A stretch of DNA of 64,000 bases from contig JACZYG010000013.1 of the NCBI GenBank assembly GCA_022571215.1, positions 1 through 64,000 of the forward strand, read 5' to 3'. Made by a program: the position numbers and the translations under genes. This DNA is from Fidelibacterota bacterium. Its GTDB lineage: Bacteria; Fidelibacterota; SORT01. Of this stretch, positions 1 through 64,000 are shown piece after piece. Under the pieces are notes generated by a model. That model ran no database searches, had not been told where the DNA came from, and saw nothing but the letters and a program-made list of their open reading frames with translations. Within the stretch, counting starts at the first letter, position 1. Each line of letters starts with the position of its first letter.

Positions 1-56
1 AAAGAGATGAGCGCCACAGCGCTTTAATCACTCCCCCGGTAACACTTTTTCCCGAC

Positions 57-80
57 AATCCCCTGATGGGGATTTTTTTT
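57..80 (+). terminator. Intrinsic terminator
   Basis: A 7-bp stem AATCCCC/GGGGATT with a TGAT loop is followed by a run of T. It is oriented for a plus-strand gene that would lie to the left of the window. Confidence 0.75.
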
Positions 81-121
81 GTCATCTTATGACTACAATT
101 ATAATACAACCACCCCTTTAT

Positions 122-142
122 CCCCTCCTTTGTAAGGAGGGG
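122..142. repeat. Short palindrome CCCCTCCTT-N3-AAGGAGGGG
   Basis: Perfect 9-bp arms with a TGT spacer. The same arms with an AAA spacer occur at 8361..8381, and degenerate relatives at about 206..228 and 8527..8540. All lie between genes, which fits a small dispersed repeat family rather than a gene-specific operator. Confidence 0.6.
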
Positions 143-158
143 AGACTCATCGTCTTTG

Positions 159-178
159 CCCGCTTAACCGATGTCGGG
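159..178 (-). repeat. CCCGACAT-type dispersed repeat, copy 1
   Basis: On the minus strand this reads CCCGACATCGGTTAAGCGGG. Close relatives occur at 8485..8509 and, remarkably, inside a coding sequence at 28646..28670. The ends are self-complementary (CCCG/CGGG). Confidence 0.5.
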
Positions 179-500
179 TAGGGTTGATAGAGGGGAATTT
201 TTCATCTCCCCATTATAAAAGGAGGGGAAGTCTCGAAGAGGCAGCAGCCCGCGCCGTCCGTACGGCAAAGCCGGACACGGCATCGGTATGGCGGGGATGT
301 CAGTTAGCTGACAGATGACGAAGCCCCAAAGGGACTCCCTTGGGGAGCAATCTCAGATCTTATTCTCTTTTAGGATAGAATTACCCGCCGAGATATATAA
401 AACCGTTAAAACGATTTATCTGTAGGAGTCGAAAACCCTGATAAATATATCGCAAGGGATGTTACACAACTGGAAATGAAACTTCCTATTTAACTGACAG

Positions 501-2504
501 CTATACTTCGGCAGGAAGAGAGATGGTAAAGGTAGTTCCTTGGCCGTATGTTGATACCACCTTTATGGTCCCCCCCATTTCTATCTCAACCACATCTCTA
601 ACGATAACTAAACCAATTCCGGTACCAACCCCTTCTTCCTTGGTGGTAAAGTAAGGATCGAAAATGGTGGTAAGGTCTTTTTTCTTTATCCCGGTACCAG
701 TATCTGTTACTTCTATTATGATTGATGAAGTCTGGTCATCATACGTTGTCGTGATGCTCAACGATTTAGTTTCACTCTTTTCCATTGAGTGCGCTGCATT
801 GATAATAAGGTTTCTAAAAACTTGTACGATTTTTTCTCTGTCGCAGTAAACGGTGGGAATCGGTTCATCGAAATTTGATTTGACATCAAGATATTTTATA
901 TGACCAAGTGTTCCAAGCGCTTTAAGAAGGTCTCTCAATATATTGTTGATATTAAAACTTTTCATTTCCGCCGGAGATTGCTTACCCAGTCTCATATAAC
1001 TCGAGCTTATATTGATTATATGCTGAATTTCTTCCTGCATATCATGAACCAGTTCACTAATTTTTTCCTTGTCGTCTAATTCAGCTATCAATTCCGCCCG
1101 TGCGGATATTATCTGAAGGGGATTGTTCATTTCATGTGCTATCTTCGCTCCCATTTGTCCGATGGCTGCAAGTCTCTCGGCATAAGCGAGTTGATCCTTC
1201 ATCGTCCGTTCTCTGCCGTGAAGAGAGTCTATTTCCTTCGCGGATGTGATCAATTCCGCTTCACTCACCATTAATTCCCCTAATGCTTCATCTTTATCAG
1301 CGACATCCCTGCCGATAAGTAATACGGCATCTTCTCCCTGAACCGGTGTATACCAATATTCAACTGTTTTATTGCCTATCGCCGTTTCCCCCTTTAGATT
1401 TTTATTCTCATCCAAACATTCTCTCATTTTTTTAAGATGAATATCCGGCAGCAATTCAATCCAATCTCCCTTGCCAAGCCCCCGAGCTTTCAGTTCATCA
1501 AACAATGCGGCGTTCGCATACAATAGCTCACCATTGAGATTCGTTTTCATCACTATATCGGGAATGAGATCACCTAAATTACTGTCAGCCATATCTTGCT
1601 TATTACTTTCAGCGCCCATAACGGATAACATCAATATCGAAGCTATCTGTTCGACAAACCCAATCTTATTTTGATCCGATTCATCTTTAACAGTCGAGTG
1701 TACCAATAGCGCGCCAATTATCTTTTCGTTTTGAAGAATAGGGACGAAAAATGAATATTTTATCTCTTTTGGAAAATCCGCAAACCATGGCGGAACTGTT
1801 TTGTTTTTGGCTGAATCAAAATATAGAGTGTAAGATTGATCCGGATGAATACCGTTGACTCCTGAATCAGAAAGACTCAGATGGAATGAATCGATCTTCG
1901 CTTCATTCCATCCTACAGAGCTTAATATCTTAAATTCATTATTCTCATCTTCTAAACTAATGAGGGCAATCGAACCGACACCAAGCAGCTGAAATGTTTG
2001 ATCTATGTTCTTTTGAAACACAGAAATCCAATCTTCCCCTCGAAGAATATCTTTACATAATTCAGAGATTAATGATTGTTCTCTTGATCGGACAGCCAAT
2101 TTGAAAGCTAAATCCTTTTTCGTAGAAAAGTCCCTGCCAACCGCTACGGCGCCAATGAGAATCTTATTTTCATATAACCGTTTCCCGGAAATCTCAAGAG
2201 CGACACTGCTACCTCCCTTACTCTTGAGTTCTACCTCATACATTCCGATTTTTGACTTAGATTTGATCATAGAATCATAATGCGCCAGCTGTTTCTTCCC
2301 TTTGCCTGGTTCGAATAGTACTGATATTGGTTTTCCACTTAGATCGTCATCATTATAACCCAACGCTTTGAGAGTCGAATTATTCGCGTAGACGATTCTT
2401 CCTTCAAGATCGAAGATCATCATCAGTTCATCAATCTCTTCAACAACGGATTGTAAAAGCGCCTTTCGATCCATCATATTGATATTTGCATGTTTTTTGG
2501 GCAT
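501..2504 (-). CDS. PAS/GAF sensor histidine kinase (orphan)
   Basis: A 667-aa cytoplasmic sensor kinase with no obvious membrane segment. It has an N-terminal PAS domain (about 15-130), a GAF-like domain (about 140-300), a second PAS (about 305-410), a short coiled linker, a HisKA dimerisation domain with the phospho-accepting His457 in HEMNNPLQ, and an HATPase domain. In the last, the N box (around Asn566) and the glycine-rich DTGTGI and GTGIGL boxes are intact. The HEMNNPLQ form is typical of NtrB/HisKA_4-like kinases. No response regulator gene is adjacent, so its partner and signal are unknown. It is transcribed divergently from the peptide transporter at 2858, with a 350-bp spacer between them. 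Confidence 0.9.
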   Translation of the reverse strand: MPKKHANINMMDRKALLQSVVEEIDELMMIFDLEGRIVYANNSTLKALGYNDDDLSGKPISVLFEPGKGKKQLAHYDSMIKSKSKIGMYEVELKSKGGSSVALEISGKRLYENKILIGAVAVGRDFSTKKDLAFKLAVRSREQSLISELCKDILRGEDWISVFQKNIDQTFQLLGVGSIALISLEDENNEFKILSSVGWNEAKIDSFHLSLSDSGVNGIHPDQSYTLYFDSAKNKTVPPWFADFPKEIKYSFFVPILQNEKIIGALLVHSTVKDESDQNKIGFVEQIASILMLSVMGAESNKQDMADSNLGDLIPDIVMKTNLNGELLYANAALFDELKARGLGKGDWIELLPDIHLKKMRECLDENKNLKGETAIGNKTVEYWYTPVQGEDAVLLIGRDVADKDEALGELMVSEAELITSAKEIDSLHGRERTMKDQLAYAERLAAIGQMGAKIAHEMNNPLQIISARAELIAELDDKEKISELVHDMQEEIQHIINISSSYMRLGKQSPAEMKSFNINNILRDLLKALGTLGHIKYLDVKSNFDEPIPTVYCDREKIVQVFRNLIINAAHSMEKSETKSLSITTTYDDQTSSIIIEVTDTGTGIKKKDLTTIFDPYFTTKEEGVGTGIGLVIVRDVVEIEMGGTIKVVSTYGQGTTFTISLPAEV

Positions 2505-2857
2505 AGTTATACTATTAATTCACTGTTTTCTCTAAGAACGGAATCCCTTCAACCACAAGTAACCATATACTTTTAATGTATTTAGGGCGTATTTGATTAC
2601 CTACATTACCTATTTAACATATTTTTAAGCGAATTTCAAGCTTAAAGTTTTATCGTTTGTGTATTAGTGATTGTAAACACAATTATTGAAAATTTTATTC
2701 TTAAATTATCTTGGGAGAAATGGCGCTAAACGCATACTAATATATGACTAAAAGTCTTGTTTTATACTATATTTCTCATTATGATTGATTGTTGCGCCAA
2801 CTAATTATTACCGTACACTTTAGTTATTTTTAGTAAATATTGCTAATGAGGTTTTTT
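2505..2857. other. Divergent intergenic region, kinase and peptide transporter
   Basis: This AT-rich spacer separates two divergent starts and must hold both promoters. I cannot single out a convincing -35/-10 pair by eye. No RNA gene or repeat is recognised. Confidence 0.4.
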
Positions 2858-4594
2858 ATGGTCAGGGTCCTTTTTATATTTCTATTTTTGTTTATCTCGT
2901 GTGACAAGAATGATAATTCAAGCTCTCAAAGGGTAGAGAAAACATACTCCGAGGAAGATATCGTCAATGGAGGAAACTTGATTATTGGCACCACAGGGGA
3001 ACCCGACGGGCTGAATCCGTTAACCGCGCATACTAAAAATGCTAAAGACGCTATTTCGTTGATTTACAGACGATTAGCGGATTTGAACGAAGACCTGACA
3101 ACTTTTTCCCCTCAGCTGGCCAAGAGCTGGGAATTCTCCAAAGACAGCTTATCCATACTGTTTAACCTCAGAACAGACGTCAAATGGCATGATGGGGAAG
3201 TTTTTAACAGCGAGGATGTCGTATTTACATTTAATCTGCACAAGAATGATTTGTTAGGCTGGGAAGGTTATTCATTTAAAGAGAATATTCAGAGCGCTGT
3301 TGCCCGGAATGATTCTACCGTAATCTTTTATTTCAGCGAAAAATCTCCAACTCTTCTTATGGATGCCGTCGAAGGCTATATAATTCCCGAACATCTGTTA
3401 TCAAAAATACCTGTTGAAGAGATGGAGTCCTCGACTTATAGCAGAAACCCTATAGGCACCGGTCCATTCCGACTGTCGGAGTGGAAATCGCAACAGTCGC
3501 TGACGCTTAGCAAGTTTTCAGGCTATTATGAGGAGGGTAAACCAAGACTTGACGCTATCGTAATTCAAATCATACCTGATAATATTAATCTTTATCGCCA
3601 GGTGTTGGGCGGAGATATAGATTTTATGGAAAACGTACCTCCCGGAGATTTCAATAAGTTATCAAAGCAATGGAATGAGGGCAATTCTAATATCAAACCA
3701 TATAATTTTCTCGGCAGAGGCTATGAATTTATCGGGTGGAATCTCATCGATCCCGAAAATTATTCCCAGGTGATGGAGGCAGCCGGCGATAACGATCCCA
3801 ATTTGGAAGAGCTTTTGAAACCTCACAAGCTATTTGGAAGCTGGAAAGTCCGCGCAGCTCTGACTATGGCAATTGACAGGAATACTATTATTGATGTCGT
3901 TACGAATGGGCTTGCAATTCCGATGCACGGTCCGATTCCGCTGATTATGTGGGCGTATGATCCAAACGCAAATTCAATTTGGGAATACGATGTCGAAGGA
4001 GCAAAAGAATTTCTTGGCGATGCGGGTTGGAAGGACACGGATGGAGACGGCATCCTCGACAAAGATGGAACGATATTTAGTTTTGAAATGGTTACAAATG
4101 CGGGAAATGAGGAACGAAAACAAGCTCTTACAATCATCCAGCAGCAATTATTGGAAGTAGGCATCGAAATGACACCAAGAGTATTCGAACCGGCTCTTCT
4201 TTTCGGAAGAATGCTGCCCTCAAGAAATCTTGATGCCGCTCTGCTTGGATGGAGCGTAGGTTTAAAGATGGAACTGACTCCCTTATTCCACAGTTCGAGT
4301 ATCTTTATTCCGTTTAATTTTGTAAGTTATCGCTCTCAAGAATTTGATGACTTAGAAAATGCAGCTAAGCGTGAAACTCGTCAGGCTATCGCCCAAAAGC
4401 ACTGGAATGGCATTGCAAAGCTTTTGTCATGGGAGCTGCCTTACAGTTGGCTTTATTACAAGACTGAAACGACGGTTATTCATAGCAGATTCAAAGGAGT
4501 CAAGGTTGATAAAAGAGGAGCTTTTATCAATATGGAAGAGTGGTGGATACCTTTTGAAGAGCGTTCCGACCACGATATGCTCGCGGAAAATTAA
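2858..4594 (+). CDS. Peptide-type ABC transporter substrate-binding lipoprotein
   Basis: A solute-binding protein of ABC family 5 (DppA/OppA-like), 578 aa. The start at 2858 is preferred over ATG 2846 and TTG 2840 because TGAGG precedes it by a few bases and the first residues then form a short lipoprotein signal ending in the lipobox LFISC, with Cys15 as the lipidated residue. The family-typical N-x-IGTGPF motif is present in the middle of the protein. It would sit in the periplasm, anchored to a membrane, and deliver ligand to the permease pair that follows at once. The gene begins a tight five-gene operon ending at 8226. Substrate cannot be read from sequence; di/oligopeptides are the family default. 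Confidence 0.92.
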   Translation: MVRVLFIFLFLFISCDKNDNSSSQRVEKTYSEEDIVNGGNLIIGTTGEPDGLNPLTAHTKNAKDAISLIYRRLADLNEDLTTFSPQLAKSWEFSKDSLSILFNLRTDVKWHDGEVFNSEDVVFTFNLHKNDLLGWEGYSFKENIQSAVARNDSTVIFYFSEKSPTLLMDAVEGYIIPEHLLSKIPVEEMESSTYSRNPIGTGPFRLSEWKSQQSLTLSKFSGYYEEGKPRLDAIVIQIIPDNINLYRQVLGGDIDFMENVPPGDFNKLSKQWNEGNSNIKPYNFLGRGYEFIGWNLIDPENYSQVMEAAGDNDPNLEELLKPHKLFGSWKVRAALTMAIDRNTIIDVVTNGLAIPMHGPIPLIMWAYDPNANSIWEYDVEGAKEFLGDAGWKDTDGDGILDKDGTIFSFEMVTNAGNEERKQALTIIQQQLLEVGIEMTPRVFEPALLFGRMLPSRNLDAALLGWSVGLKMELTPLFHSSSIFIPFNFVSYRSQEFDDLENAAKRETRQAIAQKHWNGIAKLLSWELPYSWLYYKTETTVIHSRFKGVKVDKRGAFINMEEWWIPFEERSDHDMLAEN

Positions 4595-4600
4595 CTGTTA

Positions 4601-5578
4601 ATGCTCGCCTATTCCATAAGGCGGCTTATCACGGCACTGCTCACTCTCTTCCTCGGGGTATCACTTACTTTTTTTGTAATACGGCTTGCCCCCGGCGATC
4701 CTACCGATCGGTTTCTTACCCCCTCAATGAGTCCTAAGGTCAAGGCGGCGATCACCGAAAAGTTAGGACTGAATGAACCGCTTCCAATACAATATATGAC
4801 ATGGGTGAAAAATGTTATTATAGACTTTGATTTCGGAGATTCATTCGCAAACGGTCGTAAAGCATCCACCGTAATTATGGACGCTCTTCCTTACACCCTG
4901 CTTCTGTCCACGCTGTCACTACTTTTTGGGCTTCTGTTAGGAACAGTGTCAGGGGTGTATTCCGCATTACGGGTCGGAACTCCAGTAGACAGAGCCATAA
5001 CATCTATCCTGATGTTTTTCTATTCGGTTCCTTCGTTCTGGCTCGGTCTAATCCTTTTAGGAATTTTTTCGATAGAACTAAACTGGCTGCCGGGCTCGCA
5101 AATCACTTCAATCTTTCATGAGCGGCTTAGTTTCTTTGGAAAAATCGGAGATTACGCCGCGCATCTGATTCTGCCTGTTCTAACCCTCGGACTAACCACT
5201 GCGCCCGTCTACGGCAGATTTGTGCGAAGCAGCATGGTTGAGGTTTTGAATTCTGATTTCATTGTTTCCGCAAGAGCAAGAGGTCTTTCTGAACGAAAAA
5301 TTGTCTTTAATTACGGATTACGAAATGCCTTGCTGCCGCTTATTTCTATTCTTGGAACTTCGTTTCCCGCGCTGTTTAGCGGAGCCGTGATCGTCGAGGT
5401 AATTTATTCGCTGCCGGGCATGGGACGGGTCATGGTAGATGCCGCGCTCGGGCGAGATTATCCGATAATTATGGCTGCGAGCGCAGTCGCTTTTGTTGCG
5501 GTAATTATCGGCAACTTTCTTGCAGATATTGGATATGCCGTCGCTGACCCGAGAGTCAGATTAGGTGATTCATCATGA
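4601..5578 (+). CDS. ABC transporter permease, DppB/OppB type
   Basis: A 325-aa inner-membrane protein with an N-terminal membrane segment followed by the binding-protein-dependent permease domain (about six helices in all). The EAA loop that contacts the ATPase is visible as ARARGLSERKI (about 224-234), followed by the typical LRNALLPL. Early residues RLAPGDPTDRF match the conserved periplasmic APGDP motif of DppB-type permeases. It starts 6 nt after the binding protein stop and overlaps the next permease by 4 nt (ATGA), which indicates translational coupling. Confidence 0.93.
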   Translation: MLAYSIRRLITALLTLFLGVSLTFFVIRLAPGDPTDRFLTPSMSPKVKAAITEKLGLNEPLPIQYMTWVKNVIIDFDFGDSFANGRKASTVIMDALPYTLLLSTLSLLFGLLLGTVSGVYSALRVGTPVDRAITSILMFFYSVPSFWLGLILLGIFSIELNWLPGSQITSIFHERLSFFGKIGDYAAHLILPVLTLGLTTAPVYGRFVRSSMVEVLNSDFIVSARARGLSERKIVFNYGLRNALLPLISILGTSFPALFSGAVIVEVIYSLPGMGRVMVDAALGRDYPIIMAASAVAFVAVIIGNFLADIGYAVADPRVRLGDSS

Positions 5579-6423
5579 ACGCTTTTAAAAATCTGATCTC
5601 TCAGCTTTGGAAGAGCCCGTCGGGAAGAATAGGGCTGATTTTAGTAGCGCTGTTTTCTCTTTTAGCGCTCGGAGCGCCGCTGCTCTCTCCGTACGACCCG
5701 ATTAAACAAAATTTGCTTCTTAAATCCTCCCCTCCGTCCATTTCTCATCTCTTTGGTACCGACCTGTTCGGCAGAGATATTTTAAGCAGGCTGCTATACG
5801 GAGCCAGAGTATCAATGGGTATCGGTTTAGGCTCGGCATTTTTAGCGGTCTTTCTTGGAAGCGCGGTAGGATTGTCTGCCGGATTTTTAAGAGGCGGGAT
5901 CGATACGTTTCTTATGCGAATAGTTGACCTGCTCTTAGGTTTTCCTAAGTTCTTTATACTCTTGCTTGTTGTCGGATTGGGTTCACCTTCTATTTGGCTG
6001 ACTGCAACAGTGTTGGGAGCGCTTTCGTGGATGGAGATAGCGAGAGTCGTGCGTGGAGAAGTTGTCCTTATACGGGAGATGAATTATGTCAAGGCTGCTA
6101 CCGCGCTCGGCTTAAGTCCGATGAATATCGCAATGAGGTATGTTTTACCTAATGTTTCCGGCTCAATTATCGTTTCCGCGACGCTCCTGGTTGGAACGAT
6201 GATATTAGTGGAAGCAAGTTTAAGCTATCTTGGCTTCGGAGTTCAGCCTCCCGATGCAAGTTGGGGCACGATTATGAATCAGGGACGAATTGACCCATTG
6301 GGAACTTGGTGGATATCGGCGTCCGCCGGTTCTGCAATCTTTCTTTCACTGATAGGATTCAATCTGTTGGGAGATAGTCTTAGAGACGTTCTTGATCCCC
6401 GAACTGAAAATTCTCAATCTTAA
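5575..6423 (+). CDS. ABC transporter permease, DppC/OppC type
   Basis: A 282-aa inner-membrane permease, partner of the preceding protein. It begins with the short cytoplasmic stretch and first helix typical of DppC. The extracytoplasmic HLFGTDLFGRDILSR-type motif that marks this subfamily is at about 57-70, and the EAA loop VKAATALGLSPMN lies near residues 173-185. Its start overlaps the stop of the upstream gene by 4 nt. Confidence 0.93.
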   Translation: MNAFKNLISQLWKSPSGRIGLILVALFSLLALGAPLLSPYDPIKQNLLLKSSPPSISHLFGTDLFGRDILSRLLYGARVSMGIGLGSAFLAVFLGSAVGLSAGFLRGGIDTFLMRIVDLLLGFPKFFILLLVVGLGSPSIWLTATVLGALSWMEIARVVRGEVVLIREMNYVKAATALGLSPMNIAMRYVLPNVSGSIIVSATLLVGTMILVEASLSYLGFGVQPPDASWGTIMNQGRIDPLGTWWISASAGSAIFLSLIGFNLLGDSLRDVLDPRTENSQS

Positions 6424-6437
6424 TTTTGTGAATATGC

Positions 6438-7223
6438 TTGGATAATAAAGAACTGATACTAAGGATAAAAGAACTCTCTATCAGTTACCGAAGCTCCGGT
6501 TCGAGTTTCTGGGGTAGTAAAGAAGAGATAGTTGCCGTTAACGATGTTTCTCTAACTGTCAGAAGAGGAAAAACCTTTGCCATAGTGGGTGAGTCCGGAA
6601 GCGGGAAAACTTCAATCGCAATGTCGATCTTGGGTTTTGTTAAGCCTGTTTCCGGCACCGTAGAGTTTAACGGTATGAATTTATTTTCTTTGGAGGCGGA
6701 TAAACGGCGGAAAACAATGCGTTTGATACAGCCTGTATTTCAGGATGCCAACAGCGCCCTTAATCCGAGAATGACCGTGGAAACGAGTCTCGCTGACTCC
6801 ATAGATACACCGGACCAGCTTCAAAAAAGGGAACAAACTAATTCTCTTCTTCGTTCGGTCGGTCTTAGCTCGGACCATATGGGAAAATATCCTCACCAGC
6901 TTAGCGGCGGTCAAAAACAACGGCTATGTATAGCGCGGGCGCTTGCTCCGGAACCTGAGCTTCTCATACTCGATGAACCCGTCTCAGCGCAAGACTTGTC
7001 TATTCAAGCTCAGATCCTGAGTTTGCTTTTGGAAATTAAAAAGGCAAAAAATATTACTTATCTTCTCATTTCGCATGATCTGAATGTGGTGCGGATCCTT
7101 GCTGACAGGGTTGCGGTGATGAGATCGGGGATTTTGGTGGAAGAAGCCTCATGTGAAAAATTCTTCAGCGATCCGACTCATCCGTATTCTCAAGAGCTTT
7201 TAGAAAACTCGGGAATAAAATAG
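6438..7223 (+). CDS. ABC transporter ATP-binding protein, DppF-like without HPY tail
   Basis: A 261-aa ATPase. Walker A GESGSGKT is at 51-58, the signature LSGGQKQR near 155, and Walker B LLILDEP follows. The D-loop region reads SAQDLS rather than the usual SALDVS. It ends soon after the SDPTHPYSQELL segment, so it lacks the C-terminal oligopeptide-transporter domain that the next ATPase carries. It starts with TTG; the nearby ATG at 6434 is out of frame and closes after two further codons. Confidence 0.9.
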   Translation: MDNKELILRIKELSISYRSSGSSFWGSKEEIVAVNDVSLTVRRGKTFAIVGESGSGKTSIAMSILGFVKPVSGTVEFNGMNLFSLEADKRRKTMRLIQPVFQDANSALNPRMTVETSLADSIDTPDQLQKREQTNSLLRSVGLSSDHMGKYPHQLSGGQKQRLCIARALAPEPELLILDEPVSAQDLSIQAQILSLLLEIKKAKNITYLLISHDLNVVRILADRVAVMRSGILVEEASCEKFFSDPTHPYSQELLENSGIK

Positions 7224-7224
7224 C

Positions 7225-8226
7225 GTGCATAGACCTGAAAACGAAAACGTATTATCCGTCAAAAACTTGAGCGTCAGACTTTCCACAGGGGATTCTTACT
7301 TGACTATAATCAATGATGCAAGTTTCGATCTGCGTAAAAGTTCGACACTTGGATTGATCGGTGAATCCGGCAGCGGAAAGAGCATGCTGTGTAAATCTAT
7401 CGTCAACCTGCTGCCGAAGGGAAGCCGGCTCGATGGAAATGTGACGTTTTATCCTGATTCCGGAAAGCCGGAAGAATTATTATCCATGTCTGAAGTCGAG
7501 CTGCGTTCTATCCGGGGGAAAAAGATAGGTTTCCTTTCACAAGAACCCGGCTCTTCCATGAATCCGGTGATGAAATGCGGGAAACAGGTTTTTGACGCGC
7601 TGCCCAATTTTGAACGCGCAAATAAAAAAAACGGGATTCAGCAAGTCCTTAAACTTCTCGAAAACTCAGGATTAAAAAACCCTGAAGCGATAGCCAACTC
7701 ATATCCTCATGAACTGTCCGGTGGAATGCTTCAAAGAGTTGCCCTTGCGGCGGCTTTGGCAGGAGAGCCAGAAATATTGATCGCGGATGAGCCTGTAACA
7801 GCCTTAGACGTAAGTAGCCGTACAGGACCAATGAAGTCGCTCTCCCGCCTGACAGAAGAAATGGGTCTATCCGTAATATTGGTCTCGCATGATATTGATT
7901 TTGTCTCCAATTGGGCTGATGATATTATGGTAATGTATTTAGGCAGTATAGTAGAATTAGGGGAAACAAATAAAATTTTATCTTCTCCGGCTCATCCATA
8001 CACTAAGGCTTTGTTGGATCTGTCAAAATCTTTTATGAGCGGCTCACTGCCTGAAACGATTCCGGGCGATATCCCGTCTATGGAGGAAAAGATATCGGGA
8101 TGTAAATTCCATCCCCGTTGTGAATTTGCCGATGAACTTTGTTCTACAACGGAACCAGATAGTGAAGACGCTGAGCATGGCGGATGGAAAAGATGCTTCC
8201 ATCCAGTAGGCGAAACAGAGAACTGA
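7225..8226 (+). CDS. ABC transporter ATP-binding protein, DppD/OppD-like
   Basis: A 333-aa ATPase. Walker A GESGSGKS is at 46-53, the signature LSGGMLQR follows in mid-protein and Walker B is LIADEPVTALDVS. It has the C-terminal oligo_HPY extension, with cysteines in CKFHPRC and further Cys downstream, as in family members reported to bind an Fe-S cluster there. The GTG start lies 1 nt after the previous stop. It closes the transporter operon (binding protein, two permeases, two ATPases), so the set is complete. Confidence 0.92.
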   Translation: MHRPENENVLSVKNLSVRLSTGDSYLTIINDASFDLRKSSTLGLIGESGSGKSMLCKSIVNLLPKGSRLDGNVTFYPDSGKPEELLSMSEVELRSIRGKKIGFLSQEPGSSMNPVMKCGKQVFDALPNFERANKKNGIQQVLKLLENSGLKNPEAIANSYPHELSGGMLQRVALAAALAGEPEILIADEPVTALDVSSRTGPMKSLSRLTEEMGLSVILVSHDIDFVSNWADDIMVMYLGSIVELGETNKILSSPAHPYTKALLDLSKSFMSGSLPETIPGDIPSMEEKISGCKFHPRCEFADELCSTTEPDSEDAEHGGWKRCFHPVGETEN

Positions 8227-8360
8227 TAATTTGGCAAAATAAATGAAACAAGCTGTCTTTGCGCGTCTGGCTTCAGCCGGACTCCTTGTAATGACAGTAC
8301 CGTGCAGGTCAGACAGGGTCTTGCCCTGATCGCATTCAAAATTGAACCACCCCTCGCGGT

Positions 8361-8381
8361 CCCCTCCTTAAAAAGGAGGGG
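8361..8381. repeat. Short palindrome CCCCTCCTT-N3-AAGGAGGGG, copy 2
   Basis: Perfect 9-bp arms identical to those at 122..142, with spacer AAA instead of TGT. Confidence 0.6.
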
Positions 8382-8484
8382 AAGATAACCCTCCTCCCTT
8401 GAAGGTAGCATTGCCAACGGTGCGGGTCGGAGAGTGTGCTTTATCGTTTTCTGTGTAAAATTAAGTAATCCGAACAATCACATC

Positions 8485-8509
8485 CCCCGCCTGACATTAG
8501 TCGGGCAGG
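8485..8509 (-). repeat. CCCGACAT-type dispersed repeat, copy 2
   Basis: On the minus strand it opens CCTGCCCGACTAATGTCAGG and closes CGGGG. It differs from the copy inside the coding sequence at 28646..28670 mainly in the central four or five bases. Confidence 0.55.
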
Positions 8510-8709
8510 CCGCTCCTGCGGAGCATCCCCTTCAAAGGGGGAGGGAAACTATCATTGTCCGTCAGTCAAACCAACCGACTTAAATAAATCAGAGAACCTT
8601 AACAAAATCTCTTTTATTTGCCTTTGTAATCAAAATTACTTCTTCCCTTCTACCTTTTTGTTATTGTAAAAACTATTCGTGATTAACAATAACAATGAAA
8701 GGAATAATA

Positions 8710-9312
8710 ATGAGCAAAATTAATTCAAGCAACACAGCGCTGTTAGTTATCGATCCGCAAAATGATTTTCTTGCCGAAACCGGAGTGGTATGGGATCTCG
8801 TAGGCGAGGGAGTCGTTAAAAATCAAGTAGTTGATAAACTTTCCAAGCTTATTGCCAAGGCTAAGGAATCGGGTGTAGAAGTTTTCTATTCACCGCATTA
8901 CTACGATAAGGAATTTGAGGCGTGGAAGGATAATAATCCGATAGACAGCCTCATGTTTGAGCGTAAAATGTTTGACCGCAACAGTTCCGGTTCCGATTTT
9001 CATCCGGATTTAACACCGGACGATTCGACCATCATATGCGCTCCTCACAAGAATCTAAGTGGTTTTCACACAAGCGATGTCGACATCCAACTTCGCAAGC
9101 GTGGAATAGATACCATCTACCTTTGTGGAATGGCTGCTAATCTTTGTGTTGAATCGCATTTGAGAGACGCAGAAGAAAGAGGATACAAAGTAATCGTGAT
9201 AAACGATGCTACTGCCGCTCCGGGAGATGCCGCTTATGATGCCGCTCTCGTCAATTTCGGTTTTATAGCGCACGAATCTATCACGGCTGAAGAAGCTTTA
9301 AGTCGATTTTAA
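8710..9312 (+). CDS. Isochorismatase-family cysteine hydrolase
   Basis: A 200-aa protein of the isochorismatase/nicotinamidase superfamily. The catalytic triad is visible: Asp15 in IDPQNDF, Lys114 in APHKNLSGF and nucleophile Cys146 in GMAANLCVESH. The start at 8710 is chosen over 8695 because AAAGGAATAATA precedes it as a ribosome site. The family hydrolyses amide or vinyl-ether bonds of small substrates (nicotinamide, isochorismate, carbamoyl compounds); the exact substrate is not predictable here. It stands alone with its own terminator at 9339..9370. Confidence 0.9.
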   Translation: MSKINSSNTALLVIDPQNDFLAETGVVWDLVGEGVVKNQVVDKLSKLIAKAKESGVEVFYSPHYYDKEFEAWKDNNPIDSLMFERKMFDRNSSGSDFHPDLTPDDSTIICAPHKNLSGFHTSDVDIQLRKRGIDTIYLCGMAANLCVESHLRDAEERGYKVIVINDATAAPGDAAYDAALVNFGFIAHESITAEEALSRF

Positions 9313-9338
9313 CAAAAGCTAATTAACGTCTGAATAGT

Positions 9339-9370
9339 CCCCCGAAGTTACCGCTTCGGGGGTTTATTTT
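9339..9370 (+). terminator. Intrinsic terminator after the cysteine hydrolase
   Basis: A 9-bp GC-rich stem CCCCCGAAG/CTTCGGGGG with a TTACCG loop is followed by TTTATTTT. It lies 26 bp past the hydrolase stop. Confidence 0.88.
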
Positions 9371-10679
9371 AGAATAGCCAATCCAATCCGATGTATATTT
9401 TTATGCCTTCACCGTCAATGGACGAATCAAACGCCCTTCCAATATCTAACCGGGTTATGAACGTAGAATTCATGGCAACTCGAATTCCCGTTCCAATAGA
9501 ACGATGTAACACATCACTCTCTTCTCCTTTATCACCAACAGGCAAATCCGGAACAGAATCGAATGATCTACCCGCGTCATGAAACAGTAACATGGCTACA
9601 AAACCGTCAGAGAAAAGATTGCGAATTTTATATCTCAATTCTAAGTTAGCATACGCTATATTTCTTCCTATAATTCTATTATACAATATCCCCCTGATTG
9701 TCTTGCTTCCACCCATTACCTCCGCCACTTCAAATGAACCGTCTTGTTGTGAAGCGGAGAAAAACGGCGCGCCTGCGCTCATTAATCTGCCTCCGAACCT
9801 GTAGGCAAATGTCAGCTTCCTGTTAAATGACAGATATTGCCTGTGAGTGCCAGTAAGAGCGACATAGGAAAAATTATTTCCAAGAGCTCTCGGAACCCAT
9901 CTCAGCAACAGTTCACTCCATACACCTTTGGTGGCAGTCGATTCATGGTCACGACTATCCCAGATCAGCCCGGTAATTATACCATGTTCACTCCCGGCAT
10001 TGTAGGTTTCAGAATCAATAATTCCCTCCCTGACTAACTTCGCAAGCAACGACTGCTTCGATAAATCCAACAGTTTTTCATCGAAATCTATGTAGTTTAT
10101 CGTATCAATATTTGTGGTCAGTAAGGTAAATCCACCAAGCCAACGGACTTTATTTTCAATTATGCTCCCCTGTATAATTGCATCGATCCTATAAAAACGG
10201 TAGTCATATTTATAATAAAACTTACCCTTGTAGTTTGCCGCGTCTGAAGAATCTTCATATGCGGCTGCGTACTTGGTTTGCGCTCCTCCGAATCCGTGAA
10301 AGGGCTGCAAAATACTTGAACGGTATTGAGCCTTCAGCGTTATCCTCATTTGATTCGGCAGGAAATATTTACTGTCAAACCGGTAAGAATAATCTGCGAT
10401 GCCTTTTGTACTTTGTTGCAATACGATTCGGTGAGAAGAATAATATGGCTTGAATTTTTCTTTTCTTTTATCATCAAGCTGAAAGATCAATCCGTAACCC
10501 AGTCCCTTATCAGAGCTGAATGACAGCGCCGGTAAAAGACCATAACTGTATTTATTTCGGGTCTTATCTCTCACCCCATCTTCAGCTGAGATTGTCAGCG
10601 GTATTAGAATGATGAATTTATAGATAGCTATTTTTAATATAGCGCGAATTATCTGCCTCTCTGTAATAATGCTAAACAA
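9369..10679 (-). CDS. Outer-membrane beta-barrel of the Omp85/surface-antigen type
   Basis: A 436-aa exported protein with an N-terminal hydrophobic signal (about 14-32) and alternating beta strands to a C-terminal phenylalanine (GLDWLF), the usual barrel end for Bam insertion. The segment GGSKTIRGILYNR resembles the conserved RGY/F loop of the Omp85 superfamily, and there are no POTRA repeats upstream, so this is a barrel-only D15-type protein. Its role (lipid or protein transport, or a patatin-like partner) cannot be told. It is convergent with the cysteine hydrolase and divergent from pckG. Confidence 0.75.
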   Translation of the reverse strand: MFSIITERQIIRAILKIAIYKFIILIPLTISAEDGVRDKTRNKYSYGLLPALSFSSDKGLGYGLIFQLDDKRKEKFKPYYSSHRIVLQQSTKGIADYSYRFDSKYFLPNQMRITLKAQYRSSILQPFHGFGGAQTKYAAAYEDSSDAANYKGKFYYKYDYRFYRIDAIIQGSIIENKVRWLGGFTLLTTNIDTINYIDFDEKLLDLSKQSLLAKLVREGIIDSETYNAGSEHGIITGLIWDSRDHESTATKGVWSELLLRWVPRALGNNFSYVALTGTHRQYLSFNRKLTFAYRFGGRLMSAGAPFFSASQQDGSFEVAEVMGGSKTIRGILYNRIIGRNIAYANLELRYKIRNLFSDGFVAMLLFHDAGRSFDSVPDLPVGDKGEESDVLHRSIGTGIRVAMNSTFITRLDIGRAFDSSIDGEGIKIYIGLDWLF

Positions 10680-10845
10680 GATGATGTGAAATATATTTCA
10701 ATTTCGTTGAGTTTGCAAGTTTATGATGCAATAATCTGATAGTGAATCTATATTTGATTTAGTTCGTTTGAGTACTTATATTCACTGGCTATAACTTTAA
10801 CTGTAGAATTGTGTACTTAAATTAAGAGTTGGAACATAATGTTTA

Positions 10846-12720
10846 TTGGAGCATCAATTGGATTTTGATATAGCAGTTTTCGGGGATCTGAACATCAAAA
10901 AACTTAAAGATTTGGGGAATCCCTTTGTTGAACAGATTGTAGATAAGTATGTGAAATTATGCACACCTTCAAAGGTCACGGTCATAACCGATTCTGATGA
11001 AGACATAGCTTATCTGAAACAAAGAGCGATAGACAATAAAGAAGAAACGCCTCTTGATACAGCCGGACACACTGTTCATTTTGACGGCTACTATGACCAA
11101 GCCAGGGATAAAGAAAACACTAAGATACTTATTCCTAAGGGAGAAAAACTCAGTAAATATATGAACACCGCGGATAGAGACGATGGGTTAGAAGAAATTA
11201 TGGGTTTGCTTGACGGTATTATGGCGGATAGAGAGATGCTTATCAGTTTTTTCTGTCTTGGTCCCGTGAATTCACGCTTTTCCATACCGTCCCTGCAACT
11301 GACGGATTCGGCGTATGTTGCCCATAGCGAGACCATTCTCTATCGTCCGGGATACGGCGAATTCAAAAATCTTAACGGCTCTGACAATTTCTTCCATTTT
11401 ATTCATTCAAGCGGCGAATTGGATGAAAATAAGAATTCAATTAACATTGATAAACGACGTGTCTATATGGACATCGAGGAAGAACGCGTATTCACCGTTA
11501 ATACGCAGTATGCCGGTAATAGTGTCGGTCTAAAAAAGTTAGCTTTGAGGCTTGCCATAAACAGGGCAAACAGGGAAGATTGGCTATGCGAGCATATGCT
11601 TGTCATGGGAGCAAAGCCTGAAGGCAAAGACCGCATAACTTATTTCACGGGCGCATTCCCCAGCGCATGCGGCAAAACGTCAACCGCTATGATACCGGGG
11701 CAATTGATAGTAGGTGATGACATCGCGTATATCCGTAAAGCAGATGACGGAAAGGCGTATGCCGTAAATGTAGAGCAGGGTATCTTTGGAATCATTGAGA
11801 ATGTGAACCCGATTGACGATCCCCTAATATACCGAACTATTACCACTCCGAGAGAATTGATAGTATCTAACGTATTGGTAAGAGAAGGGGTGCCTTACTG
11901 GCTTGGGATGGGCAAATCTCTTCCCGCAGATGGAGTAAATTTTTCCGGTGAATGGTCTTTAGGCAAAACCGACAGCAAAGGAAATGAAATAATTCCCGCT
12001 CATAAAAACGCCCGTTATACAGTCAGGATTTCTGAATTGGATAATTGCGACCCTAAACTGCACGATCCTGAAGGTGTTCCCGTATCGGGAATTATATACG
12101 GTGGAAGAGATTCGGATATTAACCCTCCTATTCTCCAATCGCTCAGCTGGACGCATGGAGTATTTATGGGCGCAACTTTAGAATCCGAGACAACCGCCGC
12201 CACTATCGGAAAGCAGGGCGTGAGAAAACATAATCCGATGGCAAATCTCGATTTCCTTGTTCTGAATCTTGGTACGTATATAGAGAATCATTTGAACTTC
12301 GGTAAATCGCTTGAACACGTTCCCTTAATTTTCTCCACCAACTATTTCCTGAAGGATGGGGAGAAATTCCTGAATGATATAACCGATAAAAAAATATGGC
12401 TGCTCTGGATGGAGGGCAGAGTCCATAACGAATTCGATGCGATAAAAACACCTATCGGATTCATTCCTTTATATGATGATGTTCTTTCCCTCTTTTCCCA
12501 ACTGTTTGATAAACCTTTTTCAAGTGAACTTTACGTAAAACTCTTTTCTATCAGAACTGAAAAACTTTTGGGCCGACTGGATAGAATGGAAAAAATATTC
12601 GGTGAAGAATTAGAAATGCCGAAGTCCTTTAACGAAGAATTGGTCAATCAAAGAGAACGTTTGTTATCAACGAAAAACGAACATAACAAGGATGTTATTT
12701 CGCCGTATGACTTCGTTTAG
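10846..12720 (+). CDS. pckG: Phosphoenolpyruvate carboxykinase (GTP)
   Basis: A 624-aa GTP-dependent PEP carboxykinase (EC 4.1.1.32), converting oxaloacetate and GTP to PEP, CO2 and GDP. The GTP-type P-loop region FPSACGKTSTAM with its reactive cysteine lies near 269-280. VGDDIAYIR (metal binding), the conserved RESP-like region and a C-terminal nucleotide-binding segment are all present, and full length matches the family. The start is TTG at 10846; ATG 10839 is out of frame. It runs alone, convergent with the osmoprotectant transporter whose stop is only 3 nt away. The enzyme implies gluconeogenesis or anaplerotic flux. Confidence 0.96.
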   Translation: MEHQLDFDIAVFGDLNIKKLKDLGNPFVEQIVDKYVKLCTPSKVTVITDSDEDIAYLKQRAIDNKEETPLDTAGHTVHFDGYYDQARDKENTKILIPKGEKLSKYMNTADRDDGLEEIMGLLDGIMADREMLISFFCLGPVNSRFSIPSLQLTDSAYVAHSETILYRPGYGEFKNLNGSDNFFHFIHSSGELDENKNSINIDKRRVYMDIEEERVFTVNTQYAGNSVGLKKLALRLAINRANREDWLCEHMLVMGAKPEGKDRITYFTGAFPSACGKTSTAMIPGQLIVGDDIAYIRKADDGKAYAVNVEQGIFGIIENVNPIDDPLIYRTITTPRELIVSNVLVREGVPYWLGMGKSLPADGVNFSGEWSLGKTDSKGNEIIPAHKNARYTVRISELDNCDPKLHDPEGVPVSGIIYGGRDSDINPPILQSLSWTHGVFMGATLESETTAATIGKQGVRKHNPMANLDFLVLNLGTYIENHLNFGKSLEHVPLIFSTNYFLKDGEKFLNDITDKKIWLLWMEGRVHNEFDAIKTPIGFIPLYDDVLSLFSQLFDKPFSSELYVKLFSIRTEKLLGRLDRMEKIFGEELEMPKSFNEELVNQRERLLSTKNEHNKDVISPYDFV

Positions 12721-12723
12721 ATT

Positions 12724-14235
12724 TTATTCTCCTAACCTCAAACCCTTGGAAACAAAGATAGGCTCTAACATCTCAAAGAGCCATTGAACTCCAAAAGCTA
12801 ATAACGCGGCCGGTATCGCTCCTTGTAAAATCAGTCCCGTGTCATCCAACCGGATTCCTGTTAGAATAGGCTGACCGTATCCACCAGCGCCGATAATCGC
12901 TCCCAAAGTTGCGGTACCAACGTTGATGACCGCTGCTGTTTTAATTCCGGACAGTATCGAACGTGACGCGAGTGGTAGTTCGATTTTAATCATTTTGACT
13001 CTTGAAGGCAATCCTAATGCCTCCGCCGATTCACTCAATTGAAGAGGAATATCTTTCAATCCGGAATAAGTGTTCCTCACGATCGGGAGTAAACTGTAGA
13101 GGAATAGAGCAGCTATCGCCGGTTTGGCTCCAATTCCCAATAACGGTATCATGAACACTATTAACGCAAGGGATGGGATAGTCTGAATCACTCCAATTGT
13201 TCCAAGCAGAAGCTGACCGAATTTGGCTGTTTTATACGCAAATATTCCAAGAGGAATTGCAATGATGATCGCGGCCGATAAAGAAATTACCACTAAGAAC
13301 AAATGATCATACGTATTTCTGATGAGCTTCTCAAAGATGGTCATTTGATAAAACTCTGTTTTAACATTCAATTTCCTCTCAAGAAACTTTGACGCCACTT
13401 CGCCTTCACTTTTCCCGGCAAGTTTCACATCGGCGTTTAGCTTTACCATATCGGACTCTGAAATCATACCCTCAAGCCTGAGCAACGACTTCACTGATTC
13501 CGGATTCCGCATCGCAAAATCACTCCTGTATAAGAAGACGGCTTGATACTCCGGAAAATGATTCAAATCATCTATCAGCGATTTCAAATCGTAATAGTCA
13601 ATTTCCGCATCGGTTGAATAAAGGTCTATAACGTCAATTGAGCCGTTTTCCAACCCTCTATAACCGATATCGTGGTCTATCCCCCTGACATCACGCTGTG
13701 GCAAATTGTACTTCCGTTGCAAGCTGGGCCAGCCGTCTCCCCTATCCATAAATTCGTTGGAAAAACCGAATTTGAGTTCGGGATAATTTTTCAGGTCGGA
13801 TATTTTGTCAATGCCGAATTTTTTTGCTGCCTCTTTCTTCATTCCGATTATATAGCTGTTATTGAATCCTATCGGCTTACTCATCAGTATACCCATACTC
13901 TCCAATTTATCCCTTACTTCCTCTTCATTTCTGAACAGCTCCCCTGAAAAAATCTCTTGAACAATAGTTCCCGTATATTCCGGATAGATGTCCAATTCAC
14001 CCTGCACAAGAGACTTAAACAAAATCTGAGTTCCGCCTAACTCCGCTTTGTGCACTGCCGTAACCCCTTTCTTATTTATGAGATGATACGCCATTTCACC
14101 TAAAATGACTGATTCGGTAAATTTTTTTGAGCCGATCTTTATTTCGTTTTGAGATTCACCCCCCATTGACCATTGCGGGAAACAGAAATTAGCAGCAATA
14201 ACAAGTCCTAACAGCAGACGTCTTATCAGTAACAT
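12724..14235 (-). CDS. Osmoprotectant ABC transporter, fused binding protein and permease
   Basis: A 503-aa fusion. Residues 1-25 are a signal peptide, about 30-285 form an OpuC/ProX-type binding domain (opening IGSKKFTESVILGEM), and about 295-500 form a ProW/OpuCB-type permease with several helices and an EAA loop ALGLPSRVKM. The order is binding domain first, the reverse of the commoner permease-first fusion. Start at 14235 is chosen because ATG there overlaps the ATPase stop (TGATG). Likely ligands are betaine, choline or related quaternary ammonium compounds. With the ATPase at 14236..14969 the transporter is complete in two genes. Confidence 0.88.
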   Translation of the reverse strand: MLLIRRLLLGLVIAANFCFPQWSMGGESQNEIKIGSKKFTESVILGEMAYHLINKKGVTAVHKAELGGTQILFKSLVQGELDIYPEYTGTIVQEIFSGELFRNEEEVRDKLESMGILMSKPIGFNNSYIIGMKKEAAKKFGIDKISDLKNYPELKFGFSNEFMDRGDGWPSLQRKYNLPQRDVRGIDHDIGYRGLENGSIDVIDLYSTDAEIDYYDLKSLIDDLNHFPEYQAVFLYRSDFAMRNPESVKSLLRLEGMISESDMVKLNADVKLAGKSEGEVASKFLERKLNVKTEFYQMTIFEKLIRNTYDHLFLVVISLSAAIIIAIPLGIFAYKTAKFGQLLLGTIGVIQTIPSLALIVFMIPLLGIGAKPAIAALFLYSLLPIVRNTYSGLKDIPLQLSESAEALGLPSRVKMIKIELPLASRSILSGIKTAAVINVGTATLGAIIGAGGYGQPILTGIRLDDTGLILQGAIPAALLAFGVQWLFEMLEPIFVSKGLRLGE

Positions 14236-14969
14236 CAATTGGAGGCTCGGACCCGCTGCGCGTTTATAAACTTTTCAACAAAATCGTCAACCGGATTCTT
14301 CAGCAGTTCTCTGATGGAGCCTTGCTGTAATATTTTTCCATCTTTCATCAGGAGCAGTTCATCCGCAAAAAATTCAGCTTCGTTTATGTCATGAGTTACA
14401 AGTACGACTGCTTTACCAAGGGTTCTAAATATCGTCCTGAGTTCTTCTTGTAAATCTGCTTTAATCATCGGATCAAGCGCTCCAAGCGGTTCGTCCAAAA
14501 GCAACACTTCCGGGTCAAGCATCAAAGCCCTCATAAGACTGACTCTCTGGCGTTGTCCTCCGGAAAGCTGAAGCGGAAAACGTTCCAGTGCATCTTTAGG
14601 AAAATGCGTCAATTCAGCTAATTCTTTTATTCGAGCGGTAATCTTGTTTGAGCTCCATTCCAAATACTCTGCGACCAATTTGATATTTTGTACAGCCGTC
14701 AGATGCGGGAATAATCCTCCTTCCTGGATCACGTATCCGATCTTCCTTCTTATCTCTAATAAATTCTCGTGAGCGACAAGCTCGCCTTTGAAATAGATCT
14801 CCCCTTCATCAGGCTCGATTATCCCGATTGCAAGTCGTATCAATGTGGACTTGCCACAGCCGCTTGGCCCGACTAACACCTTTGTCTCTCTTTCCGAAAC
14901 AGTTAGGTCAACTGATGAAACAGCCTGAAGGTTTTCAAACTTTTTTGATACGTTTTTTAAGCGGAGCAT
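14235..14969 (-). CDS. Osmoprotectant ABC transporter ATPase, OpuCA/ProV-like
   Basis: A 244-aa ATPase with Walker A GPSGCGKST, Q-loop IQEGGLFPHLT (the EGGLFPH form is typical of the quaternary-amine group), signature LSGGQRQR and Walker B LLLDEPLGALDP. It lacks the C-terminal CBS pair found in OpuCA/OpuAA ionic-strength sensors, so gating by CBS domains is not expected. It is the first gene of a two-gene operon under the promoter at 15008..15035. Confidence 0.92.
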   Translation of the reverse strand: MLRLKNVSKKFENLQAVSSVDLTVSERETKVLVGPSGCGKSTLIRLAIGIIEPDEGEIYFKGELVAHENLLEIRRKIGYVIQEGGLFPHLTAVQNIKLVAEYLEWSSNKITARIKELAELTHFPKDALERFPLQLSGGQRQRVSLMRALMLDPEVLLLDEPLGALDPMIKADLQEELRTIFRTLGKAVVLVTHDINEAEFFADELLLMKDGKILQQGSIRELLKNPVDDFVEKFINAQRVRASN

Positions 14970-15256
14970 CTATAATAGTACGATTCAATTAAAATCAATT
15001 CGGAACAATTTTAGCACTTAGGTCTGTTTTGTCAAGTATTATTCTACTTTGTACAGGATGCTCTATGATTAAATAAGACTTGACAAGAAATAAAATTTTG
15101 TTACTTTTCCCCTAAGTATATTATTTTTTATGAACTTGTAACGAACTTGTAAAATTTTGGTGAAAATAGCTATGCTTAAATTGGAGACCTTGCAGGTCTT
15201 ATTTTATAAAAGTGCGAATATGTTGACATTAATAATACAAATGAGGTAACACAAAA
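14970..15256. other. Divergent intergenic region, osmoprotectant operon and susC
   Basis: It holds the minus-strand promoter at 15008..15035. On the plus strand, TTGACA occurs at 15080 and 15223 without a good -10 at standard spacing, and a small hairpin AGACCT-TGC-AGGTCT (15185..15199) is followed by a T-rich run, possibly a leader structure for the SusC gene. Confidence 0.4.
15008..15035 (-). promoter_or_regulatory. Sigma-70-type promoter of the osmoprotectant operon
   Basis: On the minus strand, -35 TTGACA (15035..15030) and -10 TAAAAT (15013..15008) are separated by 16 nt, placing transcription about 35-45 nt upstream of the ATPase start. The match to the consensus is strong (6/6 and 5/6). 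Confidence 0.7.
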
Positions 15257-18200
15257 ATGAAAGTGCAGAAGTTGCTTACGACGATGCTACTACTGTTGGC
15301 TCTGTCCGGTTTTTCATACGCGGCGGATCGAACAGTCACTGGAAATGTAACGATGTCACGGTCGGGAGACAGCCTCCCGGGTACTCAGATTATTCTCAAG
15401 GGTACATTTATCGGAACCGTAACAAATAACGAGGGGGAATATTCTCTCGATATCCCGGTAGATCAAGTGACTCTCGTGATTACGTTTATCGGTTTTAAAA
15501 CTCAGGAGATCACATTAGCGCCGGGCGTAACCACTCTTGATATTGAAATGGAAGAAGATATATTAAAGACTTCAGGGGTAGTAGTTACAGGCTTGGCTTC
15601 TACCGTCAAAAAACGCAACCTTGCGAATTCAGTAGCAACGATTTCTGCCGAAGAGCTTGTTCCTGCGCCCGTTCAAACACTTGACGGCGCTCTTGCAGGT
15701 AAATTCGCCGGCGTGAATGTCAGCCAAAATACCGGCGCTCCCGGCGGCGGAATAAGCGTGAACCTTCGCGGTGTATCGACCTTACAAGGCTCCACCCAAC
15801 CTTTATTTGTTGTGGACGGCGTAATTCTGAATAACAGCACAAACCTTGAGGGACTTATGGATCTTATAACTGCTGCTGCAAGCGCAGGTAGCCCGAGTCC
15901 ACAAGGTCAGCCTGTAAATAGAATTGCAGATATTAATCCTAATGATATTGCAAACATCGAAGTTCTTAAGGGCGCAAGCGCGGCGGCTATGTACGGTTCA
16001 AAAGCCGCAAATGGAGTGGTATTGATCACAACCAAGTCAGGCGCCTCCGGTGAAACAAAAATTAGCTTTTCCCAACAAGTGGGAAAGAGCAGTATCTTAA
16101 ATAAGATAGGACATCGTGTTTGGACCGCCGCTTCTGCCGAAGAAGCCTATGGTCCGGAAGGATTAGCTGCATATAATCAAAATATAGGAACAAGAGGTAT
16201 CGGACTCATCGATTATGAAGATGAGATTTATGGAGAAACCGGTACATTGCGTGAAACGATGGTTAGCGCTCGCGGTGGAACGGATAAAACTCAATTTTAT
16301 GTTTCCGGTATGATCAAAGATGATAGAGGTATTATTAAAAACACCGGTTATAAGAAATATTCGGTAAAAGTTAATGTCAAACACAGATTTTCTGAGAAGG
16401 CAAAACTTGATGTTTATACAAGTATGATTCGCTCTGAATCTGACAGAGGCATAACCGGCAATGACAATACAAATACATCGTTCGGATTTTCTCTGGCATT
16501 CACTCCGAGTTTTTTGGATATAAGAAAGTGTAGTGAAGCCGATGTAGGAAGTGGCGGTCAGCGTTCTGAATGTGTGGGTCTCAAGGCGGGTCAATATCCT
16601 GACCATCCGTTCAATCCGTCAAACCCGCTGCATACAAGAGACGTTTTGATTAATAATGAAGTAGTCTTTCGTACTATTTTATCTTCAAAACTGACTTACA
16701 GCCTATTCAGAGAACAAAATCAAAACCTTGATTTTATCGTGCAGGGTGGAGTCGATTTCTTTTCACAGGAAAATAAAGCGTTCTCGCCTCCCGAACTGCA
16801 ATTCGAAAAGAATGGTGGACAGCCCGGTTCGTCAATACTTGGAGAGGTAGAAAGTATCAACTCCAACTTATATCTAAATTTAGTTCACAGATATATTACG
16901 TCGTCCAATACTAGTTATAATACTACAGTCGGTTGGCAGTTTGAAGACTCAGACATAAATAATTTGCTGCTTTTGGCAACAAACACAGTAGTTACGCAGC
17001 AAAATATCGATCAAGCGTCTAACCTGACCGCTTTTCAGGAGATAACCCGGCAAAGAGAATTAGGATTCTTTCTCCAGGAAGAGATAAATTTTAATGATAG
17101 AATATATACCAGTTTTGGAATTCGCGGTGATCGGAGCAGCACTCTTGGCGATACCGAAAAGTTTTTCTACTATCCAAAACTTGCCGGTTCATATAGGCTT
17201 AGCGATGATATTAAATTAAGAGCAGCTTTTGGTAAAACAGGAAATTTACCGAGACCGCGCTCCAAGTTTACAGCTCTTGATCCTATCAATATCGGTGGGA
17301 GCTCAGGACTCATATCGGCATCAACCAGAGGATTTGACACGATTACTCCCGAAACGACAAGCGAAATAGAAATAGGTACCGACCTTACGTTCTCCGATGA
17401 GAACGGTACACTTGAATTCAGCGTTTACAGACAAAATATAACCGATCTGCTGCTGACCGCAGACCTTCCTGCCTCTTCGGGTTTCACTTCCGAGATCCTC
17501 AACGCCGGCGAGATGGAGACACAAGGAATTGAGCTATCACTCGCTTACAATGTTTTAAGAGGACGAAATACCACCTGGTTGACGAGAGTAAATTTCTATA
17601 AGACCAGCTCTGAGATAACGAAGCTCAATGTGGATCCGTTCAATACAGGTGGATTCGCAACGTTCCTCGGCACTTACAGGATTGAAAAGGGTCTTTCACC
17701 AACGACCATAGTCGGTTCAGAATTGGATGCAGCTGGAAATCATATAGAATTAGGCAACGAGACTCCTGATTTTCAGATGTCGTTTAATAACAGCCTCCGG
17801 TACGGTGGATTTAATTTAGGATTCCTCATCGATTGGAAAAAAGGAGGTGATGTGATAAATCTCGGAAAACTTCTTACCGATCTTGGCGGTACATCCGGTG
17901 ATTTTGACGAAGAGGGACAATACACCCTTCTTGATGTGAATGGAGAAGATTCAGTAGCAACACTGACTAACGGCGTAGGTCGTTTGACTGTTCTTGGCAG
18001 ATTGACCCAGCCTTACATTGAAGACGGCTCATATCTCAAACTAAGAGAACTTAGCCTATCATATTCTTTCAGTGAAGAAAGAGTCAGAAACTTACTCGGT
18101 GGAAGATTCACTTATTTAAAAGTAGGTATTTCCGGTCGTAACTTGTGGATGTCCACTGATTATTTAGGTTATGATCCCGAAGTCAGTCAGTTCGGAAGCG

Positions 18201-18280
18201 TAGCAATTGGGCGTTCGGTCGATACTATACCGTACCCGACATCCCGCTCGTTCTTCTTTAATATTTCGTTTGGAATGTAA
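15257..18280 (+). CDS. SusC/RagA-type TonB-dependent outer-membrane receptor
   Basis: A 1007-aa receptor: signal peptide (about 1-22), a carboxypeptidase-regulatory-like N-terminal domain (about 25-110), a plug domain with the family segments around LRGVSTL, PLFVVDG and VLKGASAAAMYGSKAANGVV, then a long beta-barrel ending in phenylalanine-rich SFFFNISFGM. It imports large ligands through the outer membrane with its lipoprotein lid SusD, encoded next. GAGGTAAC gives a fair ribosome site. No glycoside hydrolase or peptidase is adjacent, so the ligand (glycan, peptide or other) is open. Confidence 0.94.
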   Translation: MKVQKLLTTMLLLLALSGFSYAADRTVTGNVTMSRSGDSLPGTQIILKGTFIGTVTNNEGEYSLDIPVDQVTLVITFIGFKTQEITLAPGVTTLDIEMEEDILKTSGVVVTGLASTVKKRNLANSVATISAEELVPAPVQTLDGALAGKFAGVNVSQNTGAPGGGISVNLRGVSTLQGSTQPLFVVDGVILNNSTNLEGLMDLITAAASAGSPSPQGQPVNRIADINPNDIANIEVLKGASAAAMYGSKAANGVVLITTKSGASGETKISFSQQVGKSSILNKIGHRVWTAASAEEAYGPEGLAAYNQNIGTRGIGLIDYEDEIYGETGTLRETMVSARGGTDKTQFYVSGMIKDDRGIIKNTGYKKYSVKVNVKHRFSEKAKLDVYTSMIRSESDRGITGNDNTNTSFGFSLAFTPSFLDIRKCSEADVGSGGQRSECVGLKAGQYPDHPFNPSNPLHTRDVLINNEVVFRTILSSKLTYSLFREQNQNLDFIVQGGVDFFSQENKAFSPPELQFEKNGGQPGSSILGEVESINSNLYLNLVHRYITSSNTSYNTTVGWQFEDSDINNLLLLATNTVVTQQNIDQASNLTAFQEITRQRELGFFLQEEINFNDRIYTSFGIRGDRSSTLGDTEKFFYYPKLAGSYRLSDDIKLRAAFGKTGNLPRPRSKFTALDPINIGGSSGLISASTRGFDTITPETTSEIEIGTDLTFSDENGTLEFSVYRQNITDLLLTADLPASSGFTSEILNAGEMETQGIELSLAYNVLRGRNTTWLTRVNFYKTSSEITKLNVDPFNTGGFATFLGTYRIEKGLSPTTIVGSELDAAGNHIELGNETPDFQMSFNNSLRYGGFNLGFLIDWKKGGDVINLGKLLTDLGGTSGDFDEEGQYTLLDVNGEDSVATLTNGVGRLTVLGRLTQPYIEDGSYLKLRELSLSYSFSEERVRNLLGGRFTYLKVGISGRNLWMSTDYLGYDPEVSQFGSVAIGRSVDTIPYPTSRSFFFNISFGM

Positions 18281-18305
18281 TAGAATTTAAATGCAGAGGT
18301 ATAAA

Positions 18306-19613
18306 ATGACTAACATCTTTAAAGATAAGTTTAATAAAACACGCGGGAATCTGCTCTTTCCTATCGTGCTGACCACAGCCCTATTTTATTTGGGATGCGG
18401 CGATTTAGATATCAGTAATCCAAATGCTCCGGTTATTGAAGACGCTCCCGTCCAGACGCTCATCACAGGCGCTGAGGCTGGAATGAGAACGAGCAATCAC
18501 ATCTATCTCTGGGTTGTTTCTGCGATTGGCAGGGAATCTTATTATTTTGAACCGGCTGATCCGAGATATACCGGAGAGTTACTCGAAAATACAATTGATC
18601 CCGGTGGTTTTTTGCTGAACAGCCCCTGGTCATCTAGATATAATGTTATTGCAAATTGCAATATACTGCTTAATGACAAATTACCCGATCTTGAGGCAGC
18701 AGATGCCGCGGGTGTTGAAGGGTTCGCTAAAACGATCACGGCGTATCAATTATTGCTCAACCTGAATCTCCTGAATGAAACGGGTATTAAAATTGACTTC
18801 TCAGGCGATCTAACGGTTCCTTTCGCATCAAGAACCGAATCATTAGCAAGAATTGTCTCATTGTTGGATGAAGGAAACAGCGCTCTCGATAAGGCTGGTA
18901 GCAGTTTTAAATTTTTCCTTTCAAGCGGTTTTGCTGGATTTGATACGCCCTCGACTTTTGCTCAATTCAATCGGGCAATTAAGGCAAGGGTTTCAATTTA
19001 TCAGGGTAACCACGCCGAAGCTTTAACCGCGCTTGGCGGATCATTTATAAGCACTTCAGGCGATCTTGAGACAGGAGTATACCATGTATACTCCACAGGC
19101 TTAGGCGATCAGACAAACAATGTGTTCGAAACGCCGGATGCCCCCTTCATTAAATGGATGGGCCATCCTACTCACGAGGCGGACGCCGAGGCGGGAGATA
19201 CCCGGTATACCTCAAAGATTGTTGTAAGATCTGATACGACAGTTTTCGATTTTCTAACTTCGACTTTAGGCATTACGATTGTCAGCTCAGTCACGGATCC
19301 TCTTCCCATAATAAGAAATGAAGAGTTGATCCTTCTTAGAGCGGAAGCAAATATCGGACTTGGCAATTACTCAACCGCAGAGGCTGACATAAATGTAATT
19401 AGAGCGGCAGCAGGATTGGCTGACTCACCGACTCTCGATGCGACTAACGCTCTTAATCAACTGCTTCATGAAAAACGGTACTCTCTCTTTCTCGAAGGTT
19501 ACAGATGGGTAGACATGAGACTCTATGGAAAACTTGGAGACCTGCCGATTGATAGGGCTGGGGATGTAATGATAATTAATTTCCCAAAACCTGAGACTGA
19601 AACGGAAGGTTAA
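18306..19613 (+). CDS. SusD/RagB-like outer-membrane lipoprotein
   Basis: A 435-aa surface lipoprotein partner of the SusC receptor. The start at 18306 is preferred over 18291 because AGAGGT lies just upstream. The signal then ends in the lipobox FYLGC. Helical TPR-like repeats follow, and the C-terminal part carries the conserved motif EKRYSLFLEGYRWVDMRLYG, the hallmark of SusD C-termini. The terminator at 19648..19686 closes this two-gene unit. Confidence 0.92.
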   Translation: MTNIFKDKFNKTRGNLLFPIVLTTALFYLGCGDLDISNPNAPVIEDAPVQTLITGAEAGMRTSNHIYLWVVSAIGRESYYFEPADPRYTGELLENTIDPGGFLLNSPWSSRYNVIANCNILLNDKLPDLEAADAAGVEGFAKTITAYQLLLNLNLLNETGIKIDFSGDLTVPFASRTESLARIVSLLDEGNSALDKAGSSFKFFLSSGFAGFDTPSTFAQFNRAIKARVSIYQGNHAEALTALGGSFISTSGDLETGVYHVYSTGLGDQTNNVFETPDAPFIKWMGHPTHEADAEAGDTRYTSKIVVRSDTTVFDFLTSTLGITIVSSVTDPLPIIRNEELILLRAEANIGLGNYSTAEADINVIRAAAGLADSPTLDATNALNQLLHEKRYSLFLEGYRWVDMRLYGKLGDLPIDRAGDVMIINFPKPETETEG

Positions 19614-19647
19614 TTTTTCGCAATAAGAAATTTTTATTGACACTGAA

Positions 19648-19686
19648 AAAGGGTTTGCCCCGCATTCTGCCGGGCAAACCCTTTTT
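19648..19686. terminator. Bidirectional intrinsic terminator
   Basis: A 13-bp stem AAAGGGTTTGCCC/GGGCAAACCCTTT with flanking A and T runs on both sides. It can end both the susD transcript and the convergent dodecin transcript. Confidence 0.9.
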
Positions 19687-19702
19687 ACAGTATATGACTT
19701 TA

Positions 19703-19912
19703 TCAGTCTTTGAATTTGAACGATAGACTCACCTTAGCCCGATAGGCGGTAACATGTCCATCCTCTACTTTCATATCAAGGTCTTTCACTTCCGCTATCC
19801 GCAGATTCTTTAGACTTTTACCTGCTCTTTCAACGGCGTTTTTCGCTGCGTCTTCCCAGGAATTGCTGCTGGTTCCGATTAGTTCGATTACTTTGTATAC
19901 ACTGTCAGACAT
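19703..19912 (-). CDS. Dodecin, flavin-storage protein
   Basis: A 69-aa protein matching dodecin over its whole length: VYKVIELIGTSSNSWEDAA at the N-terminus, a helix with NAVERAGKSLKNLR, then two strands including HVTAYRAKVSLSFKF. Dodecins assemble as hollow dodecamers that bind flavins (or CoA) and are thought to buffer free flavin. It is monocistronic with ribosome site GGGAGAAA upstream. Confidence 0.95.
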   Translation of the reverse strand: MSDSVYKVIELIGTSSNSWEDAAKNAVERAGKSLKNLRIAEVKDLDMKVEDGHVTAYRAKVSLSFKFKD

Positions 19913-20014
19913 AATATTTCTCCCGTTTTTATTTAAAGTATTTTGTTCTTCTTACTCCCCGGCTACTTCATATGAATAAATCAATTCCGATTCTTCGCCT
20001 GCTTTCACGGTTAC

Positions 20015-20665
20015 CTAAACTTCCCTATTCCCTAACAATTCCTGCCAGATATTCAGCGTATATGTGCCGGAAGGAATACCGGAAAGGCTGAATTTACCTG
20101 CGGAATCCGTAACTGCGTAATATGGATGATCAACCACGATGAACCATGCGCTCATCCAACCGTGTATATCACATCTTACCTGCACTTTTTCCAGCTTATC
20201 GAGAGTCAGTTTAAGTTTTTTCTTAAACCGCGGTTGCGCTAAATTCACTGAGCGGTTTAGTTTCCCATAAGTGTGAATGTTATGAAGTATTCCGTCACTG
20301 TTTAAGATTTTTATTTGTTTGTTCACCGGAACAATAAGCAGATGCGGATCATAGGCGCATACTTTCTGATCAAGAACGAATTCGGTTCCGAGCGAGTCAA
20401 TAGATTTACCTCCTTCTACACCTACCAGTGAAACGACGACATTTTTAATGCCTCTATCATTTCCAACAACAAGCCTATCATCATAATGGTCTTTCTTTGC
20501 GCAAACCTTAACATCTTTTATGATCATCAGTTTCATCTGTTTCGGGACATCACCTGAATATGTGATTCGCCCCTTAACGCTGCCTCTGTCACTCTCTTTA
20601 GGAGTAGCCCCCGCCGGAACACCGTTGAGCGTTCCGGCTAAGAGAACTAATCCTATAACAATCAT
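20015..20665 (-). CDS. Exported cupredoxin-like protein, C-terminus cut by an amber codon
   Basis: A 216-aa secreted protein with an N-terminal hydrophobic signal. Its central cupredoxin-like region carries His and Cys residues (ILHNIHTY and CDIHGWMSAW), followed by a carboxypeptidase-regulatory-like strand set (GKFSLSGIPSGTYTL). Such proteins occur beside cytochromes in methylamine-utilisation-like or copper-redox contexts. The reading frame stops at TAG (20015..20017), but 20 further codons in the same frame, VTVKAGEESEL onward to TAA at 19952, look exactly like the missing last strand. The gene may therefore be newly damaged or hold a sequence error. It is downstream of the frameshifted cytochrome at 20694..21297. 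Confidence 0.7.
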   Translation of the reverse strand: MIVIGLVLLAGTLNGVPAGATPKESDRGSVKGRITYSGDVPKQMKLMIIKDVKVCAKKDHYDDRLVVGNDRGIKNVVVSLVGVEGGKSIDSLGTEFVLDQKVCAYDPHLLIVPVNKQIKILNSDGILHNIHTYGKLNRSVNLAQPRFKKKLKLTLDKLEKVQVRCDIHGWMSAWFIVVDHPYYAVTDSAGKFSLSGIPSGTYTLNIWQELLGNREV

Positions 20666-20693
20666 CGTACGAATAAATATATTCCTTCTTTAC

Positions 20694-21297
20694 TTATTCT
20701 TCCATTTTTAGCGGAACAGGAGTAGGTACCGCATTCTCAATTGGCGGAATAGATTCGAGATACGCCCAGATCGCTTTCAAATCTTCATCTGTTGTTTCTC
20801 TTATAACTTCCCATGGCATGGGCGGAAGAATAGCTCTCCCGTTAGGCTGACCTTGATGTTTACCTGTGCGAATTGCGGCAATAAAGGATTCTTCGGTCCA
20901 TTCTCCCAATCCTGTAGAATCATCCGGTGTTAGATTTGTTGTGAAACTTTACGCCCCAGGGACCGCCCCAGGCCGTCATCATCGGGCTGACAAGAGCCAT
21001 TGCGTTACGCTCCATATCAGCCGGCGTCCATTCGGGATAAGGGTCATCAGCGGGATGACCGGAAAACATTCGTGTCATATCAAACATCGGGTGTCCATGC
21101 TCTCCAAATGTTTTTGGAGTATGGCAATCATGGCATCCCATGATCATCGTCAAATATTTGCCTCGTTCCACAGCTTCTTCCTGTGTCATCACTGCCGTCA
21201 TCGGAGTCGCTTCCGTCATCTCATAAGGCTTTTGATAAGATGAACAAGCGCTTAGCAGCAGTATGCCGAGAGGAAGGATAAATAAATATTTTTTCAT
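20694..21297 (-). pseudogene. Lipoprotein c-type cytochrome, frameshifted
   Basis: The first part (21297 down to about 20943) encodes a lipoprotein signal with LLSAC and the haem motif MGCHDCHTPK (CxxCH). The second part (to 20694) continues in the +1 frame with TNLTPDDSTGLGEWTEESF, a block that in this cytochrome family follows directly, and ends with a PMPW segment that could supply the axial Met. Joining the frames needs removal of one base near 20943. Only then is a full cytochrome of about 200 aa obtained. It precedes the amber-interrupted cupredoxin-like gene by 28 bp, so both members of one redox module are broken. Decay or two assembly errors are the alternatives. Confidence 0.75.
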
Positions 21298-21602
21298 ACC
21301 CAGCTCCTTTTTTAACTGCTATCGTTTATAATTATTATAATAGAAATTTAGGATTCAAAATATCATTTAGACACATATCGTATTGACAATTAATTGCGGT
21401 CTAAAGCTCCCAATACTTCTAATTCTATATTTTAAAGATTATGAGTATGTTAATTTTACGAAACATAATATATATAAATATCCTTCAAATTCAAAAGCAA
21501 AACTATGTTGAATATTTTTATGAGTATGAGAAGAACCCCTCGAAATTAAATGCCATTCCGAGGGGCTTCAGGGTATTGCATGAAATATTGGGAGCTCTTA
21601 TC
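21298..21602. other. Intergenic stretch upstream of the cytochrome
   Basis: AT-rich, with a hairpin at 21536..21565 that likely ends the lipoprotein transcript. No gene or repeat is recognised in the remainder. Confidence 0.4.
21536..21565 (-). terminator. Terminator-like hairpin
   Basis: Stem CCCCTCG/CGAGGGG with a 16-nt loop, located 38 bp after the lipoprotein stop on the minus strand and followed by TTCTTCTC rather than a full T run. Confidence 0.5.
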
Positions 21603-22376
21603 TCAATCTAACTTAACCTCTACGATCTGGTTAAAGATCAGTTCAAATTTTAAAGTGCGAACGCTGTTATCTTCATCCGTGATAAGTATTTCCGGAATTA
21701 TCAGCCTGTAATCATCAACCGCTTCATCAAGTTTGGGAAATGTTAAAGCATAGGTTATCTTGGCTCCATCATAAATTTCCTCCTCTCTATCAGGAAGCTT
21801 AACCTTACTGCTTACGTAATTCACATTCCTGACCCAAAATACTTCTCCGCCGAATCTCCAATACGGATCGTAACGAACGTGCCTGATTCTCCCGTGCCGT
21901 CCTCTTCCCCTACTGTGAAATCTCGATCTATATGGATAAAATGGGTAATAATCCCATCCGTATTGGATTGAATAAAATAATCTGGTTTTCGGATCTATTA
22001 CCTTATAATAAAATTCTTCTTTACCGTTTTCGTTTAGCGACATCGGCAACGGTCTATACTGATTGCCGAACGAATCTACTAATCGAGCTTTAGCGGGATT
22101 AAACAGTATCTTGCTGTTGCGATTATTTTTAACAGTCACCCAAAATGACGGATGCAATGACTTGCCGTCGGAGTCCGGTAGAATTACGCCCTTAACCGAC
22201 ACCTCCACGTCATCAATCGTCTGAGTTATACTACCTTCTTTTAAATCAACATCGGCGCGCTTGACCTGTTTTCCCGGTTCAAGATATATACTTTTTTGAG
22301 TACCGGAGCAACCGACAAAGATCAGGCCGGTTGCCGCCAATACCATCATATACGTTTTCATTTGTTTTTGCTTCAT
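21603..22376 (-). CDS. Lipoprotein of unknown function with His/Arg/Tyr-rich insert
   Basis: A 257-aa predicted lipoprotein. The start at 22376 is chosen because GGAGGATGGTAAA precedes it, and the resulting signal ends in the lipobox LIFVGC. The body looks like a beta-sandwich (DUF4352-like strands SVKGVIL and FWVTVKNN are only suggestive). In the middle lies a low-complexity insert with repeated Tyr, Arg and His (FHSRGRGRHGRIRH) that could bind polyanions or metal. I do not recognise a named family. It is 11 codons or so downstream of another lipoprotein gene (22424..23221) and probably co-transcribed. Confidence 0.7.
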   Translation of the reverse strand: MKQKQMKTYMMVLAATGLIFVGCSGTQKSIYLEPGKQVKRADVDLKEGSITQTIDDVEVSVKGVILPDSDGKSLHPSFWVTVKNNRNSKILFNPAKARLVDSFGNQYRPLPMSLNENGKEEFYYKVIDPKTRLFYSIQYGWDYYPFYPYRSRFHSRGRGRHGRIRHVRYDPYWRFGGEVFWVRNVNYVSSKVKLPDREEEIYDGAKITYALTFPKLDEAVDDYRLIIPEILITDEDNSVRTLKFELIFNQIVEVKLD

Positions 22377-22423
22377 TTTACCATCCTCCTTCGTTTTCAT
22401 CTGACTCTTCATCTCAAACTGAT

Positions 22424-23221
22424 TCAGCTATTTACCTTAGCCAACTCGACCTTAATCCAGTATTTTAGCGGCTCCATCACCTGAAAATTGTTTCCGGAGT
22501 TCCTTCTTCTTCCTCCCAAGTCTCCGGCTCCGCCTCTACCTCCACGACCACCTGAAAATCCTCTCCGATTCATCCTATTCATTCTGCTCCTATTTTCCAT
22601 CTTTTCAGTTTCAAACCCGATCCCGATAAGCTCGCTCTCCCTTACGCCGACAGCATATGGAGAATCTATACTCTCATTTAACGGTAACTTTAATTCATAA
22701 ACGAACATCCCTTCATAAAATGAATGGCTAACCTCAATACCCACTTCGTTATCAACTGGAATCCGTAATGCCATATCTTCTTTATCTTTTATTATTTCAA
22801 ATTCTCCCCCTCTCATTCCGAACCTTTCTATCGGTCGTTCATCCGGATATTCATTATATCCATAACCTTCCAAACGCTTCGGGAACGGCGGGGCGGCGCC
22901 ATTCATGCCAATCGGGTATCTGATACCGATAGTTTTATCCTTGTTACCTTTTCTGTTGAACCAAACCGTAAAGCCACCGCGTATAATCTTTTGAATCATA
23001 GCTCTATTAGTCGTGCTGATATTTATGTAAAGATCCGTTTCGTCGTTTACGATTCCGATTGCAATATCATTATCTTTATTATAAATCAGTCTGTCAGCCC
23101 AATCACGATTTGACCCGTCAACGATTATCTCATCGGTTCGCCAATTGCTCTTTAATTCCTTATTTCCACAAGCTGTCAATAGAACCACGAATCCAATGCA
23201 AAGCCAAAATTTCATTTTCAC
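22424..23221 (-). CDS. Lipoprotein with CBM9/DOMON-like fold and RG-rich tail
   Basis: A 265-aa lipoprotein: signal with LLTAC, then IIVDGSNRDWADRL, a pattern typical of the start of CBM9-like/DOMON-like domains, followed by strands such as DLYINISTTN and VWFNRKGNK. Residues about 215-240 are Arg/Gly/Met/Asn-rich (RGFSGGRGGRGG), resembling an RGG region, before a short conserved end. Function unknown. The preceding gene context (another lipoprotein with a basic low-complexity insert) suggests the two act together at the cell envelope. Confidence 0.65.
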   Translation of the reverse strand: MKMKFWLCIGFVVLLTACGNKELKSNWRTDEIIVDGSNRDWADRLIYNKDNDIAIGIVNDETDLYINISTTNRAMIQKIIRGGFTVWFNRKGNKDKTIGIRYPIGMNGAAPPFPKRLEGYGYNEYPDERPIERFGMRGGEFEIIKDKEDMALRIPVDNEVGIEVSHSFYEGMFVYELKLPLNESIDSPYAVGVRESELIGIGFETEKMENRSRMNRMNRRGFSGGRGGRGGAGDLGGRRRNSGNNFQVMEPLKYWIKVELAKVNS

Positions 23222-23358
23222 TCTCTCAATTATTATCGTTTCTGACAGTTAGACGCTCGATTTGCACAAACGTTTAATATGATTTAAAAGAAAATCGCTC
23301 CATACTTAGAAAATTAGCCTGGAACGATACTGATAGATTTCTCCGGATATTGATCTGT

Positions 23359-25329
23359 CTAAATTACCCGCTCATTTCCGCCGTCAATCGGAATTTGCGC
23401 TCCTGTCGTCTTGGAAAAGGCGCTCCCTGCCATAGCGCAAATTAAATTAGCGACATCATCTGATTTGATTTCAGTTTTCAACACGTTATCGGATTTGTAC
23501 TCGTCTACGCTCATTCCGTACTTTTCGGCTCTTTCCTTGAGCACTTCATCACTCCAGATAGAAGTATCAAATACGGCATTGGGATGGATCACATTTACTC
23601 TGATGCCTGATGCCCCTAACTCCAACGCAGCCACACGGGCAAGCTGTGTAAGACCCGCTTTTGCGACCGAATATGAAGCTGCTCCGGGTCCGGGCGCCGC
23701 GACATTTTTTGAGGCGACAAAGATTACGCTCGGTTCATAACCGTTTTTCAAATACGGAACAGCCGCTTTCAGCAAGAGTTGATGACTCGTAAGATTGATC
23801 TCCAGGCTCCTGTTCCAGGATTCAGAAGTGATCTCCTCTATATTTTCTGAAGATGGAAATATTCCGGCGTTACTCACAACCAAATCAAGACCTCCAAATT
23901 CCCTCACGACCGATTCGATAGAATCATGGATAGCTCTCTTATCGGTCATATCGCATTCGATCCCCACTATATTTTCGTTATCGAATAATTTATTGATTGC
24001 CGGGTCTATATCAAGAGCGGCGACAACTGCGCCCTTATCGAGCAGCGCTTTTGTAACCGCTTTTCCTATTCCGTTAGCGGCTCCCGTCACTACTGCTATC
24101 TTGCCTTCGAATTCCTTTGAACCGGTCATTTTAGCGAGCTTTGCCTGCTCCAATTCCCAATATTCAATTTCAAAAAGATCCATTTCCGGAAGCGCTTTCC
24201 AACCGCCGAGCAGCTCGGCAATTTGAATTGATTTTATTGTATGCTCGGCTAAATCAGCGATAACGTTTGCTTCTTTTAAGTTTCTGCCGAATGAGATCGT
24301 TCCCTCTCCTTTCCAGACCGCCCACTTCGGAGCAAAATTAAGGGGGATTAAATCAGATTTGTTATTCCTGTTAAAATATTCTTTATAAGCATCCGAAAAT
24401 TTTATGACTTCTTTACCGAGATCATCGCCAATTATCAGAGGAAATTGTTTTGTTCGGATAATATGGTCAGGTGTAAGCGGTCCCCTCGTGGCAATTGATT
24501 CAACATTAGGAAGATTCGCAAAACCTACCGCCTCGGGTTCACTGTTTAATCTGACTATCAAGGGAGAATCGGATACGTTCATAATTTCCCTTCGGATTCC
24601 GGATAATGTGTTCATGTCTTGATTTGAGCTTTCTGAAACAGCTACCGAGTTGGCATTTTGGCCTTCAATATATTCTTCCGCCGACGTAACGATTTCTATC
24701 ATTTTCTGATAGCTTTTTTGAGCATCGTCGTCAAAAGTGAAGACTCCATGATTCAATAGAATCATTCCGCTGCATTCTTCCCAGTTCATCTCCTTGGTCA
24801 TTTCATAGATTTTTTTTGCTAATATAAACCCGGGCATTACGTAGGGAACTATCAGCATACTCTCGCCATAAATTTCCCGAATCTTGTCTTCACCGTTAGG
24901 CGTATTTGTGATGGTTACGACTGCGTCGGCGTGAGTATGATCAACATACTTTAATGGAATCAGAGCGTGCAGCACCGCTTCTACAGATGGATTCGGAGCG
25001 CCCGGTTCCGTCATAGCCGCTCTTTGCTGTTTTACCATATCAGAATCATTCAGATCGTCTAATAACGCCATCTTCTTTAAGACTTCTAATTTAACGGGAG
25101 CAAACCCTGCGGTTTCTATCGTCGCCAAATCCCAGCCGCTCCCCTTTACGTAGATGATCTCTTCCTTTTCTCCAAAAATATTTGTCTCGGTCGTTTTTAC
25201 GGATGTATTGCCGCCGCCATGCAAGACTAATTCCGGTTCTGCGCCGAGGAGACGTGAGCTGTAAACCCTCATAGCAAGGGAGTCGTCGGAATATTTATTT
25301 CCTTCATTGACATCCCAAAGGCTTTTCAT
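23359..25329 (-). CDS. Bifunctional class II aldolase / short-chain dehydrogenase
   Basis: A 656-aa fusion. The N-terminal part (about 1-400) is a class II aldolase/adducin domain with the metal-site histidines in VDHTHADAV and LLNHGVF. The C-terminal part (about 410-656) is a short-chain dehydrogenase with cofactor motif TGAANGIG, NAG motif VSNAGIF and catalytic ASYSVAKAG (Tyr-x3-Lys). The architecture matches bifunctional rhamnulose-1-phosphate aldolase/lactaldehyde dehydrogenase (RhaD/RhaEW-like), which cleaves a sugar phosphate to DHAP and lactaldehyde and oxidises the latter. No other rhamnose genes are nearby, so the substrate is inferred only from family. Confidence 0.88.
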   Translation of the reverse strand: MKSLWDVNEGNKYSDDSLAMRVYSSRLLGAEPELVLHGGGNTSVKTTETNIFGEKEEIIYVKGSGWDLATIETAGFAPVKLEVLKKMALLDDLNDSDMVKQQRAAMTEPGAPNPSVEAVLHALIPLKYVDHTHADAVVTITNTPNGEDKIREIYGESMLIVPYVMPGFILAKKIYEMTKEMNWEECSGMILLNHGVFTFDDDAQKSYQKMIEIVTSAEEYIEGQNANSVAVSESSNQDMNTLSGIRREIMNVSDSPLIVRLNSEPEAVGFANLPNVESIATRGPLTPDHIIRTKQFPLIIGDDLGKEVIKFSDAYKEYFNRNNKSDLIPLNFAPKWAVWKGEGTISFGRNLKEANVIADLAEHTIKSIQIAELLGGWKALPEMDLFEIEYWELEQAKLAKMTGSKEFEGKIAVVTGAANGIGKAVTKALLDKGAVVAALDIDPAINKLFDNENIVGIECDMTDKRAIHDSIESVVREFGGLDLVVSNAGIFPSSENIEEITSESWNRSLEINLTSHQLLLKAAVPYLKNGYEPSVIFVASKNVAAPGPGAASYSVAKAGLTQLARVAALELGASGIRVNVIHPNAVFDTSIWSDEVLKERAEKYGMSVDEYKSDNVLKTEIKSDDVANLICAMAGSAFSKTTGAQIPIDGGNERVI

Positions 25330-25661
25330 TCAATAACTCCAATATTTATAAAAGGCTGCATTAAGCGAAACAAGATAAAGAAAACCGATGCCCCCTGCAA
25401 GCACCTATACTAAATACTGAAAGTAAACAAAACTATAATCGGTTTAATTCCATCAGATTTTAGTTTAACTTGGAAATCAGTGTAACTTAATAATCGGTAG
25501 TAATTTATGAAATCTGTTCAAATTACTCAGATAGGGATGCCGTTTGAACATGGAGCCATCATGATGTGCTTAAGCGCAACATCTTATCATGCGTTTATGA
25601 AAGTAGTAACCGCCGCACAGTCTAAATTGTCAGTTGCCGAATATCAGCTATAGGAATCTGA
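25330..25661. other. Intergenic stretch, no supported gene
   Basis: A plus-strand ORF of 48 codons (25507..25653) exists but has no ribosome site and no recognised similarity. Otherwise the stretch is AT-rich and probably carries the promoter of the aldolase gene near 25340-25420. Confidence 0.4.
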
Positions 25662-26444
25662 TTATTGCAAATTGATACTGCCGAGATCGTTATCCGCGCC
25701 AACAGTCACTTCTACTCCCGTACTGTCAAAACGAGCGCCCGTCGTATCCTCCACAACAACGTCGTAAACACCGGCTTCAAGATAGGCAAGCTGAAATCCT
25801 CCCGACAACGTATCAATAAACACCGTTGAGATTGTATCAGTGCCAACAATCGCCATAGCGACAGGCAAATGCTCATCGTTCGTAACCGTCCCGGATATCG
25901 AACCTGAAGTGGCTATTGCTACCAGCCGAATTGTAGGCTTTAACAAATAACTTGGATTTGTTGATGAACCGTTGCGTACGATTGATCTCGAAGCGTCAAA
26001 ATCGATCATTAGATCATAAGTAGAGCCGGCTTCCATTGTAAACTGATGTGTTAATTTTAATCCTGTTTGTGCTCCACTCGGAACCTTCACACCTGATTCC
26101 ACACCGTCAATAGTGACAGTAGCTGTATCAATTATTAGTCGAATTTGGTTATAAGTTCCCGCTTCCAGCTCAATACTGCCCAGGGGCGTAGAATTTCCAT
26201 TACTCCATTCAATTAAATTCAGCGTTTGAACCAAATTGCTTACCACAATCGGTTCTCCCCCTGCTTGAATTACAGATACCTCGCTAAATGTTATATTTAC
26301 TGCATCAAATGCCGCCGGGGCATCGGTGAGTCGAACATTAAATGTTCCTGTTGTCTCTGACGGATCGGAGCCGCTATCGCACCCGATTAGAAATAACGAT
26401 AGAATGATACTCAGTGTATAAATCATAAAATACTTATTCTTCAT
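25662..26444 (-). CDS. DUF4382-type lipoprotein with regulatory-like C-terminal domain
   Basis: A 260-aa lipoprotein. The start at 26444 is preferred since AGGAGAAAAA lies upstream, giving a signal with lipobox FLIGC. The first domain (about 35-165) matches DUF4382 in pattern: VRLTDAPAAFDAVNITFSEV and LEAGTYNQIRL. A carboxypeptidase-regulatory-like beta sandwich follows (GSISGTVTNDEHLPV). These proteins are frequent in FCB bacteria and archaea, with unknown role, possibly adhesion or periplasmic binding. A second DUF4382-like lipoprotein is encoded at 35280..36062. Confidence 0.8.
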   Translation of the reverse strand: MKNKYFMIYTLSIILSLFLIGCDSGSDPSETTGTFNVRLTDAPAAFDAVNITFSEVSVIQAGGEPIVVSNLVQTLNLIEWSNGNSTPLGSIELEAGTYNQIRLIIDTATVTIDGVESGVKVPSGAQTGLKLTHQFTMEAGSTYDLMIDFDASRSIVRNGSSTNPSYLLKPTIRLVAIATSGSISGTVTNDEHLPVAMAIVGTDTISTVFIDTLSGGFQLAYLEAGVYDVVVEDTTGARFDSTGVEVTVGADNDLGSINLQ

Positions 26445-26660
26445 TTTTTCTCCTAATTTCACCAAATATATGGTTATTCCCGAAAAATTATTGTGACGCA
26501 GACCACATATTATAGTTTCTTATTTTCACTACGCTAACCGATGAAAGTTCCAAACTATTTAAGCGTCTACATAAGGAACCGGTGACAAATTAGACCGCAA
26601 TTTCGTATCTTTATTCGCCACCGTCTGTCCCGCAATTCAGATTTATTTACTCATCATTTC

Positions 26661-27029
26661 TTATTCTGGAATTACCTCTTCTACCCTCTCTACTTCACTA
26701 TATTTTGGTATGTTCAACTCAAGCCATTGCTTAATTTCCTCTTCCGGAAGAGCGCCGATGAACTCTCCGGAAATTTCACCGTTAACAAACAGCTTGACGT
26801 TCGGTATACTGCGTATACCATATTTAACGGCTAAGTCCTGTTGAGATTCAGTATTGACTTTAATCAGGTTCCAAGTATCACCTGCCTCTTCGGCTAATTT
26901 TTCTAACGTCGGACTTAAATAGACGCATGGCCCGCACCAGCTCGCCCAAAAATCTACTAACACGGGCGTTGACTTACTTGCCTCTATCACATCTGATTGA
27001 AAATCAATCAGTTCTTTATCTATGTACAT
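26661..27029 (-). CDS. Thioredoxin
   Basis: A 122-aa thioredoxin with the intact active site WCGPC in VDFWASWCGPCVYLSP and the cis-proline segment IRSIPNVKLF. It reduces disulfides or helps in metal/thiol stress. The start at 27029 is chosen over 27053 because AAAGGAGAGG directly precedes it. It is divergent from the arsR-mer-like operon. The shared spacer carries two TTTGA/TCAAA palindromes, so it is probably controlled by the same ArsR-family protein. Confidence 0.93.
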   Translation of the reverse strand: MYIDKELIDFQSDVIEASKSTPVLVDFWASWCGPCVYLSPTLEKLAEEAGDTWNLIKVNTESQQDLAVKYGIRSIPNVKLFVNGEISGEFIGALPEEEIKQWLELNIPKYSEVERVEEVIPE

Positions 27030-27050
27030 TTTGCCTCTCCTTTTTCTATT

Positions 27051-27072
27051 CATTTGAATGTTCCTTCAAATG
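27051..27072. promoter_or_regulatory. Candidate ArsR-family operator, thioredoxin side
   Basis: A perfect inverted repeat CATTTGAA-N6-TTCAAATG lies just upstream of the thioredoxin gene. It shares the half-site ATTTGA/TCAAAT with the palindrome at 27193..27214, which lies before the regulator gene itself. Confidence 0.6.
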
Positions 27073-27146
27073 TATTTACGATATATACCTTTTAATGTTT
27101 CACTATTTTATATTATAAACCTTAATATATCAGTATAATATATAGC

Positions 27147-27175
27147 TTGACATAGTTACTTTTGAAACATATCTT
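27147..27175 (+). promoter_or_regulatory. Promoter of the arsR-mer-like operon
   Basis: TTGACA (27147..27152) and TATCTT (27170..27175) are 17 nt apart, a consensus -35 and a fair -10. Transcription would begin near 27182, just ahead of the operator at 27193..27214 and the GTG start at 27228. Confidence 0.65.
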
Positions 27176-27192
27176 CATATCATGCGTAAATC

Positions 27193-27214
27193 TATTTGAA
27201 ATATATATCAAATA
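27193..27214. promoter_or_regulatory. Candidate ArsR-family operator, operon side
   Basis: A perfect inverted repeat TATTTGA-N8-TCAAATA sits between the predicted transcription start and the regulator start codon, a place where a bound repressor would block elongation. Half-sites match those at 27051..27072. Confidence 0.6.
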
Positions 27215-27227
27215 CAAGGAAAATATT

Positions 27228-27617
27228 GTGACAATGGTAGCTGAAAATAATGTTGAACTGACAAACATAAACTGCACCCGCAAAGAGGTCGATATCGTAT
27301 TGCTTCAAGGGCTGCAACTCAAACTTTTGAAGAGACCGGATCTATCTGATATTGCAAAAATTTTCAGCACTATCGGCAGTGAAACCAGACTAAAGATTCT
27401 TTTTCTTCTATCTGAAGCGGGAGAACTTTGTGTATGCGACTTATCCGATATATTAGGACAATCTGTATCTCGGGTATCACATCAACTTAGAAAATTAAAG
27501 GACAGAGGATTTGTAAAAACACGCATTGATAGTCCTACTATTTACTATTCTGTCTCAAATAATTCATTTCCGAACATTCTGGTTAACTTTGTGAAAATGG
27601 GTGGCTTGAGTGATTAA
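27228..27617 (+). CDS. ArsR/SmtB-family metal-sensing repressor
   Basis: A 129-aa winged-helix regulator. GTG 27228 is taken as start because AAGGA lies 7 nt upstream, and the longer frame to TTG 27162 would begin inside the promoter. The metal-sensing motif ELCVCDL (Cys68 and Cys70) of the alpha-3 type ArsR/CadC group is present, with the recognition helix SVSRVSHQLRKLKDRG after it and one more Cys near residue 16. This is a thiol-based sensor, likely of soft metals such as mercury, arsenite, cadmium, lead or copper. It begins an operon with MerT-like, MerP-like and CopZ-type genes and probably represses the divergent thioredoxin. Confidence 0.9.
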   Translation: MTMVAENNVELTNINCTRKEVDIVLLQGLQLKLLKRPDLSDIAKIFSTIGSETRLKILFLLSEAGELCVCDLSDILGQSVSRVSHQLRKLKDRGFVKTRIDSPTIYYSVSNNSFPNILVNFVKMGGLSD

Positions 27618-27954
27618 TAGTTTATTTGCGTCATTCGGATCGATTTTCACTGCCCTTGTTGCGTCAAGTTGCTGTATTGGTCCATTAGCCTTCACTCTTC
27701 TTGGCGTCGGTGGTATAGGATTCGGCGCGAGTTTCGAGAAATATAGACCACTGCTAATAATCCTTACCTCAATTCTAATAGGCAGCTCCTACTATCTGGT
27801 TAACAGACCATTGGAAAAATTATGTATCGACGGCAAATGCGATATTGACAAGGCTGTCAAAACAAGGAAAATTAACAGGATCATACTTGGGATTTCCGCC
27901 GGAGCGGCAGTAGTTTTTATTTTTATTCCTCAAATACTGCTCTTGATAACTTAG
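27610..27954 (+). CDS. merT: MerT-like mercuric/soft-metal membrane transporter
   Basis: A 114-aa inner-membrane protein with three helices. Vicinal cysteines sit in the first helix (SSCCIGPLAFTLLGVGG, Cys21-Cys22), as in MerT. A cytoplasmic or loop pair lies in LCIDGKCD (Cys72 and Cys77), corresponding to the second MerT cysteine pair. It would hand metal ions from a periplasmic MerP-like carrier to the cytosol. GTG start overlaps the end of the regulator gene by 8 nt. No MerA reductase is seen in the window, so detoxification by Hg(II) reduction is not supported here; uptake or another metal is possible. Confidence 0.85.
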   Translation: MINSLFASFGSIFTALVASSCCIGPLAFTLLGVGGIGFGASFEKYRPLLIILTSILIGSSYYLVNRPLEKLCIDGKCDIDKAVKTRKINRIILGISAGAAVVFIFIPQILLLIT

Positions 27955-28005
27955 AGGGGAGAAAACGGTTATTTATGAAAATGATAACTTTAAAAGGATA
28001 AGAAA

Positions 28006-28368
28006 ATGAATAAAAAAACTTTAGTAATTGGTTTTTCGGTGATTGTTACACTGCTTTTTATAAGTACTCTATTCTCATCTAATGCTAATGAAATACTAAA
28101 ACGGGAATCTGTTATTTCTGCAATAACAAGTACAATCGAACTGGATGTCAAGGGGTTCACATGCACGAGTTGTGTGTACACAGCTAAGATCGTTCTTGAA
28201 GATCACGAAGGAGTTATATCGGCAGAAATTGATTATGGATCTGGAAAAGCATTAGTTAAATTTGATAACGAAAGGATTACGCCACAACAGATTGCAGATT
28301 TACTAAATGAAAATACACCCTATGTGGCTACGATCACCGGTGTTTCTCCTAAAACTCTATTAAATTAA
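28006..28368 (+). CDS. merP: MerP-like exported heavy-metal-associated protein
   Basis: A 120-aa protein with an N-terminal membrane/signal segment (about 5-24) followed by an HMA domain. The metal site GFTCTSC (Cys53 and Cys56) sits in IELDVKGFTCTSC and the domain continues with GVISAEIDYGSGKALVKFD. It likely binds Hg(II), Cu(I) or similar in the periplasm, tethered to the membrane or released. It follows the MerT-like gene by 51 bp and precedes a CopZ-type gene by 16 bp. Confidence 0.88.
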   Translation: MNKKTLVIGFSVIVTLLFISTLFSSNANEILKRESVISAITSTIELDVKGFTCTSCVYTAKIVLEDHEGVISAEIDYGSGKALVKFDNERITPQQIADLLNENTPYVATITGVSPKTLLN

Positions 28369-28384
28369 TTAAGGAGGAAAGATT

Positions 28385-28936
28385 TTGGCTGAAACAAATA
28401 TCGAAAATGAACTGTTAGATTCATCAAACCCTGTTGAAGTTGATTCATGCGGATGCGTCGTTGTTCCGGAAATCATTGAAGCTCCACTAAAGGCTGAGTG
28501 TCCTCTTTCCGGTACTCTATCGAATAAAGTTCTTCACGAGACTCTTGATAACCTCGTCGTTCAGGATAAAAGGCATCTTATATCAGGAGAGGTTCAATAT
28601 TACTATTGTAACGAACCTGATTGTCCCGATGTCTATTTCTCGAACCCTGCCCGACATAGGTCAGGCGGGGAAGAATTACCTGTATTCGAGAAAAGCGACC
28701 TGATTGTAAAAGTGTTCTCGAAAGACAACGGTGAAGACGTACATGTTTGCTATTGTTTCGACTGGACAAGAAAACGATTAACAGATCAGATAAAGAACGA
28801 AGGTAAATCAACGGCATTCAATGAGATCACAGAAGAAGTAAAAGCTGGTCGGTGCGAGTGCGAAATTAAAAACCCGAAAGGCGCCTGCTGTCTGGGTGAC
28901 ATTCAGAACTTTCTGAAGGAATACAGTAATGCTTAA
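28385..28936 (+). CDS. CopZ-type Cys-rich metal-binding protein, copy A
   Basis: A 183-aa cytoplasmic protein matching the N-terminal domain of Archaeoglobus-type CopZ (zinc site plus a [2Fe-2S] cluster). Visible blocks are AECPLSGTLSNKVLHETL, YYYCNEPDCPDVYFS, HVCYCFDWTR and a closing RCECEIKNPKGACCLGDI. Here the HMA domain is separate (the MerP-like gene before it). The TTG start has a very strong ribosome site, AAGGAGGAAAGATT. Compared with its paralogue at 29935, it is eight residues longer at NPARHRSGGEE, exactly where a dispersed palindromic repeat (28646..28670) is inserted in frame. Its stop overlaps the next start by 8 nt. Confidence 0.85.
   Translation: MAETNIENELLDSSNPVEVDSCGCVVVPEIIEAPLKAECPLSGTLSNKVLHETLDNLVVQDKRHLISGEVQYYYCNEPDCPDVYFSNPARHRSGGEELPVFEKSDLIVKVFSKDNGEDVHVCYCFDWTRKRLTDQIKNEGKSTAFNEITEEVKAGRCECEIKNPKGACCLGDIQNFLKEYSNA
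28646..28670 (+). repeat. CCCGACAT-type dispersed repeat inside a gene, copy 3
   Basis: The 25 bases open CCTGCCCGACATAGGTCAGG and close CGGGG. They match the intergenic copies at 8485..8509 (minus strand) and 159..178. The repeat lies within the CopZ-type gene and adds eight residues that the paralogue lacks. Confidence 0.65.
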
Positions 28937-29885
28937 AAAACTCTTTTTCTTATTCAGTGTCCTACTGATTTTTAATTCATCCCCGGCATGGGGACAGTGA
29001 CCCCTCTGAGGGAACTTAACGCTTCCGGTCGGAAGCTCAATTGAAGGTGTAGGTCTTCTTAAGAATCAGATTCTCGTCGGGAGCGCGGGAACGTTCACGC
29101 ATGCAGCCGAGCTAATCGGCACTGGCAATAACAGCGCTGAATTAGGAAATTCAGGAAATCTTGACATAACCCAATTCAATCTGTTTGCGGGCTATGGGAT
29201 TTCAAGTCTTATTAATTTGTATGCCAATTTGCCTGTTAAGCGTATATCTCAAAATCCCACGATCGAAAACAAACATCATAGATCTGAAAGTCTTACCGGA
29301 ATTGGGGATATACGAATAAGTCTTAAATGGGTCATAAGGAACCAATATTTAGGTCCCGGCTGGCGACTCTTCTTTGGTTTGGGCCTTATCGTTCCGACAG
29401 GAAATTCTTTTAACGACAATCCCTTTTCAGATAGTGCAGATTCCAAAGACCACAGGCACTTTGCTCTTGGCAATGGAACTCAACAGGCTGACATTTCACT
29501 GGAAGCATGGCACAGATCAGAATTTCCGTTTATATTGGGAGCGACTATCAGGCATGGCATCTATTCTTCAACGAGCAACGTTAGCTATAAACCGGGTTTA
29601 AGCACTAAAATAACTATTCATGCCATCAAACAACGAGGAATTTTCAAGAATGCTTTTCCATATTTCAAACTTACGACCCGATTTAATAGAAAAGACGAGT
29701 GGCAGAAAATAATTCCTCCAAACTCCGGCGGAACTTTTATTGATGGAATGGTAGGCTTTAATCTTGAAATTAACGAAAGGGTTTCAGCTGTCATTAATTT
29801 TGATTTTCCTATATGGAAGTCGGTGACCGGTGAACAATTGGATTCGTTTAGATTCGTTTTCTCGTTCAGACGAATTATTAATTGA
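28929..29885 (+). CDS. Candidate selenoprotein: outer-membrane protein with U-x-x-U
   Basis: A 318-codon gene whose frame is open from ATG 28929 to 29885 except for TGA at 28998..29000 and 29007..29009. Codons 1-23 form a clean signal peptide (MLKKLFFLFSVLL, ending PAWGQ). The TGAs then fall at positions 24 and 27, giving U-P-L-U-GNLTLPVGSS at the mature N-terminus. The rest is a beta-barrel-like outer-membrane protein with long amphipathic strands. ATG overlaps the stop of the upstream CopZ-type gene by 8 nt, so the start is well fixed. A hairpin (29021..29036) lies 17 nt past the second TGA. A U-x-x-U pair replaces what would be a CxxC metal or redox site. Alternatives are a decayed gene or sequence error. 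Confidence 0.72.
29021..29036 (+). promoter_or_regulatory. Candidate bacterial SECIS element, outer-membrane protein gene
   Basis: A perfect 6-bp stem GCTTCC/GGAAGC closed by the tetraloop GGTC. The loop lies 17 nt after the second TGA and 26 nt after the first, both inside the usual range for a SelB-recognised element. GGUC is the loop of the Escherichia coli fdhF SECIS. The bulged U of the fdhF stem is not seen here. Confidence 0.65.
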
Positions 29886-29934
29886 AAAATTGGTGATAAT
29901 TAAGAATTCACCAGACGAAAAATGGAGCAACATT

Positions 29935-30453
29935 ATGCATGAATGCTGTACTGTTCCAATAGAACAGATGATGGCAAACGAACACAAACCGGATGGAGTC
30001 TGCTGCCTTATCTCGGATGTGACGGAAGCTCCGCCTCGCGCCGACTGTCCTGAATCCGGTACCGGTTCACGAAAAATCCAGCGCCGCACAGTCGAACACC
30101 TCGTAAAACCCGAGCAAGCGGGGGATATTATCGATACACAGTATTACTACTGCGCAGCAGCTGATTGCCCGGTAGTCTATTTCTCTCAGGATGGCGCAAG
30201 CAAATTCACCACGGAAGACCTACGAGTGGCGGTTTTCGCGAAAGACCCGGGTAAAGATGTGAACGTCTGTTATTGCTATGATTGGACCCGGTCACGCATA
30301 GAAAACGAGATTAAGGAAACAGGAGTTTCGACGGCTTCGCAAAAAATTGCCGAGAAGGTAAGAGCCAGTTTATGCGAATGTGATATTAAGAATCCGAAGG
30401 GAACTTGCTGTCTCGGGGACATCAACAGAGTAGTGGCGGCATTTCAAGAATAA
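29935..30453 (+). CDS. CopZ-type Cys-rich metal-binding protein, copy B
   Basis: A 172-aa paralogue of the protein at 28385..28936. The start at 29935 is chosen because GGAGCA precedes it and the longer frame would overlap the outer-membrane protein. The N-terminal part carries extra cysteine pairs (HECCT and GVCCL). The CopZ blocks follow: ADCPESG, YYYCAAADCPVVYFS, NVCYCYDWTRS and LCECDIKNPKGTCCLGDI. The two copies flank the candidate selenoprotein, so the operon encodes two similar metal or Fe-S chaperones, perhaps with different metals or partners. No HMA domain is fused. Confidence 0.85.
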   Translation: MHECCTVPIEQMMANEHKPDGVCCLISDVTEAPPRADCPESGTGSRKIQRRTVEHLVKPEQAGDIIDTQYYYCAAADCPVVYFSQDGASKFTTEDLRVAVFAKDPGKDVNVCYCYDWTRSRIENEIKETGVSTASQKIAEKVRASLCECDIKNPKGTCCLGDINRVVAAFQE

Positions 30454-30486
30454 AGTAATTTAGAGGATCACTCTTTCTCTTTTTGA

Positions 30487-30508
30487 CCGCCCCACGTTTA
30501 TCAGGCGG
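30487..30508. repeat. GC-rich hairpin, possible CCCGACAT-family relative
   Basis: Arms CCGCC/GGCGG enclose 12 nt; the minus-strand reading CCGCCTGATAAACGTGGGGC resembles the dispersed repeat. There is no T run on either side, so it is a poor intrinsic terminator although it lies between convergent genes. Confidence 0.35.
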
Positions 30509-30529
30509 ACAATCTACTCCCCTCTAATC

Positions 30530-32953
30530 TCAAAATAAGTAATCAAAACCTATCATCATCTGCCGGAATAGTCCCGGTTTTATCCCTTCAGGTCTTCGGG
30601 ATACAATATACTTCCTGTCAAATATATTTTTAACAGATAGAAACCCTCTTAACGGTAGATTGTGAAACTGGTATTGACCGGAGAGATCCCATATTTGGTA
30701 TGAAGGAATGAGTCCGGTACGACCGTTCGGAGAACCCTCCACTGTATTCACATTATCAGCAAACTGACTACTCACATAAGAGCCGTTTAGCCCCAAACTT
30801 AATCCTACAGGATGGCTGTATCTGAATCTCAATGAAATTAGATTTTGAGGCGCATATGGAAGCCTGAATCCTTTCACATTCACTTCTTTGATAAAACGAT
30901 CAGTCGAAAATTCGGCATTTACATAAGTATAACCTATGTCCATAGATAGGGCTGACTTCATTCCAAGGAGACGGCCAAGATCAAAGCCCAAATTTCCTTC
31001 AATTCCTTTATGAAGAGTTTGACCCTGATTGACTTTTGGCAAGTCGGTAGCCGCGCCCCCGGATTCGGATGTTGGTATTATCTGATTTTTAAAATCCATC
31101 ATAAACACTGTTGCTTCAAGGGACACACCTTTTAGCGCTTCCATTCGGGTACCGAGTTCAAGATTTAAACTTTCCTCGGCATCAAGCTCGACCGAAACAG
31201 CCTCATAACCGCCATCCGTCACGGTTATTGCGTCTTTTATCCTTGGCGGAGCAAATCCACGGAAGGCTCCTGCGAACAATGTAATAGAGTTGTTCGGCAC
31301 ATAGCTGACTCCTAATCCCGGAATGAACTCCAAGAGATCATCCCCTGACTTTAAATCAACATCGGTAGGAATACGTTCGCCTTCAGCATTGGTGACTCTT
31401 GTGCGAGAAATATTCCTCTCATACGAAAACCGCTCTACCCTGATACCGGGTGTCAGGCTGAGTTTTTCGTTTAGAAATATTCGATTTTGTATGAAAGCGG
31501 AAATTGCTTTTCCTGAACGTATTTCATCGTCTCGAATGACTCCGGTATTGGAATTTCCGGTCTCACCGTTGATCCGCTGCTCATGCGCCCGTTCGGAGTG
31601 AATTCGTATGCCCGCATCAAATTCATTCCTGAAATTAGCGACCGAGAAATCTAATTTTAGCCGGGGCTCAAGACCAATAACCTCAAAGGTACGGTTCCGG
31701 TTACCCGTGCTGTTCTTTACTATAATTTCGGTTCCATCGTCCGAATAGCGATAATCCTGCCTCTGCCAATTCCTGGTCGTTTGATACGCATAAAATGTGG
31801 TTTTAAGAACTGATTTTGAATTGAGGTTATACTGATGCGTAGCGCTCGTAGAGTACCTGCGAATCTTCAATCTGTCATCAGGCACCGGATTAAAATTAGG
31901 ATCTGTATCGTAGAGTTTTTGGGTAAGCCCTACGTAGGTGGAGTTGGAAATTTCATCATATGCATTCAGTTTGAATCCCAAAGAGGATTTTTGACTCAGA
32001 TTAATAGTCATCTTTGTTAGAACATCAGTGACATTAAAAAAGATATCCCGGATACTGTCCGCTTGCTTGCGAAGAACATTTACCAGCATTGCGCTGTTTT
32101 CGTATTTCTTTGCGAACTGTGCCTGAGCGAGCAAAAATCCGTTTTGACCGCCTTGAATAATCATACGTCCTTCCGGAGCGTTACGAGGATCAACAGTAAT
32201 ATAATTGATTACGCCGCCTATCGTTTGAGGTCCGAAAAGGATAGACCCGCTGCCCTTTACGATTTCAATTCCGCTCATACGGTCTATCGGAGGCGTATAA
32301 TACATTTCCGGCTCTCCGTAGGGAGCAAGCGCAACGGGAACTCCATCTTCCAGCATAAGAACCGTACGGCTTCTGTCAGGATTAAGACCTCTGATACTGA
32401 TATTTGCGCGCAATCCTAATCCCTCTTCCTCCTGAACATGAATCCCCGGAATCTGCCTGAGAATCTCGTTTCCGCTAAGAGGTCTGGTTTGAAGAAGTCT
32501 AACCGATGAAATAAGAGTTCCTGAACCCGGAATGCGTTGGAGCGCCAGGCTGCTTTCACCTATTACGAAAACCTGAGGAGACTTAAGCGTAGTAGGCTCC
32601 ATTAACAGGTCAACCGAAGAGGTTTGTCCGCTAAGAACAGATATGTTCAGACTCAATTTAATGTAGCCAATATAACTACCGGCAAGGCTGTGATCTCCAG
32701 CGTTGATTTTTTCTAAGAAGAATTTTCCATTTTTGTCAGTCGTCGTTCCCCTTCCTATATCTTTTATAAAGATATTCGCTCCTGAAAGCGGCTCTTTCGT
32801 TTCGGCATTAATGACTCTTCCTTTTATTGAACCAAACTCCTGAGCAGCTATTTCAACAATGCCTTCGCTGCCTATTGTAACAGTTACGAAAAATATAAGT
32901 AATCTTACCCATATGTTGATTCTGGTCTTACTTTTAAAATCAATACTTTTCAA
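30530..32953 (-). CDS. TonB-dependent receptor, FecA/metal-siderophore type
   Basis: A receptor of about 807 aa: signal segment (VRLLIFFVTVTIG), a carboxypeptidase-regulatory-like domain (GSIKGRVINAETKEPLSGAN), a plug with IRGLNPDRSRTVLMLEDGVP and GSGSILFGPQTIGGVINY, then a beta-barrel to a C-terminal phenylalanine (GFDYLF). TTG 32953 is chosen as start: GGAG lies 6 nt upstream, and the longer frame to TTG 33037 would run through a regulatory palindrome (32980..32998). It would import a chelated metal or similar ligand with TonB energy. It is convergent with the CopZ-type operon, suggesting a metal link. Confidence 0.88.
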   Translation of the reverse strand: MKSIDFKSKTRINIWVRLLIFFVTVTIGSEGIVEIAAQEFGSIKGRVINAETKEPLSGANIFIKDIGRGTTTDKNGKFFLEKINAGDHSLAGSYIGYIKLSLNISVLSGQTSSVDLLMEPTTLKSPQVFVIGESSLALQRIPGSGTLISSVRLLQTRPLSGNEILRQIPGIHVQEEEGLGLRANISIRGLNPDRSRTVLMLEDGVPVALAPYGEPEMYYTPPIDRMSGIEIVKGSGSILFGPQTIGGVINYITVDPRNAPEGRMIIQGGQNGFLLAQAQFAKKYENSAMLVNVLRKQADSIRDIFFNVTDVLTKMTINLSQKSSLGFKLNAYDEISNSTYVGLTQKLYDTDPNFNPVPDDRLKIRRYSTSATHQYNLNSKSVLKTTFYAYQTTRNWQRQDYRYSDDGTEIIVKNSTGNRNRTFEVIGLEPRLKLDFSVANFRNEFDAGIRIHSERAHEQRINGETGNSNTGVIRDDEIRSGKAISAFIQNRIFLNEKLSLTPGIRVERFSYERNISRTRVTNAEGERIPTDVDLKSGDDLLEFIPGLGVSYVPNNSITLFAGAFRGFAPPRIKDAITVTDGGYEAVSVELDAEESLNLELGTRMEALKGVSLEATVFMMDFKNQIIPTSESGGAATDLPKVNQGQTLHKGIEGNLGFDLGRLLGMKSALSMDIGYTYVNAEFSTDRFIKEVNVKGFRLPYAPQNLISLRFRYSHPVGLSLGLNGSYVSSQFADNVNTVEGSPNGRTGLIPSYQIWDLSGQYQFHNLPLRGFLSVKNIFDRKYIVSRRPEGIKPGLFRQMMIGFDYLF

Positions 32954-32979
32954 ACTATACTCCAAATTATCAATTTCTA

Positions 32980-32998
32980 AATGAGAACGTGTCTCATT
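32980..32998. promoter_or_regulatory. Palindromic operator upstream of the TonB receptor
   Basis: AATGAGA-N5-TCTCATT, perfect 7-bp arms, lying 27 bp before the chosen start. Its core TGAGAACGTGTCTCA has the 15-bp shape of Fur-family boxes, but identity of the regulator is not established. Confidence 0.45.
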
Positions 32999-33213
32999 CT
33001 CAATAACCAACTTATGCTCTTTCTTTATCAGTGTCAAGGGATTATTAATTTATATCACTACACCAGTGAGCTGAGTAAAACCTTTTGAATGCCTTATATA
33101 CAGGGGATCTTCCGTTTATACATCACATCTCCTCGATCTACAGAAATTTTGAGTTATAGATCAGCCGGAATGTGTATTAGAAATGAAGTTTATACGTAGA
33201 TTCAGTTCTTAAA

Positions 33214-33567
33214 TCAACTTAAAAGGTTCTTTTTTATTTCTTCAAACTCTTCTTTCGTTATCTTGCCTTTGGCGTAGCGTTTCTTAAGGATCTCTATTGC
33301 AGAATCGCCAGCATCATGACCTGACCAATGTCCGTGACCCCTCCCGAATACCAAATAGAGAACCACAATTAATACAATCATCGGGAAAAACGGAAACATC
33401 CAGAAACCTCCCATTCCCATCATATGCCATTGTCCAGCCCACTCATCGCCGTCGTGGTTTTCATATCGATCTCCCGAATAACTTGGGATAAACCAGCTGG
33501 CGGCGATAAGGATTATGATAATAAGCAGAATCAGATAGATGGGGCTGTTTTTAAACGAACTATTCAA
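33214..33567 (-). CDS. Small membrane protein with SHOCT tail
   Basis: A 117-aa protein with two hydrophobic segments (about 10-28 and 58-75), a His/Met/Gly/Trp-rich linker (EWAGQWHMMGMGG and GRGHGHWSGHD) and a C-terminal SHOCT-like motif (AIEILKKRYAKGKITKEEFEEIKKNL). SHOCT proteins of this size are common membrane proteins of unknown role. The His/Met-rich stretches would suit copper or another soft metal, in keeping with the neighbouring metal genes. Confidence 0.78.
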   Translation of the reverse strand: MNSSFKNSPIYLILLIIIILIAASWFIPSYSGDRYENHDGDEWAGQWHMMGMGGFWMFPFFPMIVLIVVLYLVFGRGHGHWSGHDAGDSAIEILKKRYAKGKITKEEFEEIKKNLLS

Positions 33568-33618
33568 AATAATCCCTTACGCTTGAACTTAACATCTTTT
33601 GGCATTGAAAAATTATGA

Positions 33619-33963
33619 TCAAAAAACCAAGCACTTTTCCGATTCCTCTACCCACTTTGCCAAGGTTACAAGATCGCTCTTCACCACTCCCTCTGTGAGT
33701 GATTCTTCCTTCAATCCCCTGCTGTCCATACAACTGCCGCAAGCATTAACCTCGCATTTCTTTCTCACGAGATATAATAACATCTTTTCAATGTTGTAAT
33801 AACCATCAGGCGTCTTCTGACCCTTTAGCCCGCAGAAAACTGCATCTTGGAACATGAACAGTCTTACGGAATTCCCCCTTTTAACAGTAGACATTGCTAA
33901 ACGCAGCGCATTGTACGATTTTTCTGTCCCATAAGGCGGATCGTTCAAAATAAATGTAATCAT
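33619..33963 (-). CDS. DsrE/DsrF-like sulfurtransferase family protein
   Basis: A 114-aa cytoplasmic protein of the DsrE/TusD-like fold. It opens ITFILNDPPYGTEKSYNALRLAM, has the mid-protein VRLFMFQDAVFCGL, and carries the conserved cysteine in NACGSCMDSRG near the usual active-site position. The start at 33963 is preferred because GGGAGGGGAACAA precedes it. The longer frame to 34059 would overlap the membrane protein gene. DsrE-type proteins relay persulfide sulfur, so this could link to the sulfur-oxidation operon at 48-64 kb, though it is 14 kb away and next to an ArsR regulator. Confidence 0.82.
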   Translation of the reverse strand: MITFILNDPPYGTEKSYNALRLAMSTVKRGNSVRLFMFQDAVFCGLKGQKTPDGYYNIEKMLLYLVRKKCEVNACGSCMDSRGLKEESLTEGVVKSDLVTLAKWVEESEKCLVF

Positions 33964-33994
33964 TTGTTCCCCTCCCAAATTATATTTATTCTTA

Positions 33995-34585
33995 TTAAAC
34001 CCACCCGTGAGGATTTCCGCTTGTGTATGCTCTGCGCGCAAATAGAGCAGCCGCGGCAATAAGCATCAAGGTAAGCAAATTTGAATACGCTGAATACACC
34101 TGCACTCCTAAAATTATTATCACCAGCACGATAAAAAGACATATAGCCGCAAGTTTCTTGCGACGGGCGCGAAGAGGTTTTAGTATTGAAGCAGCTTCCT
34201 CCGGAAGTGGTTTATCAGGATCTAACCCTGATATCAAGGATTCAATCTTAGGTTGGATTCCCAAGTGCACGCTGGAGAGCAGCGCTATAAGAACGAAGAG
34301 TAACACTAACTTAGTTGCTATTATCCATTCTGTCCACAACGCCTCGAATCCGAGCGGTCCGTAAACAAGGAGTAGTACGCCTGTGATTCCGACCGTCGCT
34401 TGGAATACGAAACAGCGCGGCGCGCCACCCGCGATGATGTTCTCCGTGTATCTATCTATAGAGTAAATAAAACCGGCTCCCATTTTCCCTCGCTCAGCGA
34501 CTACGATCAGGTTAAATAAAGGGACTGACATGAAAACGAAACTCACGACATGTATGATTTTCAGAAGGTCATATAAATTATCCAT
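33995..34585 (-). CDS. Integral membrane protein, DUF2269-like
   Basis: A 196-aa protein with about five hydrophobic segments. It begins YDLLKIIHVVSFVFMSVPLFN, a histidine-bearing first helix reminiscent of DUF2269/CopD-like membrane proteins. A cytoplasmic KPLRARRKK segment precedes the last helices. Function unknown. Sandwiched between ArsR and DsrE genes with 24-31 bp gaps, it is likely in one operon with them. Confidence 0.7.
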   Translation of the reverse strand: MDNLYDLLKIIHVVSFVFMSVPLFNLIVVAERGKMGAGFIYSIDRYTENIIAGGAPRCFVFQATVGITGVLLLVYGPLGFEALWTEWIIATKLVLLFVLIALLSSVHLGIQPKIESLISGLDPDKPLPEEAASILKPLRARRKKLAAICLFIVLVIIILGVQVYSAYSNLLTLMLIAAAALFARRAYTSGNPHGWV

Positions 34586-34609
34586 GGTTACTCCTTTGCT
34601 TTATAATCA

Positions 34610-34960
34610 TTACATTTCAGATAGAGAATCTGCGAGCTCTTCAGTAGACCTAAGCCTTTCCAGAAGCACCTCTCGCATTAGTTCAAACGCCTTAAGAGTT
34701 TTCTTATTTGCCACTCTGTAATAAACCTTAACGCCATCTTTACGGGTAGTCACAATCCCCTGCTGACGCATGAGAGCAAGATGTTGAGAAATATTCGCCA
34801 TTCGAGCGCCGGTACGTTTTGATAGTTCGTTTACACTGAGTTCTCCGTCGCTTAGATGGAACAACATTTCTAATCTCAAGGGATGCGCAAGCATTTTACA
34901 TACATCCGCGTGAAGCTCGAATATCTTTTTATTCAATAATATATCCTTGTCTAAATACAT
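34610..34960 (-). CDS. ArsR-family transcriptional regulator (second)
   Basis: A 116-aa winged-helix regulator. HTH: LSVNELSKRTGARMANISQHLALMRQQGIV, wing: TTRKDGVKVYYRVAN. It has only one Cys (near residue 21, in DVCKMLAHP) and lacks both the ELCVCDL metal site and the clear two-cysteine pair of SqrR/BigR persulfide sensors, so its signal is open. It leads an operon with a membrane protein, a DsrE-like protein and perhaps the SHOCT protein. It probably acts on its own promoter through the imperfect palindrome at 34963..34990. Confidence 0.85.
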   Translation of the reverse strand: MYLDKDILLNKKIFELHADVCKMLAHPLRLEMLFHLSDGELSVNELSKRTGARMANISQHLALMRQQGIVTTRKDGVKVYYRVANKKTLKAFELMREVLLERLRSTEELADSLSEM

Positions 34961-34962
34961 TC

Positions 34963-34990
34963 ATTATTTCATATATGCGAATATAATAAT
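34963..34990. promoter_or_regulatory. Possible operator of the second ArsR regulator
   Basis: An AT-rich imperfect palindrome bounded by ATTATT and AATAAT with internal TTC/GAA lies just upstream of the regulator start. The symmetry is partly interrupted, so the call is weak. Confidence 0.35.
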
Positions 34991-35279
34991 TTACAAAACT
35001 TATTACAAGTTATTTTCAATTGGTATCCGTTTCCGGAAAGGAAATGGGAGGTAATATTTTAGATTCTTGCTTACCCCCTTTTCCTGAAACTCATTTCCTG
35101 TACATACATTTCATTAGGGTAAGAATATTAAGACACGAAAATACTGCTTCTATAACGATACGATTGCGGTACCGAACCTACTTTTTATTGGTTTTTAATT
35201 GGGACTCAGATCAAGAACGTATTTCTCTAATTCTCGATTTGAGTCCCAAAAGATTGCTGCATAAACAACTGATTAAATT

Positions 35280-36062
35280 CTAATCGTCAAGGTCGTAATT
35301 ATTCTTAATGTTTGATTTAATTATTCCCTCAATATCCTTACATTTTCCGCCGCCTGAAGAACTGTCATCTATCAGAAGATTGCCTTCATCGTCAAGCATT
35401 AAATCACCGTCATCTAAACAGCTTGTTATATCTATTCCTTGCAACCATTCATCCACCAATAGATTTAGTACTACATTATTGAGAGCATTCTCATCTATCA
35501 GTATTCCACCCGGTTCTTCAAATCTTACGTCTTCGTTAAATTTTAAGATGATCGAGTAGGATCTTCCCGTTACATTATCGTAATCGAAGTTTCCGGAAAC
35601 AACTAAAGTATTCTCAAAAAGCGCATCGCTTGAATCAACAAGACCGTCACTTGCTTTTGAATCATCCAATCGGACGTCAATTCGCTTGTACAATCCGGCT
35701 TCTATCGTAAACTCACCGATAACAGGATTGCTTTCCCCGGTCATCAAATTAATAACAAACGGACCATCAATACTTATCTTATCCTCCGAAAGAGTGTCAG
35801 CCACACCATCCGGAAAATCGAATTGAATGTGCCTTACACTGGTGCGAGCTTCTTTTATACTAAAAACTGTTCCACTAAGGTCAGTCACCGAAAACAGTGT
35901 TTCCGCGGTTGCTGAGCTCAAAACGGATTTAGCCGCTGAGCCTGTTGAGGATGATAGTCTCATAGAAAATGTAGCCCGTCCATCCCCTGCCGGTGCGGTC
36001 GGATCATCGCTGCACGCCGTAATCAACGTACCGATGAGAAGTAGTTGTATCATTCTTTTCAA
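35280..36062 (-). CDS. Acidic DUF4382-like lipoprotein
   Basis: A 260-aa lipoprotein with signal ending LITAC. The middle resembles DUF4382 (EFTIEAGLYKRIDVRL and NFDYDNVTGRSYSIILKF), and the C-terminus is strongly acidic with repeated Asp/Glu (LDDGDLMLDDEGNLLIDD), a stretch that could bind calcium. Related in pattern to the lipoprotein at 25662..26444 but not an evident close copy. Role unknown. It stands alone between two AT-rich spacers. Confidence 0.72.
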   Translation of the reverse strand: MKRMIQLLLIGTLITACSDDPTAPAGDGRATFSMRLSSSTGSAAKSVLSSATAETLFSVTDLSGTVFSIKEARTSVRHIQFDFPDGVADTLSEDKISIDGPFVINLMTGESNPVIGEFTIEAGLYKRIDVRLDDSKASDGLVDSSDALFENTLVVSGNFDYDNVTGRSYSIILKFNEDVRFEEPGGILIDENALNNVVLNLLVDEWLQGIDITSCLDDGDLMLDDEGNLLIDDSSSGGGKCKDIEGIIKSNIKNNYDLDD

Positions 36063-36246
36063 TTTTCAATCTCCTAATTATTTATCTTGCTTTATCTCAC
36101 CTTTAACATTACGAATGCGGTTAAGTTCCAACTAAAGTTGCTCCAAATCACAAAAAAGAATGTAACCGTTACGACCATTGGTTTAGTTAATAAGTAAAAC
36201 AGTATCAAAATCGATATGGATTTTTTGGTCGATATAAAGTGGACCA

Positions 36247-36549
36247 TTGATGCTCTCTGCCGACGAAGGAAACACTAAATTAGCGCTCTTCAGGGTTACT
36301 TCACAAAATAATCAATCGAATAACAAAGATAAAACAGTTGCGTTCCGTACTGACGGTGCTGGGTTTTTATCATTTCTAAGCAGAATAAATACTCATAAAG
36401 TTTTCAATGAAAAGAATGAACGAATAACATCTCGAAATGTGGTTGATCACGATAAGGCATATTCAATTTACTTCTGTGATCCTTATGGCAATCGATTTGA
36501 GATAACAACATATGATCACGAACAAATAATCAGCGAATTCGCCGTTTGA
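36247..36549 (+). pseudogene. C-terminal fragment of a VOC/glyoxalase-family protein
   Basis: The 100 codons carry the second half of a vicinal-oxygen-chelate domain: TKLALFRVTS, AFRTDGAGFL and the typical closing YSIYFCDPYGNRFEITTYD. The first strand and helix of such a domain (about 30 residues) are missing; a stop lies in frame a few codons upstream of the apparent TTG start, and there is no ribosome site. It is best read as a truncated remnant, or a gene broken by one frameshift. Confidence 0.55.
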
Positions 36550-36707
36550 ATGTCACTATCTTATTCCAACTCATAATTTATTGCGTGATAACCTTATTTT
36601 ATTGATTGCGCACTGCCCAGCACTGAAGCGGTTTTAATAAACACTTGAGTTTTTAAGAGACTAAAATGCCTGTCTCACTAACGTTGGTTTGTACGATAAA
36701 AAGTCCG

Positions 36708-36905
36708 GTCTCGAAAGCCAATTGTCAGAGACTCAAGATTGGACGAGATTCGAGATGGCCAAATGCTGTGACTATTTGAAGTATTCTAACTACAAAGAAA
36801 ATATCAGGGTACTTCGAAATGATATCCGAGGTCGTTCTTTATCCGTACTGAAGCTCAATCCAATTCTTAAAGCATGTTCATACTTCGTTTCGTAAGTCCA
36901 GCTTG
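36708..36905. repeat. 198-bp direct repeat, left copy
   Basis: Same length as the copy at 39262..39459, with about 19 differences by eye (about 90 percent identity) and no gap. The two copies bracket the Kef-type antiporter gene. Confidence 0.9.
36790..36903 (-). pseudogene. Remnant of the 3-prime end of the outer-membrane protein gene
   Basis: On the minus strand this encodes 37 residues from SWTYETKYEHALRIG to FRSTLIFSL and a stop. This is the same C-terminus as the intact protein at 39344..40060 with three substitutions. Upstream of it the similarity ends, so only the tail of a second copy survives. Confidence 0.85.
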
Positions 36906-36925
36906 ATAATCCATTGTTATTCAAG

Positions 36926-38908
36926 CTATTTTCGATGCTTATTACTAACTGTAGATGATGCTAAAAGAGAAAAAGCTTCTCTATTCTTTTCACTCCCAAT
37001 AATTGCAACCAGATCATTCGGTAGTAAAACAAAATCCGCATGGGGATTCGAGTTTAATTGCTCTTCCCGGACAACACCTACGACAGATGCTCCGGTTCTT
37101 TTACGTATTTCGCTCTCACCTATCGACTTATGAGCAATTGGGCTTTCTGGCGATAAGGGGACCCATTGTAGAATAAATTGCTGTTCGGCATCCCTGAGTT
37201 GGGAAAGCATTCGATAATCGTCGCCTTGGTTAATTAAATGCGCATAGAGTTCCTGTCGAGCAATATCCGTGTATCGTTGAACTTCGGTTGGTGGAACTTT
37301 AAGATGGAGAAGAGACTGTCGTGTCAATTCGAGGCTCGCCTCGTACTCTGGGAGCACAACTTCTGAGACCCCTAAATCCCTGAATAAGTCGAAATAATCC
37401 GGACCTGGTGTTCTCGCTACTATTTCGAGTTTATTATTTAAACGCTTTGACTGTACTATGACTAATCTTGCTGCGGCAAGCCCGGGGATAGTTAAAATCA
37501 GAAGAGATGATTTTTTAATTCCGGCCGATTCGAGAACAACTTCCTGACCGGCATCGCCATAAACGACTGCCATCCCAGCCTCCTTGGCTTGTTCAAAAAG
37601 TCGGTGGTCAAGTTCAATGATCACGAACTGCTTATTCAGGCGTTTCAAAACCTGTGCTATTTGAAAACCTACACGTCCGCCGCCGACTATAACAACGTGG
37701 TCGGTAAGTCCTGAATCGGGTATGTTTGTTGACTCAAGAGGTTCATGGCGAAACCAACGCCTCCTCAATGCGTAAATCCTTGCAGTCTGACCTGAAACCA
37801 AAGGCGTGAGTACCATCGTTACAATTGCGGTGTTCAGTATCAAAGAGTAAAGATCACTTCCAATCGAATTCGTTGATACTCCCACCCTTGCAAGCAAGAA
37901 AGAAAACTCACCCATTTGAAATAGACCCATTCCCACAGCCAAGGGTATTATGTTTCTATATTTGAAAATTCGAACAATGAGCGCTATGATAAGTCCCTTA
38001 CCTAAACTCATTGCCAGCACTAAGAAGATGACTTGTCGGATATTATCAAATAGAAAAGTTGGATCTAAAAGCATTCCAACCGATGTAAAGAACAATAAAC
38101 CAAAAAGATCTCTAAGCGGAACAATATCACTTAGTGCCTGGTGCCCGTAGTCCGACTCGCTCAGAACCATTCCGGCGACAAACGCGCCAAAGGCAAAGGT
38201 AAGTCCCACCATGTATGTTAAATAACCAACACCTAGCCCGATGGCGGTGATTGCAAGCATAAAAAGCTCCCTTGAACCGAGTTTGGCGATGTGCACCAGT
38301 AGACGCGGCAACAACTTAGTTCCGAGCAAAACCATACCAGTAATGAACGCCACGGCTTTGAGCGCCACGAAACCAAGAGCAAGCAGTCCAACCGGCGGAT
38401 TGCTCAGCTGGGGGAGAATTATCATCATTGGGACCACAGCCAGGTCTTGGACGATGAGCATCCCGATCATCACTTTACTCGAAGGGGTTCCCAACGAGCC
38501 CTGGTTCATCAGCGTTTTGAGAATCACCATGGTACTCGAAAGAGATATAAGGGCGCCGAGCCATAGCGATGGTATCCAATCCAATCCCATCAAGTGCCCA
38601 ATACCAATACCAAGCACCATGGTAATGACAATTTGGATAGGCGTCCCGATTAGAGCGACCATCTTAACCGGCTTAAGATCCTTGAGAGAAAATTCAAGTC
38701 CCAGCGCAAAAAGGAGAAGGGCAATGCCAATCTCGGCGAGCAACTCGATCTCGTCAATGTTAGAGATCGTATATCCCCCTGTATGTGGCCCCAAGATAAC
38801 TCCCGCTGCGATATAGCCGAGGATTAAGGGTTGACCCAGCCGTTGTACCAGTAAGCCACAAAAAAATGCTGCAACTACAAGGAGGATGATATCAGTCGCA
38901 ATACCCAT
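36926..38908 (-). CDS. Kef-type K+/H+ antiporter (CPA2) with TrkA-N and TrkA-C
   Basis: A 660-aa monovalent cation:proton antiporter-2 protein. About 12 membrane helices occupy 1-385 (opening segment with [15 protein letters not shown]). A TrkA-N nucleotide-binding domain follows ([17 protein letters not shown], about 405-520), then a C-terminal TrkA-C-like domain (about 565-650). Such systems export K+ or exchange Na+/H+ and are gated by NAD(H) or glutathione adducts. No KefF/KefG-like ancillary protein is adjacent. The gene is flanked by 198-bp direct repeats, which suggests insertion or duplication. Confidence 0.92.
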
Positions 38909-39343
38909 TATTTATTCTATTCAGTCCGACACGGAAGCAGGAAATGACTTATATCCAGCATCGTACGATGCTGTGGTTCGGTTATCTCTTGAACGGAGCG
39001 TTTACCCAGGTGTCTTTTGGTCATTTGTCCTCTCTTTCCGGGCGTTCATGTTTCATAGCAGTCATCTTGGTGTTCAAATGGGATTACACCACCACCTAAA
39101 AGGCAAATTCCCACACCTATTGGATCCCCTTTTTCGGTTATCTTGTTTTTAACCACTGATCTGCCCTCATTCCGTAGCCCGGCTTCTATATTACATATTA
39201 AGCCTTTAGATATCACTAAAAATATGTCTTAATAAACGGCCATTTTTAAGACAAAATTTCAGTCTCGAAAGCTAATTGTCAGAAGTTCCGGATTGGACGA
39301 GATTCGGGACGATCGAATGTTGTGACCATTGGAAGTATTCTAA
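38909..39343. other. Intergenic region upstream of the antiporter
   Basis: Contains an 18-bp perfect palindrome (38956..38973) and part of the second 198-bp repeat (39262 onward). No gene supported; the plus-strand ORF here is without ribosome site or similarity. Confidence 0.45.
38956..38973. promoter_or_regulatory. 18-bp perfect palindrome upstream of the Kef-type gene
   Basis: CAGCATCGTACGATGCTG, 48 bp ahead of the antiporter start codon. Its place and perfect symmetry suggest an operator for a dimeric regulator; no regulator gene is adjacent. Confidence 0.45.
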
Positions 39344-39459
39344 CTACAAAGAAAATATCAGGATACTTCGAAATGATATCCGAGGTCGTTCTTTATCCAT
39401 ACTGAAGCCCAATCCAATCCTTAAAGCGTGTTCATACTTCGTTTCGTAAGTCCAGCTTG
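39262..39459. repeat. 198-bp direct repeat, right copy
   Basis: Overlaps the last 116 bases of the intact outer-membrane protein gene and 82 bases beyond its stop. Matches 36708..36905 without gaps. Confidence 0.9.
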
Positions 39460-40060
39460 GAATAATATCAATATTGGTTTCATCTCCGAACTTTGAAAGG
39501 AGTTCGATCGCAAATGAATGATTATCCGTAATTTCAGAACCAACACCTAATCGAGCTACAAAAGAAGTTTCTTTTTCAAATTCAAAGCCAGCGTTCAGAG
39601 CAAATTTATATTTTCCAGTCTCACTTGATATAATGAATCTCAAATCCACAAGATTCTCCTGTTCACTCTTAGAGGAAATTTCGTATTCGCTTGCAAAGCC
39701 AAAATCAAACCGATCACTCAAATAAGAGAAATTATATCTCAACTGAAATCCTATGGCTTCGTAAGCAAATTCCCCCTGCTCTTCTTCGGTAAAATGAGGG
39801 TGAACTTCAAAGGCTAAGGAGTTTGAAATGCCATACAATATACCAGGTGTAAATTCAATCACCGTATTTTCATTATTTAATTGTTCCTCCGACCCGAAAT
39901 CCCCTGATAAAAGTAACCAAAAGTTTTTTGGTTCAGGGAGTTTGGCAGTTTCAGTTACGGCAAAATCTTTTCCGTGATGAGCGAATAAAGTTGGAGGCGC
40001 TAATAACAAAACTAAAAGGGCTATCAAAACATATCTTATTGCAATACTATTCATTTTCAT
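39344..40060 (-). CDS. Exported outer-membrane-type protein
   Basis: A 238-aa protein with a signal peptide (IALLVLLLAPPTLF-A-HH) and a mature N-terminus HHGKDFAVTETAKLPEP, followed by repeated amphipathic strands and a C-terminal SILIFSL. It resembles small beta-barrel or transporter-like outer-membrane proteins of unknown function. The His-His start and the neighbouring Cys-rich exported protein suggest a metal link, but this is weak inference. Its 3-prime end is duplicated at 36790..36903. Confidence 0.7.
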   Translation of the reverse strand: MKMNSIAIRYVLIALLVLLLAPPTLFAHHGKDFAVTETAKLPEPKNFWLLLSGDFGSEEQLNNENTVIEFTPGILYGISNSLAFEVHPHFTEEEQGEFAYEAIGFQLRYNFSYLSDRFDFGFASEYEISSKSEQENLVDLRFIISSETGKYKFALNAGFEFEKETSFVARLGVGSEITDNHSFAIELLSKFGDETNIDIIPSWTYETKYEHALRIGLGFSMDKERPRISFRSILIFSL

Positions 40061-40210
40061 CTCTCCTAAAAGTGTTCAAATTGGGTGATATGCGGTATAA
40101 TTCACCGCAAAAGAGATCCCCGTTTACTGGAATAATCTTTTCTTTATATAATTGAGAACCCCGGATATTTTGTTCTGCTGAAAACAGAACAGATCCAGGC
40201 GAGTGATGAA

Positions 40211-40633
40211 TCAAATAATGTAGGAGTTAACTTCTTTAAAAATCTTTAAAGGCGGGTGCGAGATAGTAACCAAAGATTCCTGATACACCAAATTGGTTTG
40301 CCTTGAACATTCCGAGATGTCAGGAACTATGTGGATCGAAAATTGCATAGATGAAGGCTGTGGTTCCCTTTTCAAGTTTGTAAGAATGCCCCAATTAGGT
40401 ATTGTGTCAGCCATTTTACCACAACATTCCATAGGAGATTTTATCCAAAGCGCTGAATCTTTTTCTCGAGAATCTTCATTAGGAACTTCTTTCATTACAC
40501 ATAAGATATTAGAATCGCTGTTACCTCTAATCCAGTCTATGCAGAAGTCACTCTTGAGTAAGCCTGCCAATCCCTGTGGAACAATCAACACGCTTATTAG
40601 TACGATGCTAGAAATCTTCTTTATCTTTTTCAT
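40211..40633 (-). CDS. Small exported Cys-containing protein, unknown
   Basis: About 140 aa from the Met at 40633 (the frame is open to 40669). It has a basic N-terminus and hydrophobic signal (KKIKKISSIVLISVLIVPQGLA), then cysteines in DFCIDWIRG, ILCVMKE, MECCGKM and ISECSRQ. The Met-Glu-Cys-Cys motif could bind soft metals. No family recognised. It sits 150 bp upstream of the exported protein at 39344..40060 and may be co-transcribed. Confidence 0.5.
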   Translation of the reverse strand: MKKIKKISSIVLISVLIVPQGLAGLLKSDFCIDWIRGNSDSNILCVMKEVPNEDSREKDSALWIKSPMECCGKMADTIPNWGILTNLKREPQPSSMQFSIHIVPDISECSRQTNLVYQESLVTISHPPLKIFKEVNSYII

Positions 40634-40669
40634 TCCGAAAACATAATAATCCTTTACAAATATATTCAC

Positions 40670-41517
40670 AACCTTTTTATTTGAGACACCTCATTTTTGA
40701 GAGTCCAAATAACAATGGTATATATTACTGCCCGATAAGAGTCTACCGTTGACGTCACCCATCCATCCTATTTTTGGATGGAGTCCCTTTTTTAGGTTAT
40801 TGAAAGAATTGTCAAAAGATTCCGTCTCCCCTTTGTCATAGCTGCGATGCATCCGCTTTATATTGGTCATTGCATCGCCGAACAGCTTGTTTCCTGTCAT
40901 CCAATCAATAGCGGTAATCCCAAAACCGCGTAACCGTTGTACAAACCGTACATTTTACTTTCCAGGTGTATTTTTTATAACAAAAAAAAGAGTTTGAAGA
41001 TTCCATTCAATTTCGACATCGTCATTCAGGAATAAATAACTTTTGTACGCTTTCCGAAACGTTACAACCGACAATTCTTCAGGGAGATGGTCACAAACCG
41101 GAATGTCTTTTATTTTAATCAGTATGTCTTATTTATCAGGTAACTTTAATCAGTAAAAGAAATTTTTTGAGAAATATTAATAGACTTGTCATTTACTACT
41201 TGAATAGTTACATTTATATAACACTTTCCTAATATAAAATGATTTATATATATGAAATTCGCTCTATATGGCTCAAACAGATGCTTATACCAAAAGAAGC
41301 TAACTTATTAGCGGATGGAGCATAACCGTTAAACATTAACAATTATTTGAAAAATAATTTTACAGGATTGAATATTATATCAGTTGTGAGGTTATTCCCT
41401 CGCCTTGAAAGCCCCATTTTTTTCAAAATGGGGCTTTTTGTTTTCAGTCTCACTAAAGACAGGTGAGAAACAAAAGAAAAATGTAGAAAGGAAAATGTAA
41501 CACAAACAAAGGAGAAT
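40670..41517. other. Long gene-poor region
   Basis: Almost 850 bases without a convincing gene. A minus-strand ORF of 69 codons (40691..40900) lacks a clear ribosome site and similarity. A hairpin with arms TCCATCC/GGATGGA is near 40762-40782. The strong plus-strand terminator at 41408..41440 has no plus-strand gene before it for over 4 kb, so the stretch 41150-41440 may encode a small RNA or a long attenuated leader for the porin gene. Confidence 0.5.
41408..41440 (+). terminator. Strong intrinsic terminator 78 bp upstream of the FadL-type gene
   Basis: A 13-bp stem AAAGCCCCATTTT/AAAATGGGGCTTT with loop TTTC, followed by TT-G-TTTT. It is oriented to stop transcripts heading into the porin gene. 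Confidence 0.85.
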
Positions 41518-42789
41518 ATGATGACTCATCTCAATATCAGATCTTGTGCAAAATGGTTAACCATTAGCACCATGTCTGTTTTAATCATGGTGTCGGCAGC
41601 GATGGCCACCAACGGATATTTTTCGCATGGGTATGGGACCCAATACAAAGGTATGGCAGGAGCCGGTGTTGCTTTGTCTATAGGAACTCTTTCCGCTGCT
41701 ACCAATCCCGCGTCAATGGTCGGAGCAGGCGCAGGTTATGACATAGGCATTGCTTATTTTAGTCCTATCAGAGAATTCACGGTTACGGGTAACCCTTCAA
41801 ATTTCCCTGGAACATTCGGCTTAGCTCCCGGCACAGTTGAAAGTAACTCGAACACATTTATCATTCCTTCTTTGGGAGCAAACTGGATGTTGAATGAGAC
41901 AGCTTCAATCGGTGTCTCCATCTATGGTAATGGTGGAATGAACTCGGATTATGATGCTCCGGTGTTCGGTTTTACTCCAACGGGAATAAATTTTGAACAA
42001 CTATTTATTGTTCCTACATACGCAATTCAGATTAATTCACAGCATGCATTGGGAGCAAGTATAATATTAGGTTATCAGACCTTCGAGGCAAAAGGCCTGG
42101 GAGCTTTCGCAGGTTTTTCAAGTGATGCGGCAAATTTGACGGATAACGGCAAAAGCACTACAACAGGATTAGGCTATAAAGTCGGTTACATTGGCGAATT
42201 TTCTGAAATGGTCTCAGTCGGCGCTTCTTATCAGACTAAAACCTTTATGGGCAACTTTGATGAATATGCAGGATTGTTCGCAGAGCAAGGTGATTTTGAT
42301 GTACCGTCTACATGGACTGTAGGGGTCGCTCTTAGCCCGAATGATGATCTTACTATAGTAGCGGATGTTCAGCAGATACTTTACACAGACATCGCCTCTG
42401 TCAGTAATTCTTTTCTTCCAAATCTTCAAACAGCGCTCCTCGGAAATGACGCTGGAGCAGGATTCGGCTGGGAAGACATGACTATCATTAAAATCGGCGC
42501 TCAATATCAACTAAACGAAGGGATGGCGGTTCGAGTCGGATTCTCTACCGGCGGCCAACCGATTCCAGCAAGTGAAATGTTATTTAATATTCTCGCTCCC
42601 GCTGTAGTGGAACAACACATCTCGTTTGGGTTTTCCAAATATATGGAAGGTGGAAGAGAATTTAGTCTTGCGCTGACCAAAGTACTTTCGAACACCGTCA
42701 GTGGACCAAATCCACTTGAAGCACCCGATCAACAAACAATAGAACTAAAAATGAATCAATTAGAGATTGAAGCGGGATTTTCTTTTTAG
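41518..42789 (+). CDS. FadL/OmpP1/TodX-family outer-membrane transporter
   Basis: A 423-aa outer-membrane protein. The signal ends in VSAAMA; the mature N-terminus TNGYFSHGYGTQYKGMAGAGVA and the early ATNPASMV match the OmpP1/FadL family, whose N-terminal hatch carries an NPA motif. The barrel ends in a C-terminal phenylalanine (EAGFSF). Such porins take up hydrophobic compounds such as long-chain fatty acids or hydrocarbons. It has ribosome site GGAGAAT before ATG-ATG. It is monocistronic, convergent with the Soe operon, with a bidirectional terminator between. Confidence 0.92.
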   Translation: MMTHLNIRSCAKWLTISTMSVLIMVSAAMATNGYFSHGYGTQYKGMAGAGVALSIGTLSAATNPASMVGAGAGYDIGIAYFSPIREFTVTGNPSNFPGTFGLAPGTVESNSNTFIIPSLGANWMLNETASIGVSIYGNGGMNSDYDAPVFGFTPTGINFEQLFIVPTYAIQINSQHALGASIILGYQTFEAKGLGAFAGFSSDAANLTDNGKSTTTGLGYKVGYIGEFSEMVSVGASYQTKTFMGNFDEYAGLFAEQGDFDVPSTWTVGVALSPNDDLTIVADVQQILYTDIASVSNSFLPNLQTALLGNDAGAGFGWEDMTIIKIGAQYQLNEGMAVRVGFSTGGQPIPASEMLFNILAPAVVEQHISFGFSKYMEGGREFSLALTKVLSNTVSGPNPLEAPDQQTIELKMNQLEIEAGFSF

Positions 42790-42819
42790 AATAAAATCTG
42801 ATTGGGTACTTCCTAAAAT

Positions 42820-42856
42820 AAGTAATCCACACCATACGGTGTGGATTACTTTTTTA
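42820..42856. terminator. Bidirectional terminator between the porin and the sulfur operon
   Basis: A perfect 13-bp stem AGTAATCCACACC/GGTGTGGATTACT with loop ATAC and T runs on both sides. It ends the FadL-type transcript and the long minus-strand sulfur operon. Confidence 0.93.
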
Positions 42857-42891
42857 TTTATATACGTTAAGAGTCTTCGGTTAGCTAATGA

Positions 42892-45750
42892 CTATTTGAT
42901 ATAAAATGCTTCCTCCGCGGGACGAAGTGTTCTCGCCATCCACAATGGTCGTCTCAGACCATTCGGACCGGGACCGGGACGGGTCATATCCAGCCACTTC
43001 TTATATACCTGGAACGACTTATTTGTATCGACAACGATGTCGCCGTAATTTTCACCCTCACCGGGCAGATTGATGCTTACTTTTTGATGCCAGCAGTGCA
43101 TTCCTGATATAGGGTCGGGGTGAACGGGAAACGTTATATTCTGATGTACGCCGCCGTCTCTCCACCAGATTCGTTTCGAATCTTTGTCAGAACTTTCAAA
43201 CGGCTGAATGGAATCCTTTGTGACCATTCGCCATATTCCGGGTTCTTCTTCCTTTATTGAAACCGTATTAACCATCCAGCTGTTGCCTTTCGCATCGTTC
43301 TCCCTTCGCCATCTGCCCATATGATGAGAGCAGGCGACTACATCGGGTTTAATTCCTTCGGTTATCCAGACCTTATCAATAAAATATCCAATTTCTGTTT
43401 CTATTTTTAAAAGGTCGCCGTTTCGTTTTAATCCTACCTTTTGCGCGGTTTTGGGATGAATCCAGATAGGATTCTTATGAGAGATCTCCGCCAGCCATTT
43501 TGCGTTTCCGGATCGGCTGTGAATATGCGTCGGCAACCGGAATGTCGGAACAAGCACATATTCGTTTTTTGAGCGGTCAAGTTCATCGGGATGGATATGG
43601 CTCTTTATATATTTCGGGATAGCATACTCCTCCCACTTCCACTCTTTCATTGTGTTAGAATAAAATTCCTGTTTCTTTGATGGTGTCGGGAATCCCGCGA
43701 CGGAATCTTCACCATCCTTAACGCCGATGACCTTGCCATCCTTAATAATCTGATGCTTGTCATTGACCTCCGCATTTTGAAGTTGGTCGTCATTCAACGG
43801 ATTCTTATGCTTCTCAAAGGATGTGCTTTCTACTTCAAACGCGCCGTATTTCCTCATATACTCAAGAGGTTCGAGATTTTCTTCAGCCGCTTTTTCTTTT
43901 AATCCCGGTACTTTTTCAAAGATGAATTGATAGTATTCGTCAACTGTTATCTTCTCCCCATCTCTGTAAGGAGACTTGAAGTGTTTCCTTATTCCTAACG
44001 ATTCATCCGGGTCTATCTTCCATGACAGATCGATCCAAAATTCGTCTTCTTCCCAGACCTCGCCGGGATTCACCTCATAAGTATGCTCGACTTCTCTTCC
44101 TTCACGCCGGGCAAATTCCCTTAATACCGGCTGCCTGAAAGCTATCCACATTCCTGAATGCGTTTCATAGGAGTTGAGATCATGACGTTCACTCGCATGA
44201 CCCATAGGCAAAACATAATCCGCCCAGAATGCCGTCTCATTCCATGTTGGGGTCAGGGCGACATGGCATTTTATTTTGGATTCATCCCTTAACGCCTCTA
44301 TCCATGTAAACCCATCGGGATAGGTCCAAACAGGATTGAATACACGGGTGAAATATACGTCTAACTCTCCGCGTCCGTCTTTCAAAAAGTGCGGCAGTAA
44401 AAAGCTCAACTCGTGGTGAGCCAATGGATATTCCAAGGGATAATGGAGTTCGTTCCAAAATTTCTGACCGGGGGGCACGTCAAAAAACGATGGTTTGAAT
44501 TTATTCCATCCGCTCGGGGAAGTACCGCCGACAGTTCCAACGCTGCCTGTAAGCACATTCAAGAAGTGTAAACACCGCGCTACCTGCCATCCGCCCAAAT
44601 TGCCGCTGCCGGCGGAACGCCAATTATGAGTGGAGAGACGGGAACCCGCCTTCCCGACCATACGGGCAGCCTTAACGATCATATCGGGATCTATACCCGC
44701 TTCTTTGGCGGCAAAATCAGGACTGAATTCTTTATATTCTTCTTTTAACCGTTTGATAAAATTATCAAATGTGAGTTCATCGGCGGGATGTACCTCTTCT
44801 AAGTAATCTTGCCAATTTACCCAATTCTCTAAAAACGCCCTGTCGTACATATTCTCTTCAAGGATGATCTTTACTATCGCAAGAAGGACAGCCGCTTCCG
44901 AGCCGGGATATGTCGGCATCCATACGTCTGCCATACTTGCCGTGTTTGAAAGACGCGGGTCCATAACAATCAGATTCGCTCCCTTCATCATCCCCTCGAT
45001 AATCCGTTGCGCATGTGGATTGAAATAATGCCCTGTTTCCAAATGCGAACTTATAAGAAGAATTGTTTCCGCATTTGCGTGGTCGGGCGAAGGTCTGTCG
45101 AACATATGCCATAAAGCATAGCCTAACCTCGCTCCCGCGGAACAAATATTCGTATGAGAGTTATGACCGTCTATTCCCCAAGCCTGAAGCACACGCTCGG
45201 TATAGCCTTCATGGCCCGGTCTGCCGACATGATAAGCGATATTGTTTTGCCGTCCCGCCTTGAGAGAAGTTCGCAACTTACCTGATATATCGTCCAGTAC
45301 CTCTTCCCAGGAAACCCGTTCCCATTCTCCACTTCCCCTCTCTCCCTTACGCTTTAAGGGATAGAGAATCCGTTCGCTGTCTTTTATCTGATTGATGGTA
45401 GCCGGTCCCTTTGCGCAGTTCCTTCCCCTGCTGCCCGGATGTTCGGGATTACCCTCAAATCTTCTTACGCTTCCATCCTCTTTATCCACATACGCAAGCA
45501 GCCCGCATGCCGACTCGCAATTAAAGCAGGTAGTGGGAATTATCGAGTAATTCTTTTCAACTTTTCTGGGCCAGGAATTGGCATCGTATTCCGTCCAATC
45601 ATTCCACTCTTCGGGGGGCGGAAATTTTGAATATTCCACGTCGCCTAATTCCATTTTAGGCAGTTGGACGCCAGATTGTTCGATCTTCCGAAGAATTCCC
45701 ATCGATTCGAAAAGTTTTTCAATTGCCGATTTTTTAATTAAATGTTCCAT
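42892..45750 (-). CDS. soeA: Molybdopterin oxidoreductase catalytic subunit, SoeA-like
   Basis: A 952-aa member of the DMSO reductase superfamily. An N-terminal [4Fe-4S] site with CFNCESACG and RNCAKG lies near 75-130. The Mo-bis-MGD domain follows with a likely cysteine ligand in HTNICSAGARLG, and a C-terminal dinucleotide-binding domain (SHHMGRWRREND). No twin-arginine signal is present, so it should stay in the cytoplasm. This fits SoeABC, the cytoplasmic sulfite:quinone oxidoreductase, and the context (sHdr pathway makes sulfite) supports it. PsrA/SreA-type polysulfide or sulfur reductases are the alternatives. It is last in the operon, 4 bp after the fused BC subunit. Confidence 0.8.
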   Translation of the reverse strand: MEHLIKKSAIEKLFESMGILRKIEQSGVQLPKMELGDVEYSKFPPPEEWNDWTEYDANSWPRKVEKNYSIIPTTCFNCESACGLLAYVDKEDGSVRRFEGNPEHPGSRGRNCAKGPATINQIKDSERILYPLKRKGERGSGEWERVSWEEVLDDISGKLRTSLKAGRQNNIAYHVGRPGHEGYTERVLQAWGIDGHNSHTNICSAGARLGYALWHMFDRPSPDHANAETILLISSHLETGHYFNPHAQRIIEGMMKGANLIVMDPRLSNTASMADVWMPTYPGSEAAVLLAIVKIILEENMYDRAFLENWVNWQDYLEEVHPADELTFDNFIKRLKEEYKEFSPDFAAKEAGIDPDMIVKAARMVGKAGSRLSTHNWRSAGSGNLGGWQVARCLHFLNVLTGSVGTVGGTSPSGWNKFKPSFFDVPPGQKFWNELHYPLEYPLAHHELSFLLPHFLKDGRGELDVYFTRVFNPVWTYPDGFTWIEALRDESKIKCHVALTPTWNETAFWADYVLPMGHASERHDLNSYETHSGMWIAFRQPVLREFARREGREVEHTYEVNPGEVWEEDEFWIDLSWKIDPDESLGIRKHFKSPYRDGEKITVDEYYQFIFEKVPGLKEKAAEENLEPLEYMRKYGAFEVESTSFEKHKNPLNDDQLQNAEVNDKHQIIKDGKVIGVKDGEDSVAGFPTPSKKQEFYSNTMKEWKWEEYAIPKYIKSHIHPDELDRSKNEYVLVPTFRLPTHIHSRSGNAKWLAEISHKNPIWIHPKTAQKVGLKRNGDLLKIETEIGYFIDKVWITEGIKPDVVACSHHMGRWRRENDAKGNSWMVNTVSIKEEEPGIWRMVTKDSIQPFESSDKDSKRIWWRDGGVHQNITFPVHPDPISGMHCWHQKVSINLPGEGENYGDIVVDTNKSFQVYKKWLDMTRPGPGPNGLRRPLWMARTLRPAEEAFYIK

Positions 45751-45754
45751 ACTG

Positions 45755-47353
45755 TTAACTCAAGGAAATAAGCTGGGGAGCTCTGACCCAAATATGTTCA
45801 CTGCTGAGAATTCCTATCAAAACCACCGTTCCAAGCAGCTGCGCCGGCACAAGATGAGGAGCGAATAGCAGTAGTAATAGCGGTAATATCCTCCCGAATA
45901 TAATCGTTATCGAAAATTGCATTTTATATCTGCCTCTGGTAATTAAGTCTACAACCGCTTTTGTATCGGCGGTCTTGTGCGATCCGGTTAATTCAATAAT
46001 AAATAACCCTAAGTTAATTTCCAATAATGTCGCTATGACGAGGTTCAGTTCACTGTTGAACTCCCCTTTTAATATTCCGATTACCATGCTTCCCGCGATC
46101 GCGGAATGGATGAGCATTTGGACGGGAGCGATGGATGATTGCCAAAAATCTCTGCCCTTGGCTTGCGCAAAGAGAAATGAAGTGTAAACCGCTGATAACA
46201 CCGCGAATATTCCGCCCACAATTTTGAAGATTCCACTGCCTACGCCCAAATCCACATATACGTTTAAAAGTAATATGCTCATTATAAATCCGAAGAACGT
46301 TATAAAATATGCTCCTTTAACCAACCACGATTTCCATTGCGGACGCAGCAGCACATATAAGAAGCGTTTCGGTTGATCCAAATCCTTTACAAGAAGTCCG
46401 CCTGTGATCATTAAGAATGCCATTGAAGTCCAAAGAGATGACTCCATTAATCCATCATTTACGTTCACCCAACCGAAGAATTCGCTCAACACCAACATAA
46501 AGAACAATCCCGCTGAAATGGCTTTTGTCCATACATAAGCGGATACCTCCCATCCCCATAAAATACCTTTGCTCGGGCTGTCGTAAACAGTGCGGGAGTC
46601 ATCCGATTGAAGCCGGTCTAAAATTTCCTGACTGTTCCCACTCCCTTCGTATTTAGCGCCGGCTTCTATCGCCAACTGTATCAAGAGATCGTTAGGATCT
46701 TTCTCCCTGCTGCGTTCTTCCGCATAATGAGCGAAATGTCCCACGCCCTTATACTGCTCGCTCCAAAGATAATCATCGGTTTTTTTCGTCTCGCTCGGAT
46801 TTAAGGAGGCATCATCCCCGTCTAAATAAAACACGTTCGGGATGGTGCCCTTTTCAGGCTTGCGAACCGTAACATTTTCTTTGGCGATCAGCGCGGAGAT
46901 AGCCGAATTCGGGTCTGCCATGTCTCCGAATTCTATCGCCTCTACGGGACAAACAATAACGCAAGCCGGTTCCAATCCTCGTTCGAGTCTGTGAGCGCAA
47001 AAGTTGCACTTTTCCGCAACGTGAGTATCGGGATTGATATATAACGCATCATAAGGACACGCCTGCATACACGATTTGCAGCCGATACACCTGTCGGTGT
47101 CAAAATCAACTATTCCATTATCGAGATAATGCAGGGCGTTTGTAGGACAAATATCTATGCAGGGAGCGGCTTCACAATGATTGCAGCGAAGCACCGTAAA
47201 CATCCTTTTGCTGTTCGGGAATTGGCCGCTCTCTACATATTTAACCCAGGTACGGTTTACTCCTATAGGAATATCATGTTCGGACTTACATGCGACAGTG
47301 CATGCATGACATCCGATGCACTTCCTCCCATCCATTAAAAAGGCTAAGTTCAT
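45755..47353 (-). CDS. Fused iron-sulfur and membrane-anchor subunit, SoeB-SoeC-like
   Basis: A 532-aa protein. The start at 47353 is taken because ATG overlaps the previous stop (TAATG) and AGG lies upstream. Residues about 1-190 form a DmsB/NrfC-type ferredoxin with four cysteine groups (CIGCHACTVAC, CNHCEAAPC, CIGCKSCMQAC and CNFCAHRL). After an acidic linker, about 270-532 form an NrfD/DmsC-type quinol-binding membrane domain of about eight helices. The fusion joins electron transfer and quinone reduction in one chain; separate B and C subunits are usual. It works with the catalytic subunit at 42892..45750. Confidence 0.85.
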   Translation of the reverse strand: MNLAFLMDGRKCIGCHACTVACKSEHDIPIGVNRTWVKYVESGQFPNSKRMFTVLRCNHCEAAPCIDICPTNALHYLDNGIVDFDTDRCIGCKSCMQACPYDALYINPDTHVAEKCNFCAHRLERGLEPACVIVCPVEAIEFGDMADPNSAISALIAKENVTVRKPEKGTIPNVFYLDGDDASLNPSETKKTDDYLWSEQYKGVGHFAHYAEERSREKDPNDLLIQLAIEAGAKYEGSGNSQEILDRLQSDDSRTVYDSPSKGILWGWEVSAYVWTKAISAGLFFMLVLSEFFGWVNVNDGLMESSLWTSMAFLMITGGLLVKDLDQPKRFLYVLLRPQWKSWLVKGAYFITFFGFIMSILLLNVYVDLGVGSGIFKIVGGIFAVLSAVYTSFLFAQAKGRDFWQSSIAPVQMLIHSAIAGSMVIGILKGEFNSELNLVIATLLEINLGLFIIELTGSHKTADTKAVVDLITRGRYKMQFSITIIFGRILPLLLLLFAPHLVPAQLLGTVVLIGILSSEHIWVRAPQLISLS

Positions 47354-48366
47354 TAATCCTCTTTCGTCACGTTTTTTAGGAGTTTCGAGATTTCGCTTCC
47401 GATAGAACCTGGCATCGTCATATTTTTCATGAACGCCCACTTACCGGCGTCTTCAAAATAGACTTTCATCCTATACATCGCGTCAACGCTGCTCACGCTT
47501 ACGCCTTCATCGTTTGACTGCGCTACAACCTCTAACGGATAAGCTCCAGCATGCGCAATTCCGGCGCATTCGAAATCATTTCTCGAATCGTCTCCGCCCG
47601 CTCCGACTATATCAAATGATTTGCTGTCCATAGGTGTCCCGGTTACACCGAATATTACAGTGTCAAATCCGGGCAGATTCAACTCAAAGGCTAATTGTAT
47701 TCCCCATTTTTTTCCTTTATTGCCTAAACCCGACCTGACCTTTGCTGCTACATCCTCTAAATTACCGCCTTTGACAGTGACTATGGATTTAACCTTCCCG
47801 TCAAAATCTCCACCTGCCATAATACCCATAGTCCTTCCGATATATCCCTTTTTCCTCATCTGTCCATATTGTTTTGTGCTGACAGTTCCTTCGACATTCG
47901 CCGTAACAAGGTCTCTTAACTTTTCATGCTGCGCTTTGGAATTATCATCAAAAGATTCATCGTCCAGAAGCACGGTTCTGTCTAACGATTGATGATTAAC
48001 CAGAGAGACGTGAATTCCATTCTCATCCTCAAAAAGTATTACCCTGTCAACTGCCGAATACGGACCTGTTAACCTGTTTGCATTCATTATACTCGATACA
48101 AAGAGAGAATCATAAAGTATGAATACACGCGCCCGATAGCTGCAATCATTGGGAACGCCCGCATTAACCGTAGCAAGCAGTTCCCATTCTGAATTTCCGA
48201 TTCCGGTTAAAAGGCTGTCGGAAATCTGCTCGAAACCACCTTCAGCAGAGCGGATAACATATTCGTAGACACCTAACTTATCCTTGGCGAAAGAAGTGCC
48301 GACACTCAGGCTAAGAATACTTACGGAAACGATAATCAATAAGTAGCCATAATGACTTTTCTTCAT
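47353..48366 (-). CDS. Secreted protein of unknown function in the soe operon
   Basis: A 337-aa protein with a signal peptide (LLIIVSVSILSLSVGTSFA). The body is beta-rich, with SWELLATVNAGV-like strands near the N-terminus and several DUF302-like or SRPBCC-like strand patterns that are only suggestive. No CxxCH or lipobox is present; four scattered cysteines are not in a metal motif. I do not recognise it. Its stop overlaps the start of the Fe-S/membrane subunit by one base, so it is almost surely co-translated with the Soe-like enzyme, although that enzyme looks cytoplasmic. Confidence 0.7.
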   Translation of the reverse strand: MKKSHYGYLLIIVSVSILSLSVGTSFAKDKLGVYEYVIRSAEGGFEQISDSLLTGIGNSEWELLATVNAGVPNDCSYRARVFILYDSLFVSSIMNANRLTGPYSAVDRVILFEDENGIHVSLVNHQSLDRTVLLDDESFDDNSKAQHEKLRDLVTANVEGTVSTKQYGQMRKKGYIGRTMGIMAGGDFDGKVKSIVTVKGGNLEDVAAKVRSGLGNKGKKWGIQLAFELNLPGFDTVIFGVTGTPMDSKSFDIVGAGGDDSRNDFECAGIAHAGAYPLEVVAQSNDEGVSVSSVDAMYRMKVYFEDAGKWAFMKNMTMPGSIGSEISKLLKNVTKED

Positions 48367-48427
48367 TTCTCTACTCCTTTTGTTATTATTTACTTCTACT
48401 ATATATTGAACTTATCTATTATCGTTT

Positions 48428-49567
48428 TCATACACCCTGAGCGATCATAACAGGATGCTTCTGCTCTTCCTTCCGAACTGATTTTCGGAACCCGCCATTT
48501 CCAAGTCGGTAGTGAATTTCAGGTAAAAGTTTCATTCCTTCATCAAAATCAACAAGTCTATTAATCAGATAGAAGAGATACATCGTGCTTAACCAATTGG
48601 TAAATTCTCTCTTGGACGAAAGATGCTTTTTCATATTCAGGATTATCCATGAATAATGCTCCCACGTATCCAGGCAGCTGTCGCAAGAGCGGTTAATGCC
48701 CGTGCAGCATCTCCGGGTTGATTCCAAATCCGCGTTATACGCGCGAAAATGCGGATTATACGGATTTCCATTCTTGATCCGCTCCGAGTTCGCTTCATGG
48801 TTTACGCTAACGCTGGTACAGACTTCATGTCCCCACTTTTGACCATACAGCTCTCCTGTAGTGACGACCTCGCTCAGATAGGAACTCATGAGAATTTTGT
48901 CGGGGTATAGTTTTATCATCCTGTTTATTTCTTCTCTTACATCTTTAAATCCGCTTCGGTAATCCAACTCCCCGCCGATTCCAAGCATATCGCTGTAATA
49001 ATTGAACAATACATTGTTCCCGTTCTCGATACACTGCTCGACAACTCTCTCTATCTCATCAGCCCTGCCCGGAGCAACGGTGTAATACCAGAACGCGCGT
49101 GTGTCATCTTTATAATTCTTTAATGCGGTTCGGAAGATGTTGACATTTCCGCCGCCTCTCATCGTTCTGTCTGTTGCATGATCTCCCCAGATGGAAACTC
49201 CAATAGGCATTGACTCAAAGCCTTCATATGGAATTTTAACAAGTCCGTTCGTTGAGACATTTATGCGAAAATTCTCGTGCAGTTTTCTGAGCCGTCCTAA
49301 TTGAAGGCTTGGCTCGCCTCCGACAACAGTAATAAAATTCGTTCCCCTGTCCAGTTCCTTTTTTATAAACAAATCAAAATGTTCTTCATCTATAGGAGAT
49401 TTCGCGCTATCCATCCCTTCACTGAAGTAATAACAACCGGTACAGCGGATATTGCATTCGTGCGTAAGGTCAACCGATATTGACTTGATAGAACCTGCCT
49501 GCCGAATTTCTTTATACATTCGTTTCAGAAAAGGATCGCTTAAATATCGCTTGAGGTTTCTTATCAT
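48428..49567 (-). CDS. Radical-SAM protein with SPASM-like Cys cluster
   Basis: A 379-aa radical SAM enzyme. The start at 49567 is chosen because its ATG overlaps the previous stop (ATGA); the longer frame would cover 70 bases of the upstream gene. The [4Fe-4S]/SAM motif is CNIRCTGCYYF (CxxxCxxC). GGEPSLQLG is the GGE motif for SAM. C-terminal cysteines, RRCCTGINRSCDSCLDTWEHYSW, suggest an auxiliary cluster. It resembles HpnH/SPASM-type enzymes but no substrate can be given. Being within the lipoate-assembly block, it may have a role in LbpA maturation or a separate cofactor. Confidence 0.75.
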   Translation of the reverse strand: MIRNLKRYLSDPFLKRMYKEIRQAGSIKSISVDLTHECNIRCTGCYYFSEGMDSAKSPIDEEHFDLFIKKELDRGTNFITVVGGEPSLQLGRLRKLHENFRINVSTNGLVKIPYEGFESMPIGVSIWGDHATDRTMRGGGNVNIFRTALKNYKDDTRAFWYYTVAPGRADEIERVVEQCIENGNNVLFNYYSDMLGIGGELDYRSGFKDVREEINRMIKLYPDKILMSSYLSEVVTTGELYGQKWGHEVCTSVSVNHEANSERIKNGNPYNPHFRAYNADLESTRRCCTGINRSCDSCLDTWEHYSWIILNMKKHLSSKREFTNWLSTMYLFYLINRLVDFDEGMKLLPEIHYRLGNGGFRKSVRKEEQKHPVMIAQGV

Positions 49568-50538
49568 GCCGTAAGTTCCCTGTTCCATGCGCTCGTGGGA
49601 AGACCGCGAATTTCCAAACTGATCTGCTCCCATACGGAGCCGTTATATTGCTCTATTATTGAATCTCCTATGCGGTTATCAGTCGAGACAAAACATCCAC
49701 GATAACTATTTTCGCCGATATTTGACTCCTCGGCGTGAACAAACACATCCGCGGATATCTTCAACGGCTCATATCTTTCTTTACTGTTTTCAAATTCATA
49801 TACGAATTCTTCCGATGTAAGCTTATCAGCAAGCTCTTTAGAGAGCGCCGATTCAGCCGATGACAATTCTCCCTCCTCCAACGGACGGTCAAAAGCAATT
49901 GAAAACCGTTCGATCAATTTAGAAGTGACGTCCTCTATTTTTATTGATTCATCATGCTCCCAAATGGTTGTAATCCGTTCTCGAATTGCCTTATCGGCAA
50001 GAGGAAGAAAAGAGTCCCATGGCGTTTTCCAAAGCGACGTCATTGCTTCGAAATCAAAATCGAATAAAAAGTTACCGACGACAACGCTCGCTTCTCCTAT
50101 CTGACCTCCACCCGTCCCCGCAATACGTTTTCCGTCCACTTCAATTTCGTTCACTCCTTTCAAGAGAGCGCTGAACCCGAACTCTTTCAGAGTTTCTACA
50201 GGAGCGGAAAGCATCATGGAGTAAATCCTTGAAAACTTCCCGGGCAATGCGTTCCGGTGGAAAATAGATTGATAAAGGAGTTGATTTTCATCCATGTACG
50301 TAGTTCCGCCGCCTAATTTCCTACGAACAATAGGCAGTCCCCTTTTTTCGCATTCATCTCTGTCGATGATCGAGTCGGTTGACTGATGAAATCCCACGCA
50401 GATATAAGGCGATTCAGCCCTGTTGATAATAATCGTATCAGCGGTCGTATCATCCATCAATTCCGCCACGGCATGGTACGCCGACTGTGTCTCAACGGAA
50501 TTGATCATACCCATATTCAGTAATCTTATCGGTTTCAT
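49564..50538 (-). CDS. Lipoate-protein ligase-like protein, second copy
   Basis: A 324-aa BPL/LplA-family protein. It has RRKLGGGTTYMDENQLLYQ (the RR-x-x-GGG motif for lipoyl-AMP) and EIEVDGKRIAGTGGGQIG with the conserved lysine. The C-terminal third is an accessory domain. It is clearly diverged from the ligase at 52634..53752. Possible roles are octanoyl or lipoyl transfer (amidotransferase) or ligation to another apo-protein. It overlaps the next radical-SAM gene by 4 nt and follows the LipS-type gene by 13 nt. Confidence 0.82.
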   Translation of the reverse strand: MKPIRLLNMGMINSVETQSAYHAVAELMDDTTADTIIINRAESPYICVGFHQSTDSIIDRDECEKRGLPIVRRKLGGGTTYMDENQLLYQSIFHRNALPGKFSRIYSMMLSAPVETLKEFGFSALLKGVNEIEVDGKRIAGTGGGQIGEASVVVGNFLFDFDFEAMTSLWKTPWDSFLPLADKAIRERITTIWEHDESIKIEDVTSKLIERFSIAFDRPLEEGELSSAESALSKELADKLTSEEFVYEFENSKERYEPLKISADVFVHAEESNIGENSYRGCFVSTDNRIGDSIIEQYNGSVWEQISLEIRGLPTSAWNRELTA

Positions 50539-50551
50539 CAGGTTTTACCTA

Positions 50552-51643
50552 TCATGCTGTGATTATGTCGCTCAATTGCATCTCTTTCCGAATCAGTTCC
50601 AAGTCCTTAGAGTTCGGCTTAAAAGGATAGTCTCTATACTCTTCTCCCGGACGATAAGAACCGCATGGTCTGTTACATGCCATGACTCCGTCCCGGTCCG
50701 GACAGCCGTCGGTCATAAAAGCATCTCCTTCTTCGATAGCCTTATCTACCTCTTTTAACGGGCTGCCGACATGTGAAATGAATCCATTCTCATCAAACTC
50801 AATTGCCTCTCTCGGCAATCTGTTTTTTTCTATCAACTGCTTCACCAGTTGAATTCGGCGGTGTCTGTCTATCGGTTGCCTTTCTAAATCCTGCATCGCG
50901 GTTCCGGGTTCCGGGTTAAATGAAAACAAATACGCGGATATTTGGTCTTTTTTACATTTATAAAACACATTTACCAGGTCTTTGTCTGTCTCACCCAATC
51001 CGATGATAATATGGCAATTGACCCTGTAAGGACCGTACATCTCCCTCGCTATATAAGTAATTTCCCAGTGGTAATCCCAATCATGCGGCCCCTTCGCTCC
51101 TTTTCCGCGCGTATTGTAAAAAACCTCTTCATTCGCAGCATCCATCCCGATACCGATAATATCAGCCCCCGCCTCTTTTATTTCCGCAAGGATTTCTCTG
51201 TCCATCAAAGTCGCCGTTATCAAAGCTGAAATCGGCACTTCCGGCGCCGCATCATGAACCATCTTCGTCATCGTAAGAAGGTCTTCGTTAGCTCTGCCAT
51301 CCTGCACCTGGGCAATGCAAACCCTGCCGACTCCTCCGTTCGCTTCCCGCTCGGCAATTTTTTCCGCCACTAACGGAGTCGGATACAAGGGCCAGTCAAC
51401 CCTGATAAAAGAGTTCAGCTCGGCAATACCCGGACGTTCTCTCGCCAATCCGCAGTAGCTGCAATTCGCGAAACATCCTTCAGGATAATTCTGAAGCAGA
51501 TTGATACAACCGCAATTGCACCGATGCAGACGACCCGGTTTAAGTCCCAGCTCCATAGCCGCCGCCGCGCTGATTCGGACGTAATCAGGACTCAATTTCG
51601 TAGATTCCGAGCGTTCTGTCATCGTTAGTATATCTGTTGTCAT
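50552..51643 (-). CDS. LipS-type radical-SAM sulfur-insertion protein, BioB-like
   Basis: A 363-aa radical SAM enzyme related to biotin and lipoyl synthases. The SAM cluster motif is CFANCSYCGL (CxxxCxxC), with an unusual upstream CNCGC and a C-terminal Cys motif CNRPCGSY. ALEFDENG-like and HIIIGLGETD-type strands match the TIM barrel. In the lipoate-assembly route linked to sHdr clusters, two radical-SAM proteins (LipS1 and LipS2) insert the two sulfurs into the octanoyl chain on LbpA. This is one of the pair; I do not assign which one. Confidence 0.82.
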   Translation of the reverse strand: MTTDILTMTERSESTKLSPDYVRISAAAAMELGLKPGRLHRCNCGCINLLQNYPEGCFANCSYCGLARERPGIAELNSFIRVDWPLYPTPLVAEKIAEREANGGVGRVCIAQVQDGRANEDLLTMTKMVHDAAPEVPISALITATLMDREILAEIKEAGADIIGIGMDAANEEVFYNTRGKGAKGPHDWDYHWEITYIAREMYGPYRVNCHIIIGLGETDKDLVNVFYKCKKDQISAYLFSFNPEPGTAMQDLERQPIDRHRRIQLVKQLIEKNRLPREAIEFDENGFISHVGSPLKEVDKAIEEGDAFMTDGCPDRDGVMACNRPCGSYRPGEEYRDYPFKPNSKDLELIRKEMQLSDIITA

Positions 51644-51666
51644 ATCAATTCTTTCAAAGGTTTAAA

Positions 51667-52641
51667 TTACCAGGTAACTCCGCAACAAGCGTTAATATAT
51701 AAAGGCTCTAATCCTATTCTCTCAGAATAACTTACGATACCGTCAGCGGGATAGGCAATTCCGTTTAATCCTGCTTCAACCGCTAATTTGTCTATCTGGA
51801 ATTTTATCGGACCGAGCGGTTTAGCGCATCCGAGCATAACAGGCGTTTGTTTCATAGATAAGCGAGCGGTCTGGAAAAAATTACCGATCTCGCTCAATTC
51901 AGGCGGTGTGACCCCTGCCATCGGAGTACCCGAAATAGGCATCAGTATCACTAATACCAAACTCTTCAACGCGTGCCTTTGAATCATTTCCAACGCGTTC
52001 CACTCTCCCTTCATCTCCCCGAAATAGTGACCGATAATTATATGCGGAATCGCAGGCACACTATATTTTTCAAGCAGCTCAAGTGCTTTTTCATAATCAT
52101 CCGGCGACCGGTCCAGATGATAAACATCTCTGATGGTATCCCGGTCTCCAATGATGTCCAACATCGCCCCGTCTATATCTATATCCCCTAATGCCGCGCA
52201 GGTTTCTTCATCGGGTATTCCTACGTGTACCCGTATGACCATACCGAGTTCTTCTCTAATCCGTTTCAAATCTTTCATATGTTCTTTTAGCGGAACCCTG
52301 CCTTTTAGATCGCTGCCACCTGATATGAGCACGCCGCGCGCGCCGTCGTTTGCAAGATTAACGCAAGTTTCATACAAAGAAAGTTTGGATGCGGGCAGGT
52401 CGACCATACCGTCAAGCACCTTAGTCTGACAATGCTCACAATTAAGCGCGCACGCAGAACCCGTCACGCTCACCGATACAAATTCCGTCATAGAACCTTT
52501 GACTTCCGAAGTGTTATGCAGTTTGAGTCCGGGCATATGGAAACTGATTTCGTCTGGGAAATTTGCCCGCCTGACAGCTAAACAAGACGCGTCTACCCGG
52601 AATTCCGGCTCAGGAGTTAGTATAGCCACAGCTTCAGACAT
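51667..52641 (-). CDS. LipS-type radical-SAM sulfur-insertion protein, partner
   Basis: A 324-aa radical SAM enzyme. ATG 52641 is chosen as start, overlapping the ligase stop by 8 nt; the longer frame is less likely. The cluster motif is CALNCEHCQ (CxxxCxxC), followed by LISGGSDLKGRVP, and the C-terminus ends in ACCGVTW with vicinal cysteines. It forms the LipS1/LipS2 pair with the protein at 50552..51643, replacing the single lipoyl synthase LipA for lipoate made on LbpA. Confidence 0.8.
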   Translation of the reverse strand: MSEAVAILTPEPEFRVDASCLAVRRANFPDEISFHMPGLKLHNTSEVKGSMTEFVSVSVTGSACALNCEHCQTKVLDGMVDLPASKLSLYETCVNLANDGARGVLISGGSDLKGRVPLKEHMKDLKRIREELGMVIRVHVGIPDEETCAALGDIDIDGAMLDIIGDRDTIRDVYHLDRSPDDYEKALELLEKYSVPAIPHIIIGHYFGEMKGEWNALEMIQRHALKSLVLVILMPISGTPMAGVTPPELSEIGNFFQTARLSMKQTPVMLGCAKPLGPIKFQIDKLAVEAGLNGIAYPADGIVSYSERIGLEPLYINACCGVTW

Positions 52642-53752
52642 GAGCGTCCGGTGTGACGAAGCAGCCATAAGGGTCAGAAGTTTCAACACTTTTTTGAGAA
52701 GCGTTTTTCACCGCTTTTTGCACCGCAGCTATAATTTCTGAAGATGAAATCATAGAAAGTTCGTCTGTTCTTTCACTAAACACACGGCTTAGAGTATTGT
52801 GTATTTTTTTCTCGTCAGCTGAATGCCAATAGAGGCTCTGTTCAAGATCCGCCAATGCCTGTTCCGCTGCGTAAAAATCTCCGCCGATATGCGCTTTCTT
52901 TATGGTTCTTCCGGACAGCTCAACCGATACTTCGATGAACCCGCCATTCGTTTTTAATTTTGCCGTTCCGTCAGATTCGTTACTTTTTGATTTTTGGTAG
53001 ACCCATTCACTATTCAAATATTTTTCACTCTCAAGCTTTGCCGCGGCGCGCAATTCTTCAACGGCGTATTCGTCATCTACCAATGCAACCCCGAAAACAG
53101 CTGAAAATCCCTTTGCTAAATTAGAACTGAATTCATTCACGGAAATATCATTTGAAAGAAGTTTTCTCAGTGTGGTCACCCTGCCTGATACCATTCTGAC
53201 GGTTTTTTCGTTCAGATTCTTGAAAGGCGTCTTCAGCACGTTCAACATAAGTTCAATATCCAGATCGACTAATATAGAAGCGTGAAAAAGTATTCCCCCG
53301 GTGCTTGTACGATGTAGTCCCAAGCCGGCGATTTTTCTTCCATCAACTTCAATGTCGTTCTTACCCCTGAAAGACGATTCTATCCCCAGACTTTTTAATG
53401 TAAACGTTATACCCTGCGAAAATTTTTCCATAATGTTACGCGCTTTATAGTAGCTGTCATTTTTACTCCCTTTGAGCGTAAGCGCCACTCCCATTTGATT
53501 CTCACCCATGATTATAGCGCCGCCGCCTGTTGGTCGCCGGTTGATACGGATCCCGTTTTCGCTGCAAAACCCGATATTCAGTTCATTCTGAATTGTTTGA
53601 AATCTTCCCACAAGGGCAGAGTGGGATTCATACGTATAGAGTCGCAATGTTGGCGGAGATTCTCCTTTTCCAACTCTTAGCGCGGCTGTCTCGTCAGAAG
53701 CTAATCCGAAACTGTCGCTGACACCCTCCTGATTGATTAAGCGCCACTCCAT
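52634..53752 (-). CDS. Lipoate-protein ligase of the sHdr type (sLpl)
   Basis: A 372-aa LplA-family ligase with an N-terminal catalytic domain: RRPTGGGAIIMGENQMGVA and EVDGRKIAGLGLHRT with the catalytic lysine. A C-terminal accessory domain (about 260-350) follows, as in sLpl(AB). It would attach octanoate or lipoate to Lys71 of LbpA, encoded just upstream. ATG at 53752 overlaps the LbpA stop by one base (TGATG), giving tight coupling of modifier and substrate. The TTG at 53755 is an unlikely alternative start. Confidence 0.86.
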   Translation of the reverse strand: MEWRLINQEGVSDSFGLASDETAALRVGKGESPPTLRLYTYESHSALVGRFQTIQNELNIGFCSENGIRINRRPTGGGAIIMGENQMGVALTLKGSKNDSYYKARNIMEKFSQGITFTLKSLGIESSFRGKNDIEVDGRKIAGLGLHRTSTGGILFHASILVDLDIELMLNVLKTPFKNLNEKTVRMVSGRVTTLRKLLSNDISVNEFSSNLAKGFSAVFGVALVDDEYAVEELRAAAKLESEKYLNSEWVYQKSKSNESDGTAKLKTNGGFIEVSVELSGRTIKKAHIGGDFYAAEQALADLEQSLYWHSADEKKIHNTLSRVFSERTDELSMISSSEIIAAVQKAVKNASQKSVETSDPYGCFVTPDAHV

Positions 53753-54195
53753 CAATCGAACAAATTTTCTTTTTCATATCGTTTGACCTCGGCAATTGAC
53801 CATTCTATAATCGCTTCACGTGATATTAGGGATTGTGATTCCGAATCCCAATCTGTAGGAGTCAATTTCATTAACCAGCCTCCCTCATAAGGATGTTCGT
53901 TTATCAGATGCGGATTAGGTTCCACACTCTCGTTCAGCGAAGAAATCACTCCGGAAACCGGAGAGAAAATTTCCGTGGTCATTTTTGCGGATTCAAGGCT
54001 TCCGAAAGTCTCTCCTTTTTTGACCGTAGTCCCCACCTCCTTTAAAGACAGATAAGCGATTTCACCGAGCGAATCAAGAGCAAGAGCGTCTATCCCAACC
54101 GTCACCTCACCATTGTCGTTCTTTTTTGCCCACATATGATTTGAAGAATGATAATGTAAGTCTAAAGGGAATTCCATATTTTTATTTTCGTCCAT
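53752..54195 (-). CDS. lbpA: Lipoate-binding protein LbpA (GcvH-like)
   Basis: A 147-aa GcvH-fold protein. The lipoylation site lies in GSLESAKMTTEIFSPVSG, with Lys71 as the predicted lipoyl lysine. No glycine-cleavage genes (gcvT, gcvP) are present. Together with sHdr genes on one side and a ligase plus LipS-type genes on the other, this identifies it as LbpA, the sulfur-carrying cofactor protein of the sHdr pathway, and not glycine-cleavage H protein. The C-terminus is acidic/aromatic (EWSIAEVKRYEKENLFD). It has ribosome site AAAGGAAGAAG. Confidence 0.92.
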   Translation of the reverse strand: MDENKNMEFPLDLHYHSSNHMWAKKNDNGEVTVGIDALALDSLGEIAYLSLKEVGTTVKKGETFGSLESAKMTTEIFSPVSGVISSLNESVEPNPHLINEHPYEGGWLMKLTPTDWDSESQSLISREAIIEWSIAEVKRYEKENLFD

Positions 54196-54207
54196 ACTTC
54201 TTCCTTT

Positions 54208-56259
54208 CTATACACTGTTCTCTAAATCGACAGTCTCAATAGTTGGCGCCTCTCGAAGATCCATCGCTTCCAACACAAAATCGACTATATCCTTTACCTC
54301 AATATTTTCCTCATTACCTGAGGTTTTGACAGCGTCCGTATACATCGTAAGGTCTTTAGGACATGCAACCGTGAAATATTTTATATCACCGAGGGAGATA
54401 GCTTCTTCTATCCTGTTCTCGCTCGGTCGTTGCGTCATATCATCGTGGTCATTCATCCAGATCCGACCGCCGCCGGCGCCGCAGCAGAAAGAATTCTCCC
54501 TGTTTCTCGGCATCTCGATCAGCTCCAGACCGCATTGTTCGATCACCTTTCTCGGATCATCAAAGTTTCCGTTATAGCGACCTAAATAACATGGATCGTG
54601 GTATGTGGCTCTTTCGTTGATCTTCTTTTTTAACTTAATTGTTCCGCTCTCGAGCAGTTCTAACAGTAGAGTGGAATAATGTTTTATCTTATACTCGGCG
54701 CCGAATTTGGCGTACTCGTTTTGCAGCGCATTGTATGTATGAGGGTCTGTTGTGAAAATCTCTTCATAATCGCATTCGGCGAGAGTTTCGATATTCTCTT
54801 CCGCCAAAGCTTCAAATAATCCCTCTTCACCGACGCGCCGCACATCATTCCCCGCTGATTTCTCACCCTTCTTTATGATCCCGAAATCTATTCCCGCTTC
54901 ATTCAGGATTATTGCAAGTTTTCTGCTTATCTCTTGACATCCTTGATTGTAGGATGCAAAATCTCCCACATACCACAGGTATTTTACAGGCTCGATTTTT
55001 GCGTCTTTTATCTCAAAATCCAGTTTCTTGGTCCATCGGGACCGCTTCCTTGCGGATTCTCCGAAGGAATTCCCCTGCTCATCAAGGCTCCTCAATACTT
55101 CGCCGAGTTCGTCCGGCATTTTCCCGTCAAAGATTTTATTCCGTCTCAACTCCAAAATGTCCATCATCGGTTCATTCCCAACGGGACAAACTTCGACGCA
55201 GGCATAACAGGTAGTGCACGACCATACCGCATCTAAAGAGAGCGCATAATCGAGAAGACTGTCACCCGCTGCTTCATTTAGAACGCTGTCGCCTTTTTCA
55301 TTTATAAAATACCGTTTATTTATCTCCAACGCGGAGGGGCTTAACGGTGTGCCGGAAGTGTGCGCGGGGCAGACCTCCTGACATCTGTTACACATTATAC
55401 AGGCGTAAGCATCGAGCACCTGAGTCCACCGCAGGCTCGAAAGATTATCAGCCCCGGGAGAGGAGGAGTCAATAACATCATCCATTATTCCTTTATGTGT
55501 ATTTCTTCCAAGAGCCAGATTCACGGGCGCAATCATTAGGTGAATATGCTTTGACCGTGGAAAGTAAGGTATGAACAGGACTATCAGCCCCATCGCCAGC
55601 CACCACGAAACATGAATAGCCAGGTTCAATGAGTCGGCGGACATTGACGCGAAGAGGGGAGCTGCCATGCTCGCCGTGGGCAGCATCGGATCGCCATGAC
55701 CGGAAGCTGCAAGTTGAAAAACGGTTCCCATCCATCTTGAGCCGACATGCACGAGTATGAAGACGCCGACGATAAGAGAGTCTTTTTTTATGCCTCCCGC
55801 GCTGACATCAGGATGAAGTAATACATTGGGATTATACTCTAACACTTTCGGTTTTGAAATAAACCGTCTTAACAGGAAGAAGAGCATTCCTACTAAAACA
55901 AATACGCTGAACAGATCGGAAAACATGTTAAAGGCGCCCGCGATGCCTGTCGAGCCTATCGTATGCCATCCATCTACATACGCTTCAAGAATATCGTTGA
56001 CGTTTACTAAAAGATAAAAACTGAAACCGAAGAAGATGAAGGCATGAAAAACACTGACTATAGGGCGCGATTTAAATACCGGTTTCTGAATTCCTACCTC
56101 TATAAGCGCCTTTGCGAACCGACCGAATAACCTGTCTGAGCGATCGTCCTCAGCGCCGCTCTTAACAATTTTAAAGATTCGGCTGAATCCCCGGTAAGCA
56201 AGAGCCATGCATATTACGGTTAATAATATAAATGCTATTTGTTCAACAGAGGATAACAC
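54208..56259 (-). CDS. Membrane EtfAB:quinone oxidoreductase-like Fe-S protein (EMO/HdrD type)
   Basis: A 683-aa protein. An N-terminal NarI-like membrane domain (about 1-265, five or six helices) is followed by two [4Fe-4S] motifs, CIMCNRCQEVC and CTTCYACVEVC. The C-terminus has a CCG-type pair with the first half degenerate and the second intact (HDPCYLGRYNG and FCCGAGGG). The arrangement matches membrane EtfAB:menaquinone oxidoreductase, which accepts electrons from EtfAB and reduces menaquinone. It lies directly after etfA. The start is GTG. It gives the sHdr/Etf system a route into the quinone pool. Confidence 0.86.
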   Translation of the reverse strand: MLSSVEQIAFILLTVICMALAYRGFSRIFKIVKSGAEDDRSDRLFGRFAKALIEVGIQKPVFKSRPIVSVFHAFIFFGFSFYLLVNVNDILEAYVDGWHTIGSTGIAGAFNMFSDLFSVFVLVGMLFFLLRRFISKPKVLEYNPNVLLHPDVSAGGIKKDSLIVGVFILVHVGSRWMGTVFQLAASGHGDPMLPTASMAAPLFASMSADSLNLAIHVSWWLAMGLIVLFIPYFPRSKHIHLMIAPVNLALGRNTHKGIMDDVIDSSSPGADNLSSLRWTQVLDAYACIMCNRCQEVCPAHTSGTPLSPSALEINKRYFINEKGDSVLNEAAGDSLLDYALSLDAVWSCTTCYACVEVCPVGNEPMMDILELRRNKIFDGKMPDELGEVLRSLDEQGNSFGESARKRSRWTKKLDFEIKDAKIEPVKYLWYVGDFASYNQGCQEISRKLAIILNEAGIDFGIIKKGEKSAGNDVRRVGEEGLFEALAEENIETLAECDYEEIFTTDPHTYNALQNEYAKFGAEYKIKHYSTLLLELLESGTIKLKKKINERATYHDPCYLGRYNGNFDDPRKVIEQCGLELIEMPRNRENSFCCGAGGGRIWMNDHDDMTQRPSENRIEEAISLGDIKYFTVACPKDLTMYTDAVKTSGNEENIEVKDIVDFVLEAMDLREAPTIETVDLENSV

Positions 56260-56343
56260 TTATCACCCACTCCACATTAAAAAATATCAGTGTGCCACAA
56301 AATAAAAATCGTAAAACGTAATTTCAGCTGCTGCTTTTATCTT

Positions 56344-57273
56344 TTACAGCTCGTCCATCAGGTCTTCAACTACATCGAAGAGATCTTCAGTCATACCATA
56401 ATGCGCTATGTCAAAAATCGGCGCGTTTTTATCTGTATTGATGGCAATGATAGTTGATGAATCCTTCATCCCTTCTATATGTTCAGGAGCTCCCGAGATT
56501 CCGAGGGCGATATATACTTTCGGCTTGACTTTCAAGCCTGATTTGCCGACTTGCCTCGATTTCGGTAACCATCCCGCATCTATCAACGGACGCGTGCCGG
56601 CGACATCCGCCTTCAGAGCTTTCGCCAATTCTTCCGCCACTTCCACATCGTCTTTACTGCCGATACCCCTTCCTATAGCCACAAGGATATTGCTTTGGGT
56701 AATATCCACGTCGGCGGCTTCGGGAGACAAAAGCGCTTTGAAACGTACTTTTCCAGCTCCGTATTCAGCGCTGAAATCTTCTACAGACGGTGAACCGGAG
56801 ACCCTTCCCGATTCGCCGTCAAATGCGCCCGAACTTACCATAACTATGGCGGGAGAAGAAACTTTCGATTCCACATCCATCTTTCCGCCATACAATTGGC
56901 TCGTACAAGTGTATCCGCCATCTGATGCTTCAATAGCCTGACAATATGCTATTACCGGAATGTCAAGCGCCGTTCCTACCGGCGTAGCGATATCCATTCC
57001 CATTGATGTCGAGCCGACAAGTACCAGGTCAGGATTTTTTTCGTTCAGTAAAGATTTCAGAGCGGCGGCATATTCTTCGGGATTATAATCATCGCTTCCG
57101 CCAACCGAGATCACTGCGTCAGCCGCGCCTAATTCCGAGGCTTTATCCTTCATGCTTCCGAATACGACCGCTGTTACATTTCCTCCTAACGATTTAGCCT
57201 TTCCAAGCATTTCAAAAGTTATATCCTGAAATTCTCCGTTAAGATGTTCGGTCACTACAAAAGTTTCGCTCAT
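56344..57273 (-). CDS. etfA: Electron transfer flavoprotein alpha subunit
   Basis: A 309-aa EtfA. The N-terminal ETF domain is at about 1-190. The C-terminal FAD-binding domain is at about 195-309, with GRGIGSKDDVEVAEELA, GTRPLIDAGWLPKSRQVG and ALGISGAPEHIEGM, which bind FAD. It forms a heterodimer with EtfB and carries electrons to the membrane oxidoreductase at 54208..56259. Its place within an sHdr gene set is typical of type II sHdr clusters. Confidence 0.95.
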   Translation of the reverse strand: MSETFVVTEHLNGEFQDITFEMLGKAKSLGGNVTAVVFGSMKDKASELGAADAVISVGGSDDYNPEEYAAALKSLLNEKNPDLVLVGSTSMGMDIATPVGTALDIPVIAYCQAIEASDGGYTCTSQLYGGKMDVESKVSSPAIVMVSSGAFDGESGRVSGSPSVEDFSAEYGAGKVRFKALLSPEAADVDITQSNILVAIGRGIGSKDDVEVAEELAKALKADVAGTRPLIDAGWLPKSRQVGKSGLKVKPKVYIALGISGAPEHIEGMKDSSTIIAINTDKNAPIFDIAHYGMTEDLFDVVEDLMDEL

Positions 57274-57313
57274 TCTATTCCTATAAATTAATTTGTTTTC
57301 TAAACGTCATTTG

Positions 57314-58057
57314 TTAAAGAGCGCCGACTTCTTTCAACACCGCTAATAATTCTTCCGCTGAGCCGAGCATCTTTGCTCCTTTGCCCTTTGCGGGCGGAGC
57401 CATTTTGGATACTTCGCTTCCCGAACCCACGCCGGCATCCCCCGCATCAACGCTTTCAATGGTCGCTGTTTCTTGAATCTGACGAATCTTGCTTACAGGG
57501 GTATATCGCGGAGTCTGGCGCGCGGCTTGAATACCCAGAACGGCGGGGCTGTCAACTTCATATTCCGCCATAAAGCCGCCGGAATATTCTTTGTGGAGAG
57601 TGATGACATTTCCCGAAACAGCCAAGCCGGATACAACGCTAACGACCGGAACTTCCAAATATGTGGCGAGTATCGGACCGAGCTGTCCGTCTCTATCATC
57701 AACCGATTGAACACCGGTCAATACGAGATCAAATCCTTCATTTTTCAGCGCCTCGGCAAAGATTTTCGCCAGTTGGTGCGAGTCCTTGGGATCAGCGCCC
57801 GTGATTTTTATACTTTTATCGGCGCCCTTTGCAAGGGCGGTAAAGAGTAGTTTATCTACCCCTTCACCGTCGATAGCAATGGCAACAACTTCCGCGCCGT
57901 TATTTTCCTTCAGCTGAATCGCCTCTTCTAAAGCGTGATCGTCAAACTCGTTAAGTTTGAACTTTAAATCCTCTTTATCTAATGCTTTACCGCTGCCGTC
58001 AACTTCTAAATCTTCCACAAGATCGGGAACAAGTTTCAATGGTACTATAACCTTCAA
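57314..58057 (-). CDS. etfB: Electron transfer flavoprotein beta subunit
   Basis: A 247-aa EtfB. It opens KVIVPLKLVPDLVEDL, with FNDHALEEA-like segment at DDHALEEAIQLKE and the nucleotide-binding motif GVQSVDDRDGQLGP. The start is TTG with ribosome site AAGGAG; no better start is near. It follows the TusA-like gene by 13 bp and precedes etfA. It completes the EtfAB pair. Confidence 0.95.
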   Translation of the reverse strand: MKVIVPLKLVPDLVEDLEVDGSGKALDKEDLKFKLNEFDDHALEEAIQLKENNGAEVVAIAIDGEGVDKLLFTALAKGADKSIKITGADPKDSHQLAKIFAEALKNEGFDLVLTGVQSVDDRDGQLGPILATYLEVPVVSVVSGLAVSGNVITLHKEYSGGFMAEYEVDSPAVLGIQAARQTPRYTPVSKIRQIQETATIESVDAGDAGVGSGSEVSKMAPPAKGKGAKMLGSAEELLAVLKEVGAL

Positions 58058-58070
58058 TTTTTCTCCTTAT

Positions 58071-58301
58071 TCATTTGACCCGTTGAACGTAAAAATGTTT
58101 TTCTCTTCCTTTTCTCTCAATCTTCAGCAGTTTTTGTCCCGATGTCCTGACCCAGGCATTTATATCCATCTCCGCTCACGGATGAGTGCTCGTCAACCAA
58201 ATAATACCGCCTATCGGTTGTTTCTTCAGGGCTTGCCAGGTACGGATAACCGGCATTCCCATCCCACAATCGCCGAGTTCTATTCGCTCGCCAACTTTCA
58301 T
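58071..58301 (-). CDS. tusA: Candidate selenoprotein: TusA-like sulfur carrier with in-frame TGA
   Basis: A 76-residue gene, the usual TusA/SirA length, in frame from ATG 58301 to TGA 58073..58071 with one internal TGA at 58178..58176 (codon 42). Before it: MKVGERIELGDCGMGMPVIR, whose Cys12 stands for the CPxP cysteine, then TWQALKKQP and GGIIWLTSTHP. After it: AEMDINAWVRTSGQKLLKIE and a strand FYVQRVK, the normal second half of a TusA fold. ATG overlaps the stop of the upstream gene (ATGA). A hairpin with GGU apex lies 23 nt past the TGA. U42 would sit where some TusA relatives have a second cysteine. It lies between sHdrB3 and etfB, where a TusA is expected. Confidence 0.75.
58142..58159 (-). 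promoter_or_regulatory. Candidate bacterial SECIS element, tusA-like gene
   Basis: On the minus strand, a stem ATGCCTG / CAGG-A-CAT (seven pairs with one bulged A) closes the loop GGT. The loop G is 23 nt downstream of the in-frame TGA, within the 16-37 nt range expected for bacterial SECIS elements. Confidence 0.6.
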
Positions 58302-58822
58302 TCGGCAGGTTTTTTATCTACCCCGAGAATTTCAGGAAGTTCGTCTTGGATCTTCGCTTTAAGTTTGCTCACCGCTTCATTTAGTATATCTACAATTTGT
58401 ATTCCCGCGTCTGAAAGCAAGTATTTACCGCTTTCGATATTTTTCACTGTCAAACCGGCTTGAGTCATCTGACCGAGACGTTCCCTCACCTCTAACTCCG
58501 CTTTTCCGGTAGAAACAGATAGTTCAGAAGGAGCGATACCATCACTCTCCGAAAGTTTTAACAGCAGTAGAGTGTTTTCCTTTCTGAAGCTTTCCTCGAG
58601 ATTCATCAGTAAGAAATCGAGCGCGAGTTTTGCGGAATCTTCATCATCCTGTTTTGGATCCCATTTCACTGATTTTCCGTTCTCAGGCAGATTGCTTGAA
58701 CCGAGCTGAACGAAATTTTCATATCTTTCGGTTGCGAGCGCTAAATCCCTCAAGCGGTTCCAGGCTGATAGGGCGAGATCGCCGGCTAACGTCAGATCAC
58801 CATTGTTATTGTTTTCGCTCAT
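58298..58822 (-). CDS. Unknown protein of the sHdr operon, possible winged-helix
   Basis: A 174-aa soluble protein. The N-terminal half is helical and acidic. The second half (LLLLKLSESDGIAPSELSVS through LTVKNIESGKYLLSDAGIQIV) looks like a winged-helix or HTH-type fold. I do not recognise it as a known sHdr component. Its stop overlaps the tusA-like start by 4 nt and its start lies 15 bp after sHdrB3, so it is firmly within the operon. It may be a regulator or an accessory factor for the complex. Confidence 0.65.
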   Translation of the reverse strand: MSENNNNGDLTLAGDLALSAWNRLRDLALATERYENFVQLGSSNLPENGKSVKWDPKQDDEDSAKLALDFLLMNLEESFRKENTLLLLKLSESDGIAPSELSVSTGKAELEVRERLGQMTQAGLTVKNIESGKYLLSDAGIQIVDILNEAVSKLKAKIQDELPEILGVDKKPAE

Positions 58823-58837
58823 TCTACTATCGGATCC

Positions 58838-60133
58838 TCAGGCGGCGACTTTTCCCTGCATACAACTGTCTATTATCTCTATAATGTCCAAGACCATGAT
58901 ATTCTCATCGTTATTTGTCGATTTTACCGCGTCTTCAAATCGTGAAACCTCATAAGGACAACATACGACCAATACTTCCGCGCCGACTTCAACCGCCTCT
59001 TTGATTCTGTTCTCTGAAAGCCGTTCGGTAGTGTGATCCGCTGTGAATCCGTCTAACCACATTCCCCCTCCGCCTCCTCCGCAGCAATATCCCTGTTCGC
59101 GGTTGCGGTACATCTCGACGAATTCGATACCGGGAATAGAATTGATCAGAGTTCGAGGCGCTTCATATTCTCCGTTATGCCTGCCGAGATAACATGGGTC
59201 ATGGAAAGTGACTTTTTTGTTGAATTCACCGGTATAAAGCGCCTTCAATTCATCAACCTTTCCTGAGAGGAATTGGGTATAATGTTTCACGTTATATTCG
59301 TTTCCGGTTACTTTCGGATAAAAGTTCTTGAACGCGTTATATGCGTGTGGATCGCTGACAACCAATTCTTTATGAGGGTACTTCTGAAACAAACTATCGT
59401 TATGCTCTGCAAGTTCTTCAAATAGTCCTTTTTCTCCGACTAACCGCTGGGAATCGCCATCGCATTTTTCCTCTTTCCCGAGCGTTCCGAAATCGATATT
59501 CAATTTATTCATTACGCGAACCATAGCTCTTGCAGCATCGTTGCCACGATTGTGATAACTGAAATAATCACTGACGTACCATAAAACGTCAACAGGCTGC
59601 GGGTCATCTTCCTTGGTAAGATCACGAAATGTTTCGTCCATATCTTTCGCCCATCTTACTCTCTTTCGAGCGGATTCTCCCATTGGATTACCATATTCCG
59701 CGACATTTTGAAGCATCTCCTGGAGTTCATCGGGAACGTTTCCCTCAAGCACCGCTTGTTCGCGAACAGCAGGCATAATTTTCATCATGTCCACTTCCTT
59801 CGGACAGACCCGTAAACAGTTATTGCATGAAGTACAAAGCCATAGGTCTTTATCCTCAAACAGGTTTAATCCCGTCTGAAGCTTCCTGTAAATCTTTCGA
59901 GGCCCGTAACTTCCCACATTATCCACAGGACAAACACCAATGCATGCGGCGCATTGATAACACCAGCCCATTGACTCTCCACCATCAAGCCCGATTACCT
60001 TTTCAAGATAGGTGGTATCATATTCTGTAAGCTCACGGGGTTCATACATCTTATTCCATTCACCGGAAATATCGACGCCGTCAACAATCGCTTCCTCCAA
60101 CTGAAACGATTTTTCATACTTATGATCTCCCAT
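58838..60133 (-). CDS. shdrB3: sHdrB3-like Fe-S oxidoreductase (HdrC-HdrB fusion)
   Basis: A 431-aa soluble HdrD-like protein. Two [4Fe-4S] motifs are at Cys58/61/64/68 and Cys100/103/106/110. Then come two CCG-type regions: the first is degenerate (WYVSDYFSYHNRG and KCDGDSQR), while the second is intact (HDPCYLGRHNG, YCCGGGGGGMW and VVCCPYE). This is the B3-type subunit that marks type II sHdr clusters next to etfAB. It may pass electrons from the sHdr core to EtfAB. ATG overlaps the sHdrH stop by one base. Confidence 0.86.
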   Translation of the reverse strand: MGDHKYEKSFQLEEAIVDGVDISGEWNKMYEPRELTEYDTTYLEKVIGLDGGESMGWCYQCAACIGVCPVDNVGSYGPRKIYRKLQTGLNLFEDKDLWLCTSCNNCLRVCPKEVDMMKIMPAVREQAVLEGNVPDELQEMLQNVAEYGNPMGESARKRVRWAKDMDETFRDLTKEDDPQPVDVLWYVSDYFSYHNRGNDAARAMVRVMNKLNIDFGTLGKEEKCDGDSQRLVGEKGLFEELAEHNDSLFQKYPHKELVVSDPHAYNAFKNFYPKVTGNEYNVKHYTQFLSGKVDELKALYTGEFNKKVTFHDPCYLGRHNGEYEAPRTLINSIPGIEFVEMYRNREQGYCCGGGGGGMWLDGFTADHTTERLSENRIKEAVEVGAEVLVVCCPYEVSRFEDAVKSTNNDENIMVLDIIEIIDSCMQGKVAA

Positions 60134-60891
60134 CAGCCGACCTGTTCCATTTTGTGCACTCCTAAAACTCTTTGAGTTAATTCCACGAGGTCCGGTAATA
60201 TCCGATTGAACTCTTGAGATAATTTCACTCTGAAAACCGTGTACATATAAACCGCGTAAACACAGGCAAGAAAAACGTCAGTTCCGAATAATCCCTTTCC
60301 CATGTTAGAAAAACTTACCTTGTGACCGACCGCATTTACCAATATCGTTGCCTCTCCCACTCTTTTATAGGTCTCGCCTAATGAGGCTGCGCTCAATTGT
60401 GAATAATCTTGTATTACCAGCGGTAAAGAACCGGTTTCAGTCTCCGGATCCCAAATCCAGTTGGTCCAAAGCCAATATTTATCCGGATTAGTAAAATGCA
60501 GTATATCTCCCGCAAAATTGATACGCATTTTCATATCAATCGAATCTATGTTGTTCACAAATTCATTAAATCGCTCTTCTATCTTTTTCTCCCCGTAGAG
60601 AAGCTCGACGAGTTTGTTTCTAATATTTTCAAACCCGTTCGCTTTTATCAGCCGTTTCGTTTTTCGGCGTATGGTAAATATATGTTCAGCTACTTTAGCC
60701 AGATCTTCTTCTGTTATGAATCTGATCTTTTCCTTGCTAAGAACAGTGGAAAAGAGATTACTTTTCTGCTCCAACCGTCTTCCTATGTCTTCCAACTCCC
60801 AGGATTGGGCGAGTTTCGTCGCTTCCTTCATGAATTCCTGCGCGGATTCGGAATCAACTATCTCTTCGATTGTAAGTGAGTCGTACAGCAA
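60133..60891 (-). CDS. shdrH: sHdrH-like conserved protein of the sHdr cluster
   Basis: A 252-aa soluble protein without cofactor motifs. It is mainly helical, with two short conserved-looking cores (FAGDILHFTNPDKYWLWTNW and GTDVFLACVYAVYMY). It sits between sHdrA and sHdrB3, the fixed place of the conserved hypothetical protein named sHdrH in sHdr gene sets. The call rests on position and lack of other similarity. It starts with TTG; the ribosome site is poor, so it is likely coupled to sHdrA translation, whose stop is 5 nt upstream. Confidence 0.78.
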   Translation of the reverse strand: MLYDSLTIEEIVDSESAQEFMKEATKLAQSWELEDIGRRLEQKSNLFSTVLSKEKIRFITEEDLAKVAEHIFTIRRKTKRLIKANGFENIRNKLVELLYGEKKIEERFNEFVNNIDSIDMKMRINFAGDILHFTNPDKYWLWTNWIWDPETETGSLPLVIQDYSQLSAASLGETYKRVGEATILVNAVGHKVSFSNMGKGLFGTDVFLACVYAVYMYTVFRVKLSQEFNRILPDLVELTQRVLGVHKMEQVG

Positions 60892-60895
60892 TTAT

Positions 60896-61963
60896 CTATG
60901 CAGTCTGCAATTGTGATTTTCTGATGAAGGCGCATGCTTTCAACGCAGCGGCGCCACCCATGGAAATAGAGTCTTCCAAGTCAGCGGGTCCCGTCGAAGC
61001 TCCTGCCGCAAATATTCCCGGAGCCGACGTTTGCACGGTATTCAATGCGCCGCCGATGGTTTCGATAAATCCATGAGATTCCAACGGTATATCAAATAAT
61101 TTTGCCATTTCCGTACTTCCCTTACTCGGCTCCATACCTATAGACAGGATAACGACATCCATCGGAATTTCCATTGGACGACCCATAGTGGTGTCCTCGC
61201 CCTTCACAACTACTCCGTCCCCGCGCAGCGTGATCTCGGTGACGATGCCCCGTATGAAATTGACCTGTTTTTCCTCCTGAGCTTTCCAGTAAAGTTCATC
61301 TTCCCAAAAGCCGTACATCCGCATATCTATATAGAAGACAAAGACCTTACAATCGGGAACAAGATCCCTAATCTCTATGGCTTCCTTTGTGGCTATTCCG
61401 CAGCATACCTTAGAGCACCACTGATTTCCGATTTGACGGTCACGGCTGCCTACACATTGTATAAAACAGACTTGCTTGGGTTTTTCACCTGTGGACGGAC
61501 GCACGAATTTCCCGGCTTTTAACATCCGTTCAACGTCCACAAGGGTAATAACGTCGTCATATTCGTAATAGCCGTATATCTGAGTCTCTTTACCCGGATC
61601 GAAGTGCTGAAACCCTGTTGAGATAATGACGCTTCCTACATCGATCTTTTCATCGCCTTTTCCATTTTTGACCGTAACACTCAGGTCCGGCGCTTTCCCT
61701 TCGGCTGCCACAACAGACGAATTAAGACGAATTTCAATAAGCGGATTATCTGTTATAGCCTCGATCATCTCATTCATGGCATCTTCAGCATTCCTCATAT
61801 CAGGAGTCAGAGCCGCATAATCACCGGCAATGGGATTACCTCCTAAGAATTCTGCCTTATCAACAAGCACAACGTTATATCCAAGATCCGATATTCCACG
61901 TGTAGCTTCCATCCCGCACGGACCACCGCCAATTACCATAACCGGTAAATCAGGCATCTGCAT
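60896..61963 (-). CDS. shdrA: sHdrA, FAD/Fe-S subunit of the heterodisulfide-reductase-like complex
   Basis: A 355-aa flavoprotein, about half the length of methanogen HdrA, as in sHdrA proteins. The FAD motif VIGGGPCGMEA is at 9-20. Cysteines at 166, 170, 183, 187 and 188 (CFIQCVGS and WCSKVCC) make the Fe-S site. The C-terminal FAD-closing motif GIFAAGASTGPADLEDSISMG is near 310-335. It is the central electron-transfer subunit for oxidation of LbpA-bound sulfur. Its start overlaps sHdrB1 by 14 nt. Confidence 0.93.
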   Translation of the reverse strand: MQMPDLPVMVIGGGPCGMEATRGISDLGYNVVLVDKAEFLGGNPIAGDYAALTPDMRNAEDAMNEMIEAITDNPLIEIRLNSSVVAAEGKAPDLSVTVKNGKGDEKIDVGSVIISTGFQHFDPGKETQIYGYYEYDDVITLVDVERMLKAGKFVRPSTGEKPKQVCFIQCVGSRDRQIGNQWCSKVCCGIATKEAIEIRDLVPDCKVFVFYIDMRMYGFWEDELYWKAQEEKQVNFIRGIVTEITLRGDGVVVKGEDTTMGRPMEIPMDVVILSIGMEPSKGSTEMAKLFDIPLESHGFIETIGGALNTVQTSAPGIFAAGASTGPADLEDSISMGGAAALKACAFIRKSQLQTA

Positions 61964-63146
61964 CCTCCCAGCTTAAATAATCAATTTCGCCGCTCTTTAT
62001 TCGATCAACTTGATGCTCGAACTCAGACCAGGCTTTATCGTAATCTATTCCCATCTTTTCGAGAATAGTTCTTATTTCCATGTTGTGCCAGTGTAGCTGG
62101 CATACCTTGAACGGGTGAGCGCCCATCGCAAGCGCAGCATACTGAGCGTCCGACATGACCGGTATTCCTACTTTTTTGCCATGCGCTTTTGCCGCGAATT
62201 GACTCTGGTCAAGCGTGGTAACGCAACCGGTGTCGTGTGTCAGGGTCAGGTCGGGATTAGCTTCTTCTATCATAACTTCGATCTTTCTCATGGTTGCGAA
62301 CGAACGTGAGAAGTCCCTGCTGACGAGGATATGACGGAAGCCGAAACCGCAGCAGTCATGCCAGGTAGAATAGTCCGCCAGCTTCGACCCGATAGTTTTT
62401 ACCAAGCCGCTGACGATTGCGGTACGCTGACCATTATATAGATCCTTATCATAAATGGCGTCTTCAACCACCAATTTGTGATAATGGCAGGCAGGGTGAA
62501 CAGTGATAGTCAAGTTACTGAAATCGCGGGTCTGCCGTTTTTTTATCTCATGCCGCATGACATGCACCCATTCTGAATAATGCACTATCTCTTCAGGAAA
62601 AACCAATTTTTTCCCTAACCTCGCTAAAACCGCTCTTACCTGTTTGCGCAGTTCCGCTGAATAAATCAGTTCGGCGCGAACCTCCTTATAATGTCCGTAG
62701 CTTGTCCCGCAATGTATGACCGGGAAATAACCGTCAATTTGAGCTTGCGCGAAATTTCTGACCGCAACCGCGGCTTGCGCAGCAGGATTCGATGTAGCCG
62801 AAGCGTAATAATTCCAAGCGGTACATGAGGTTTGGTCTCTCGGGTCATGGTAATCAAATCCGAATTGCCTGTTCAACCAAAAAATAGCGGTAGAGTAACC
62901 CGGAATATGTCCGCATTGACCGCATGATTTGTGATGCCAGGTATGCTCAAGAGGAATCTTTTTCTTCCTCCCGTATTTGGTCTCAACCTCGATATACGGT
63001 TCAGGCACTCGTATAATTTCAATCTCTCCCTTCGCTTCTAATTCGAATAGTTGTTCTCTATAATCTTCGGTAGGAGGCGGACTGTTTCTTTCGAATTTTC
63101 GGTCCTCAGCTTTTAGCGGCAGTGAAGATGCTGTAGTCGTAGGCAT
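61950..63146 (-). CDS. shdrB1: sHdrB1, CCG-domain subunit
   Basis: A 398-aa HdrB-like subunit. The C-terminal CCG region has Cys220, the pair Cys265-Cys266 (DCCGFGF) and Cys308, but the usual final CxxC is reduced to CVTT. The N-terminal CCG region is more degenerate: Cys75, Cys78, Cys108 (SCTAW) and Cys146 (HCGTS). In HdrB these cysteines hold the noncubane [4Fe-4S] clusters that cleave disulfides. Here the loss of ligands suggests one complete or altered cluster only. The enzyme would act on LbpA-bound sulfur with sHdrA and sHdrC1. It has ribosome site AAAGGAA and overlaps sHdrA by 14 nt. Confidence 0.9.
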   Translation of the reverse strand: MPTTTASSLPLKAEDRKFERNSPPPTEDYREQLFELEAKGEIEIIRVPEPYIEVETKYGRKKKIPLEHTWHHKSCGQCGHIPGYSTAIFWLNRQFGFDYHDPRDQTSCTAWNYYASATSNPAAQAAVAVRNFAQAQIDGYFPVIHCGTSYGHYKEVRAELIYSAELRKQVRAVLARLGKKLVFPEEIVHYSEWVHVMRHEIKKRQTRDFSNLTITVHPACHYHKLVVEDAIYDKDLYNGQRTAIVSGLVKTIGSKLADYSTWHDCCGFGFRHILVSRDFSRSFATMRKIEVMIEEANPDLTLTHDTGCVTTLDQSQFAAKAHGKKVGIPVMSDAQYAALAMGAHPFKVCQLHWHNMEIRTILEKMGIDYDKAWSEFEHQVDRIKSGEIDYLSWEDADA

Positions 63147-63169
63147 CAGTGATTCCTTTCTTTTAACAT

Positions 63170-63889
63170 TTAATCCTCAATAACGTTTTCGTAGTCGTCG
63201 AGGTCATATCCGTGCTCTTCAAGAAGCTCTTCCATGACTTCCTCAAGGATCATAAATATGCCTTCATCAATATTTTCTATCATTTCAAGATTACCTGTAA
63301 GTTTCCAGATCATGAATAGTTCAAGCCGTGTTTCCACGCTGACATCCCATGCCAGCTCGACTGTATGAAGGGTTTCGGGCGGTAGGGCACGCCTCCAATA
63401 TTCGAGGTTATCAGATATTTCTTTTACATGCGGTCCCCAATCAGGAAATGCGTCAGGCTGTAGCATATCGGGCGCTACCTGTGTGCCTGTTGACATTATC
63501 TTATAGATAATCCTGCTGTATGCCTTTAGAGCTTCCTTTGCCGAGTTCAATCCATTGTTTACCGCGACCTCTCTCATTACAGTGATAAGCGCGCCGGGAT
63601 TAGATTCTCTCGGACAGCGTGTGCAGGAAAAACATTGCGAACAGTCCCACACGGAATCATTCATCAGTTCGTAAAATGTATCTATATCTTCGCGTTCCAA
63701 TGTCTGCACAAAAACTCTCGGGCTGAAATCATAAAACCGGGCTGAAGGACAGGCGGCTACGCATATGCCGCACTCGTAACAACCGTTGAAAATATGATCC
63801 CATCGCATATCCCCCTTGACCTGATCAAAGAGTTTTTGTTTCTCTTCAAAAGGCACGTCCATATATTTGGCGTCTTTATATATAGACAA
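63170..63889 (-). CDS. shdrC1: sHdrC1, two-cluster ferredoxin-like subunit
   Basis: A 239-aa HdrC-like protein with two [4Fe-4S] motifs: Cys37/40/43/47 in GCYECGICVAACP and Cys83/86/89/92 in CSQCFSCTRCP. A helical C-terminal tail ends in an acidic EEHGYDLDDY stretch. It wires electrons from sHdrB1 to sHdrA. The start is TTG at 63889 with AAGGAG 8 nt upstream; the first ATG is at codon 10 and lacks a site. It is the first complete sHdr gene in the window. Confidence 0.92.
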   Translation of the reverse strand: MSIYKDAKYMDVPFEEKQKLFDQVKGDMRWDHIFNGCYECGICVAACPSARFYDFSPRVFVQTLEREDIDTFYELMNDSVWDCSQCFSCTRCPRESNPGALITVMREVAVNNGLNSAKEALKAYSRIIYKIMSTGTQVAPDMLQPDAFPDWGPHVKEISDNLEYWRRALPPETLHTVELAWDVSVETRLELFMIWKLTGNLEMIENIDEGIFMILEEVMEELLEEHGYDLDDYENVIED

Positions 63890-63891
63890 GG

Positions 63892-64000
63892 TTATGCTCC
63901 TTTCCGGGAAAGTTTCAAATAGGCATTTTTAAATTCTTCATCAGTCGGTAATCCCACAAACCGTTCCTTCTCTTCACTACCTCTATAGTATATCAATGTA
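63892..64000 (-). CDS. C-terminal end of a thioredoxin-fold protein (partial)
   Basis: The last 35 codons of a gene that enters from beyond the right edge. The readable tail TLIYYRGSEEKERFVGLP and on to DEEFKNAYLKLSRKG resembles the last strands and helix of a thioredoxin/glutaredoxin fold, where a G-x-x-x-x-RFVG pattern is usual. The family call is tentative. The stop lies 2 nt before the sHdrC1 start codon, so it belongs to the same operon. Confidence 0.45.
   Translation of the reverse strand, partial: TLIYYRGSEEKERFVGLPTDEEFKNAYLKLSRKGA

Follow-up and report, generated by a model that had tools for sequence, protein, structure and literature searches.

The DNA analysed here (the window: 64,000 nucleotides, positions 1 to 64,000 of contig JACZYG010000013.1 from a Fidelibacterota bacterium) carries a plus-strand run of six genes in the order ArsR, MerT, HMA (MerP-like), CopZ-type, UxxU channel, CopZ-type (Table 1), with a thioredoxin gene close by at 26661-27053 on the minus strand. 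The neighbours of the channel gene support the metal-operon setting that an original prediction, made from the letters alone, had proposed for it. The channel gene's ATG lies within the gene upstream, the two sharing 8 nt up to the upstream stop (TAA, 28934-28936), so that the start is fixed as had been predicted; a hydrophobic leader ending in AWG before Q follows, then two TGA codons three codons apart, and beyond these the frame is open as far as the final TGA. The mature protein is predicted to begin Q-Sec-Pro-Leu-Sec (QUPLU), and the Q is invariant across the channel family. A standard ORF list begins the gene only at TTG 29217 (29217-29885, 222 aa): ordinary annotation would truncate it.

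Table 1. Features of the UxxU channel locus, all on the plus strand.
Feature	Position	Strand	Basis and remarks
ArsR-family repressor, first operon gene	27162..27617	+	PF01022, 67 bits
MerT-type inner-membrane metal transporter	27610..27954	+	PF02411, 49.6 bits
Exported/anchored HMA-domain (MerP-like) protein, CTSC motif	28006..28368	+	PF00403, 34.9 bits; NF041115, 56.5 bits, below the cut-off of 95
CopZ-type iron-sulfur cluster-binding metallochaperone	28385..28936	+	NF047645, 109 bits, over cut-off; stop overlaps start of the putative selenoprotein
Putative UxxU outer-membrane channel selenoprotein CDS	28929..29885	+	318 aa; Sec at TGA codons 24 and 27, stop at the last TGA (29883-29885); translation, 73 two-TGA homologues, dN/dS about 0.16
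Predicted signal peptide	28929..28994	+	residues 1-22, ...SSPAWG before Q; hydrophobic stretch, AxG before Q
TGA codon 24 (putative Sec 1)	28998..29000	+	Cys instead in L095 and Bacteroidota homologues
TGA codon 27 (putative Sec 2)	29007..29009	+	Cys instead in L094 and Bacteroidota homologues
SECIS-type hairpin GCTTCC-GGTC-GGAAGC	29021..29036	+	also encodes LPVG(S); covariation, folding, SECIS rules
Second CopZ-type metallochaperone, directly downstream of the channel	29935..30453	+	NF047645, 125.7 bits, over cut-off

Elsewhere in the window TGA works as a normal stop, terminating 17 of the 47 long ORFs there, and an alternative genetic code is thereby excluded. A protein search found matches to the channel in 81 of the 245 genomes of the window's phylum: 73 have exactly two TGAs within the match, at identities from 77% down to about 25%, and two have one. 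TAA or TAG occurs at the two Sec places in none of the 73, one of which also has a TAA elsewhere in the match. A pair that recurs in dozens of independent assemblies cannot be a product of sequencing error, and this recurrence, with the covarying hairpin described below, bears out the prediction that the two TGAs are no coincidence. The translated loci share the motif Q-U-x-[LM]-U-x-N-x-[ST]-[LM]-P-[VG]-G, whose N-terminal part, Q-U-x-x-U-x-N-P, is conserved more strongly than any other stretch of the protein. Against its two nearest relatives the window gene gives dN/dS of 0.11/0.67 and 0.18/1.02, the ratio being about 0.16 on either side of the TGAs, with the part behind them comparably constrained.

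Homologues with Cys at either place, or at both, were to be looked for according to the original prediction, and they occur at exactly these positions. Some 85,000 species genomes were scanned with a pattern requiring TGN at both Sec places; filtering with the family HMM left 68 true homologous sites (66 UxxU, one CxxU, one UxxC, no CxxC), all assigned by record title to Marinimicrobia/Neomarinimicrobiota apart from six with other titles. The single Sec-to-Cys swaps within the phylum read UALC (L094) and CSLU (L095), and tandem paralogues read QCALU (L057, L058) and QCAMC (L065). The double-Cys form is found also in distant homologues that a profile search of 396 genomes of another phylum detected in Bacteroidota. 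The residues matched exclude the N-terminus; the homologues' own N-termini, AQACPACSNPALQ, have both Cys at the Sec places, CPAC standing at the UxxU position in four genomes (L201, L202, L203, L204), and the HHRxE and HxH motifs are shared. Profile-profile comparison (hhalign) of the Marinimicrobia and Bacteroidota families gives E 2.7e-18, with homology over the whole length, and the family has no conserved Cys other than at the Sec/Cys pair. No match to the channel was found in a plasmid collection by tblastn, nor in a first protein scan of the genome contigs.

We found no secure case of the UxxU form beyond Marinimicrobia. Pattern matches in Prevotella, Chryseobacterium, Buchananella, Deltaproteobacteria, Doudnabacteria and Chloroflexi records show no homology and are due to chance. 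The six oddly titled contigs, L120, L145, L149, L151, L161 and L191, sit in MAGs named Methylococcales, Flammeovirgaceae, bacterium MED-G176, Bacteroidetes, Rhodobiaceae and FCB group. The first four look like binning or labelling errors, since their flanking genes resemble Marinimicrobia loci; the motif of L191 is that of L061 (G183), and L161, a contig of 3.5 kb, offers little to judge by.

The tandem paralogues lie directly behind the UxxU gene (CALU at L057:7179-8054 minus and L058:8289-9164 plus, CAMC at L065:8148-9029 plus) and carry PPPPVGG or PPPPAGG; the CALU forms retain the GGTC loop, which the CxxC form has lost. In all three loci the same gene run continues with a DUF3179-like protein and a barrel-like exported protein starting GQACC, whose Cys-Cys at the mature N-terminus may mark a second family with an N-terminal thiol pair. 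Another paralogue, at about 6921 plus in L108 (G160:C58), has a single TGA (QVSURRPVLPVG), with neither Cys nor Sec at the first place, and keeps a hairpin, CTACC-GGTC-GGTAG.

In the window the apical loop of the hairpin lies 17 nt after the second TGA and 26 nt after the first. The original prediction had given these distances for the hairpin as such; they hold for the loop and not for the stem, which starts 11 and 20 nt after the TGAs. Folded computationally, as had been proposed, the isolated hairpin reaches -9.4 kcal/mol (z -3.4), and none of 200 shuffled sequences did as well. Its stem covaries, synonymous wobble-wobble pairs included: among 75 sequences the Pro-wobble/Val-wobble pair is always either G-C (53) or A-U (22), and the Leu-wobble/Gly-wobble pair takes six standard pair types, with 96% pairing. 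Over 64 distinct rows the doubly changed cells numbered 112, where shuffles gave 38 +/- 5 (0 of 500 as many). Relatedness is ignored by these shuffles but not by the slid controls, in which the signal collapses. The conserved LPVG peptide is best explained as a by-product, in the coding sequence, of the hairpin, reflecting a constraint on the RNA rather than on the protein, because two sequences in which Val has become Gly still have a loop of the form A-GG-U, and because the CxxC paralogue and the Bacteroidota CxxC homologues, which need no SECIS, are without the GGTC/AGTT loop or the motif. Rfam models few bacterial SECIS families, and the lack of a match to the hairpin at its gathering cut-offs is therefore uninformative. 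The published bSECIS rule asks for a loop of 3-9 nt with G in the first two loop positions, N1-N2 pairing in a loop of the form N1-G-[G/U]-N2, a UGA-to-loop distance of 16-37 nt and an MFE of at most -7.5 kcal/mol (PMC13188914). With its loop GGUC, this one hairpin satisfies the rule for both UGAs, and may serve both.

The machinery for Sec insertion, for which the original prediction had proposed a search, is all present in the same assembly, which is 96.7% complete: SelB (338 bits against a cut-off of 242), with a SelA gene, identified by its place in the operon and its sequence rather than by a model search, directly in front of it; tRNA-Sec (66 bits against 47); and SelD (353 bits against 125), itself of the Sec type, with an in-frame TGA in its classic GGUACK site. 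Across the phylum SelB exceeds its cut-off in 166 of 245 genomes; of the 16 carriers of the UxxU gene in which it does not, ten have a strong tRNA-Sec and the other six are incomplete. From these data we infer that both UGAs are read as Sec, and are close to certain that the gene encodes a selenoprotein. On nearly every point concerning this gene the prediction proved right.

That the product is an outer-membrane barrel, also predicted, is supported by modelling. AlphaFold2, given 33 sequences, returned a barrel of about 12 strands (pLDDT 88.1, pTM 0.82), the first of them at residues 48-60 and 77-90, with no thioredoxin fold. The best PDB matches by Foldseek are FapF (E 1.6e-13) and the COG4313 channel 4rl8 (TM 0.75). 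By sequence the relationship is faint: a PDB sequence search gave no significant match for the channel, and for PF13557 (Phenol_MetA_deg) the window protein scores 23.4 bits against a cut-off of 22, one of 33 family members matching. We thus propose that the channel shares the FapF/COG4313 fold, as the models indicate, and claim no membership of either family. The UxxU segment has pLDDT below 50 in both models, that of the mature form included, and appears as a flexible N-terminal tail, so that its place in the channel has to be judged from a distant relative, the solved COG4313 channel. There the N-terminal residues, about 14 of them, occupy the barrel lumen on the periplasmic side (PMC4493636); by analogy the Sec pair probably lies at or in the periplasmic mouth.

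Metal genes recur around the family. ArsR, MerT(P), CopZ, MerA-type or HMA genes are found near 20 of 60 loci, all 20 in the sub-clade near the window, and in five loci, four of which are not among these 20, a MerP-like HMA lipoprotein is encoded shortly downstream. Pelagic copies are mostly outside mer-type operons, and no MerA was found near the window's UxxU gene in the part of the window searched (20-40 kb). The Bacteroidota CxxC copies directly follow a periplasmic HMA-thioredoxin fusion; one, in L203, lies in an ArsR-MerTP-MerA operon, with MerA over the NCBIfam cut-off, and the others are accompanied by a CsoR-type repressor, a copper-type P-ATPase or a multicopper oxidase. With Marinimicrobia loci and Bacteroidota CxxC copies both beside metal genes, the link to metals holds across two phyla, for Sec and Cys forms alike. 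Mercury is plausible as one substrate among others; in view of the missing MerA and of the pelagic copies mostly lacking mer genes, we do not claim it specifically.

Two further candidate Sec genes were seen near UxxU genes. In L063, L067, L071 and L073 (e.g. L071:10676-12067 minus) a pyridine-nucleotide-disulfide oxidoreductase has the motif GGTUVNEGC, absent from the 2026 selenoprotein table, in which TGA replaces the codon of the first redox-active Cys; a hairpin, AGACCTT-GTT-AAGGTCT, follows. This flavoprotein does not appear to be MerA: its best NCBIfam model is dihydrolipoyl dehydrogenase, with MerA fourth. In L076, near 7677 plus, a gene for an HMA-domain protein whose metal-binding loop reads GMTUHSC (UxxC) lies between the UxxU channel and a multicopper-oxidase-like gene, downstream of the former.

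The reading we think the most probable, and put forward with reasonable though limited confidence, is that of a double selenoprotein: a channel of the FapF/COG4313 fold whose selenolate pair would bind soft metal and exchange it with HMA/MerP proteins. Both UGAs would be decoded by SelB and tRNA-Sec with the single hairpin placed for both; after export and cleavage of the signal peptide the protein would form a 12-stranded outer-membrane channel, its Q-Sec-x-x-Sec carried on an N-terminal segment that enters the barrel at its periplasmic end, as in solved COG4313. There the selenolate pair would bind soft metal very strongly, might also be redox-active, and would exchange an ion such as Hg(II) or Cu(I) with HMA/MerP-type proteins of the periplasm. 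These may hand the ion on to MerT and the CopZ-type chaperones, with ArsR controlling the system, while a thioredoxin partner would keep the selenolate pair reduced. Transport might run inward, towards MerT/MerA, or outward; co-transcription with MerT slightly favours an inward relay. As to the pair itself, we lean, by a little, to its being a soft-metal ligand or gate that works with the periplasmic HMA/MerP proteins. The fuller proposal, of a Se-dependent outer-membrane gate for soft metals that forms a dedicated outer-membrane stage of mer-like handling, its selenolates binding Hg(II)/Cu(I) and exchanging them with the HMA/MerP relay, is more tentative, and we would not quite stake an even wager on it.

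A different role for the same selenoprotein deserves weight, though we would not ourselves expect it: UxxU may work as a diselenide/diselenol redox centre, such as a thiol-oxidoreductase partner or a switch for opening the channel, with metal binding incidental. Among selenoproteins the redox motif is usually a CxxC/UxxC pair (PMC13188914), and the HMA-thioredoxin fusion in front of the Bacteroidota copies, the thioredoxin gene near the window's own copy and the pelagic copies without mer genes all fit such a function. The channel, however, has neither a thioredoxin fold nor any other conserved Cys, and its recurrent neighbours are metal-binding and transport proteins and ArsR/CsoR-type regulators, not electron-transfer chains.

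Explanations that dispense with Sec fare much worse. Decoding of UGA as another amino acid, by Trp insertion or near-cognate suppression, with the hairpin, close behind the UGAs as it is, acting as a general readthrough signal, is very improbable: UxxU-type relatives have Cys as the counterpart, never Trp, the loop obeys the N1-G-[G/U]-N2 rule with N1 and N2 paired, and the genome encodes the full SelA/SelB/SelD/tRNA-Sec set. We give practically no weight to the view that a pseudogene in decay has acquired two nonsense mutations, or that the assembly is in error, for which the sole support is that standard gene callers see stops at codons 24 and 27; the conservation of the same two TGAs, never TAA or TAG, in 73 genomes, purifying selection on both sides of them, the covarying hairpin and the Sec machinery rule this out. 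Equally negligible is a true start after the TGAs, with UGA a stop and the N-terminus a leader peptide: TTG 29217 does open an ORF, which would however lack the signal peptide and first barrel strands as well as the most conserved part of the protein, the one with Cys counterparts.

Known systems resemble the channel in part. The FapF/COG4313 channels (PDB 5o65/5o67/5o68 and 4rl8; Foldseek E 1.6e-13 and 9e-11, TM (target) 0.6-0.77, identity 12-17%) share the 12-stranded beta-barrel with an N-terminal segment before strand 1; they differ in serving hydrophobic uptake or amyloid export rather than standing in a metal operon, and the paper on the COG4313 structure names no cysteine or disulfide (PMC4493636) where our channel has its N-terminal Sec/Cys pair. 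The NF041115 UxxU metal-binding selenoprotein and Sec-MerT families (PMC13188914) share the double Sec or the mercury-transport setting, but consist of small HMA-domain proteins or of MerT in the inner membrane; the channel itself has no NCBIfam match at E <= 1, NF041115 included. GSU2204 (an MtrB/PioB barrel) and the FCYXU TonB-dependent receptor (PMC13188914) are likewise outer-membrane proteins with Sec, but belong to other families, with a single Sec and other motifs. The Bacteroidota CPAC homologues, alike over their full length and in mer or copper operons, differ in having Cys for Sec, no SECIS-type hairpin and the HMA-thioredoxin fusion in front. Nothing matching the channel family was found in the 2026 catalogue of 119 prokaryotic selenoprotein families (PMC13188914) or in NCBIfam release 20, and no description of it in the open-access literature, an earlier description elsewhere being possible. 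It is thus apparently a new, undescribed selenoprotein family, with a decoding mechanism that is not new.

The channel adds a widespread double-Sec family to Marinimicrobia (SAR406), a phylum of mostly marine genomes with few cultured members, and one that gene callers taking UGA as a stop would miss or shorten. It also offers a clean case of one SECIS-type hairpin positioned for two UGAs. In two mer reviews (PMC3466566, PMC8261052) Hg crosses the outer membrane without a dedicated Mer protein; the gate proposed above, if real, would add to that scheme a dedicated outer-membrane stage. The family suggests that metal-detoxification operons can hold such an outer-membrane component, in which Sec and Cys ligand pairs interchange, and a cultivable CxxC relative would make its role in metal handling testable.
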